Origin: Syncephalis fuscata
Lineage: Eukaryota > Zoopagomycota > Zoopagomycetes > Zoopagales > Piptocephalidaceae
Assembly: GCA_025786725.1 (NCBI GenBank)
Contig: JAHLTZ010000005.1
Location: 682,001 to 746,000 of the forward strand
DNA: 64,000 nucleotides
Direction of reading: 5' to 3'
This document shows, piece by piece, positions 1 to 64,000 of the stretch; within the stretch, counting starts at the first letter, position 1, and each line of letters starts with the position of its first letter. Under the pieces are notes generated by a model. That model searched no databases. It was not told where the DNA came from and worked only from the letters and a program-made list of their open reading frames with translations. The translations under genes were made by a program, and so were the position numbers.

Positions 1-552
1 TACTCGGTAACGAAAAACAGGCCAAAAGCTATTTGACATGTGAGAAAATAAGGCCAGCTTCTTTATTTTGGTAAGCAATATTTATCGGATAAATTCCACG
101 TTTATTATTGTTACACAGGTGAGATTTTTGTATGCAAAAACTCACCGGCTATGCTAACAGTAATTGAGGTTTGATCAAAAAATGACACTTTCAGCTTACT
201 CGGATAACAAATCTATACTGGAATATACGAATTTAATTCAACAAACACTTGGCTGAACATCAAACTTAAATATCTAATATTCTTACTGATACCCTTTCTT
301 TTCTACCATAATAATCATTCTATAGATTGAGCATCACATCTAATTAATTAATTAATCATTAAGTACTTAAATTATTATTATAATAATAATAATAACAGCC
401 ATTATGCTTTACTCTATTGTATTAACCAAATATTTATTTATTTCATACTCTGTTTTGCAACAGCATAGCATAATGCGTGTTGTGTAGCCATCAATGGTGA
501 CTTGAGTAATAAAGCATAAAAAGAAATTAATTGAATACATATAGGCAAAACA
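1..552. other. AT-rich intergenic stretch
   Basis: I see no coding sequence, RNA gene or mobile element here. It is AT-rich with short runs such as TAATTAATTAATTAAT near 340-356 and a TAA/TAT run near 375-395. It lies beyond the 3' end of the leftward acyltransferase remnant, so it holds at most that gene's 3' UTR. Confidence 0.5.
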
Positions 553-1870
553 TCAACCAATAACTCGACTGTAATTTGCCAACTCTTCATCGTGGATTAG
601 TCGTTCATAGCAATTTTTGTCGATGCTAATACAAACTTCAAAACCGCGCTGAAGTTTTGGAATGGTGGCATATCAAGAATACATACTAGAGCTACGGCTG
701 AACTCATAAAACATCTGCAACGAGTGGGTATCCCATAGCCGAAATCTTTTCATAATAGCCAAACTTTGACCAATCTGTATTGCATAGTCTGCGTACGGAT
801 CCCAGTTAGCAAGTCTTTCGGTCAATGTTGCTGTCCAGTAATTTCTGCTTCACTAAGCCATTGTTCTTTTGTACTGGATTTGGCGACAAGATTGCTTGGC
901 GGTTTTTTATTGCTAAGCTGCCTAATGAGCAGCGGGTCATTTCTCCGGCCGTTATGAAGATCTTGGAATGATATAATGCATTTCCAAAATAGTTGTCTGG
1001 TATGCCTGGAAAACAGGAACGCATGTTAATAGCAGCCTGTTCGATTAATAACTGATCAGCACTTATTTTTCGTGCTCTTGTAATGGCGCGCAAAGATAAT
1101 GCAACAACGGCATCCATAGTTGATAACCAATATTTGTTTCTTTCTTCAGCGGTAAGTGATTCAATAGCATCTTCTTTTAATGCTGCAAGATTTTCTGGCG
1201 TAAATTGAAAAATAATCCTTCTTTAGCTGATTTCTTGCTGATTGAAGTGCACAATGCACTTCTTTTCTGCGCTCTTCCTGTTGCTGCAATTCAGTGGGTT
1301 TTGGGTCAAGCATTAGTAGTCGACGATCGCCTGTAGGCAATGGCGGATTTTTACCACGCACAAATGCCGCCCAATCTTTAATAAAAAGCATAGAAGCAAG
1401 TCCATCGGCAACATAATGATGGCAGGCGACGCTTACCGCCACGCCAGAGTTGTTGGCATAGCGAGTTACTTTCACACCAAGTATGGGCTGTTTCTCAGAT
1501 TGAGGCCCTTGAATGGCTTGTAAATCGTTTGTTATAGTATGTTGTGGCCAATCCGGTTCAAATATCGAAATATCATCACCAGAAAAAGCCTCAGTAAAAA
1601 GTACACCCTTGGTTGAAGGTTGCACCTCGAATTCTCCGTCATCACGAAGCTTCAAATGTCCATAAAGAATGGGATAGTTTAGTAGCGTTTTTTTGAGACC
1701 TTGAATTAGCCGATCAGTTGGCATAAAATCGGATGCATGATCGTGGTTTTTATAAAAAAAGAACTGGTGTGGATACATTGGTATTGGAAAGTGGTCGGCA
1801 TGATTTAGACGATATATCTGTTTCGCATGATTACTGTTGGGCGATAGCCATATTTCTTGCTGGACACAAT
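553..1870 (-). pseudogene. BAHD-type acyltransferase remnant (frameshifted)
   Basis: The conceptual protein matches the BAHD/transferase family (PF02458), CoA-dependent enzymes that acylate alcohols or amines, usually in specialised metabolism. Visible pieces, 5' to 3' on the minus strand: an N-terminal part with FFYKNHDH and DFMPTDRL (about 1690-1770); the catalytic HHYVADG, equivalent to HxxxD (about 1400-1425); MDAVVALSLRAITRAR followed by INMRSCFP and NYFGNAL (about 980-1117); and a DFGYG motif (about 740), the family's DFGWG element. The last reading frame appears to end at 553-555. These pieces lie in different frames, with at least three frame changes and no clear start codon. It is closely similar to the gene at 20.8 kb, which shares the FYKNH, DFMPTDRL and NYFGNA segments. 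Pseudogene is the simplest reading, but several frame breaks in this window look like base-calling errors, so a live gene is not excluded. Confidence 0.7.
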
Positions 1871-2917
1871 CATATTTAAGCAGCAGATTAATAACAAGTG
1901 TAATTAACTACAAAACAACAATAACGACACTATCAATTGTTTATAAATAATAGATACAAAAGCATGCAAGCTTTATAGACTGCATGTTTTTATAAGTCAA
2001 AAAAGGGATGCATTGTTATGCTTTAACTAACATATTAGGGGAATCCAACAAGAGGAGGTGCGGGTGAGGAGGGGTCAACCAATATTGGATATTATTATGC
2101 AAATACTATCTTAAAGCTTATATGCATATTGGAATGTACACAACCTCTTTCTTTATTGTAAATATTATGCACATAGTACATCCAAACGACAATGAATTAT
2201 CCAAACTATTTTGTTATAATGTTTTGCATTATTTGTATTTTTACTTTAGTAGATGATAATTATAAGCTTAGATACAAGATTATTTATGAGTTATACCAAA
2301 AAATAAACAATTGTATTTTTGGTTACTAAACAAACTTAAACAATGTATTCTCTAACACGTATAAATCATAAATATAATCAAAATCAAATGTTTATAATTG
2401 TACGTAAATTCATAATATCAACAATGCATAGGCAATACTGTTGTATTTTTATATTTAATATTTTAAATGATGAGTCGCTAATAGTAAATGTATTCCAATA
2501 TTTACTTGCAGTGCATGTGTGCTGAATAGTAGTAACTATAATTCATGTATTTTATGATTTTGGCACATTATAATGCCCCAATTTAAAAAACATAACTGCA
2601 AATATATTCTATTAAACTATAAATACGTAGGCCATAGCGTACACGAAAACCGTATGGCATGACTGGCACCATTGGTGATAATTGGCTATCGTGTGCCACA
2701 TGCACTAACATGCGACTTTTCATACTGCAGTCTCAGCTTTTGTCACGCGATGCAACTCATACTTCGCCCTTGTATTGTCTTATATTAGAGCTGTTTATTC
2801 AGTCGTGTGCAACAATTATCATTTATACTAGTCTTACATTGAAGTTTTTTATTTCCAACAGCTTTTATTAATCGTGGTTTGTTAATTTCTGGTGCAACTG
2901 TAATTTTTGATTAAAAC
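1871..2917. other. Divergent intergenic region
   Basis: About 1 kb lies between the leftward acyltransferase remnant and the rightward WS/DGAT gene, so it should contain both promoters. I see only AT-rich sequence. The short open frames at 2343 and 2659 have the composition of chance frames. A GAGGAGGTGCGGGTGAGG purine-rich patch near 2050-2070 stands out against the AT background but I cannot assign it. Confidence 0.4.
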
Positions 2918-4695
2918 ATGTCAGTTCAGTTGATAGATAAGTGTCCCGACGTTGCCGGTATTAATAATGGCATTCGGGAACTTAGAAAAGATAAATCCAA
3001 ATTATCATTCGACAGCTCTACAAACCATTCATTAAAAAGTAGCCACCAAGAGACAGCTCCCATGCTAGATGCACACTTATCATATGTCGACAATGTATTT
3101 ATACAGCTTGAAAATCCTGAACGCAACTGTGGTGTATCTTCGATTATATCGGTCGAAGGAGATGTTCAACCAGATACTATGCTTGCTCTATTAGAAAGAT
3201 TATGCAAAGAACAGCCAAAATTTCGAATGCGATGTATTTCGGAACATTTTGGAAAAGGTCTCGTTGGCAAAATATGAATGCAGATACAATTACAAACCTG
3301 GTCGGACATAATGAAAAAAGCAAATCGCTTGCATGTTCATGGACTGCTAAGGATAACTTTTTTGTCACTCAACTAAACGCCAACTATGCCTCTAGCAGTA
3401 TTGATCCAATTGGTGATGAAGCTAATGAACACCAATTAATTGAAGATAAACTAAGTAGATTTATTGCTGAACCTTTTAATGCAAATCTACCTCTATGGCG
3501 TCTACTATTGATACGCAATGTATCGAACAATCGTTCAATAATCGGCTTAGTTGCACATCATTGTATGGCGGATGGCCAAGGTTTTGCCCATGCTCTTATA
3601 TCGTTAATGTCAAATGGCAATAGTCAAACTGCTTCACCAACATTGAAGCAGTCCAGTGCTACTTTATCCACTTTAAACACTGAGCCTTTATTACAAGAAA
3701 ACAAAGAAAGCTATCCAATTGACTATTGGACTCAATGTACCGCAGCAATAGTGCATTTTTCAGCAATAATATACTCGCAATTATCGCATGCATTGCTGCT
3801 ATTTGGCTATTTTCTGTTAGAACTATGGTATTCTACCATAATGTTGTTACGTCAGATTTGTTTCAGTCGACACAGTTTCCGCTATTATCAGGCGGAAATG
3901 CGGCCAAAACGCGTCGCATGGTCAAAAGCTATCTCCATGGACAATATCAAACTTATTAGAACGGCGAATCCAGGCGCCACGCTGAACGATATTATTTTGG
4001 CATGTGTTAACGCTCCTTTACCGCCTATTTAGATTTACTTGATCAAAATACGGATGATCAAGTCGTACGAAACCATTATCGCGATACTCTGCTTAACTTG
4101 ATTATTCCAATCGGATTTCGTGCACCTAATGATAATCGATTTGAAAATCTCGCTAGTGTTGAATTTCTACTGCTTCCTTTTTACCATCGACCGCGTCTAC
4201 CGCACTGGCCATTCAGAATGCTCATAAGCATATGTCCCGTGTAAAACTGACAAAAATTGCTCTTGGACTAAAGCTACTTGCTTCGGTGCTTACCAAGTTA
4301 CGTATCAGCTATTTACCATCAGCATAGTAAGTTATATAGAAATAGATTGGCAATATACATATATATATATACATAAAACTTATTTATTTAGTATTGGCAA
4401 AGCTGTTCTTAATCGACACGGTATCTTGACAAATATTCCTGGTCCAACGACACCACTGTATATTGGCGATAAAAATGAACAACATAAAGTTATATCGTAC
4501 GCTTTATATCCGCCGGCCATTGGAAATGGCGCAGTAAGTATGGGTATTTCTTCATATAACGGAAATGTTGTATTTAGTGCACTGGCCGACGATGCACCAG
4601 AGTATCCAGATCAGGCACGCCAACTGGTAGATGGTGTTTATAAAGCATTTGAAATAATGCTTGCCGACTCACGTAGTCTACTTGAATTGCAATAA
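2918..4695 (+). CDS. WS/DGAT-type O-acyltransferase
   Basis: The product resembles the wax ester synthase/diacylglycerol acyltransferase (WS/DGAT) family, membrane-associated enzymes that move acyl-CoA chains onto fatty alcohols or diacylglycerol. In order: a typical start of the conserved core (SYVDNVFIQLENPERN, about 3090-3125), the catalytic HHCMADG (HHxxxDG) near 3558, and a C-terminal WS/DGAT_C part with TNIPGPTTPLYIGD near 4430-4470. A stretch rich in hydrophobic residues (about 3740-3860) could be a membrane helix. A GT-AG intron is visible at 4327-4391 and joins PSA to YIGKAVLNRHG. The frame breaks near 3255, 4010 and 4170; in each case one extra base at a short homopolymer or repeated base would restore the family sequence. 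Two of these are runs, AAAA near 3255 and TTTTT near 4170. The ATG at 2918 was chosen as the first in the long frame. The substrate cannot be told from sequence. Confidence 0.75.
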
Positions 4696-4830
4696 ATATA
4701 AAAGTATTAGCTTTAACCAAACATTTTAATTACAACATAATATCGTTTGTTGATTCCAAATGTATTATTATTATTTGATATCATTTATTGCTATGGATTT
4801 ATTGTTTATTAAATAATATAAATGGTCCAC

Positions 4831-7800
4831 CTAGGTGGTTAGCACCGAATTAAGCAACCATGGTGATTTAAACAATGCTCGTTGTAATTCTCGGCGTGCG
4901 CGACCATCCTCGTTGGTACTTGCAGTTTTAATATCAGGTATACTAAAAGCACACGCTATGTCAGTATTGGAGGATACACCAGGCGCTGCCGGTAGGACAG
5001 GAAACGTTGTAAGTATATCGGCTACCGATCGACGTGCCTCAATCGATGTAATCTCAAATTCAGCCAGTAAAGCGTGAAGACGTGCCCAGAATACTGCTGT
5101 GCCTGGATGACGATGAATTGATTTGGCCAGAGCACGGCGTGCTAATTCTGTACTTCCCTATCGCTAGCCATTAGGAATAGCAATAGTGCCGTATATATCA
5201 CTTACCTGAATGATGGCAAATCGACTTTTAAGATAATCCGCAATAGCTAAAGTATCTAGTTCATCTAGATTTTTGTTAACATAATTAAAAATAGAAAAAA
5301 GCTAAACTTACCTATAGTATCGATTGGCAGCCTTACAAGCTCTCCTAGTGCTGTCGTAGCTAATGTAGCGTCGTCACTCACTAGGCCAATGACGAATAGG
5401 CAAGTAATGGCGTCCAAATTGGTATTTTCACCCAAACTATAGCATTGCATTAAAGCCGACAATTATAGTTAAAATAAATTAAAACTTACATACTAAACAG
5501 TTGCTGTTTAGCCAGTTCCTGGTGTTCTGGCGTGCCTAGTGCCCAAAGTACCTGTGCTAGCCATAACACAACTTGAGCTCGTTGTGTCTCATGATTTGCA
5601 GCTAGTGTTAATGCTTTTTCAAAAGCACTTAGGCTGTCCTCTAACTTGTTACAGAAGAACTGAGTTATTCCCCGTACAACCGATCCAATAGCCGTTGTAT
5701 CTGATCCGTCCTTATCAATACTATCTAACTGGATAATACATTTAAAGCCTCAGGGAACCGGTGCAAAGCACTTAGTAGACGAGCCCGATTACATTGTAAT
5801 GCATGCTGTATATGTTTAGCATCAACTATCGATGTCTTGTCGGTAGCTGATTTATCCTCAGCTGATAAAGAAGATGATATAGTGGTGATAGCCGTATCAT
5901 TTGCTAAAAGTGCCCGATCATGCAATTGAGACCATTCTAGTAAAAGAGTGTACAAATTCCATGCTGCCGTATCATCAGGTTGGCCTTCCAGATGTTTACG
6001 TAATGCAAATAATGGATTTGATGTAGTATTGGTGTCTGATTTTAACCATTCACGCGATAAACCATGAACCGCTTCAGCCTATTACAATAATTAGCATTAA
6101 TTATTAAAACTGTATCTACTTACACTTATACCACCCGCCAAATCTAAAGCATGTTCAAATAGCCTTAGACTTTCTGTAGTATTATCTGACTGCACCAATA
6201 AAGCACGTCCAATCCAGGCCGACACACACTCCGGATCGAGTGTTTGTGCCGTGGTAAATGCCTCTTTCGCTAGATCCACATCCGATTGATATAAACACAA
6301 ATAGCCGTAGTTTGTCCATGGCCGTGGATCCTAGTATTATCGATTAGCTTGCTTTCATAATTACTATTCCCATTGTAGCGCTTTTACCTTATCGTCAAGT
6401 CGAATAGCTTGAATGAATGCATGTTGACTTATTCGTGCATCGATACGCATCATGTAAACACCTAGTAGATTCCATAGACATGCACTATCTGCTTTATGCC
6501 TTATACCGGATCGAGCACAATCAATAGCCGCCTTTAACAAATGCTCTGATCGTCCTAATAAAAAGTGTAGACGATAAAACGCCAATGATAAATCGTTGCA
6601 CAGTTCGGTATCGTTCCAGTCTTGCATGGCATGCGTGTAAGATAAAATGGCCATTTGTGTTATAGCCGAACGAAATGATGCCGTATCGTGCCATTGCCAT
6701 ACTTCTAATCCATCATCAATATCAACAGTTGCCGTATTTAATTGTTCCAGTGTCCATGTCTGTAAATTAGTTGGCTGTGCCTTCATGCTTATCCACAATT
6801 GTTGTAATGTTTCCGATGAAAATGACGATGTATAAACACTTAGTTTTTCACCTAATAAACAAACATCACCGGCAGTCTTCCAAATACAGCCAAGTCGTTG
6901 TCGAGATGTCGCTAGCTTGGCAGCAATAGAAAGTGCACCTAATGCCTGTTGACAATCCTCTGCTGCCCTTCCATAGAATCCACTTGACCAATGATCACGC
7001 GATGCCACCGCATAAGCATCGGCCAACCCAACCCAAGCTGGCAGTAGTTTACGTTCATTTAATCTATCCCTTTCTGTCGTAGCCGTTTTCTTCTCGCCAT
7101 CCAATGCTTGTTTGTAACAAACAATGGCATCGGCATGCAATCCCAGTTTAATGTAAACTTCAGCCATGCCTAGTAGTGCTGGCATAGCTGTAACATCAAG
7201 ATCAACTGCTCGTTTATACGCTTTTACCGATGCTGTGTAGCGGCCCTGTCGCATATAGGCCTCGCCTAAACCTTCCCAAGAAGCAGCGTCGTTACTATCG
7301 TCACGAAGTGCCCGTTGGAAACTATTGATAGCCTCTGTACTTCTGGCCGATTGCTATAATGAATTAGACACTTGAAAGCATATATTATGAATGCCTACCA
7401 ATTCTAGCATACCCAATCGACGCCATATCCAGCCGGCCCGAACAGATAGCTGAGTAAGATGACGAAGTAACGCTTCGGCCGCATCGGTCTGTTCAGTAGT
7501 GAGTAGATGCGCAGAAAGATATCGGGCTGCTTCTAGATCCTCTGGATCCATTGTATATGCTTTTTGATAGCATTTAATTGCTCGTGATTCATCCAATTCA
7601 ATGGTGCGGTAATAGTGACCCAAATACGTAAAAGCATTGGAAATGCCTAACTGAGCCGCTTGTATAAACTGTGTATACGCATATTGCTTATCCGTTCGAT
7701 GCTCATCTATAATACAAATATTTAAGCTTTAATCTCTATTTAATCTATACTAATTTACCTTGTAATTCCCAATAGATCTTGCCTAAAAGAAATGGGAACG

Positions 7801-9861
7801 TGCCTGAGGATCAGCCTCAATAGCTGTCAATAAGTACTGAATACCCTCCTGACTATTGCCAAGACGATGCATTGTCCAACCAAGTTGTACAAGAATATCC
7901 ATACGATCTGGATCTAATTGATTTGCTTTTTCCAATGCAGTCAATGCTTCTTTAAGCTGGTTTTGCTGCAACAAGACTGAGCCTTTTCCCTATCCATCAT
8001 CTATTATTACACTTGTAACATTAAATAATATCGTTAATACTCACAAAAAGTGATTCAACATCATCCGGCTTTGTTTCTAGTAATTCTTGATAAATGTCCA
8101 ATGCTTCTGTTCCCGTGTAAATACCCAATTCTTTTAAGCAATGAGCCATACACAAGCGAATAGATCGATAGACACTAATTTGATTACAGTTAATAATTAA
8201 TAAACAATGACTTTAATAAACTTACAAATTCAATGGACGACCAGTAGTAGTTGTGCAATGGTCTATTATAGCAAGTGCTTCTACACATTTATCTTTCCCA
8301 GTAGTGTAATCACCATAATAATAACAAGCCCATACGAAACTATGCACCACCATAATATGCTCTTCAAACAGCTTTTCTGCCAAAGACTATGCCTTATAAA
8401 TAAATAAATATTATTAATTAATATTGCACCTACTGTTATTACTTTAAATGATTCATCTGTAATCTCATCTGTAGCTATCCAGTCTAAATACCATTGATAA
8501 GCTTTACTAATATCTGAATCATTGTCTAATTCCGTATATTGTTGTAATAATTGACTATCATAAGCACCTAATGTTTATATATTAGCCTACTTTCTATCAA
8601 GTTTAATACAACTAACCAACATCGTCAATATTTGCATTATCTATTAGTAATTGAAGTGCCCGTGTTGTAGGTGCCACTTTTACAATATGATTAACTAACT
8701 GATCTAATTCATGACGTATCTAATTACATAGTGTTTATATTAATTATTATTATTATTATTATTAATAGCTGTTACTTCAATGGCTTACTTTTTCTTTATC
8801 ATTGGCTGGCGTTATTGGTAATCTATCGGCGAGTCTCTCCAAATAAGCAGATTCAACGTTTATCTTTTTCTGATCATCTTGTTCTAATGCTAATACTTGT
8901 CGATAGTATTCCTCTAACTAAACTACTATTAATTATACTAAACTAAGTGTAGTTTTAGTTAATAAAACATACCTTGGACATTGATTGGATATCAGTCATA
9001 ACTTGTGCTTTAATCTGTGTTAATGTATTGGCACCAAGACGTCGTCGTCGTGTCTCTATTTCTCGTGTAATAAATGCTCTATCTTGCACCTCTTGTATTT
9101 CCATCATTGATCGCCATACTTTTAGTGGTGATGGCTTTTCTGTCACATTTTCAATGGCTGACCAATACGGACTGCCAGGTAAATAAAGCTGCCATGTTTC
9201 CAACATCTGATCGATATTTAAATAAATTTATATTTTAAATCAATATTTAATTAGTTCATAATCCAAATAACTATTTAACAAATTTCTACCCACCAACAAT
9301 GGATCTTCTTGCTTTTCACGCATTAAACGCAATTTATCAAGTAGTTCTAGTAGACGGGAACCATTACCACTATCATATACAGACAATATTGGTAATAAGC
9401 AAGCCATACATACAATACCGTGTTACCTTTTACCTTTTGTTATATAGTTCTATTAAGTTCTGCAAAGCACTAGCAAGTTCCTCTTGTCTATCCTGTCGTT
9501 CATACAAATTGACTAGTCCCTGACACATTAAATATTGGTTACCAAAACAATCATCTATCTATATCAATACTTACTTGCCAGGCAACTGCCGAATCTGGTT
9601 GACTATCAAGTGCTCTCTTTAATGTCTCCTCGCATGATTCATACCGGCCTAGTTGAAATAGTGCTGCACCGGCCATAACACGTCTATCGCCTTGTGTTTA
9701 GACAAGAATCGGAATTGACGAATTAATACGTCACTCTACTTACGCGTTAATATTAAGCGATTCAAAAAGCAGTATACTCTCGCAGATTCTTAGCGCATCC
9801 TGGTATCGCTTAGCGCCATCGCCTCTTTCGCTCGCTTCAAATCAGCTTTAGTGTTGCTCAT
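4831..9861 (-). CDS. SKI3: SKI3-like TPR scaffold of the Ski complex
   Basis: This long, intron-rich gene encodes a protein made almost wholly of tetratricopeptide repeats. It matches Ski3/TTC37, the scaffold that joins the Ski2 helicase and Ski8 and feeds mRNA into the cytoplasmic exosome for 3'-5' decay. The start at 9859-9861 gives MSNTKADLKRAKEAMA, and after a one-base frame break the next residues are the family's first TPR (KRYQDALRICESILLFE, about 9765-9815). TPR exons follow at 7783-7974, 7354-7623, 6364-7254, 6097-6300 and 5725-5955. The C-terminal RRELQRALFKSPWLLNSVL motif is typical of Ski3 ends, and the stop is at 4831-4833. The frame break near 9815 would be fixed by one A in an A run. 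More than a dozen short introns are implied by in-frame stops next to GTAAGT/TAG sites. It diverges from CBF1 across a shared promoter. Confidence 0.85.
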
Positions 9862-10367
9862 TGTGGCAAAATATATCGATAAACTAACTATCCTTCTATT
9901 CATCTCGACTGCCACCTATTCATTAAATTACTAATTAGAACTAATTAAGTTCTAATTGTATCAAATCATTTTATTATTCACACTACTTGATATCACATGA
10001 TCATCATGTGGTCTAAGCTGATAGTAACGCTGAAAGAAAGAAAGATATATAGTAGGTTGGTGCGTCTATCAGTACATGAAGTACACGTGACCACACTGTT
10101 CCAACGCCACTTCAACAACTTGTATCTTTGTTCGCTGTTATTGATTATTTGAACAACATAGTGTTGTTATTCTTTTGCTTGAAAACAACTTCTAGTGTGC
10201 GTGTGTACCACTCTGACATTAACGCTTTTCTTTACTTCTCATCTTAACAGCTTTTTTATTATTGCGCTTGCTGGTATTTCACAGTGGGATCTTGGCGTAT
10301 TACCTTTATAATTGGCAATTACGCGCACAAAACCTTGTGATTTGTTTGTTAGTCGATACAATACACA
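9862..10367. promoter_or_regulatory. Shared SKI3-CBF1 divergent promoter with CBF1-type E-boxes
   Basis: This 506-base gap separates the divergent start codons of SKI3 (-) and CBF1 (+), so it should drive both. It contains CACGTGAC at 10084-10091, a perfect match on the minus strand to the CDEI/E-box consensus RTCACRTG bound by Cbf1-family bHLH proteins. ATCACATG at 9992-9999 is a second match on the plus strand. Both lie upstream of a gene encoding a CBF1 homologue, which suggests autoregulation. That last step is inference. Confidence 0.55.
10084..10091 (-). promoter_or_regulatory. CDEI-type E-box (RTCACRTG)
   Basis: CACGTGAC on the plus strand is GTCACGTG on the minus strand, an exact match to the Cbf1-binding consensus. 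It lies about 277 bases upstream of the CBF1 ATG and 223 bases upstream of the SKI3 ATG. Functional binding is inferred. Confidence 0.55.
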
Positions 10368-11415
10368 ATGTCGGTCGCCTCTAGTGCTATGGTGAGTGTG
10401 AACAGCACTATTAGTAAACAGATAGGCTAATACACGCTATAGGTTGCAGAATCGCATGCTGCACAAGCTGCCTTGTTATCTGAACAACACCATAGACAAC
10501 AACAGCAACAGCAACAGCAACAACATCAACATTCACAGCATGATAATGGACAACTAGCTGGAATACATCATATTATGCATCATACCTCCTCTGAATTGCA
10601 TGGTATGGATCCATCTGTTGCATTACAAGGGGAGGTAGCTGATCTTCACGGAGATCCAGCTATTATAGAATATACACAACGTCGACGCAATGGACGACGT
10701 GGGTAAGTATTTACACAAAAACTATTTATTTAAATTATATAATATTAATAATGAATGGATGAATGAAATATAGACCAGCTGCCGTATCGCCTAGTCCTAA
10801 GCCACCAGTGGGCTCTGCAGATTGGCATCGAGTGCGTCGAGAGAATCACAAAGAGGTGGAACGTCGTAGGAGAGAAGCAATCAACGAAGGTATTACCGCT
10901 TTGGCAAAAATTGTTCCTGGCTGTGAACGAGCAAAAGGATCCATTCTAGCTCGAGCTGCCGAGTATATCGAACAATTAAAGGAGACCTCTACGACAAATA
11001 TTGAGAAATGGACACTGGAGAAACTACTTACTGACCAAGCAATTAACGATCTTACACTGCAAGTAAATACGCTTGAAAAGGAAAAAGAACAATTAGAACA
11101 ACGGGTGGCTGAATTAGAGGCAATGGCTGCTTCATCTAGTCTATCAACCAGAATGGCTCAAGTTCATGACAGAAGAAACGATGGAGCACTTGATGATACA
11201 GAATACATTTACAGACTGACCCCACACTATCAGTTGAAAATGATGTAGAATTATCATCTAATGGCAATAATAGTAATGGCAATAGCAAGGCAGATACACT
11301 ATTAGTTGACACAGCAGTCAGTGGCAATCTTCGTCGACCACAACGTAAACACCCAGCCACCAGCGAAGTAACTGAGATAGCCGATTATCACGTAAGAAGC
11401 AGCATATCTAACTAA
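10368..11415 (+). CDS. CBF1: CBF1-like bHLH centromere/promoter-binding factor
   Basis: It encodes a nuclear basic helix-loop-helix-zipper factor that binds CACGTG sites; in yeast Cbf1 acts at the CDEI centromere element and at methionine-pathway promoters. Exon 1 (10368-10391) gives MSVASSAM. Introns at about 10392-10442 and 10703-10773 have clear GT-AG borders. A glutamine-rich tract (about 10494-10530) precedes the bHLH. The basic region is RENHKEVERRRREAINEGI, with the conserved H, E and R residues that read the E-box. The helix ends in ILARAAEYIEQLKE and is followed by NIEKWTLEKLL, a segment seen in Cbf1 proteins, then a leucine-zipper-like coiled coil. The annotated frame stops at 11246-11248, but a one-base break near 11200 (a T run) would extend an acidic/serine-rich tail to about 11415. 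Its promoter carries its own probable target site. Confidence 0.88.
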
Positions 11416-11781
11416 CGACCATGGTTGTGTTCATAGCGCAATCGTAGATTGTATCACAAGCAAGCAATTTAAGTCGTTTCTGCTCTTTGTTTTCATGTTA
11501 TTTGAATTTTGGTAGCTTTTACGGCTGCATTTTATTTCAATTTCCTATTCACTTTCACACTTTCGCTTATTTATCTCTATTTTTATCTTAATTTGTTTAT
11601 TAAGATGGATTATAAAGAGATATTTATATATATATTTACACACATACACATACATACATACATACACACAGATAATAATATATTCATTATTATTACTTGT
11701 TAAACACTCGAGTATTATCATTATGAAAAGAGAAACAACATGATGGTAGATGTTATATTTCAGATATCAAATAGTTGGTAT
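11416..11781. other. Convergent intergenic stretch with CATA repeats
   Basis: The stretch lies between the 3' ends of CBF1 (+) and the complex I subunit gene (-). It includes a short simple repeat of ACATACATACATAC type at about 11640-11670. The open frame at 11509-11703 is low complexity and I do not consider it a gene. Confidence 0.5.
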
Positions 11782-12672
11782 TTAATCGTGCTTTTGCGAT
11801 GATTCATTCGATAATGGCACTTGTTCCGCAGCTGACTGTTCCTGGTTAGGACCATGATATTTATGATTCACAAAATTAAACCATGGAATGCATCTACAAT
11901 TATCATATAATATAGTATAGTATATATAATATTATTATAGTAAAGTTAGCACAACAATTATTAATACAAATATCAATACAACTTACCAAATTTAAGTGCA
12001 GCATATTGCGAGTTACTAGCTGCCATTGTTTGTAAATGTTCACTTAGCATTGAATCACCATGAGCTTGTTTTCCATCACGTATTCTTTTTTGCATATATT
12101 CACGGTACAAATGGCCTCTCGTTCATTTTCTGTCCAGCCCCAGAATCTTACTATTATATTAATTAATTAATTAATTAATATTATAATTATTATAATTTAA
12201 CTAGTTCACTTACAGCTAGAACGTTGATAAGCAAGTAGAAAACCACCTAAAGCACCAAGTACACCAGCAACACGAAGCGCTGGTGCCATACCACGTGGCA
12301 TGGGTGGTGTTGGATTAATTCTTTCTATATTATTAATTAAATAAATAAATATTAATAGACTACTAATGTATACTTTAACAGCTGACGCGTTCTATATTAA
12401 TATATCTATCTACTACTCCTCCTATAGCTGTTACAGCTATGATTCTAGGAAGTATATTGATTATATCGCTAATCCATATAATCATGACGCAGACTAGCCA
12501 TTAATACTCCATTTAATCATAGCTTACCCAAAAAGACTAAAGCACTTGGAAATCCAAGTATACTAAGCGACCAATAAGCATAATCGCTTAGACGGAAAGA
12601 ACGACATACAACCCCGAATGTTGGATCGGTGTCAATCACCGGATAAGGTGTATTGATTTGTTGTTCAGGCAT
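11782..12672 (-). CDS. NADH:ubiquinone oxidoreductase 21-kDa subunit (fungal type)
   Basis: The protein matches the fungal 21-kDa accessory subunit of mitochondrial complex I (PF10785/PF12853 type; NUXM in Yarrowia, nuo-21 in Neurospora). The N-terminus, beginning at 12672, reads MPEQQINTPYPVIDTDPTF, with the family PYPxIDTDPxF motif, followed by a membrane helix (YWSLSILGFPSALVFLG). A second hydrophobic exon (VAGVLGALGGFLLAYQRS) is next. The C-terminal domain has WGWTENERE and a YREYMQKRI segment, a conserved QYAALKF and the PWFNFVNHKYHG ending, then a hydrophilic tail to the stop at 11782-11784. Four exons are visible; the first intron is unusually long for this window (about 12327-12527). 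A one-base frame break is present near 12110, between NERE and YREY, at a T run. The subunit acts in the inner-membrane arm of complex I. Confidence 0.88.
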
Positions 12673-12989
12673 GGATGACAAAAGCACGACAATAGAATAA
12701 AGATGGTGTTGTTGTTAAAGAAAAGGATCGGGTTTATAGTGAAGGCTAGTTATCTGCTTGTTATTACCTATAGTTGCTACTACAACTACAACTATGATCT
12801 ACAACTACAATCACCGCTTTATGAGTATTCATCAATAAATCAAACTGGATTAATACAAATCAATTCGAGTCAAATTATTTTATTTTTATTTTTATCGATA
12901 AAATAAATAGACTTTTTCAAAATACCTATTGACATAGTGCCAATTACTCTTTATTGATCTTATTATTGCTATCATTGCTATTATTCGTA

Positions 12990-15115
12990 ATGGTTACCGC
13001 TGTTATGGAACGAGAAGAAAAGTTTAAAGAAGATACGGCGAGTGATAGCAAGAAACGACGGCTATCGAGTATTTTAACGCCTAGTTGGACTAGTCCAGAC
13101 ACGACAAAATCACCTACCCCAATAGTATTACCAACTATGACAAAACCATTAATATGGACGCCTAAACGAGCAAATCAATCTAATGGCAGCAATGATAATG
13201 TGCCGTACACAGCAGCCGATGAGGCTCGTTTTAAGAAATTAAAAGAATTTTGTAAGGATACGGTGCCCGACTCATTTCTTCATGCTTGCTTTAAAGCTGG
13301 CTATGACACGCAAACAGCCATTACTGCAATGAATGTCAATTTATCCGATAAACGATGCGATTTCAAGTTAATCGAACGTTACAACAATCATCAGTTACCG
13401 CCTGGTCATAAACAAGCATTTGCTCGTTTTGTCAACGATGTCAATAAGAAACAGACATCAAGTGTAAAAAAGTCGTCAACTTTATCTAAATCAAAACGAA
13501 AACATAATCAAATTGATGGCAAGGTAGACTGTGGATTGTTTATGAATACTAATTAGTATTAACTAACTATTTAATATATGTGTTATATGAATTATATTAA
13601 AGCCTTCAAAGAGCTCCAGCAAGAAAGCGGCTAAACAAGCTAATTCAAGGCAAAGCAATTCACCTGCAGCACACGTATCAAAGGTAAGTCATAACTATAA
13701 TATCTACCAACGACTAACAATCAATAATAGAAACAAAAACGTAAAAATAAAAATAAAACAGATACAGCGGATGAAAGTACGAGGTTAACGATCAATCCAG
13801 TAATGATATGGTAAGTCATTCATAATTGTAATAAAATATATCTTAATTCTATATTATTCAGAGTTTTGAAGTTAGTAATTTAGATCAACCATCACTTGAA
13901 TCCACCATAGCACATGATCAGGATAAGGTAATGATTAGTGTAGATTAAATAATTAGTGTACTAATAATAGTAACAATAATTAGAGCAATAAAAAGAAAAA
14001 AGCAAAAAGAACAAAAAGAAGGAGAAACAAACAACAGCAACGAGTTAAGGTAATTAAGAATACAAAGATAAAAAATAATTATTAATCAGTAATATAGATG
14101 TTAACTGATTCAGATATCGAAATGCAGTCAGTATCAAAATCAAAATCAAAAGTAATCAAAGAAGTAAAATTAGAACAGAATGAAAAAGTACGTATTTATT
14201 GATATTAGTTTGACAGTTATTAATAAACTGTAGACAGCAATATCTACTAGTTCTATAAACCCTTCCACAGCCACAATAATTGAATCCAATACTGTAGACC
14301 AAGATGCTGCACTTGAACTATTAACTGTATCAACCAATTCAAACACTAATAACAACGATAGCAGTAGTGATAACAGCAGTGATGAAATTAAACAAGAAAA
14401 TAACATAGGATTAGAAAGTCAATACACACAGATAGTAGTACGACATTAAAGCTAAAAGTAAATTAATAACATCAACAAATGAGACTGTAGCGAGTAGTAG
14501 CGATGGTGTAGTAGTAATAGTAGCGACAGTAGCGACAGTAGCAGTGATGAAGAAAGTGACGAAAAGAGCGACATTGGTCCATTAAATGCACTAATAGATG
14601 ATTCAAATACAGCACACAAGTCTATGACATCTACTAAGAAGAACACTGAAGATGGTAGTTTAAATGAACATGTTGATCAAGATAGAAGAGCCCGTATTGC
14701 ACTGGCTGCTGATGCTCTAGTGATTATGGCATCGACTAATTATAACAGTATTAAGCCACGACGAGCAGTAACTACACTTAGTCAAATGGTATCATCAGGG
14801 CAATATAATCCATTGACTACTCGTACAAATACATTGAATAGTGAACCAGGCCATAGTAAAGCGATAACAAAAGATAAGACTATCAATACAGCTTTGCCTT
14901 CATCTGACGAAGAAGAAGAGGACGACGACGAAGAGATGGAAGAAGCAGCGCCTAACAACGACCAATCCAATAGTGAATCAGATACATCAAGCGACTCTTC
15001 CTCCTCTGACGATGATGATATGCCTATTAACCAGTTAAAACTACGTATAGCTGGACAAAGAACTACTCGAAAACGTCGTGGTGATCTGTTTGATCTTGCC
15101 AATGATATGAAATAA
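12990..15115 (+). CDS. Uncharacterised acidic, probably nuclear protein
   Basis: I do not recognise this protein. The first exon (12990-13527) has a basic start with KKRRLSS, then a compact region around FCKDTVPDSFLHACFKAGY followed by ITAMNVNLSD. That region has the look of a small helical UBA/CUE-like fold, which is a guess. Later exons are short, lysine-rich (NKKKKAKRTKRRR near 13990) or serine/acid-rich. The last exon (about 14624-15115) has RRARIALAADALVIMAS, then a stretch of Asp/Glu (14905-14945), a Ser/Asp tract, and a basic end RTTRKRRGDLF. At least six tiny introns of 45-80 bases are implied. Basic clusters and acidic tracts suggest a nuclear or nucleolar chaperone-like or chromatin protein. 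An ATG at 12954 lies in the same frame, but the hydrophobic segment it would add looks non-native. Confidence 0.6.
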
Positions 15116-15155
15116 TGTATTGCCATAATAAACTTTATTAAATGCTTATATAACT

Positions 15156-17348
15156 TTAGTGGCCACCAGTAGGGCCTACTTCAGCCTGTACCTCGGACCA
15201 ACGACGTGGTCGAACTAGTCCGCCTACAATGGCGGCAATAGCAGTGGGTGGTATTAAGGAAATAAACAGAACATGGAATGCTTTAACAATGCTGTGAATT
15301 ACTTGAGCTTGAATATCTTGAGGTAATTCGTGTATGCCATCCAATGAGCCTGAAACACCATGACCACCCTAAATAATAATAATAATAGATTAAAAATTAG
15401 AAATTAGTCATAGAAATAGGATTGAATTTAATGTGACTTACAGCAGCAGTTGACCATACACTTGTATCTGGTGCGTCTTTGGCCATAGCATTATTGAATA
15501 CTGAGCCAGAAACGGCCAATCCAATAGTGGCCCCCATCATTTGGAAAAATGAACAAAGCATTGTCGATACCGCAATATCTAAAGAACAAGAAGAAATTAG
15601 TAACGGTCATTTTTGTATGGATATGACTTACCTTTATTTTGACTTGATGCTTGAGCGGATAGAAATACGGTTTGCCAGACAGCGCCTAATCCTGCACCGG
15701 CCACCATTAAAATGATAACTTCGGCGGCTAAATGCGATGTTTCCCAAAAGGTCACACCTAGTCCAAGGGCGATAATAGTTAAGGTGAAGCCACTTGCAAG
15801 GATGACGGGATAGGACCAGGCAGATAATCGGCCAATAATTACTGTGGATAAGCCAGTACTAATACAGCAGGTAATCATTAACGGTATAAGCATAAGACCA
15901 GCTTCAGTGGCTGTTTTGTTGCGTACAAGCTAAATAGTAGTAATAGTAATAGTAATAAAGTTTTGTTAGCTAATTAATGAATAGTAAAGGTGGTGTCTAT
16001 CCATACGCTACCTGATAGAATAGGGGGAAATAGTAGACTAATGTAAATATAACCCAACCGCCAAGAAAAGAGGTCAACATACTAAGAGCAACGCTACGTG
16101 ACTTTAGAATATGGCCGGGAATAAATGGTTCCTTAGCGTAGTGACCCTCGACCCATATAAAGGCACCACAGATAACAACGGCCACACAGAGTAAACTAAT
16201 AACCACAGGCGAATCCCATGGATAGGCATTACCGCCCCAGCCAATAGCGAGTAATGCTGAAACAATAGAAATAAGTAACAGGACAGCACCTGGGTAGTCG
16301 ATTTGCTTCAATTTCCTCGTCATTGATCCTTTAATGGGGGGCATTTTAAAACCAAATACGATAATAAGTAATGAAATTATACCAATGGGTAAATTAATAT
16401 AAAACTATATATAATAGTTAAATTAATATTAATTGCATTAATCAAGTGTTAATGACTTACGGCCCAACGCCAAGTAGCGTGATCGGTAAAAACACCGCCC
16501 AATAGCGGTCCTACAGCGGCACTAATAGCAAAAACAGCACCAAACCATCCTTGTAGCATAGCACTTCGCTCGGGACTGGATACAGCTACAAATGAATGAA
16601 TTCATCAATTAAAAGTTAACAGTCACATTCTATATTAGTAACGTGTCACTATATCAACACTGACTTACCAGTAATAATAACGAGGGAAAGGGCGTACATA
16701 CTTTCACCACCAATTCCCGATACAGCTCGGAAAACAATAAGCATTGTCATGCTATTGGAAAGGGCACAACCAAGCGAACCACCAAGGAACATAATTAATG
16801 CAAATAAAAAGACAGGCTTTAAACCAAAGATGGCGGTCAATTTGCCATAGAGTGGGGTAACGGCAGCTGTAGTTAATAAATAGGCACTGCCAATCCAGGA
16901 GACGTCATTAAGTCCATTGAATTCAGAGGCAATGCGGGGAATGGCTGTCGCTACAATCGTTTGATCGAGAGAGCAAAGAAAAACGGTAAGCGCAAGACCG
17001 GCAAATAGAATAAGCGAATGCTTAAACGACATCTGCTCCATCGGTTGTGACTTATTGACAGGGTCATCCTTGCCAGCATTCTCTAGACTATCTAGTTGGG
17101 CTTCAGGATGATAATCACTAAACTTTACGTGTTCTTATTCGAATCGGTTGAGTAAACGGACGAGTTGATGGGTGAAAGAGAACGTTGAATGATGGCGTCG
17201 TGGTATCTTCAGCAGTATCGAGTACAGTAGCATTCGTACTATGTAGCGTGTCTTCTTCCTCGAGAGCAATAGCTGTAAGATCATTATCCGGCTGTGCCAC
17301 CTGGGTCAACGACGCACTGGTCGGACGATCTCCATCGGGTGCGGGCAT
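15156..17348 (-). CDS. MFS multidrug exporter, DHA2 (14-helix) family
   Basis: This is a plasma-membrane proton antiporter of the fungal DHA2 family, which exports drugs, toxins or organic metabolites. The cytosolic N-terminus (from 17348) is hydrophilic. Helix 1 begins at FKHSLILFAGLALTVFL, followed by the diagnostic LDQTIVATAIPRIASEF and WIGSAYLLTTAAVTPLYGKL (motif A region, about 16830-16960). Further exons give GWGGNAYPWDSP, a KEPFIPGHIL loop and GAGLGAVWQTVFLSAQAS. The C-terminus is basic (RPRRWSEVQAEV), ending at 15156-15158. Six or so introns of 60-110 bases are visible. A frame change near 17118, at a TTT run, separates the N-terminal extension from the core. If that extension is not translated, the ATG at 17041 (MEQMSF) would give a complete transporter core. 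It is a paralogue of the exporter at 39.2 kb. Confidence 0.85.
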
Positions 17349-18256
17349 AGTTTTTAGGTGGTAAAAGGGCCAAGCAAAGCTTTTCCAGCTTGAATAGACT
17401 TGAAAGTCGACCGTAAGATACGTGCGTAAACAAAGACGCTTGGGTAAGGGAGAGGCTAATATAAGGGACCACTAGAACTGTAAAAGTATAATAATAGATA
17501 AAGTGTTGAATAAATAAAAAGTTAATTAATAAATGAACTAAAAAAGAAGAAAAAAGGGGCAGAAAATAATACTAACCTGTAAACCAATGTTATTGGATGT
17601 CAAAATTTAATTAAGTGGACTGTAAAATGTGGATATCGGTGATGTGGTGATCGGCCGCAATGGAAGGTGAAACAATAATAATAGCCGTATTAATAGCAAT
17701 TATTAAATTGTGACAATAGAGAGAGAGAGAGGACTGTGAAAACAAAGCGTGGTTCCAAAGAATGGATAAGCCAACTAGATAAATGAGTGAGAGCAATATC
17801 CAAAGAGACGGGCCTGATAGCAGTAGTGAATAATGGAGAGGTGTGGCGAATAGCTTTGACGTGAATACTGTGCTAAATTGCTGTATTTCATTTGAAAACT
17901 GGGAAAATCACAACTTATGTATTTGAAAGACTAGGATTTATTATTTCTTCTATAGAGAAGTATTTTGTCGGCAAATATCGGAGATGTAAAACAAATCCTG
18001 CTAATATTGGTCGTTTTGAGTCATTTAAGGCCTCATACCATACAACGAGGCATCATCTGATAATCCGCACGTACAATTTACCCGAGTATTATTACTAAGC
18101 ACGTCAATAGCAACGGTGGTGTAGCGAATAAACATTTACTGAAGACACTTTATAGTGGTGTGTGTGTACATATGTAACGTAGAACAGCTTAAGTATTTAA
18201 TAAACATTTTTTATTTTATTTTTATTTTGTTATCATTTTAACCACCACCACTAATC
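17349..18256. other. Divergent promoter region of MFS exporter and THG1
   Basis: About 0.9 kb lies between two divergent start codons. The sequence next to the MFS start is purine-rich on the plus strand (about 17540-17560 and a GAGAGAGAGAG run near 17720-17732), meaning a pyrimidine-rich leader on that gene's sense strand, common in fungal promoters. No gene is visible; the short frame at 17892-18098 has no recognisable features. Confidence 0.45.
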
Positions 18257-19470
18257 ATGGCAAATAGTAAATTTGAATACGTAAAACAATTTGAACAGGA
18301 ACAGCGTCTACTATCGCACTGTTGGATTGTAGTGCGCTTAGATGGGCGAGGCTTTCATCGGTAGGGATGCATACACATACACATACCTTGACTATTGCAA
18401 ATAGTGCAGTTTAATTGACAATACTGTGAATCGGATTCTACATTAACTTTAGATTCGCAAGTGAACACGGTTTTGCCAAGCCGAATGACGATCGTGCCTT
18501 GGCAGTAGCCAACCAGGCCGCGTCTACAGTAATGCAAGACGTGCAAGATGCTGTTTTAGCCTATGGTCAAAGTGATGAATATAGGTAAACATTGAGAATA
18601 TAACAAACATAGACAATAGTGTATATTTATTAAAACAATGGCTATAACACTTAGTTTTGTACTTGATCGAACGACGCGTCTTTTCGGTCGTCGTGAAAGG
18701 TTGGTGGTTATTACTACGATAACAGCGCTATCTTCTAATAGTATGCCAACCTTGTTATTTTTAGTAAAATTATATCAACAATATGTAGTTTATTCACATC
18801 AGCTTATGTTCTTTATTGGTCGCGTCATTTCCCTAATACACCTTTAAAATACCCACCTTCTTTTGATGCACGTGCCGTTTGTTATCCAACTTGTCAACAT
18901 TTACGCGACTATCTTTCTTGGCGTCAAGCTGATTGTAACTATCATGATAATGGAGCATTGTTGTTCTATGACTAATTCAAGCACTGTAGGTCATATCAAT
19001 AATTTGTATAACACAAGCTTTTGGGCATTGGTGCAAGAGGGTGGCATGTCGGAACGTGAGTCTGAGGAAGCCTTACGGGTAACTATATTGAATTAATATT
19101 ACCATAGATAAAAATACAACTAATATTAATAATGCTAATTTATAGGGAACGTTTTCTTCGGATAAAAATGAGTTGCTATTTACTAAATTCAATATTAATT
19201 ACAATGCGTTGCCGGCCATTTATCGCAAAGGATCAATACTAGTATGGGGACGGGTAAATACCGGCTATAGTATCAATGTGATATGTAAATCTAATTATTA
19301 TTGTTATTTAGGTTGATGTACAAGTAACCACACCAAAGGGCGAGACAGCTATAAGAGCAAAGAAAGAAGTTCGTCTATTGCACGAAGATATGATTGGCGA
19401 TGAATTCTGGATTCGACGACCTGAACTATTAGGAAAGGATACGCCTACAACACCCAAAAATACCGAATAA
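18257..19470 (+). CDS. THG1: tRNA-His guanylyltransferase
   Basis: Thg1 adds the essential G(-1) to the 5' end of tRNA-His by 3'-5' nucleotide addition, creating the identity element for histidyl-tRNA synthetase. The start at 18257 gives [14 protein letters not shown]. The metal-binding motif [12 protein letters not shown] is split by the first intron (about 18361-18450), followed by [12 protein letters not shown] and [12 protein letters not shown], both hallmark Thg1 motifs. Later exons give [34 protein letters not shown] (split by an intron whose acceptor is near 18990) and the C-terminal [17 protein letters not shown]; the stop is at 19468-19470. The length, about 270-280 residues after splicing, fits the family. 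I saw no frame break, which makes this one of the cleaner genes in the window. Confidence 0.9.
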
Positions 19471-19527
19471 GAACAATTGAATTAAATATAAAGTGTGATT
19501 TAAATGTAACAAAAGTATGCATAATTT

Positions 19528-19737
19528 CTAATTGAAAAAATAGCCAAGGGAGATGTATGAATATTGATAATACAACCTATTATGTGCATGTACATGTTGA
19601 AGTATACAAATAATATAGATAGCAATAAAAGCTATTTTTATTAATAAAGTATAATTTATATGGTATATGATAGTATATATTAAATTACTAATAATGGCAA
19701 GATTATAGTGTGTATAGCTCAGTAAATAAATTAGCAA
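19528..19737 (+). repeat. Left arm of a ~205-bp inverted repeat
   Basis: Starting at CTAATTGAAAA, this segment is nearly identical to the reverse complement of 22337-22541, with only a handful of differences by eye. It contains the shared AGCCAAGGGAGATGTATGAA and GTGTGTATAGCTCAGTAAAT blocks. It begins only about 60 bases after the THG1 stop, so it may lie in that gene's 3' UTR. Its role is unknown. Confidence 0.85.
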
Positions 19738-19864
19738 TTTTTATTAATAATGTGTAGTTAGTATACAATAGAAAGATACAATAGTGCGAATATATAATGA
19801 AGGAAGCATGAAGAATGATGTCAAAGTTATAGCGTGTATAGCTCAATGAGCAGAATGAGCAATG
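19634..19864. repeat. Diverged tandem duplication inside the left arm region
   Basis: Two adjacent units, about 19634-19737 and 19738-19864, share a start TTTTTATTAATAA and an end TTATAG(C/T)GTGTATAGCTCA followed by GCAAT. They are visibly related but diverged. The right inverted arm carries only one unit, so the duplication seems specific to the left side. Confidence 0.5.
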
Positions 19865-20690
19865 CTGAGGCCTATAACAAATAGAACGTGTCCAGTGCAT
19901 CATAGAATAATATACTAAAATTTAAGTAAATAACGAGGTGTGGTGGATGGATAAATGATATATGCGTACATGATAATACTAATGAGCATTTTGATGACTA
20001 ATGTCACTCACTACCTAGTTTCACGTTCAAATGAGCAAATTTATATTTCAATTACACAAATATTAGCAAATGTATTAATGTGAACACCAATTACAATAAA
20101 TGGCTAATATAATTTTAATTATACAATATAACCAATTGTAATTTATAAATAATAACACAAACTAAGCGGCTAAGTGGTATGTTACAACTGCCGATGATTC
20201 TATTATTGTTATTGTTGTATCTATATTTATTTATTATATTGGAGTTACTATCAAGATGCTCTATAATTATTCTATAGTAAACAATAAACAGCACTTAACA
20301 TTCATATAAACTAAATTCATAGTCAATATTCATTTTATAGCAATGTTTTTTATTTGATATAATGGTTTATATTAATTAATCATTGATTTGGCTTGTAACA
20401 TTACAATGATTTTGCAACATTCATCAGTCACTTGTACAAACCAGGTATGCACGCTTGTAATTACCTGTTAAGTATTTTTAGCCGTGCTACCTAGCAAATA
20501 CAGTAACTGTTCGGGTAACAATATACCGCTGCATAGTGCCATTAACTGGTTTATGCTACCCATAGTGGATGCTTAAATGACTCACCACTTTTCTATTTAT
20601 AGGCAATCTTTATCCATTATTGAATCAGATAATTAAAACACCGCTACTACTCGTGCCTGATTCTTCCCAGCCCCGTAACATCCGCCTTCC
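19865..20690. other. AT-rich region between repeat and acyltransferase
   Basis: No coding sequence is recognisable. Short pieces (CTAGTTTCA(C/T)GTT near 20017, GTATACAATAGAAA near 19760) resemble the sequence at 38.6-38.95 kb downstream of the ABC transporter, hinting at an old dispersed repeat. The 3' part presumably holds the acyltransferase promoter. Confidence 0.35.
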
Positions 20691-20693
20691 ACC

Positions 20694-22002
20694 ATGGTAA
20701 TCAACATTCCAACAGAAACTGGTTAAAGCCAAGGGCGACCACGTTAGTTCAACGGTTGAATTAAGCTATGGCGATCATATTCTGGACCTTTTGTTTCGCA
20801 AAGATTGGTTTTTATAAAAACCATGAACATGTGAAAGATTTTATGCCAACAGACCGGCTAACGGAAGGACTTTACAAAACTCTGGATGAATACCCAATAT
20901 TCTATGGTCGTCTCTCACAAAGTAAAACTGGCCGTTATGAAATACGACCATCCCACGATGGCATACCATTTCGGGAAGTTTATTCGGAAAACGATATTTC
21001 AATGTATGAACCAAACTGGCCACAAGCCAGCATTTCCAAAGAATTACAACCCTTTAAGGGTGCACCATCAGAGGAAACGCCATTATTTGCGGCTAAAATA
21101 ACTCGTTTTGCCAACAACTCTGGAATGGTTATTGGTATTGCATGGCATCACTATGTCACGGATGGCTATGGCTTTGCCATGTTTATGAGAACATGGGCGG
21201 CGTTTTGTCGTAACGAAACGCCTGAGCTGCCTAATCATGATCGTTTTCTACTGGAGCCAGAACATTCTTATCCACCCTATACGTACAAAGACTCAGTTGA
21301 TTTAAATAAATATGCGGGTAGAGGTGCTATGATCCGATTTACACCGGACAAACTTGTTGCGCTTAAAGCAGCAGCGGTGGGCTCGCTTAGTGAAGAAGAG
21401 CGAAAGGCTGGCTGGTTATCGACTATGGACGCGGTTATTGTTGTTTTGTGGCGAGCCTTGGTTCGAGCACGTCAACTGCCTGCGGGCATGCCGTTGACGC
21501 AGGGATCTTCTATCAACTTACGACCTCAACTAGAGTCGTTTCCCCAAAATTATTTTGGCAATGCTATTGTTATTGCAACTATGACAAAAACGGTCGGCGA
21601 TCTACTTGGAAACTCTTTAGGTAGCATAGCAGTGGCTCATCGCCAATCGCTCATGGCCCACAAGAACATCACGAAAGACGACTGGCTAAGCCAAGCAGAT
21701 GTCACCAGCAGAGTATCTCAAGCTGATAGAGGCAGCTATTGGATGGCTCATACCGATTATCTTTTTACTGACTGGTCAAAATTCAAGTATTACACTCTAG
21801 ATTTTGGGGATGGTATTCCTGTACGCACTCGGCGTTTTCTAATCGACAATCGAGCCATGGTGTGTGTATTTGATGCGCCACCCACGTCGACTGAAAAAGG
21901 ATCATCGCTTGGTCTTGAAATATATTTAATATTGCCGAAGAACATTATGCACATTTTGTGGCCGATGAAGAGCTATTTACTTTTGCCGATTTACTTGACT
22001 AA
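20694..22002 (+). CDS. BAHD-type acyltransferase (two frame breaks)
   Basis: A CoA-dependent acyltransferase of the BAHD/transferase family (PF02458), nearer to fungal trichothecene-acetyltransferase-like members than to WS/DGAT. The main frame (20768-22018) shows GFYKNHEHVKDFMPTDRL, the catalytic HHYVTDG at about 21149-21169 (HxxxD with His and Asp intact), MDAVIVVLWRALVRARQL, INLRPQLESFPQNYFGNAI and the structural DFGDG (DFGWG-like) near 21806. Upstream in another frame, 20762-20800 reads ELSYGDHIL, the expected N-terminal segment, so the true start lies before 20768. Downstream, near 21940, a one-base shift would restore the family-like end HYAHFVADEELFTFADLLD with a stop at 22000-22002. 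Two single-base breaks in conserved places mean either recent decay or assembly error. The gene sits between two inverted repeat arms. The substrate is unknown. Confidence 0.8.
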
Positions 22003-22336
22003 TACTATAATAAAGTGATATCTAATACTGGTAATGACCAATATTAGTTGTCGATTGCTTTAAAATGGCAGTACCCTATATATGCTATTTAAGCTTTTTG
22101 TTATAAAACTATTATGTTAACTAGTTATATTATAAATGTACTACTGCTTTATAGCAATTTGATATGCTTTACTTGGTTATGCTTGTTCTATTTATAGTCT
22201 TTCTATTCATATAGCATTTTTACCAATTCATTTATTATAGTTTTAATTCCATTTTACTGTGCCTTTTACTGTATAATGATTACATACTAGTAAATTTTGT
22301 TGATTTACTATTAACTCTGATTGCTATTAAATTAAA

Positions 22337-22541
22337 TTTATTTACTGAGCTATACACACTATAACCTTGCCATTATTAGTAATTTTAATATATACTATCA
22401 TATACCATATAAACTATACTTTATTAATAAAAATAGCTTTTATTGCTATCTATATTATTTGTATACTTCAACATGTACATGCACATAATATGTTGTATTA
22501 TCAATATTCATACATCTCCCTTGGCTATTCTTTTCAATTAG
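22337..22541 (-). repeat. Right arm of the ~205-bp inverted repeat
   Basis: This is the reverse-complement partner of 19528-19737. The outer end TTTTCAATTAG mirrors the left CTAATTGAAAA. No obvious direct target-site duplication flanks the pair (TAATTT on the left, AACATT on the right). The arms enclose about 2.6 kb including the acyltransferase. Confidence 0.85.
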
Positions 22542-23504
22542 AACATTCTACTAGTTTACAGTTACATTCCAATATGAATAAGTTTAGCGAAACAAAATAA
22601 TATCAAATTAAGCACCTAATCTATTTTTGACCAAATCTCCAACAACAATCAGCTCACATCATGCTGAAATTAATAACTGGCAAGTGTCTATTGCATAAAT
22701 GTAGGCCTATAGCCAAGTTATAAATACTAACAACGCTAAAAATAAAATATTCACATTTGAAATCTTTAACGATAATTAATTGTTATACCAATTTGCTATA
22801 TAGCAACATATACCATAAAAGATATTTATAGATAAAAAAGCAACAACTGTACTAATCCACCTGTCATTAACATGAAATACCAATATCTATACCTATTTTA
22901 CATTATCAACAACGTGGTTTATTGACAAAACAGCAAGGAGTCGACCAAGGCAGAATCATACAACACAAGTCGTTTTAAAGTCTTGCATATCATCACAAGC
23001 AGAATACCATAAAGATAGCCACTGTGCACGTTGCTTGGGAAGAGTATTGCCCTGGCATGCATACTAAATAGTGTAGACCACGCATACGATTTTCATATTC
23101 CGCTTCTTGGCACTCAGCACTTTTACTGTCTATTCGTTATTAGCACCACGCTTTCATACTCCTTTATTCCTCGCTAGCCATTCAGTCTTTCATTAAGCCA
23201 GTCTCTCAACCTATTACTCCTCATTCTCTTTACGTATACTGGCGCGGCATTTTTGCATTATATTGGTGTCACAGCCGCTTGTCATTAAATTCTAACCCTC
23301 ACACTTATATTCAATCATACTGCCGTGCCTATTAAAACAAAGCAAGATTGCATTAACCAGTGAATCAAACTACTTGTTTAGTACTGGCATTTACTAGCTT
23401 CCTACAGTATCGAAATTCTCATTTTATTAGACACTTATTGCTGCTACGACTACTAATAGTCTACAAGTTAGTGCTGTTGAATGTATACAGCAACGATCAT
23501 CACG
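22542..23504. other. Intergenic and promoter region of the WD40 phosphatase gene
   Basis: No gene is recognisable. From about 23080 the composition becomes less AT-rich and pyrimidine-rich on the plus strand (CTTTCATACTCCTTTATTCC and similar), as expected of a fungal promoter or leader for the gene starting at 23505. Confidence 0.4.
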
Positions 23505-26500
23505 ATGGATAAAGCAAGTGACCACAATCCTTTTGAAGATGAAGAGGCCGTTGTCTCGGACAGCGATCAGGAGAGTATCGACGACTCTACTATTACTAGA
23601 AGCTGCAATGGCAGCACGACATCTATTCAGGAGGAGTTGGCAATGGCACCATCTATTCGCGACCGTATAAAACAGCTTACGCTTCAGCAAACGCAGCCAG
23701 AAACAAGCGCAGAAGATGCGCGGGAGGCAACTTTGTTAAAGCCCGCTGCTACACGTCCTTCTTTCTCAAATGACACAGCTGGAAAGCAGATAAAGCCGTC
23801 AAATAACCAGGTTGCTACATCAGCTAATGCTAATCCACCAAAACTGGTAGGCAATACTACTGCCAAGGCGTTGGCCAGTGCATGGGACCAAAGAGCACAG
23901 TCAGCTCATACACCGGATGATAAGGTACTTACAAGTACAAATAGACAGTTCATTAGCTAATTAATTGATATATATACACCATTATTTTAAACAATCATTT
24001 AACTATGTGTCAGTTTATTACTAATGCCGATGGACATAGTACTCGTTCCTCTCCTATAACATCGTCGTATCAACTACGACCGCCACCTCAGTCACGTACT
24101 CCATCTCCTTCTTCACCATCTGTTGGTAATGTTTACTCATCAACACCGCCTTTGCGTTCTAAACCATTTAATGAATCAACAACCTACAACACTGCAAAGC
24201 ATAATCTACCACGGTACAATCCATTAGCGGAACCCAGTGTTAAAACACGGCAGCCATCGATGGATAATCCATTTGCAGATGCTCATATGACATCTCCTAC
24301 AAATAGAAATGTAGGAAATTTCACTAGTACTAAGTTAGAATCAGTACATCCATCTACTAATCATGTAAGCCAGTTACGGAATGCATTTACAAAAACAGCA
24401 GAAGCCACAGCAATTCATTTTAAGCCAAGCTCATCAAATACAGCGTATACTTCCCCATCACCACAAATTCTAAGTAAATCGTATCAAAATCCTAGTGTAT
24501 TAGATACTGGTAGTTCACAAATAAGCCATAGTCCATTATCCGCACTATCAGGTACCACAGCAACTCTACTGGTATCTGATTCTATTTCAAAGGCCGCAGA
24601 CCCTCCAGCATTACCGCAGAAGCCAGCATTTAAGCGTAGCGCTACTTATTCAACAAGCATTACTTCAAGCGCATTGTCATGTTCGCCTCCGGATAATAAA
24701 TCACCATCACCTACATGCCTGCGCCGCCACGACTTTTACCACGTCCAGCCACCCGACCCTTAGTGCCAAATCCTCGTACAAGTTCTTTAGAAACGAACAG
24801 ATCAGCCAATTCTACCGATTATCATGATACCATTTCCGATGCATCGGATATTGTCACTGTAGCTATGGCACGTGACGAACGGGCCGGTAAAGTGTCACGC
24901 ATCGAGCTTAACGATTTTCTTCAGCCCGATGTCAGCTTTCCTAGTCGTCGTCCACCGGTATTTCGAGATCTGCAAAGCGAATTAAAGCATATTGGGCCGG
25001 CACGATGCTTTGCCATGTGCACACGCCATGTGATCACTGCTGCTAATGCATTGCGTGTATGGGACGTGGTCATGGGTACACCCGTATCAATGGCAAGCCG
25101 TGGTAATGATATACGCGTTGATGCTTGCTGTTTTGTGCCGCCTCGCTTGCCCAACGAAGAAAGCCAATGGGTTTGGTGTGCATTGAAGACTGGCGAGCTA
25201 TGGGAAGTAGAAGCAGAAACTGGTGTTATTACTGAACAACGCACTGGCGCACATACCTGCTCCGTCACACATATGCTACGTGCTCGGGCTCATATCTGGA
25301 CACTTGACGAGAGCGGTCGTCTCCAATGCTGGTATCAACACGGCGAAACAGGAAGACTGTCGTTAAAAGCGCAGCCTACACTACGTCGTGTACCAGCCAA
25401 AGTCATTGCTGCATCCGTTGTGGCCAGTGAGCAATTATGGCTATCCACTGGTAAAACTGTAGAGGTTTATTTACCATTGTCACGTGCAGGCAGTAATCAT
25501 AGCCAGCATAATCAAAATGGCGATGATGATGGCAATGGTGAATCGTTAGGCGCGTTGGGTAGCCAGACTCGTATGGGATATGAAGCAACTGGATCGGCTT
25601 CAGGCCTGCCAATTGCCACATTGCGTATCGATGCAAATGTAAGCGATGTGACATGTATAACTGTAGATGATACTGTACGTCGCGTGTATACCGGTCATGC
25701 TGATGGCCATGTGACTGTATGGTGCTCAAAAACGCGTCGCCGTTTACAAGTCTACAAAGCATCGCTATATGCAATTACTGCACTGGCCTGTCCCGGTCAG
25801 CAGCAGCCGCATTTATGGGCTGGATTCCAAACAGGGAAGATTTGCGTTTATGACACGGCCCAAGAGCCCTGGGTGGTTATTAAAGACTGGCAAGCTCATG
25901 ACAAGGCGGTACAATCGTTAATGGTCGATAACGCCTCGCTGGCCTTATTGGGTCGACTTCAAATGGCCAGTCTTGACATTGAAGGCTGTGTACGTATATG
26001 GGATGGATTACTATGCGATGACTTGGAAGGCAAGTATTCCATATAGATACTAGATATATCGATTTAATAACAACATTATTATAGATGCACATATTGCCAT
26101 TAGACAAAAGGAGTTTTGCGATTATCGTGACGCGCATGTTCTTATTTGTTCATGGAACTGCGATGCACGCAAGCCAAAATCACTTTTATCTAACTCGCTT
26201 AATGCGCAGTTTTTAAAGGAATGGCTTACAGCCTCGCCAGTAACACCGGACATTATTGTTATTGGATTCCAGGAGATTATTGATTTAGAATCGAAAAAGA
26301 CTACAGCTAGTAAGTGTTTAACGTCGCTATAGATAATTGACTAATATTAACATTCTATAGAATCATTGTTAAAATCAAAAAAGAAAGCGCAGAACGAAGA
26401 GGCATCACGTCGATATGGCTTATGGCGATCACGTTTAGTCGTAGCTGTACAAGAAGCACATCCTAGCGAGACGTATTCTTTATTGAAAAGTGAACATTTA

Positions 26501-27531
26501 GTTGGTCTATTTTCGTGCATGTTTGTAAGGCGTACTGTTTATGACTCGGTAGCTGGTGTAACGGCCAGTATGGTCAAAACTGGATTTGGTGGACGTTATG
26601 GCAATAAGGTAAATTGTTTTGTAATTATATTGTATAATAGACTAATGTGTCACTAATACTAATACTATGATTAAAATTAATGGTTTATTAGGGCGGTATT
26701 TCTATGCGCCTAGTGATTAATGACTCGTCCATTTGCTTTACTAATTGCCATTTGGCAGCTGGACAAAAAGAAGTGAGCCAACGAAATACAGATGCAGCCA
26801 AAGTATTGAGAGAATGCGAATTGGAGCCATTGCCATCTCGTCCACTAGCTTTTGTGTGTGGTGGCGATGGTCTAAAGATTACCGATCATGAGTTTTGCTT
26901 CTTTGGTGGCGATTTGAACTACCGAATTGATTTGCCACGTCCAAAGGTTGAATCACTTATTGCTGATTATGACTGGGCACAACTCATGGAGAATGACCAA
27001 TTGTGCCAACAACGAGCACGTAACCGTCAACACCCATTACGCAGTTTTAATGAGTTGCCACTTGATTTTATACCCACTTACAAATACAACCGTGGTGAAG
27101 AAGTATTCGATACCTCGGAAAAGATGCGTATTCCAGCCTGGTGTGACCGCATACTGCATCGATATGGCGGTAAACCAGGCCCTATCCTTGATGGGACGGC
27201 TGAAGCAGCCGCACTGGCTACAGATCCACCACGGGTACAGCAAATGTCCTATCGCCGTCACGAATGCCTAGTATCGGACCATCGTCCCATTAGCGCATCA
27301 TTCCGCTTATTGCTACGGCATATCAATCGCGAGAAACGAAGTCAAATAGAGCGTACTGTCGCCGATATTCGTTTAGCGATTGTACGGGCTCGAGCACAAG
27401 AAGCTATGGTTGATTGGTTGGTCAACATGGGCTATGCACCCACCGATGCCTCCAATGCTTTACGTCGCGAGCACTGGGATATTCATGCCGCGGCCAATTT
27501 TCTTCAAGAAGCCCGTCTAAGAGGCTTTTAA
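23505..27531 (+). CDS. WD40-containing inositol polyphosphate 5-phosphatase with UBA-like tail
   Basis: A phosphoinositide 5-phosphatase that removes the 5-phosphate from inositol lipids or soluble inositol phosphates. The N-terminus is disordered and Ser/Pro-rich (23505 to about 24800). A WD40-like propeller follows (about 24960-26040; CFAMCTRHVITAANALRVWD, YTGHADGHVTVWCS, LWAGFQTGKICVYD). The IPPc catalytic domain starts near 26130 (VLICSWNCDARKP-like) and has VIGFQEIIDLE, YGNKGGISMRL across an intron, FFGGDLNYRID, PTYKYNRGEEVFDTSEKMR, PAWCDRIL and VSDHRPISASF, so all catalytic motifs are present. The C-terminal 45 residues (WLVNMGYAPTDASNALRREH) look like a UBA ubiquitin-binding domain. 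Introns lie near 23925-24002, 26034-26085, 26310-26360 and 26608-26692. A one-base break occurs near 24715. The start at 23505 was chosen over an in-frame ATG at 23481. Confidence 0.87.
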
Positions 27532-27947
27532 CTATACATTATTACTAGTGTGATTATTATTATTATTATTATTATTATTACGCTATTTTGCTTATTATTA
27601 TGTAATATTTACAAATAAAATTTTACCAACATATCAAATAATTTAATGTTTTATTTTATGCACCTAAACAGTAATTATGAAGTTGATAGCAATGATTTGG
27701 TGTATATGTTACCATTCTAATAAATAATACACTTGGATGTATTGATATTAAATGGTACAACTGTCTACGTTATTAAATCATAGCCAATCATACTGCTTAA
27801 TATCAATTAAATCTTAGTCTAATAAATAACTATGCAAGAATGTTGAGAACTAGAATATTAGACCAGATTAGATAGCTGAATTGATAAGGCTTGAATTAAG
27901 TACAGCTGTATTATAATAGCTATTTCATTTTATCCTTCGCTACTTGC
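27532..27947. other. Short intergenic region with (TTA)n tract
   Basis: This separates two tandem phosphatase genes. A (TTA)n microsatellite of about 29 bases occupies 27552-27580. The remainder is AT-rich promoter-like sequence without visible genes. Confidence 0.5.
27552..27580. repeat. (TTA)n microsatellite
   Basis: An uninterrupted ATT/TTA run of about 29 bases lies 20 bases after the stop of the WD40 phosphatase gene, probably in its 3' UTR. Confidence 0.9.
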
Positions 27948-29512
27948 ATGACGATGGCCTATCCACCGCTTCATATACTGACTGCCACTTATAATTTACA
28001 CCAACAACCTATACCGTCTGATATTACACAATGGCTAGGACAGCAATTAAAAGAGAATTCGTCGACAACTACTGACAGCTCGATAGTTGTGCCCGACTTG
28101 GTTGCTGTAGCTTTTCAAGAATTTGCTCCTTATCCAGAAGCTTTTCTTTCAACGCCTCATGAAACGCTAATTGAATGTGACGAGGCTATACGTTGTGCAC
28201 TTAATCATTGGACAAACGTAGAACATGGCAGCGGTAAAGAAACAGTCGATACTTGTGACAATAACAGCAAGGTTATGGAAACTAGCAAGCAAGGAGTATA
28301 TGAACAGATTGCCGTCCACACACTGGTAGGCATGGCACTTTTTGTGTATATTCGACGGGCAGCTCCATTTGCAGCTACATCTATTATAACAACTGATGTA
28401 GGCTGTGGTGTTGGCTGGGCTGGCAATAAGGGTGCAGTCGGTATTTATTGTCGTTTATATTGGCATCGAGTGACCGACAATGCCGACAATTCATTTGGTG
28501 TATTTAAAGATGAATACGCCGAACAGATTGAGTTGACAAAAATGGCCGATGAGCATAGTTTTACAACAGAGATTGGGTTTGTATGTGCTCATTTAATGGC
28601 TCATGCCTGGCAGGTAGAACGACGTAATCAAGAATTACAAATGATTATGGAGCGATTGGTATTTGAGCCACTTGCACAATCACTTAGAAATGATAAGAAT
28701 AGCAACTATAATCAGCAATCATATATGTCAAAGACGCGTACGCTACTTGAGCTACCTCTTGTCTTCCTTATGGGCGATCTTAATTATCGAGTTACACCAC
28801 AGGGTGGATCGGACAATAACAATGTAGCATGGTCGTGCGATGTAGCTCGTCGTATTCAAAAAGCACTGCTACATCAAATATCTAAAATATCGCCGATAGA
28901 CAATGATGTCGAATCATTGCTTGAGCTACGGAATACGTGCGATCAGCTAATAGTAGCTTGTCAGCAAAATACTGCTCATTCTCTGTCTAAATTTCAAGAA
29001 CCTGAGTGTCATTTTCCCCCTACTTACAAATTTAAGCTAAATTCTGATCAATATGCAGTTGAACAACGAACACCGTCCTGGTGCGATCGTATTCTTTATT
29101 ATGTTTACGGGGAAACGGGCGATGCGGATAAACCGTCGACGCCTACAGTGACAAACTTGTATTATAAGGCTTGCTTCAAGTATTGCCAATCGGACCATCG
29201 TCCAGTAGTGGCTCTGTTTCGCGTAGATATAGCACGCTTAAAGTATATAACACACCAAGTAGAGGAAGCGGTAGCAGCAGCTCCAGCATCTTCAAAAAGT
29301 ACTAGTGTTGGAACGAATAAAGTACATCCATTATCGGAAGATATGGAAAAAAGCTTATAGATCCATGGTGGCAATGGAAGCAAATCGTAGGGCGTATTAC
29401 TACATTTTACTTTGGAGGGACCTGGTGGCTGTTTACTTCTGGTTGGTGGTGGCGGATTGCCTTGACTGTTGCTTTAGCTTTTATAGGCTCGGCATATTAT
29501 CCAATAAGCTAA
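27948..29512 (+). CDS. Tail-anchored inositol 5-phosphatase, Inp54-like
   Basis: A second IPPc-domain phosphatase, apparently intronless. Motifs in order: LTATYNLHQQ, VAVAFQEF (catalytic Glu region), GWAGNKGAVGI, VCAHLMAHAWQVERRN, FLMGDLNYRV, PPTYKFKL, PSWCDRILYY and CQSDHRPVVALFRV. All the metal- and phosphate-binding residues of the family are present. The track frame ends at 29358-29360 just after an A6 run; one further A there would continue the protein into DPWWQWKQIVGR and a strongly hydrophobic end (WWWRIALTVALAFIGSAYY), stopping at 29510-29512. A C-terminal membrane tail is the signature of yeast Inp54, which is held on the ER and hydrolyses PI(4,5)P2, so I favour that homology. It lies head-to-tail with the WD40 phosphatase. 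Confidence 0.85.
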
Positions 29513-29764
29513 TAAACAATATCTAATTATTAAAAATTTTCATTAAGTCATCGCATCTGTTGCATTATTGTTGATTTATAAAAACAAAAATTATTTAATA
29601 AAAGATTTAAAAAAAAGTTACAATAAAATATAATGAATCAATATATATCTTACAATTATGTATTTAATAAAAATAAAATAAAACCAAAAAGCATTAATTT
29701 GAGTGCACAATCCAAATTATCATGACTCCAGTAATGAACATACCATTGTGTAATAAGCATCAGT
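29513..29764. other. Convergent intergenic gap
   Basis: This is an AT-rich gap between the converging phosphatase and DPBB protein genes. AATAAA-like motifs (for example near 29600, 29625 and 29680) could serve as polyadenylation signals in either direction. Nothing else is seen. Confidence 0.4.
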
Positions 29765-30280
29765 TTATTCAAAGTTCTTGATAGACAAATGACCTGTATT
29801 ATTTAGTCTATCTAATGTTTGCCAATATTTTCCAATAAAGTTGGGCATCGAGTCCACCACCACTGGATGGGGACAATACCGTCTTTAACTTCAGCAATAC
29901 CCTTGAAAGCGCCCAGAGTAAGATCAAGAGAGTGACGTTCACAAGATGGACAGGCATCGACTATTCTTACGGTGACTGTTCCTTTTGGTCCTTGAATAAA
30001 AGCACATTGGTCGCAATATTGTGATCTACGATTGACGTTGCCATAGACATCGCCACTCAAGGCAGCAACCATGTCATTGCTCGAATTGACTTCTCCGGCG
30101 TATGCGCCATGTCCGGGAGCAAAATAAGTAGCTTTGTTATGCGAGCAACAAGGCTATGACTACCGATGACATTTTAATAGCACGAGCTTGGCCAGCATAC
30201 TCGGTAACAACGGCAGCATCAGTTGGTGCGAGACTGGCAATGGCAACGACTGCGGCAAGAGCAAAAATAAAAGTACGCAT
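29765..30280 (-). CDS. Secreted DPBB/expansin-like protein
   Basis: A small secreted protein built on a double-psi beta-barrel, as in barwin, expansin N-domains and RlpA-like proteins. The start at 30278-30280 gives a classic signal peptide, MRTFIFALAAVVAIASLA, with cleavage likely after DA. After a frame change near 30150 the mature domain reads KATYFAPGHGAYAGEV, then MVAALSGDVYGN, SQYCDQCAFIQG, VTVRIVDACPSCERHSLDL and IPIQW-type end sequences, all DPBB hallmarks including the cysteine pairs and the D-C-C motif. A second frame change near 29860 leads to a short tail ending at 29765-29767. Such proteins bind or loosen cell-wall polysaccharides and often lack hydrolytic activity. Two frame breaks in about 170 codons leave open whether it is live. 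Confidence 0.75.
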
Positions 30281-32099
30281 TTTGATATTTGTAAAATAAA
30301 GATAGACTATCGTTGAAGTTGGCGTTAAAATGGAAGCTATGGCAATGTGCGTTATTATGAGATGTTGTAGGTATCTATTAGACCATTGCCATAAAATAAA
30401 GTGTTTATATAGGATGTGCTATAATGGATACTTATATCAATTAGTAAGATGGTAAGCGCAATTGCCTGTACCCATTGTACCGAGCATGCTTTTAATGCTC
30501 AATTAGTTTTTCCGTCTAGTGTTTATTAATTAGTACAGGCCTTTTTGTCTTTTATTTAGTATATCCAAAAACTTAGTAAGATATCTTGGGTATATACAGC
30601 TAGTATATTCTTAGAATAAAACAAACTATTTACAAAGTACTATTGTTTTACTAAATATACTTATAACCTAATTGCGTTGTTTATTGTAAAATAATTAAAC
30701 AGATAAGCTATGGTTTTAATAGTACATTTAGTCTGGTGCAGTTTGATGACAAGCAGATGATACTTAAGGCCTTCGTCGATTGTCGTACCTAAACAACACA
30801 TTTTTGTGTAATTCTGGAATGCCAAACGTTTGGTACGAATAGTAAGACATAATTTGGATATATTATTCATGCGCATATACAATTGTCAATTTCATTATAT
30901 ATAGAAAGGCCTTGTAATTTTGAAAAAGGGGATTATTAAAAATAGACATAATTAAATCAAAGATTCATTTATGCACTTTATTTTTGGTATTTGATTGATT
31001 TTCAAGTAGTTATTTTGGTACATAACTACAGTTTTAAACGGCTTTTACTCGATTTGCATTAATATAACTATAATTTATCGATATATAATAAGATTGGATA
31101 ACAATAAGAGTTAAAATGTATACAAAATATAGGCTATTAGTTATTCTTATTGATAATAATAAGCATGAAGGCTGAGGATCCTACATAGTAAACTTGTATT
31201 TTTTGTCCATTTTAATTTAACCAACTCTCACAAATATGCCAGCCCTATTGGTGAATTTTATTTAATTTTATACTTTAAATGAACAATTTTTAAATCAAAT
31301 CAGCGCTATTGACCATTAATGAATACTAAATTAGTTTATTCTTTGCTCCGCTATTACATGGAGTTCAATAGCTTTAATATTTCAGCAGATAGCAACTGTA
31401 GATTAGCGTGAATGTTTTGTTAATAATAAATATATTTAATCTTTTAAATTATGCACAGGCATTGTATTATTCTTTTCTAAATGTCACAATAATTACGCCA
31501 CATGCCAACTCATAATCGAAAGAAGTGGTAGTATAAACATGTAGACTACCCATATGCGTCATAGTACATAATGAAAATACGTCATTCTATATTAACAAAG
31601 ACATGAGTTATAGTGAAGAAAAGAGAAACTTAAATTTATAACTTGTAGTCACAATGTAAACAGTGATTTAAATTAAAAGCACCGAGTTAAGCATGCAGTT
31701 TGCATTTTGCCTTGTCTCCAGCAGATATAATATTGTTATGTGCGAAAAACTAGATCAAAGGCCATTGAATCTTTGAAGGTTACGCAATGCATTGTCATCA
31801 ATATGTGCTGCTGCAGCTCCAATTAATGTACGGTAATTGATACAAACACATAATAAAATAATATATTTAAAATATCCGTTTAACATCCGCTTATTATAAA
31901 CATGTTATGATTGTCTATTTTTGTTAGAAAGCATTGATCTATAAGCTAGTAGTATTTTATTGTTTTTATATAGTCAAGTATCGTCTCAATAATATTATAG
32001 CGTAAAAATCACTATTGAATTTATTAGCAAGACTTTTAACAAAACATTAACTATTGATTTGCTGTTATATTCTTATCCAATTGTCAAATAGCAAGTATC
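30281..32099. other. Long AT-rich intergenic region
   Basis: About 1.8 kb separates the divergent DPBB protein and ABC transporter genes. It presumably includes both promoters. I found no coding frame with sensible composition; the frame at 30661-30882 (-) lacks recognisable motifs. No repeats matching elsewhere in the window were noticed. Confidence 0.4.
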
Positions 32100-38537
<6,438 letters not shown>

Positions 38538-39217
38538 GAATGAACATAATGTTGCATAATAAAATGAGTAGATATAAGAAAATGTGTAAATAACGGAGTA
38601 AAAATAATAGCGTATATAATTTAATGAATAAAATGAGTTGGTATTTATTAGTAATCACATTAAAGTCAAAAGAACGATAGTTTTAAATAAAATGTGACCA
38701 GTATAGAATAGAATGATATACAATATTATATGTATACAATAGAAACGATTTAAGTGGATAGAGGATATATGCATATTGGATAATAAATCTATGATAATAA
38801 ATATTTTAGTCCCTGATGTGAATTACCCCTAGTTTCATGTTTAATAGTAAATGTTATTAAATGCTAGTCATTTAATTCTAAATTATATTAAATGGCTTAT
38901 CAACCATTTAATATAAATGTAACAACAATAATAAAAAAAATCATTGATATGATTGTTAAAATAAAGTGTGGCTGTAGTTGTATCAAATGTAACCAATTAT
39001 AATATATTAATATTTGCAAATCAAAAGATGCTATTTTTATTAAATGTCGTTACAATTTCTATTAATAGCTAAAAGTAAAACTCGTTTTTCTTTAACAAAC
39101 TTATGAAAATATAAAGAGCCACGTGGTTTGGCCTTGTTTATAAGACGCGTAGTAACAGCACTTACGCAATTTTCATTTTTATCGCTTTATTTTACTATTA
39201 TTTTTATTAACACTTCA
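38538..39217. other. AT-rich region between ABCC and second MFS gene
   Basis: No gene is visible. Part of it (38600-38960) weakly resembles 19760-20130: ATAGCGTATATAATTTAATG near 38607, GTATACAATAGAAACGAT near 38731 and CTAGTTTCATGTT near 38830 have partners there in the same order. CCACGTGG near 39119, an E-box palindrome, lies about 100 bases before the MFS start. Confidence 0.4.
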
Positions 39218-41404
39218 ATGGGGAAAACCAACGACGCTATAATTACTCAATACTCAAGTTTACAGCATAATGAGTTAGAATTACCGACTGACACAAATTC
39301 AGATGTGCAGCAGAAAGCGCCCAGTAGTGCTGGTTCCATTATTAAACGTGCTTCTACCATATTTTTCGAAAAAAATGAGGAAAGTACTAATATCCCTTTA
39401 TGGATTGACAATCGAAAGATACGGAGGAAACTAAATATCAAAATAATCAGGAAAGCATAAATTCGAGTACAATTTTATCTCAGGAGATGGAGCCATTATC
39501 ATGGCCTAAATTAATTTTTCTTTTTTTTGGACTAGCACTAATAATCTTTGTTTCGTCTTTGGACCAAACAATTATTGCTACAGCTATACCACACATTGTC
39601 TCTGAGTTTAACAGTCTTGGCGATGTCTCCTGGATTGGCAGCGCCTACTTGTTGACAACTGCAGCAGTAACGCCCCTTTATGGCAAATTAACAGAGGTTT
39701 TTGGACTTCGAAATATATTTATATTTGCCATTGTCATGTTTATTGGCGGTCTTTAGGATGTGCTCTTTCAACGGATATGATAATGCTAATTGCATTTCGG
39801 GGCATGTCCGGTATTGGAGGCGAAAGTATGTATGCCCTCTCTTTATTAGTAATTAATGGTAAGCTGCTAGTGCCGATATCGATTGTGATCAATTACTAAG
39901 TAGTAATTAAACTGCTGAATAATAGCCGTGACTACGCCCGAAAGAAGTGCAATGTTACAAGGTTGGTTTGGCGCAGTATTTGCCATCAGCGCTGCTATTG
40001 GACCATTGTTAGGTGGTGTATTTTCTGACTATGTTACCTGGCGCTGGGCAGTATGTAACTATACCATTGTTATGATAATCTACTAATTAGATAATTACAG
40101 TTTTACATTAATTTACCACTTGGAATTATTAGTCTTGCAATTCTTTATGTGGGATTTCGTCCACCGACCCAACTGGCTCGGCGAGACAAAAACTGGCACG
40201 GATCGACTATGCTGGTGCTGTCCTTTTGATATTTACTGTCACAACATTACTGCTAGGCATTGGTTGGGGCGGCAATCGATATGCTTGGGACTCGCCTATT
40301 ATTATCAGTCTACTATGTGCGGCCATCATAATGTGCATTATGTTTATTTGGGTAGAGGGCTGGTATGCAAAAGAGCCATTTACACCCGGCCAAGTGCTTA
40401 ATCAAAGAATGTAGCTCTTACAATGGTGGCTTCGTTTCTAGCCGGTTGGATTATTTTTGCAATTGTCTATTACTATCCTTTATTTTATCAGGTAACTGCA
40501 AGCTTTTATTAATAATAGTAGATGATAAAAGACGCTCATAGCCATCGCTAGTTAGTACGCAAAAATCGGCTGTTAATGCTGGCCTAATGATTATTCCATT
40601 AATGGTCGTTTCTTTTACGTGCTTGACGATCACTACCATTTTAATTGGCCGACTCGGGGCCTGGACATTGCCTACATTTTTCTCGGCTGGGTTTGCATGC
40701 ACGGCGATAGCATTTGGGCTGAGTTTGACATTTCAATCTACGGGAAATACAGGCGTGGAAACTGTAATACTGTGTGTTGCCGGTCTTGGTATGGGGGCTC
40801 TTTGGCAGTCAGCCTATCTATCTGCACAAGTGTCGGCCGAACCAAAAGGTAAATACAAACACATGTGTAAGTACAAAAACAACAACGTGACTAATGACTC
40901 CACAACTACGTTATCTTTTTGTCAGATATAGCAGTGGCCACAATGCTTTGCTCGTTTTTTGAAATGATTGGTGCTACCATCGGTTTGGCTATTTCGGGAT
41001 CGGTGTTTAATAATGCTTTGGCCACGTTTACGGGCGAACACATGGTGCATTTTAGTAGCATCAGTAAAGACGCCGGCTTGTTTGCACCACTAACCGATAT
41101 ATACGGTTTAAGCAATGTCGTTAGTATGGCGTCGGCGGTAAGTTAATTTGTATAAATATGTTGCGTCGTGCTTATTATACAAACAGGAAAGTATGGAATC
41201 GGCTATTTCTTTGGATAGCATCGACCTACTGCCGGAACAGGATCGCCAGCTAGTCGTCCAGGGCATTGTAAAAGCGTTCACGTGTTTTTTATCTCTCTGA
41301 TCCCCCCAGCAGCACTTGGATGTTTGGTTGCAGCGCTACTTCGACCACGCCGTTGGTCGGTCCAAAAACGAGATTCAACGATTGCAACAACAGCGTCAGA
41401 CTAA
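39218..41404 (+). CDS. Second MFS exporter, DHA2 family (frame breaks)
   Basis: Paralogue of the exporter at 15.2-17.3 kb. The N-terminus (MGKTNDAIITQYSS) is hydrophilic. The core begins MEPLSWPKLIFLFFGLAL near 39487 and shares LDQTIIATAIPHIVSEF and WIGSAYLLTTAAVTPLYGKL. Further segments include LLGIGWGGNRYAWDSP, VEGWYAKEPFTPGQVL, AGLGMGALWQSAYLSAQVS and a C-terminal ALLRPRRWSVQKRDSTI ending at 41402-41404, closely parallel to the other copy. Frame changes occur near 39465, 39753 (GGCGGTCTT), 40140-40200, 40408 (AGAATG) and 41280; several would be resolved by one extra base in a doublet or triplet. The number of breaks is higher than in the paralogue, so this copy may be decaying. Function would be proton-coupled drug or metabolite efflux at the plasma membrane. 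Confidence 0.78.
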
Positions 41405-42134
41405 AGGTCAAATTGCAGTTTCAAATCTAGTGTTAGAAAAACGTGGCTTTCCAATATTGGTAATAGTCATATGTTTGTATCAATTCAGCCTATAGTTTTC
41501 CCATTCAATCAATTACCAATTTTGACTACACCATTCTATAAACTGAAAAGCAGGCTTATTAACACCGTCACAATAGCCAAATCTAAATTTGCATCCTGTG
41601 CTATTGTGTGTCCGATCATTTTGGACAATATTTTTTCTATTTACTACTAAATACCATGCTGATCCTAATTAAAAAAGCTAAAAATAATTTATTTGTTTTT
41701 TGTACTCATGGTGTATGGTAATCCGCGTATTTATTTTATAGCTTGTCTTTAAAATGATAATATGCACATGGTGAAATATAAAAGGGTTCAATAGCATATT
41801 ATTTATTTCGAATTAAGTTTGTGAAACATGTGGTATCCATATTGGTTTTCAGTAGAATATTGATTGCCAAATAAAGACTAACCAATGGACATTTGAAATA
41901 ATAAATATTCTTTATGGACAGTATTGCGGAAATAGAAAGAATTTTCTACAGTAGTAACATTGCTCAAATAGATATCAATTCTGTTAGCCATAATCTTATA
42001 TATAAAGATTAAAATGTTATGAGCAGTATTGTTTTCGCCACCATTTTACTTTTACGAAAAACATTTATTTCTTAGTCGCGCTAGTTTTTTTAGCACAGTT
42101 ACGCCGCCCCATATAATTTTATCTAGTTTCAATC
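41405..42134. other. Intergenic and promoter region
   Basis: No gene is recognisable. A TATA-like CCATATAATTTTATC at about 42109-42123 sits just upstream of the small secreted protein's ATG, in a locally more GC-balanced stretch from about 42020. Confidence 0.4.
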
Positions 42135-42662
42135 ATGGTCCGCCTTACTACTATTATTATTGCCACTATTGGCTTTGCTGTTGCAGCCTGCAGCATCCAA
42201 TCAGTTAACGCCTTGCCTGCCACTATTTCCGAAGCCACCTCGCAAGACATCATTGATGTAGAATCGGCACAACAGCGCGAAGCTGCTACAAGAGCAGAGT
42301 ATGAGGCTGGACGTCAAGTGGTTCCATACTCAGAAGCTGGACGCTTCAGAACTCCACGAAAGGAGCCATGGAGCGTTGCTGGCTCAATTCGCGACCTAAA
42401 GCAGAAGAGCCCAATGGCCAAAAAGTGCATTAATGGCATTTGCGAATTTTTCTCTGATGCAAGCAGCTCTTCCAAAAACTGGGTAAAAACCAAGCATCCA
42501 GATGCTTACAACTCGATTAAGAAGACAACACAAAAAGCATCCGATGCCTCCAAATCAACATGGGACGACTTTGAAACCAGCCACCCAGATGGAAGCCGCA
42601 AAATCAAAAGCGCCCTCAAGAGAGTAGACTCACGTCTTTATGGCCAAAGACGAGCCCAATAA
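42135..42662 (+). CDS. Small secreted protein of unknown function
   Basis: I do not recognise this 175-residue protein. It is a single uninterrupted exon. The first 26 residues form a clear secretion signal (MVRLTTIIIATIGFAVAACS, then SVNA before the probable cleavage). The mature part is hydrophilic and basic, with only two cysteines (CINGIC). Two related segments, KTKHPDAYNSIKK and ETSHPDGSRKIKS, suggest an internal duplication of about 30 residues. Its codons are visibly richer in G and C than the flanking AT-rich DNA, which supports real expression. Many fungal secreted proteins of this size act at the host or wall interface, but nothing here shows a specific role. Confidence 0.7.
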   Translation: MVRLTTIIIATIGFAVAACSIQSVNALPATISEATSQDIIDVESAQQREAATRAEYEAGRQVVPYSEAGRFRTPRKEPWSVAGSIRDLKQKSPMAKKCINGICEFFSDASSSSKNWVKTKHPDAYNSIKKTTQKASDASKSTWDDFETSHPDGSRKIKSALKRVDSRLYGQRRAQ

Positions 42663-44337
42663 ATTACAACTAACAGTTTTTGCAATAAATAGCTGAATAT
42701 CTAATGAAATTAATGGTGTTTTCAACTTTGTATTTATATTAGCAATACTAATTTGTTTAAAATCTAATGGATAGGCTTCTTTTATTAGGCTAGTATATAT
42801 ATGTGTACTGGATACAGTTAAACAATCAGCAATCTCGACGATGTTATTGCAAATAAGCTGTTTAGAAAAATGTAATAACATTGTTGGGAATGTCGCACTT
42901 TTGTGGTGACTATTGCATATTCGAAATAAACAGACATAATATCACACGCTTTAACTTGACATTATAACATGATGGCACGCTGGTCGCCTTATTTTTAATA
43001 AAATATTTTGGTTACACACATAAATTATATTTATTTTATAACATATGTCGGAATTATGATCACTTGGATTACGCGGTTGTTGCTGTCACCCACACTTACA
43101 GTAGCACATTTTGACTGTATTATCAAATATCATTGTTAGTTTTTTTGTAAACTACAATATCCATTTAATATCATAAACAATATAAAATAGAAATACCATT
43201 TGGTATTTGTATTTACGTTTTGTAGCCTTGCATTGCTTATAACTATATTATTTTTATTTGATATTAAGTAGTATAAATGAAAAATAATAGTGCTACCACA
43301 GCTGTAAATAGTAATATTTATATATATACAAACGTTTAAATAGTTGGCTTTCATAACTGGTTTATAATCCATGCTGTATATGCATGTACCAATTTCAATT
43401 TCAATTTTCATACATATCTCATTTAGTCTTTTAGCCAATATCTTTGTAATTTGGTTTTTATTTCGTTTTATTTACAATTTTATTTATTTTACTTGTCCAA
43501 AAAAATAAGTGAATGAAAAATGGCACAAAGTAATGGTAAATTCCTTTATACCTGACTAGTGAGATCAAAATGTCAGGTTTTACATGCAAGCCTCTGTAAA
43601 TATAGAAAAACAACACATTCAATTAAGAAGTATGCAGATTGATGTTCTGCTAATTGTTTCCATTATTTGTATTTTTCTATACGATGTTAAAATAACTGTC
43701 AAAATGGCTTAATTCCTTTGCCTCAAGGTGTAACCATTGGTTTAATGGCCATATCCATACTTTTGGACTATGGGTTAAACGGTCGAATAATTACCTGATC
43801 TTTGTCATGCATACAATGACGGCAATAATTAGTAACACAATACTGCTAAAAAAAGCATACTTGGTGCTTTACCATTACAAATGAATTATATACGTTACAT
43901 TCCACTAATGCTACCGCAACTAGTTTACGCACCTGTTCAAATAAATTGTGACTTTGTCAACACTAATAAGTTGCATTAAAACAATATCATACACTTGGCT
44001 CAGATGCATGGAGACAATGAATGCGCAAAGGAATGCAGACAATTACATCGGTCTTATTGTGCAATATCCTCTGCTGTTTATTTGTATTAACACCTATCGA
44101 AATTATTTATTTTGGCATATGCTTTGTCGTGGATTGATAAGCCTTAGCTTATAAATATTTTCTTACTAATATCAAATAGGATGGTAGTCACTACAATATT
44201 GGCCAAACATTAGACAAGCATGTGAAAATACAATGGCGCCTCATATCGTCCCAAACTTACAACATAATATATTGCAAATTGCCACTTTTAAATTTGTAAA
44301 TCTATAAACCAGTGTATATACTGTACTCACAGCTAAA
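42663..44337. other. AT-rich intergenic region left of Fanzor-derived repeat
   Basis: No gene can be supported. Open frames at 42630 (-), 43136 (-) and 43948 (+) have the composition of random AT-rich sequence. No similarity to other parts of the window was noticed. Confidence 0.4.
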
Positions 44338-44875
44338 CTATTTTAAATAATGTAGCATACCATTTGATTTCTTTGAAAGATTTAAGGCCGATCATTGTTG
44401 TTGTTGGCCATGTGTAGAAAGACTGATCAAATATCAATAGAAGCCATACGATTGCGATTCCATGTCATTCCACATTTGTTGTTATTGCATTTATGTACAG
44501 CATGATTATTGCATCTAAATGGTCTTTTCTATTTTCTAATCTTCTATTATTGCATTTTGGACATATTTGTGATGTAAGATCAAAATCAATATAATTAATA
44601 TAAATGTCGTTTATTAAACAGCCACTTCTCACTATAGCCAATCCAACTAAATAAATGCATTTGAACAATCAATATCATAACGACAGTGTATATATATTAA
44701 AGCAATAATAAATATAACTAATTAATTACATTATTATACTAATAATTACACATGAATTAATTAATGTTGGATGCAGTATTATACGTGTTATAGTGATGAA
44801 CGAGTGTTTAATCGTGTCTAAAAGTGTTAAGAAAATGCGGGAGTCAAAGTGTAATAGCTTTCTAGCATTAAATAT
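44338..44875 (-). repeat. Fanzor-tail-derived repeat, copy 1
   Basis: One of two long similar segments (the other is 54669-55200), about 90% identical by eye and in the same orientation. Read on the minus strand it encodes the end of a Fanzor/TnpB-like nuclease: DFDLTSQICPKCNNRR (about 44535-44585), then, after a one-base shift at an A run, a second zinc-finger pair (KCNNNKCGM) and WNRNRMASIDI (about 44413-44450). This follows the family order (E/D)F-TS-CxxC ... C-C ... NRD-AS-NI. The RuvC-II glutamate position appears to be Phe and the RuvC-III Asp is Asn, so the encoded tail could not be catalytic. No RuvC-I region is found beside it. The upstream part (44714-44828) is the best-conserved block. 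Confidence 0.7.
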
Positions 44876-45150
44876 TAGTTTCTGTTTAAATTTGTAATTA
44901 TCATTAAAAATGTAGAAATTGTTATGTAAGCATAGTATAATAATTGCTGATAATACGATATATCTATATATCTATTAAATATTTATTAATTTATATTGAA
45001 CGTTTTTTAGTGTTTACGTAGTAGACAAATTTATTAAATAAGTTGCTATTTTTTTACATATTAGCAAAAACAATGAAGTAAAATATTTGTTTATATTTAT
45101 CATTAATCACTTTAGGTTAGTTATTTTTTATCTATTATATAAAACAAAAA

Positions 45151-46574
45151 TTACGCGAGCTGACTGGTGTATTCATAATTTAACACTTCGCTATTATCAG
45201 TAGTATCGCCAAGCTCATCGGAAGCAATATCTTCGGTTTCCGTAATATCCGCAAGTCGCATGTACATAGAAGCACCACTCTTAATGATAATCGGCGGATC
45301 GGAATAAAGTCGTTTGTATTCTTCAAGTTGCCCCAAACTAATATCGCAACCGCCACACACAATTACTACCAAGTTTGATTCTGGCCTTAAATCGGGAAAG
45401 ATTTCACGTAATGCACCTGTGTAAAGAAGCGACAATGTTGCTCCACAAGCTAATATGTAAATTTTAAGAGTAATAAACATTAATATTATTGGTTTAATAA
45501 ACTGCCATTAATAAAACTTACTTGCATCAACTAACATCCGATGATCATCTAAAGAAAGAAAGAAAGAATGTAAGTTCCTATTATCATTCGACGCCATCTA
45601 GCCAACTTACCTGCAAATTTAACACAGCCATCAGCCGCCATAGCATCTGTAACCGACAGTGGAATGACTGGGTGTCGCTGACAGCTTTCAAATGCTTTTG
45701 GTATAATTGCTCGTGTTCTTAGACCGGTAGCAATGGTATCGACATAGTCCACGGGTGTTACTCGTCCTGCCGTCAACGATCGCTGCAAACTACTGCTGCC
45801 ATGTGTCTCGACCGCCACTACTGGTACATGACCTAGCTGTTCACGCTTTAGTCCTTCTATCACTCCGGCCAGTACACCACCACCTGGTCCTACTGTTGTA
45901 ATGATTGCAGTTGGAGGCTCAAGATGTGTATTTTTCAAATCTTTTACAATTTCCTCCACCATTGAAGCATGTCCCTGCCAAATATCCGGATGATCATATG
46001 GATGAATATAGACAGCATTTTCGCGTTCAGTATATATACGCGCACGTCTCTCTGCTCCTTCCCAGCCATCACCTTCAGGCTTTATTACAAGTGCACCATT
46101 GGCTTCCATCTGCGCAACCGAGGCCGCGGCTATTTTCTCGACTAAGAATATTGTTGCACCAACATACATGCTTCTTGCAGCCGAAGCCACAGCCAGCCCA
46201 ATATTGCCGTCACCCGAAGTAACAAAATGTCGTGCTCCTTTATATCTAACTGCATTATGGCACTGCAGCCATATACCTCTAAGTAGTAAGGGTAATAGTA
46301 GTAAGCGTTAGCAAAAATAACTAGTTCTAAAAGTAATTAACTTACCGAATATGTACAGAGGCCAGCGGCTGTAATGCTTCGAGCTTCAGCCATACTCGGC
46401 TAATGGAGGTTTAAACTTTCTTGTCAGCAACACTGGTTCTATTCAAGGTTAAGACGAACGTCTTTGCAGCACTTACCAGCCCATACGCACTTCCATGGAG
46501 GGAGAGTGTAAAAGTGGAGTATGTATGAACATACCCATCACAGCTTTGGTTTTTATTTTCGTTTTACTGCTCAT
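45151..46574 (-). CDS. Serine dehydratase-like PLP-fold protein with altered lysine site
   Basis: Homologous to PLP-dependent L-serine/L-threonine dehydratases (Cha1/SDS type), which deaminate serine to pyruvate in the cytosol. Exons: about 46574-46477, 46399-46346, then from 46278 downstream through 45610, with short exons joined to a last exon ending at 45151-45153. Family landmarks: IHTPLLHSPS; VWLKLEALQP; HFVTSGDGNIGLAVASAAR (glycine/Asn loop); HPYDHPDIWQGHASMVEE; TVGPGGGVLAGVIEGL (phosphate loop); PVVAVETHGSSS; and VVIVCGGCDISLGQLEEY. The SFKIRG box that normally carries the PLP-binding lysine reads SVHIRG (46351-46353 encodes His), so the Schiff-base lysine is missing. The intron structure here is clean (GT-AG at 46279-46345 and 46400-46476), arguing against a frame error. 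It may have lost deaminase activity. ATG 46538 is an alternative start. Confidence 0.8.
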
Positions 46575-46832
46575 GACTATAGGCAACGGCAGCCAGCAGT
46601 GTGTGTCTGGCTTACGAATGTTAGAGTATGAATGTAATAATTACAGGGACTGATTAGACAAGAATGCAAATATCTGCTGCTACAATGGCAACAACGAGGA
46701 CAGAGTAGTAGTAGTCGAAATAAAAGCGCAGTCAACTCCAAAAAACAGCAAACAATGAAAGTAAAATAAATTGATACGCTATAATAAAATAAAACTGCTA
46801 AAAATGCAAATACAGCCAGTAAACACTTTTAT

Positions 46833-48738
46833 TCATTCGATACAATTCGTAAATACCCAGGACTGATCCACAATGCTGACCACGACCAGTGTTGTGCCGA
46901 TAAGCTCAGGTTCAAGTCGACGCCATTCTTGACGGACCATTCTTGCTACACGACCACTGGGTGCCCAGATATGCAAGATTTGTTTATACAGTGTAGCATT
47001 CTGACCCTCAATAGCACCACAAGTCTTATTTTGTTGCTGATAATAGCCGTATTGAGCACTATTATGTATCAGAGTACTATCATCATCATCATTATCATCC
47101 GTAGTTGATGATAGTACAATATGCCGTGTTGCACCGATAACACCACGTAACTTTTTACGAATTAATCGTCGGGCGTCAGCTCGTGTATAAGTTTTATGTG
47201 GTGCAGTCATGGCACGAGTAACCGAGACGGAAATGCTTAAGCCGTCGCCAAGTTCACAAATGTAATCGGTCATAGGCCCGCCTGATGGGAAATAACACAC
47301 TTCCATCTATTATATAGCAGAATATCAGTTAGTATTATTAAATAGTTACAGTTTTATGCCTATTACTTACCTCAGTTAATAAAAGCTTTGCCCCTAGCCA
47401 ACGGCTTATAAGTTCACAAGACAGTATCTCTGAAAGGATACTGCTACCACCCGCATTGGGTGAGTCACGTACACGTTGTGCACCAGGCGACAATTGTACA
47501 TTGGCAAAGTGACGTGCACGTACACTAACATTCGTACATACCATGGCTGGTTGGTCACGGTATAGAAGCGAACGTAGTGTGCGTCGCAAGTCACGATCTG
47601 CCCAGCCGATACAAAGGTCGTTCCAGTCAATACACCAATGATGCATACTGCTGTGATGACGATGACACCAGCGGGGCAGTGCTGCTTTAGCCGCAGCAGC
47701 CGTTTCTCGTAAATATTCGTTATTGTCATCGGTATCCATCGCATTATGATGTCGATGACAGTCTATAAATACAGTTGTGGGGTAAATAGAATTACAGAAT
47801 GGTTCATAAGAATCGATAGGGAATTGACGCTGATAACGCTTAAGTAATAAAGCAATATCCTTTTTAAGATCATCATTTGATACTTCGGCTGAATAAAGTT
47901 GCAGCCTTCGTGCTTTCTCCCATTCTCTTTTTCTCTTTTTTTCTTTTTAAGCGCAACTAGAGATGATACTGTGGCAGACAGCGGCAGTACTTTGATGATG
48001 CTCGCCAATGGGTTGGAAAGTCTGTGACCGTAAGTAGTAATGGCTGGTATAGCGCGACATCGCGACACAAGGAACGCGCCATAATGGTCTGACGAGTGGT
48101 CGGCTACAACCAGTTGTGTTACTGCTCGGAAGAAGACATTGCTTTCCTGAAACTCCAAAGCGGCAGCAAGAATAAAATTCGTGTTTATCACATTGTTTAG
48201 TACCATTGGTATCATTGGTTCTTTGTATATTGTTGGCTTCATTCGTATATACATTGCTGTTTGTGGTAATCGCCTTTCGTTGATCACAAATAACAATGTT
48301 ATAGTAATAGCAGATGTAGGCGTAGAGTGCGGCAAATGAGTTAATGCCTTCACCACACCTCTCTTCCTCTTCCTCAGATCGTTCTTGTTGCTTGTTTGTG
48401 CGTAAAGTGCAATCAAACGACAGCATTCGCAAATAGCCAGAGAGCAAACGGGCTCCAGCGGCATTTGAGCCACTGGTAGCTTGTTGCTCGGCGGCAGTGA
48501 GTAGAGCGACGACATCTTGACTAGTTTCGGTGATGCGGCAGCAACTTTCGTGGCATTCGGCAGCAATAGCCGCCAACCAGCTGTCTACATTATAGTTTTG
48601 ATACTGCACGGGCCATCCTATAGACAGTTTGCTAGGTACACTGGTTAACAGTGTGGCAGCTATAGTGTTGGCGTTGTTCATACAATTCTGCTCCATACTG
48701 GCTGTGGATTTCAATACTGAGGCAATTTCTTGAATCAT
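46833..48738 (-). CDS. Unrecognised conserved-looking protein
   Basis: I do not recognise this gene. The N-terminal frame (from 48738, MIQEIASVLKSTASMEQN) is followed, after a frame change near 48200, by AALEFQESNVFFRAVTQLVV and PLSATVSSLVALKKKKR. A lysine/arginine-rich linker and ARRLQLYSAEVSNDDLKKDI come next, with further frame changes near 47945, an A-rich stretch. The 3' half looks like a folded domain: CHRHHNAMDTDDNNEYLRE, RDLRRTLRSLLYRDQPAMVC, DSPNAGGSSILSEILSCELI, then across an intron (about 47307-47372) EVCYFPSGGPMTDYICELGD, SISVSVTRAM, ARRLIRKKLRGVIGATRHIV and LHIWAPSGRVARMVRQEW, ending at 46833. The ordered Glu, Asp and SVTR residues could belong to an enzyme fold, but I cannot name one. 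It follows the serine dehydratase-like gene on the same strand with a gap of about 260 bases. Confidence 0.6.
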
Positions 48739-49990
48739 GGTAGTAGTTGTGTTATTGTTAAAGGAACAATAAAGTAAATCGATATAATGTTTGGTACGGC
48801 GTTGAATAGCGCGAGTACGATTGAAGTAAATCGAAATTCAAATAGCTTGAATAACCGTTGGTATAAAGCAAAAGAAGTAGCAATAAGCTATAATTTGTTA
48901 TCTGACAGGCAGTACTTGAAATAATTCAAACAATTGGACTGGTAGTGATGGCAACAATAATGATAGTATGGGAAACATGAACAAATAAATGGCCAATTTA
49001 AAGTTCTGAAACAGAAACCACTAATTGTTTACACAATGAATTAATGCGATTGAGTCACACTGATGGTTTATACTTGTTGAGTCATCGGCACCCGTTTAGT
49101 TTCAAATCATCAGAATGATTCAGCCATTTATTTAATTCCATGCATCATTGATTCCCCTATGGCATGCAATAACCAATAACGCGATAGCGAGTATGCAAAG
49201 ATGGATAAAAATAGATGCTAATGCTGATGAAAGATGTAATCGCTTATCTATTGCTGCTGCTACTTGATCCTTGTAATTTGGCAGTTTTAATTTCTACACT
49301 ATATTATGATTAATTTGCACTTTATTATTCATTATTTTAGTACGTATGATCGTTTTAAAAAGTAATATCTATTATTTCTAACAACTATAATTGCATTAGA
49401 AAATACTGTTTTTATTTATACTGTCATGAATAAGACGACTAACTAATTAATAAAATAGAAGTAAAGACCAGTACTTTATTATGAGAAATGGTAAATCATG
49501 TATGTATTACAATACTGATATTATGGTTATGATATTATGATAGTGTGGCTATGAAATACATTATGTGATTAAAAAATCTATTAAAACTGCACATAAACAG
49601 ACAATAATACGTATACCAAATATCAACACTAATTACTAGTAACAAATAACTATTACAAAGATGCCGTAGCTTAAAATATATTGATAGCCGAATTTTACAA
49701 AGTATAGCTCCTCTACAGTTTATGTGCATAACATTTTAAATTCAATAAAAAGCTACAGCTTTATTATTCTAACAGTTCCATGAACTATAAGGCTAAATGG
49801 CTTATAAAATTAAAGCAAAACTGGCACTAACAGACCAATATGAATGATCGCCAATGATCCGTTAGGTACAAGACTGAACTATCTTCCAATAACACTAGCA
49901 GTATTAACTTGAGTTTCATAGCTGGCCTTTAGATCCTTTCTTTGGTTAGATTTGTTTTGATGGCCGTATATTTGGTTTTACTTCTGGATT
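48739..49990. other. AT-rich intergenic region
   Basis: I see only AT-rich sequence with no coding frame worth supporting. The first 300 bases (48739-49050) presumably serve as promoter of the leftward gene. The frame at 49535-49729 lacks any recognisable feature. Confidence 0.4.
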
Positions 49991-50230
49991 TTACTCTTTT
50001 TGTGAAGGAGGCTGTGATGGCGGTATATGAATAGGACAAATTATGCATTTGGGGCCAGTATTGCAAACCTTCATGCAAACTCTACCCTTTCCCTTGCAGG
50101 TTCGAGCTTCCTTACGGCTGCATGGCTGACTTCCTGCCTGAGAATTTGGCATTGGTTCGGCGTCTACCGTAGCAACACTAGCCACAAAGATGATGGCAAC
50201 GGTACAGATGGCAACAGCTGAAAGCTTCAT
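49991..50230 (-). CDS. Six-cysteine small secreted peptide
   Basis: I do not recognise a family. The ATG at 50228-50230 gives a textbook signal peptide (MKLSAVAICTVAIIFVASVA, ending near VDAEP); an ATG nine codons upstream is in frame but would put polar residues before it, so I prefer the inner start. The mature peptide of about 55 residues has six cysteines (PC, TC, VC, VC, KC, IC) within 31 residues, several lysines and arginines, and a proline-rich end (PPSQPPSQKE). Single exon, 79 codons. The cysteine density suggests a disulfide-stabilised extracellular peptide. Neighbouring DNA is much more AT-rich. Confidence 0.65.
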   Translation of the reverse strand: MKLSAVAICTVAIIFVASVATVDAEPMPNSQAGSQPCSRKEARTCKGKGRVCMKVCNTGPKCIICPIHIPPSQPPSQKE

Positions 50231-51098
50231 GGTATTTTGAATCAACAGAATATGCAAGTAAAGGTTTGCAAAAAGTCAGGATGGAGTGAAGTGTGTTATA
50301 ATGTTGCTCAATTCTACGTCTTAAACATGCGCTATTTAAAGCTTTGGACATTGTAAATAATTCTATGGCATAGTATTTATTGGTATGGGATATGGATGGA
50401 TATCCAGTTTCAAGATTGCGCAGCTATATTTGCTACTATGTTTCAGCCGTTTATTAGGCTAAAAGTGGCGTGAATCTACTGCGTATAGTCAATTGGCAGC
50501 GCCTATGTTTATTTCATACGTTTAATTCTAATGATACGCATATTACTGACAAAACGTTAATAAACACTAATTGCAATCTATATAATTTACAGCATATGTT
50601 TATTTGTTGTCTAATATATCTACAACTATCATCGGCAAAATATATTGAATGCCAAATACTTTATTAGTATAGGCCAATAGGTTGGAACGTAGTAATGCGC
50701 CGTTTCAATGCGTGCAATGGCAGTTCTTTCTATTCAAGTGCAACCCAAAACTAACCAACTCTCCTAAAGTCGCATTATACCAGTACCTATTGTTTTAGCA
50801 GACATTTTTAGCTACACGAAACGTCAAACTGACATGCTTGTCGTTACTTTCATAGGCCTATGTATCAAGTACGATGCTTTTTACGCAATCAATTGTAACG
50901 ATTTAAATAATTGACGAGTTGATTGGATTAATTTGTGTTTAAATGATCATTCACAATAAATATTAACGTAATGTAATGTCATTATCATTTTATAAAATTG
51001 AATATAAATAAATGTAATAGGGGGAATCGTGGTAACCTAAACGGTCAACGCGTCTTCCCTAAGTAGAAAATGTTGGTTCGCCTAGTTTGAATCTTGTT
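50231..51098. other. Region between secreted peptide and Fanzor 3' end
   Basis: No gene is seen. From about 51020 rightward the GC content rises sharply where the 3' part of the Fanzor begins. If this Fanzor follows the TnpB rule, its guide RNA would be expected near this 3' boundary, but I could not identify one by eye and no terminal repeats were found. Confidence 0.4.
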
Positions 51099-53834
51099 TT
51101 AGGAAATGCGTGATGGGATCTTCCGTAGAAGAAATGGTTGATATTCCAACACGTGAGGAGAGCCACCAACGGTTTCAGTTGTAGATGGCAGGTTCTGCGT
51201 TGCGCGCGGATAGGTTCGAAATGAACCGTCTATTCTCCTAGGGTGGCAGGCAAATGCTGCAAATGCCCGGTTAGGTCCTACGGACCGTTGTTTCACTCAA
51301 GCTAATAAATCCAAATACTTATCTGAAAGAAAGATATTCATCAATTTTAATGGCAACAAGATTTCCACGACGCTTTCGTCGTTTCAACATTTGCCAGCAC
51401 TTGTTGACAACAGCAAATCGATAGCCCTTGTATACATTGTTTTGCTTGCCAAACATTGCATCGCCGAATACAACAAGTGGCATTTTGCTAGTTGTTTGTA
51501 ACCTTGCTGGGCGCCATCCTTCTTTCACTCTTGGTGGCTCACTATTTAATTATATATAAATCATATATTAGTATACACATTAATAAGATATTAATAATAA
51601 CTTACCTTTCAGCCACTTTAGTAATTGTTACTATTGGCGGATCATCTTTCTTCTTCTTTCCGTGTCTCTTTCTGTGATTCTTTCCTGTCCTTCCTCTCTT
51701 CTGTCTCTTCTTTCTTGCTTCCTTTCTTTTCTTCCTGCTGTACTTTTTTCCACCGTTGGTCAGTATGTTGCCATTTCTTCGGCTGCTCGCTGCACTCCTT
51801 GATAGCCATGAAAACGTGGTTTGGTGTGCTGGAATTGTAAAAGTTAAACAGTTTGGCCATGTACTGAAAGACATAGGAAATATGTTGTCTGTATTGTAGT
51901 ACACTTTGTGTTTTACCCGTTGGTAACTCAGTTTCAGCTTTTTTAATTTCTTCCAGGTCTTTTTGTCCATTTTGTTTTCGTAGACGGCGGATAGAGCCGG
52001 TATAGTTGTAATATTCTTTTGTTGAACATCGTCGGATTTATGGAATTCATTTCCATGTCCATATGCAGCAGTAAAGACTTGGCTAATGCCAGGATCTACT
52101 GCACATGGACGGAAATACTGGGCAATATCTTCACTCCTGAAATCAGCAACTGAAAGTTCAACATTATTGCAATTTGACTTTCTACTTTCCCGGTAAAAGT
52201 GAAAGTCAACAGAGTAGCCATCCGTTGTAATTGAATTCATAAATTTAATTCTTCTTTGTTCGCTACTATTTAATAATTCTTCTTCACTACAAATACATAG
52301 TTGTTTTAATTATTATAATTTCATTTTATATATTAAATACCTTTTGTAGCCCAGTTTTCAAAATTAAAAACATCATAAAAATTACGTGTATTATTTTCAT
52401 AATAATTCTCATTATGTGCTGGATATAAATAAATTATTTCAGACAAAGCCAATGCGCTCACGTGTATAAAGCACCACTTGAAAGAAACATTAGGAACGAG
52501 TGCGAAGAGACGTGGTAAGTGTATTGGTGGTGGAGGTGTATGTGCTGCTTGTAAGTGTATTTTCTATATTCACTGAGTATATACCGTAAGCAGGCACAAA
52601 ATCACCTGGCGATGCAGAAAGCTTTGTTAAAGTGGCACGTTCTGTTATCACTTTTTCAAGTTCCACGCACACACGTCCAACGGCAGCAGCAAATTCTTTG
52701 TTGTTTTTGTAAATATCACTTTCAAGCGGTTTTGGCTTTCCGCCTGCCACACGCTCATAAATGTATTCACTTGCAATACATTTAATATAATGAAGAGGAA
52801 TTGCCTATTTGATGTAAATAAATAAAGTCGAGATTAAATATATAAGCTATTTATTATCTACTTACCCTGGAGACATAGTCACGAAGTCGAAAGACTGCAA
52901 ATTGTGTTACATGACTTTCAAATTGCTCAACAATAATGTTTTGGTATACTGTTGCTAGTGTTGTACATGCTGATAATAAACATTGCTGTAGCATTGGATA
53001 CCGTCTAATTCATAGACAGCTGCAGGATAATTGCCTCAATGCATTCCAATTTTTAATGATATCTTGAAAAGTTCATCGTTTTTGTTTTTAATTTTCCTGT
53101 CTTCTTCAATTTCCTTGCCCATAGCCAATCGGCAGACTAAATAAAAATAGTCTTTGTGTACAGATAACTTGGTATTGCTTCATTTTTTGAAATAATATAT
53201 AGATTGGTAAATAGTTGGACACGGATTATAACCTCTCGAACAAATTTACATACTTCATTAACTTTGCTTTTTAGCTGGCGCTCATGCTTTGGCCACACAC
53301 ATGAACTCCATGGCAATTTGCGCGTAAATACTTCAACGCCAAATCCGAGTTCAGCCACTGCCTTCTTCTTCATTGTATTTGAAGGGCGTTTGTGTGCCAA
53401 AGCTCAGCTGACTTATGGCCTTCTTCATCACCAGATAGACATTCTTCATTAGAAATGCTTCATTTGGCATAGGACGCCCTCTTTGCCAACGTCCTTTCTG
53501 TTTAGCCTGCTTATTAGCAGACTTTTCCTCACTGGTCAATTTTCTTTTTTGACCAACTATATAAAATGCTATTAATAAAAGTATACAGAATAAACAAAAT
53601 ATAGATACTAATCTGAATATCACTTGCAGACTTTGCTGTGTCTTCGCAGCTTGCATGTCCATGTTTTTTACAATTAACGCAAACTACTACAATAGATATT
53701 AACCATATAAATAAATTTAAATCATAAATAATAAATATTATCATTACCTTCTTTTGTTTCTTATATTTCAACTCATTTTCTTCCTTCTTTTTCTGCTTAA
53801 TAGCAGCAATAAATTCATGAACGAATAGTGGCAT
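51099..53834 (-). CDS. Fanzor: eukaryotic TnpB/Cas12-related RNA-guided nuclease
   Basis: Fanzor proteins are eukaryotic relatives of TnpB, RuvC nucleases guided by a non-coding RNA and carried by, or derived from, mobile elements. The start is at 53832-53834 (MPLFVHEFIAAIKQKKK). A zinc-knuckle-like CVNCKKHGHASC follows (about 53640-53685), then helical Fanzor segments (VNEVCKFVREVIIRVQLFTN near 53210-53260; NIIVEQFESHVTQFAVFRLR near 52880-52940; RVCVELEKVITERATLTKL). The core begins with ITTDGYSVDFHFYR and RuvC-I CAVDPGISQVFTA (Asp codon at 52094-52096). A family-typical QRAAEEMA, then NILTNGGKKYSRKKRK with a basic nuclear-localisation-like run, comes next. After an intron (about 51540-51602) come EPPRVKEGW, MPLVVFGDAMFGK and RuvC-II AIKIDEYLS (Glu at 51337-51339). 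CxxC (CSIC, about 51250-51261) follows out of frame, and the end is scrambled. At least six short introns are implied. The gene is recognisable through RuvC-II; integrity of the last 80 residues is doubtful. Confidence 0.82.
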
Positions 53835-54668
53835 GATTTAAAAATAGTTAAAATTGAAATACAATATAACAATACAAATCGATAAGTTAGTATGATACGT
53901 ATAATAAATAATGCCTAATATGTCTCTTTTTATTACTACGTTTCTGTTTCATTTACCGCTGCATTCTTGCATTTCCATTCCATTTATACTGCACTTCTTG
54001 CATATATTACTGCATTTTTGCCCCTTTTATTACTACATTTCTGTTTTCTATTTTTATATTAACTTGCTAAAATAATAATCTAAAGTAGTATTCATACTTT
54101 ACAGCTTTTAAAAAGTGTAGTCATAAAATATAATATTATGGTTATACAGTTTTTTCTACTATAAAAATCCAGAATTCACCTACTAAATGTTCCAAGTGTT
54201 GATATGGCATTACATAAAAACACTATATAATAAGATATCGAATATTATCAATAAAATATTTAAGCTTTTTTCAATCCCTGACTATCCTGACCAATTCTTA
54301 AATTAATGTAATTACTATTTTTATTGTATAAACGTAACAAATTACAACCAAAGTAACCTTTATTTATATTTCTTTTATTAACTTAACATTAATTTTATCG
54401 AAAATGCCAAATAAATTGCTCATTTTACAAGATTAACTATAAAGACTTGAATAATTGACAAGTCGATTAAATTTATTTATATTTAAACTACTATTGTCAT
54501 TTAAGCTCATTCTATTGCACTTTTCCTTTTCACTTAATATTTAAATTTGAATTTATTATTGATTGACTATCACTCTGTCCCCAAAGCACAATTTGTTTCA
54601 ATCAAAGTTATGCCGTTATTATACATAACATAGTATATTACTTCCTATTAAAATATTATTTATTAATT
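53835..54668. other. AT-rich region upstream of the Fanzor
   Basis: It holds the Fanzor promoter and no visible gene. A short duplicated phrase, TTTTATTACTAC(G/A)TTTCTGTTT, occurs near 53927 and 54025, with TGCATT(C/T)TTGC phrases between. Otherwise it is featureless AT-rich DNA. Confidence 0.4.
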
Positions 54669-55200
54669 ATTTTAAATAATGTAACATACCATTTGATTTC
54701 TTTAAACATTTAAGGTCGATTATTGTTGTTGGCCATGTGTAGAAAGACTGATGAATATCAATAGAAGCCATATGATTGCAATTCCATATCGCTTCCGCAT
54801 TTGTTGTTGTTATATCTACGTACAGTGTGATTATTGCATCTAAATGGTCTATTCTATTTTCTAATATTCTACTATTGCATTTTGGACATATTTGTGATGT
54901 AAGATCAAAATCAAATAATTAATATAAATGTCGTTTATTAAACAGCCACTTTCCTATAGCCAATCTGACTAAATAAATGACATTTTAACAATTAATATCA
55001 TAATAAAATATATATATATTAAAGCATAATAAAGATAACTAATTAATTACATTATTATACTAATAATTACACATGAATTAATTAATGTTGGATGCAGTAT
55101 TATACATGTTATAGTGATGAACGAGTGTTTAATTGTGTCTAAAAGTGTTGAGGGGTGAAATGGATAAATAAAAATGTAAGAGTCACAGTACAGTAGCTCC
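54669..55200 (-). repeat. Fanzor-tail-derived repeat, copy 2
   Basis: Second copy of the segment at 44338-44875, same orientation, about 10.3 kb away. On the minus strand it reads DFDLTSQICPKCNSRI (about 54860-54910), and WNCNHMASIDI (about 54740-54775) in place of the NRD...NI motif, so Arg and Asp of the RuvC-III box have both changed. The 55035-55149 block matches 44714-44828 at 113 of 115 bases by eye, much better than the coding-derived part. After 55149 a short insertion interrupts the similarity, which resumes briefly to about 55200. Confidence 0.7.
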
Positions 55201-56081
55201 ATCAACGTAATCTATTGATATTAATTGTCTAATATTATGTGATAAATACACTGTGTATAGTTGTAAAAATTGTATATTGTCAATTAATGTAATTGACGTT
55301 CATTTTAGTTCATATTATCAAAATGACTCAGCAAGTATAAATTGATCATAATAATTCAACTATTTATTTTAATTCATATAATAATGATTTGTACTATGCA
55401 GTAACAATCATAGTAAGAACAAAAAACATACACGTACACGCAATAGTCGATAGCGTGATGGTGAATAGGCAAATATGAATAAAATAAACGATAAAAGGTA
55501 TATTCGCTTATCTATAGCCAAAAAAGCAAAAGGCCATGGATATGAAAAATCAATCAAATAAACAACGAAATCTATTGGTCAAAAATAGACAAACAAACAA
55601 ACAAACAAACGATAAGAGTGGCAGTTAAATAATAATAGAGTAGGAGGTGTGGCCATACGAACGATCAAATGCATACTTATGTGTGGCTAGCTATACACAC
55701 ACACACACGTACATAAAAGTAACTGAACAAAAGTGTTTTAAAAGAACGACCGAACAAGATTGAATAATAATAATAATAAAAGTAGAAGTAGTAAAAAGCG
55801 CGGAAAAGGACGATGCTAATGCAATGGCGGGACGTTGTTATTGTTGTATGAATAGCAGTACGACAATAAAAAAGAAAGACATCAAATAGTAATAATAGGA
55901 ATGATAATGATAATAATAGTAAAATAATTGCCTGTAAACATAAGTAATTCAAAATAATTATAAATGATCATGTCTTAATAAATTAAAACAAGTCATTCAT
56001 CAAATGTCTAATAGTGAAAAGTCTTCATCGTTGATAATAATAACAATAATAATAATACTAGTATTCATGGTATTATCGTTA
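55201..56081. other. Intergenic region with (ACAA)n tract
   Basis: No gene is seen. It carries a tetranucleotide (ACAA)n microsatellite at about 55588-55610 and a run of TAATAA repeats near 55763-55780. It is the 3' flank of the large leftward gene. Confidence 0.5.
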
Positions 56082-59000
56082 TTAACCGCCATATTGTTGC
56101 TGTTCCAAATAACGAATAGATACAGCATCTCCTTTTTTCGCAGCTCGACGGAACCATTTCATGGCTGCGGCAATATTGGCGGCATTATACTTTTCATTGA
56201 ATTTATCGGCCATTTGTGCACTAAGTAATAAAGATGCTGATGAGGTAGCGGCACCAAGATTGCCGTATATACCGCCACCAATACTGACATTACCATCGAT
56301 GCTATTGCTACTTATACTCGATGATGTTGTATTGGCACCGCTAACAAAGTAATTAGCAACATCAAGAACACTCGCCGCTGCAGCAGAGACTATATCATTG
56401 CTAGTTGTCTGTTGTCGATCATTTAATGGAATGGGCGATGTTGTAGCGTGTGTACTTGTAGCATTAACTGCGCCTACAATTGAATGATCCAGTTCTGGTA
56501 GCCAGTGATCAGGTGTAATAGGCAGTGTTAAGTAGAGAATAGCCAATTCACGCTCACCCTCAGGATTGCCCTCTTTTGCAGCAATCATAAATAGTCGAAA
56601 GGCTTCAAACTGTCGCAATTGTGATTCACGATCATCCATCGAATTACGACGTGCTAGTATAGCAGTTGCCCCTTCATTGGCATCGTTATTGTCATTATCG
56701 CTTTCACCAAGTAATAGTCGGCCACGGTCAATTACTTCGCGAATAATTTCTTCTTTCAGCGACATGACAGCAACTGAAGCATCAACAAAGGCTTTGCCGG
56801 CATCAGTCATAGTAAGAATGGTCTCTGGTACAAATGTCGCAATTGATTGCAGGTCACGACAAAGATAACGTGGTCGTATTTGTCGTAATACACGTACAAG
56901 TTCATTAACAATAGCATCCGTTCCAGGTGCTTCACTTGCCGCCAACCGAGCAGATATTAACAGATTGATCGACAATAGTGTTTGTAATTTACGGAATGGC
57001 GATGGATGCAGTGTTAATTGTGTACATAATGCATTACAAGCGGCCATAAATGTAAGATTAAAATCTGTATGACGATCATCTTTTATCGCAGTGATCATGG
57101 TGGGCGTAGTAGTAGTAGTAGTAGTGGCTGCTGCAGTCGCTGCTGTTGGTGAATTAGCTGTAGTCGCTATTGGATAAAGACCAAGTCCATTACGAGGCGT
57201 CTTTTTATTGGCGGACGAGAAGCGGTCAAGTTCATCGTCATCGTCAACAGTGCTTGATGGCATATCAGGCGATGCTGTTGTGGCCGGTGATACAGATCGA
57301 CGTGTGTCACCATGACGAGATGAAATATTACTATGCGTAGAACTATTGGTAGAACGAGGCGATGACGAAACAGGTACTAGTGTAGCAACTGAATCAACAC
57401 GACGTAGACCAGTGCAGAAGAGTGGGGCTGCTCCTTGGATGCCATTATCCGAGATGGATGCATCGGTCGATTCTGAAAGTACAATAGGAACGGCGCCTGC
57501 TCTATTCATAGTGGCTGAAGTGGCCGTGGCTGTTGTCGTTGCTGTAGTTGTTGTAGCAGCAGCCAATCGAATACCACCGTTTGCTGATATACCACAGGGA
57601 CGTGTATCTGATGCAGCATTAATCGTAGAAGCCGGTAATACTGGCTCAGCGGCTGGTCGTAACACCGGTGATTCGAGTGCGCTTTCCCCTACAAGCTGAT
57701 TGAACCAACTATCTGTTTCACTACGACGGAAAAGTAAATGAAATTCACTCATAATCAATCCAACAAGCTTTAACTGAGTAATCGTAATAAAGTCGTCGCC
57801 TAATAGACTAGCATAAGCATTGCCAGGTGTTGAATTGTGTCGACGAGCATTTGGTTCCCACAATGTGTTGGCCAGTGAGTTAAAAGATGCACTGCCAAAG
57901 GTTGAAGTGTAGGAACGGGTGTGTGCATCCATACGAACTGGAGATGGTGCTGTATTTGATGTATAGCTACTGGCATTACCATTGCTACTACCATACTGAC
58001 TACTGCCCGTAGTTGATGATCTTGTAAAGGCAAACCGACCCATTAAAACGGCTGCAGCAGACGATGAACGTTGTCGTGATATTTGTGCTCTTATACCAGG
58101 TGGGCCTAATAGTGTAGCCTCTCTAATAAATAAATCACTAATCCAGATAGATTGCATAGCATCATCACGAAGCCGTTCTACTTCGCGACAGAACTGATGG
58201 AATATATCATCACCAGGGACAAAGTTATCCGCATGGCGCATTTCTAAATAGCCTTGCAATTCATTCGACTCTGCTTCAGTGAGTGAATGCTTACGGAAAG
58301 TTCAACAATCGATCGATATGTCTTTTCGTAGATACGGCTACTACGGAAGTTAACGTAGAACATGCGTAGTCGTAACGAAGAGAATTGATAGACTCGTGCT
58401 GCTGTTATTTCCTGAATACGGCGCTGCCGATCCTGAGCATATGCCCACCAGGCGTTACGATACTGTTGACGAACAGCACGCTTTTCAGCTGCATAATCAA
58501 ATCGACGAGCCATAAAGCGAATAAGTGCGGCATCATCTTCATGTTTCGCCCATAATGTGCTACTTCCCAGTGGATCTGAATGATTAACATAATCAGCAAT
58601 AGAACCAACTGGTAGTTGACGTAGTCGATCCAATGCCGTTTGATAAATCATACTGTCAGCAAAGTCACCACGTGCACTGGCTGTTTGACTGGCTGCTTCT
58701 AAAAAGCGTACAACACTTAAATGAGATGAACCTGGAAATACGGCAAATACATCAAATGTGTTAAGAGCACGAAATACTGCTGCACTAATCGTATAGAGAT
58801 CAGCAGGTGCATTATTGTCGCTAGGTAGGAATTCTTCCTCTTCTGGATCATCGTGCATTATCATAACTGAAGCAGATAATGAAGAACTTGATGACATTGT
58901 TGATACATCGCTTCTATCTCGTTGATGATGTTGACGGAATGAACCGAATAATGGTAGGCTAGTTGATGATGCTCTATTAGACATTGTTGTAGAAGTAGAA

Positions 59001-61393
59001 GTAGTAGTAGTAGTAGCAGCAGTAGTAGTAGTAGCACTTAAAGATGGTGATAATACAGAGTTGGCATTCATTAAATTAGCAAGTGCTATTTGCGGATCTT
59101 TTGTTGTTACACTTGTGCCATTATCGGCGATATATAACAAGGCAGGTGTTTCGTTGATACGTAGGCGAAGGTCCTCTAATAATGTACTCATTTGCGTGAA
59201 TAATAATGAAAATTCCTCACGACTATCAATGGCGGAAATGGCTGCAGTGGCCGATGAACTTGAATAGGAGAATGAATAATGACGTCGTACTGAATGGTTA
59301 TGGTTATTACTAATATTACTATGATGATGCTGTTGTTGTTGTTGTTGTGATGTATGTCCATTTGAAGTAGGTGGCGAACGTGAATGGCTACGACTCATAC
59401 GTGCAGCTGACATAAATTCATGAAGCATTAGTAAATCACCCGAGTTTACAAGTAAAGTCGGTGTAACTCCAGTAAATAGACCAGTAGGAGCAAATGGTGC
59501 ATCAGCTGTGCATGTCAATTGACAGCTACGTTCTCCGGTTAATCCAAGATAAATTGCAGATGTATCACTTGGCTTAAAAAAGTCTGTATCAATAGGTGCA
59601 CATGAAAAGCGCGAAATAATACGTTCAAGTAATGAACGAATCCGCCCATTCATGGCAATCTTCTCCCAGCCTGGGGCGGCTGAACACACAACGGTAGCAT
59701 ATCGATAAAGGCGTTGATTGGTTTTAAATAAAATACTTTGGCGTTGTTCTTCGGAAATGAAATAGTCATCACACATGCCATAATACTAAATAAGTATATA
59801 TATATATAATAATATAATACACAGTTAAATGATTAATTAATTAATACTAATCATTATCAAATATAATAATTACTAACCTCTGGATAAGTAATAGCCCGTC
59901 CAAGAAAGCGGTAAAAGAAAAACTTGACTAATAATAAAATAGTTGCATATTGTCGAAGGTCACTTGGAAGTTCGGAAAGTACAGAGCGAGATAGAGCAAG
60001 TAAACAAGTAGGAATATACAGATCTAATACAGCAAGAATCTCTTCACAGGCATGATCAAAAAATGCATCTGTAGCAAGATTATCAATCTCGTTTACGGCG
60101 TTATAATTTGTCGTTGTACGTAGACGTGATGGTGTAGCGGGTGTGTTCAGATTGGCAGCATTTGAATCAGCTGATCGACGATTACCATCTAAAACGATTT
60201 CTTCGCCTCGTCGTAGAATTTTCATTAGCTGAGTCTCTAATGCGCCGCGCGCACTCCAGCCAGATCGACGAACAAATCGATCAAGTACATCGAGTAGAAA
60301 TCGTTCACCTCGTCGTTCAGAAATAAGTCGGACGAATACGGTAGTCCATAGTTTTAGTTGGAAGCGTTGTTCACTGGCAAAGTCATATGATCCATAAATG
60401 CCTGATATTAAAAGGTCGACTACATTGCTTGGTGCATTTATGCCGGTACCTGCACTCTGGCTATTACCACTGGCATAATTACCATTATTGCCGGAACTGC
60501 CATTAGTGCCATTCATGCTAATACTAGGTGATGCTAATGGCGAGGATGGCATAGCGGTATAGTTAGTATGGCCATTGTTGTTGCCATAGCCATTATTACC
60601 GTAGCCATTAGTAGTTGCATTTAGTTCATCGTTGGGTAATAAACTGTGCAGCTCTTGATCAGATGCACGGTAAAACACATCGGCAATAACACTTGGATTT
60701 GTGCGAAGATATGCAACAAAACGTAGACATGTTCTACGTGCACTTGGTGAAAGTGTATCCAAAATGACGACGAGGCTGAATATGACGTCATTCCATAGGT
60801 AGATGATGCATTTGTCGACGTGGCTACATTTACAGGTATATCGAGATTAGCATGCAGTTGTCGGCAATGGCTTGTTCCAAGCCTTGACAACGTCGTTCGT
60901 AATGACCAACAAAGTTGCGTAGTCGTTCAGGACGAAATAATTCATGTAGCCGGTCGTGGTCGTCATCAGATTGTATGACGAGTCGATTGGCCAGATGAAG
61001 ATGTAAAATGCGCGATTGTACACGGGCCGTATCACGAATATCATGTTCACGCTGATGTTGATCAAGCGATACTAAAAAGCGTAGGCCAGCAAGTGTAGGC
61101 GATATTGTGTCGCTGGGGCGTGCATAACCTGCAGCCGCTACTCTACACGCATCGGGAGACATAATGGCGGCGGGAACATTTGTCGCAGTACCAGACGCTG
61201 CGCCCATGAAAGAAGAGAACGAGCTTTGGCGCGTCGATGGAATAGAAGACGGCAAGACAGTTGAAGTGCTAGCGTCAGAACTGTTTTCTGTAGAGCGTTC
61301 CTTAGTGATATGGCTGCCATTTAACATATTGCTATACCGAGAACGCTCGTTTGACTCGCCAAATGCAGCTATTTCATGGTTGACCAGCGCCAT
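56082..61393 (-). CDS. Large RasGAP-like / VPS9 / Sel1 protein (GAPVD1-like)
   Basis: About 1,700 residues. The start at 61391-61393 (MALVNHEIAAFGESNERS) is followed by a Ser-rich stretch and HIRDT-type helices (HLHLANRLVIQSDDDHDRLH). Next is a RasGAP-like helical region: RRTCLRFVAYLRTNPSVIAD, LLISGIYGSYDFASEQRF, FFYRFLGRAITYPE and, across an intron at about 59788-59877, CDDYFISEEQR. This order matches the N-terminus of GAPVD1/Gapex-5. After long low-complexity Ser/Thr/His/Ala tracts comes a VPS9-like segment (HPSPFRKLQTLLSINLLISA; PGTDAIVNELVRVLRQIRPR; LQSIATFVP), the domain that activates Rab5-type GTPases in endocytosis. The end carries Sel1-type repeats (AKEGNPEGERELAILYL; AAMKWFRRAAKKGDAVSIRY), stop 56082-56084. 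Frame breaks lie near 58290 and 60840. The family call is inference from motif order; domain boundaries are approximate. Confidence 0.65.
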
Positions 61394-64000
61394 GATAGAT
61401 AAAATGACTACGTGTGTGCGTGTACTAACTAGTGTGTAAACGTAATGGATAGAACAGGCTATGCTATGGTTGGTTAATATCCTATACAAGTATATGATGG
61501 ACGATCAATGTTTGATAATCAAACACGAGCAGTAACAAAAGCGTAACACAGAAGCGTTGCGCAAAAATGCCGGGGAAATAACGTTTACGAAGGACGTAAA
61601 ACTAATATGGCAAAATGGAGCCTGTAATAGAAGTTTCGATGTGGTCGGTAAACGTGATAGGAAAGGATGGGCACAATAGACGACACGACAACCAAAAGAA
61701 CTATTACATTCACGTATGTCCAAAGAGAAGGAGACGATGAATAAGAGCAAGCGGTGATGGAGTGTGGTATAAAAGAGCCGCGCCAAAAGGGAGCAGCGGT
61801 CGAAGGGAGATAGGAGAGAGATAAGCGTAGAGGGTAAGTAGGTGGATAGAAGGGTCGAGGCGGGTAGAAAGAAGTGTAGGAGAATGTGAGTGAAAGTAAA
61901 AGTCAACAACAAAGTCAGGTGAAAACACCACCCGCACTGTTGACTTTTGAATTCAAGCGTAAGCTAGTGCAAAACCTGAAACCTTTATAAGTAAAAGGAA
62001 TAGTATGAGAAAAGACCGCTAGACACGTGCTGCCAACTCTACTGTGGTCAGAATAGTAGCAAGGACAATATAGCTAGTGGGTAGATAGTAATAGAAATAG
62101 ATATAGATATGCCGAGAAACCCGTTGACACAAACATACATACATACAAAAACAAAAGGCGTTTCAAGTTAAAAGTAAGTAATAAGCGGAGTGAATACAGA
62201 GAGAACAGAGTAAAATAAAGCTTTACCACAGAAAGGTCACCAAGACAACAGTACAAAAGATTTGTTGTTTTTGTTTTTGTTGTAGTTATTGTTATTGTAA
62301 AGTGGATAGTAAAAGGTTTAAAAGCAACAAAGTGTAGTAATAGCTGGACAACTTTTGGCGCTCATCATAAGTGTGCGAGAATGAAAGATTGGTACGTGCT
62401 ACGTGCGTATGCAAAACGTGGTCAGGTATAGAGAAAGACGTCGTAGACTAATGAATGTAGTGACAGTGGCGAAACAAAGAAAGATCTGGTAATAGCTAAA
62501 GAAAGATAGCAAGGGGTGTTTAATGGCAAAAGTATGGATGATGAAAGAGAACCAAAAAATGCGCACTATTTCTTTCTTTTGTGTAGCGCGCAGATGATCG
62601 ATAGTGGTCATCGGAGCCATAGGCGACAAAAGTAGCTTCTCTGCCTAAAAAGAGCAAAACCAGTCTAAACAATGGCTCATTTGGTGGTATCCTTTGCATG
62701 GTGCAATTGATCCATGCAAAAGAAAAAAGTAAAGGCAAATAAACCTATTTGTAGTAGGCCTCGGATAGTCTAGACAATTTGTAACAATGCAGACTATCAT
62801 GCAAAATGGACGACAAAATGTAATACGCATCACAATGACCATTGGTCTATAATAAAGTTTTTATGAGCTACTTACCGTCAATCTTTGTGCTCCAAGCAGT
62901 TAATGAGATATGAATAAGGCAGCTGCCACTAGCAATGATGCGAATAGGTCGGTTAATCTAAGCGTGTGATGGTGTACAGATGAGAGTAGAAAACAATGCA
63001 GCCGCGTACACCTACGTGCATGCAAGCGCTAGATGTAGCCTATGTGCGCTGTTTTAAGAGAGAGAAGGCGAGAAAGAAAGCGAACAAACAAGTGAACGAC
63101 GAACGAAAAAACAGAAGGAAAGAGAGAGGGGGGAGGTCTAGGTAACCGAGAACTACCACAACAACAAACGAAGTGGTATTTATGAGTGAATTAGCAAATA
63201 AGCAGGGTATGCAAATAGCCAAGTGGCAGGTACAGCAAGCAAGGAGGTGAAATAGAAAGTGCAGCAAATGATGTTGAATAAAGCTTTGTTAATTGGAGTT
63301 GGTTGCGGTAATAAAAACGAAAAACGATTGAATCAAATCGTAGCAGCAGAGTAGCCAAGCACGGCGTCACACAAGCATGAAATACGTACACATGTCCATC
63401 TATAAATGCATGCACCAACAAGAGTAACATAATGGGCATTGCTTATCAGTTGTAATGATTGGTGTTTGGAAAGGCTCGGCGAAACGAGCTGATGGACGGA
63501 CCACGCACTACTTTGACACATGGTGCACGATCATGCAATGATGTCATAGAATGTACAATGGACTACTAGATAACAGATGACGACAGGCAGCTTTGCAATC
63601 TGGATAAGTAAAAGATAGTCTATGCCAACATTTTTAAGGGTGAACAGGTATAGTTTAATAAAAATGCAGATATAAAACAGCTAGACTGGCTGGCGAAAGA
63701 AACAGCGGCCGCAGTGGACAGTCAGGTGTAGGCTATCTTGCACTGCTGGCAGTTTCTATAATAGAACTGAAGCATGCTTGCTTGCTCGCATGATAAGCTG
63801 ATTTAGTGACAACATTCAAGTTAGTAGTATTCAGTAGCATGCGGATGATAAAGGAGATCAATAGTGGAGATACTGCATTGAGCAATTATGCAAGGAGATG
63901 CATTGCTGAATCAAGACCGAGCTACATTAGACGAAATAGAGCAGTACCGACAATAAATAACTTATATTAATTATAATTTACAAAAGCTTAATGATAGCTG
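61394..64000. promoter_or_regulatory. Pyrimidine-rich upstream region of the GAPVD1-like gene
   Basis: This 2.6-kb stretch is purine-rich on the plus strand (for example GAAGGGAGATAGGAGAGAG near 61803 and AAAGAGAGAGGGGGGAGG near 63120), so pyrimidine-rich on the sense strand of the leftward gene, as in many fungal promoters and 5' leaders. The minus-strand open frames here (61505-63521) are long mainly because CT-rich DNA lacks stops, and I do not call them genes. A clean splice-donor-like ACTTACCG at 62870-62877 (sense CGGTAAGT) could mark a 5'-UTR intron. Confidence 0.4.

Follow-up and report, generated by a model that had tools for sequence, protein, structure and literature searches.

The window analysed here is a stretch of 64,000 nucleotides of Syncephalis fuscata contig JAHLTZ010000005.1 (positions 682,001 to 746,000), and on its minus strand it carries the remains of an intron-bearing, Fanzor-derived gene, the features of which are collected in Table 1. 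A first-pass annotation, made from the letters alone, had placed a Fanzor gene at 51099..53834, and every motif that it quoted was found, all on the minus strand. The start of that gene, an ATG at 53834, was retained, but its end had to be moved to near 51323, since positions 51020-51312 are an interspersed repeat. The motifs ITTDGYSVDF, CAVDPGISQ and GGKKYSRKKRK lie in the open frame 51602-52309, MPLVVFGDAMFGK and AIKIDEYL in the open frame 51319-51549, and the zinc-knuckle CVNCKKHGHASC near 53680-53640. The 5′ limit of the element was set at the point where the copies diverge upstream.

Table 1. Features of the Fanzor-derived element in the window and of related sequences at other loci (positions refer to the window unless a locus is named).
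Feature	Position	Strand	Remarks
Fanzor-derived element	50877..54560	-	limits approximate; blastn against 17 sibling loci and end comparison
Element 5′ noncoding part	54089..54560	-	kept in deletion derivatives
Exon 1, MPLFVHEFIAAIKQKKKEENELKYKKQKK	53748..53834	-	ATG at 53834; placed against P0003
Exon with zinc-knuckle-like CVNCKKHGHASC	53613..53690	-	limits approximate
N-terminal region, broken frame	52866..53556	-	homolog matches in frames -3, -2 and -1
Exon, IKCIASEYIYERV...LSASPG...PNVSFKWCFI, broken frame	52341..52804	-	homolog alignment, tblastn
RuvC-I exon, CAVDPGISQ + IRRCSTKEYYNYTGS + GGKKYSRKKRK	51606..52286	-	two frame switches; sole genomic copy found
Intron GTAAGT..AAATAG	51542..51605	-	holds the 3′ breakpoint (~51569) of the deletion shared by siblings
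RuvC-II exon, MPLVVFGDAMFGK...AIKIDEYLS	51323..51541	-	19 other genome matches to the 52-aa core
SINE-like repeat in place of the siblings' TNB/RuvC-III exon	51020..51312	+	40 genome matches including its own
Element 3′ terminal noncoding part	50877..51019	-	common to siblings
N-terminal-part derivatives	L029 1049-1986; L041 873-1738; L028 1501-1996		
Diverged repeat arrays	L009 (reverse complement) 458-2397; L015 1323-4641; L022 4826-7897		

By eye, GT..AG introns of 54-64 nt were recognised at 51542-51605, 52287-52340 and 52805-52865, with more candidates toward the start, and the frame is lost across the splice at 52287-52340. The 235-aa open frame at 51602-52309 is the coding frame only in part: homologs match its first part, then another minus-strand frame at about 52040-51770 and then further frames, the IRRCSTKEYY part being matched outside the 235-aa frame. 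In the homolog alignment, two frame switches fall within the RuvC-I exon, one following GHGNEFH and the other close to MATY/LTNGG, and the N-terminal half has several more (homolog alignment and tblastn); with P0001 to P0004 as tblastn queries, the homologous parts are spread over three minus-strand frames. An intact nuclease-coding frame is absent from the window copy. Reading through the minus-strand exons, with an X at each frame switch, gave a frame-broken protein of 747 aa, in which the number of switches is partly an arbitrary choice.

A search of 5.8 billion proteins with this read-through, in which the best 8000 candidates were scored, returned three matches: EC973_004497 of Apophysomyces ossiformis (E 1.6e-102, 43% identity, 68% query coverage), a metagenomic protein carrying PF07282 (E 3.0e-64) and a protein of Umbelopsis sp. 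PMI_123 (E 5.5e-52). The E-value of the top match puts the motif set beyond chance, and the spliced protein does have the significant match whose absence the first-pass annotation had named as telling against a Fanzor. A profile made from the three matches retrieved 23 proteins; an organism is named for 21, among which the genera Mucor, Parasitella, Rhizopus, Helicostylum, Mycotypha, Cokeromyces and Apophysomyces are found; P0002 is the only one of the three seed proteins to recur. A homolog profile of 22 of the 25 collected proteins (P0017, P0022 and P0023 excluded) matched SpuFz1 (PDB 8gkh) at E 3.5e-13, the sole solved Fanzor that it matched, and P0003 as a single sequence matched the same chain at E 0.025. 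The alignment has two significant stretches, the RuvC-I DP block and a block running from DEYKTS over the zinc finger to WNRD. Counted by position along the aligned chain, the catalytic residues D383, E541 and D606 of SpuFz1 (PMC11423790) fall on the Asp of DP, the Glu of DEY and the Asp of WNRD, and the window copy has the first two: CAVDPG aligns to homologs whose profile covers the D383 block, which gives the RuvC-I Asp, and KIDEYL corresponds to IDEF of the homologs and to LDEYKTS (E541) of SpuFz1, which gives the RuvC-II Glu just before the zinc finger position. When nine exons or frames were compared singly with Pfam, none reached the cut-off of a Fanzor/TnpB family, the nearest being PF07282 at 54670-54918 (E 0.11), and a phmmer search of the PDB with a preliminary joined reading of 301 aa had six matches, none below E 0.11 and none to such a nuclease. 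In a tree of 26 rows, unrooted and with no Fanzor2 sequence included, the window copy, on a long branch, groups with two Apophysomyces proteins (support 98/95). In summary, these alignments support the derivation of the gene from a Fanzor, as the annotation had proposed.

The 3′ end of the window copy is interrupted. Homology with the siblings ends at 51313 and restarts at 51021 (blastn), with about 340 bp of sibling sequence lost at the repeat that lies between. This repeat, of about 293 bp, has 40 genome matches including its own, 31 of the other 39 being at 93-96% identity (best 40 of 63 candidates scored). Its head is tRNA-like by eye, and ARAGORN called no tRNA in the window. The copy at L059 is bounded by a 20-bp direct repeat and the one at L060 by a 23-base direct repeat, one side of which lies 17 bases off the repeat; on the basis of these features, we read the interspersed sequence as a SINE. 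By eye, the window copy of the repeat has no flanking direct repeat, which, together with the lost sibling sequence, suggests a deletion that occurred with or after the insertion. Several copies of the repeat lie near contig ends.

As a result of this replacement, the C4 zinc finger (TNB) and the RD, both present in the sibling tails, are missing from the window copy, which therefore lacks the RuvC-III Asp carried by the same sibling exon; the motif D-X-[TS][TS]-XX-C4-X-RD has been given for Fanzors (PMC3627910). Judged from its sequence, the window copy cannot be a nuclease, since neither the zinc finger nor the third Asp of the catalytic triad is left and the frame is broken. The suggestion of a decaying element in the first-pass annotation thus agrees with the frame switches, the absent exon and the SINE-like insertion, and the alternative suggestion of domestication fails on the same three points. 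It is true that a single near-complete, intron-bearing copy persists, as would be expected of an expressed host gene built from a Fanzor, but an intact frame under protein constraint is not found, the frame being broken and the sibling tails lying at neutral expectation (see below). With the frame broken and an exon missing, we rejected this reading, which we find scarcely credible. Nor do the introns, taken in the annotation as a sign of long residence in the host, argue for domestication, since the siblings carry the RuvC-II/TNB intron as well and Fanzor genes with several exons have been described within transposons, those of Chlamydomonas having 5 to 10 (PMC3627910).

The siblings were reached through the 52-aa core of the window's RuvC-II exon, which has 20 genome matches including its own; the other 19 fall within 17 loci. 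At one of these, L009, a GT..AG intron separates the RuvC-II exon from a following exon that reads ICHVCKEKSLIEKIAVNNPTHHTTLVCQNCQVVWNRDVMASKNIF, and the joined tail matches Cas12f1-like_TNB (PF07282) with 42.8 bits against a cut-off of 26.3. The TNB exon of L009, used as a query (E 1e-8), matched 12 of the 17 loci but had no match in the window, so that this exon is present in 12 of the 18 sequences examined (the window and the 17 loci). When the window region 49001-56000 was compared with the 17 loci (blastn, E 1e-5), none had a match to window positions 51611-54025. A single deletion junction, at which sequence preceding the gene meets the last intron, is common to eight of them in the alignment (L009, L010, L013, L014, L016, L017, L018 and L021). 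In L011, L012 and L015 the tail is present with different upstream joins; L019, L020, L022, L023 and L024 are diverged loci, and L025 is a member of a second family, family 2. Some loci are near-duplicates: L013 and L014 agree at 99.3% over 6,851 bases and are perhaps one place assembled twice (C287 is a 31-kb contig), L017 and L018 at 97.1% over 2,625 bases, and L022 and L023 at 94.3% over 6,744 bases, so there were fewer events than loci. Three further loci (L028, L029 and L041) retain DNA from the N-terminal part of the Fanzor, with the tail absent from the stretch examined (Table 1), which indicates that other deletions were copied too and that retention of the tail is not universal. A piece of the 3′ terminus lies downstream of the N-terminal part in L029 and upstream of it in L041.

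Heads and tails of the gene differ greatly in number across the genome, where the searches scored the best candidates only. Among these, the RuvC-I exon (227 aa, E 0.001) has one match, the window itself; P0001, which comprises the N-terminus and RuvC-I and no tail (E 0.01), has four, all in the window; and a RuvC-I piece of P0007 (E 1) has two, both in the window. P0002, which comprises RuvC-I and the tail, gave 44 matches, of which two are the RuvC-I matches in the window and 42 are tail matches (residue 361 or later); grouped by position, the latter make 37 loci including the window. With family-2 DNA, the tail of L066, 41 matches were obtained (best 40 of 69 candidates scored): 19 extend over the greater part of the tail, 21 are confined to roughly the last 100 bases of it, and one is a second piece of a locus already listed. 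The profile PF07282 had 86 genome matches at E up to 0.1, 26 of them above the cut-off, and zinc ribbons of other kinds may account for the weak ones.

The imbalance could be an artefact if heads of other families exist that are too diverged to detect, and the N-terminal halves of Fanzors are indeed described as more variable than the C-terminal halves (PMC3627910), and 20 of the 36 tail loci beyond the window were examined, in part. However, RuvC-I queries from several proteins match the window alone, and the head parts of 15 proteins, cut manually, all match the window in tblastn (E 1e-3) and match none of 23 other loci. The tail loci examined are thus headless by this comparison, which weakens the artefact explanation to the point where we consider it improbable. 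Intact copies could exist in unassembled parts of the genome.

Several observations accompany these searches. In L066, the reverse complement of 935-1318 is unbroken, with IDEYNTSKVC...WQRDVNASRNM in a 131-aa open frame, and no head was found within the 1.5 kb examined. By eye, L068 has a short ATG exon with a GT donor upstream of its family-2 tail. Directly upstream of the element in the window, on the same strand, an open stretch at 54667-54918 reads LTSQICPKCNSRI...WNCN; it resembles the family-1 tail weakly (32% over 53 aa, E 7.6e-5; PF07282 E 0.11), is possibly a decayed zinc-finger tail of a third Fanzor family, and was left out of the counts. By eye, L067 and L068 each have an inverted relative of this stretch upstream of their family-2 tail.

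The copies are dispersed in the genome and share parts of the element, as expected for carriage by a transposable element, and the sequence upstream of the element 5′ part varies between them. The window copy has at its termini an imperfect direct repeat of 82 nt (71% identical). None of the 21 inverted pairs listed in this copy was accepted as termini, and neither inverted termini nor a target duplication nor a transposase could be tied to the element; nor were the 14 genome matches to the MULE domain linked to it. Beside the tail elements lie long arrays of diverged repeats that are shared across loci (Table 1). By analogy with the Fanzor-bearing Helitron2 elements of Chlamydomonas, the excess of tails might be a side effect of copying that proceeds from the 3′ end, in a one-ended or rolling-circle-like manner, together with frequent internal deletion. 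The elements CRe-1,2,3 show 5′ truncation, internal deletions and nearly all 3′ ends intact (PMC3627910), and the variable sequence beyond the 5′ part in our copies would fit such a process. Nevertheless, one junction and a common 5′ part in eight copies fit the amplification of a single derivative better, and a Helitron Rep domain (Helitron_like_N) was not found in the genome search, the control for which could give no signal and is uninformative. We therefore hold copying from the 3′ end to be a serious alternative that is nonetheless rather less probable than its negation.

We then examined whether the tail exons are constrained. Unique changes from the consensus were tested by a simulation that preserves the substitution spectrum. 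Among 11 copies, the RuvC-II exon has 11 synonymous, 24 replacement and 2 stop changes, compared with 9.2, 25.5 and 2.1 under neutrality, and the TNB exon has 8, 26 and 0, compared with 8.7, 23.7 and 1.6; four copies of family 2 have 18, 45 and 4, compared with 17.9, 46.5 and 2.6. The tail exons are thus at neutral expectation in a simulation that is also compatible with weak recent constraint. In the TNB exon, the catalytic Asp is lost in five of 12 copies, two duplicate pairs included. Plain pN/pS is 0.65 among the 11 tail copies, 0.91 between these copies and the window, and 0.47 when the five diverged loci are compared with the remaining 12 sequences; in the first and last of these values an older constraint is visible. 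We conclude from these patterns of change that the tails have probably drifted since spreading, as if neutral, and the intact consensus of each tail suggests that they spread from good copies.

Tails might have been retained for another reason, namely that the 3′ end of a Fanzor encodes its guide RNA, with which the derivatives could serve or exploit a Fanzor in trans. TnpB is reported to make its guide RNA from its own mRNA (PMC10278001), tail loci outnumber RuvC-I loci by 37 to 1, and the C4 finger, the Glu and the Asp are intact in the consensus tails. Folded as RNA, the final 310 bases of the element at L009 (L009:1891-2200, minus strand) give z -3.15 against shuffles, and ten family-1 3′ ends, compared with dinucleotide shuffles, give z -0.39 to -4.23 (mean about -2.6). 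However, the folded copies are related to one another, an unrelated 300-nt stretch of the window reaches z -3.35, and the family-1 antisense strand, at z 0.27 to -3.48, comes as low in one copy. Comparable stability is not seen in three 3′ ends of family 2 (z -0.05, -0.05 and -1.28), and the 126-nt 3′ end folded as DNA is not stabler than its shuffles (z 0.13). The consensus fold of ten family-1 copies has 66 pairs, none of which (0/66) is changed on both sides, and Rfam has no match at E up to 1 in the window region 50700-55300. Furthermore, in a comparison of nine copies that excludes L012 and L021, the C-terminal stretch (identity 0.89), the 3′ noncoding part (0.86) and the terminus (0.83) are less conserved than the RuvC-II exon (0.94), the intron (0.96) and the TNB exon (0.93). 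Taken together, these results leave retention for the sake of a guide RNA unlikely, though worth keeping in mind. A near-invariant hairpin, GGCAGACCAGCTGAGTTTGCC, lies over the end of the L009 coding tail.

We also considered how the gene reached this genome. Its named relatives are all from fungi that we take to be Mucoromycota, and Syncephalis species are parasites of Mucorales. An inositol-phosphatase-type gene at 27900-29360 in the window matched three proteins at E 1e-60 (best 8000 scored), which are itself, a Syncephalis plumigaleata protein (49%, E 6.3e-131) and one metagenomic protein, with no Mucorales protein passing that threshold among the best 8000 scored. The Mucoromycota relatives, the Syncephalis-best host gene and a family-1 fold better than chance together prompted a fuller scenario: a Fanzor transposon would have moved between a fungus of the Mucoromycota and a lineage close to the mycoparasitic Zoopagomycota, the autonomous form would have died, and tail derivatives with a folded guide RNA would have spread through a Fanzor in trans. 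As a whole, this scenario is very unlikely. The transfer between fungi by itself is possible, its basis being one host gene and uneven sampling. A small Cys-rich reading at 49991-50275 (minus strand), with a signal-peptide-like start MKLSAVAICTVAIIFVASVATVDA, is possibly a secreted peptide gene.

In summary, the locus is very probably a dead copy of a Fanzor transposon, internally deleted derivatives of which have multiplied. It would once have been an intron-bearing Fanzor gene carried by a transposon. Fanzor1 has been described in many transposon superfamilies (Bao and Jurka 2013, PMC3627910). The intact protein would have bound a guide RNA made from the 3′ end of the element and cut DNA by the RuvC triad formed by the D of CAVDPG, the E of KIDEY and the D of WNRD. 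Most of its relatives in this genome are non-autonomous derivatives: a single internal deletion brought sequence that lies 5′ of the start codon up against the last intron, the one preceding the RuvC-II exon, and the shortened element was copied to many sites, presumably by a transposase in trans; a second family appears to have reached the same tail-only state. Mobilisation in trans, the reason for which tails were kept and a past guide-RNA function are parts of this account that we infer.

The case appears to show a Fanzor lineage dying in a small fungal genome, with one core-bearing wreck and dozens of tail-only descendants, and it offers a natural series for the question of whether a Fanzor 3′ end is kept as a source of guide RNA or is a mere transposon end. 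It also implies that TNB matches in Pfam searches count tails rather than nucleases, and that introns in a Fanzor are no mark of domestication. In the titles and abstract openings that our literature search returned, tail-only Fanzor derivatives in fungi were not found as a topic.

Among known systems, the Mucoromycota Fanzors (Apophysomyces ossiformis EC973_004497 and those of Umbelopsis, Mucor, Parasitella and Rhizopus) have the same block order as the window copy, sharing with it the RuvC-I DPG, RRCST-EYY-TGS, the basic segment, FGD/MFGK and the IDEY Glu, but the window copy is frame-broken and without TNB and RuvC-III. SpuFz1 is remote in sequence, although its catalytic Asp and Glu align in the window and its third Asp in the siblings. 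In Mucor circinelloides, copies of MCi-2 are likewise alike in their 3′ part and unlike in their 5′ parts; they differ from the present element in the 99% identity over 6 kb of their Fanzor-encoding 3′ part (PMC3627910). The Chlamydomonas elements CRe-1,2,3 belong to another host and have Helitron features not seen in the present element, but as Fanzor Helitron2 elements they share with it multi-exon genes, internal deletions and an excess of 3′ ends (PMC3627910). Internally deleted, 3′-biased Fanzor elements have therefore already been described in Chlamydomonas, and the imbalance between heads and tails seen here has a precedent.
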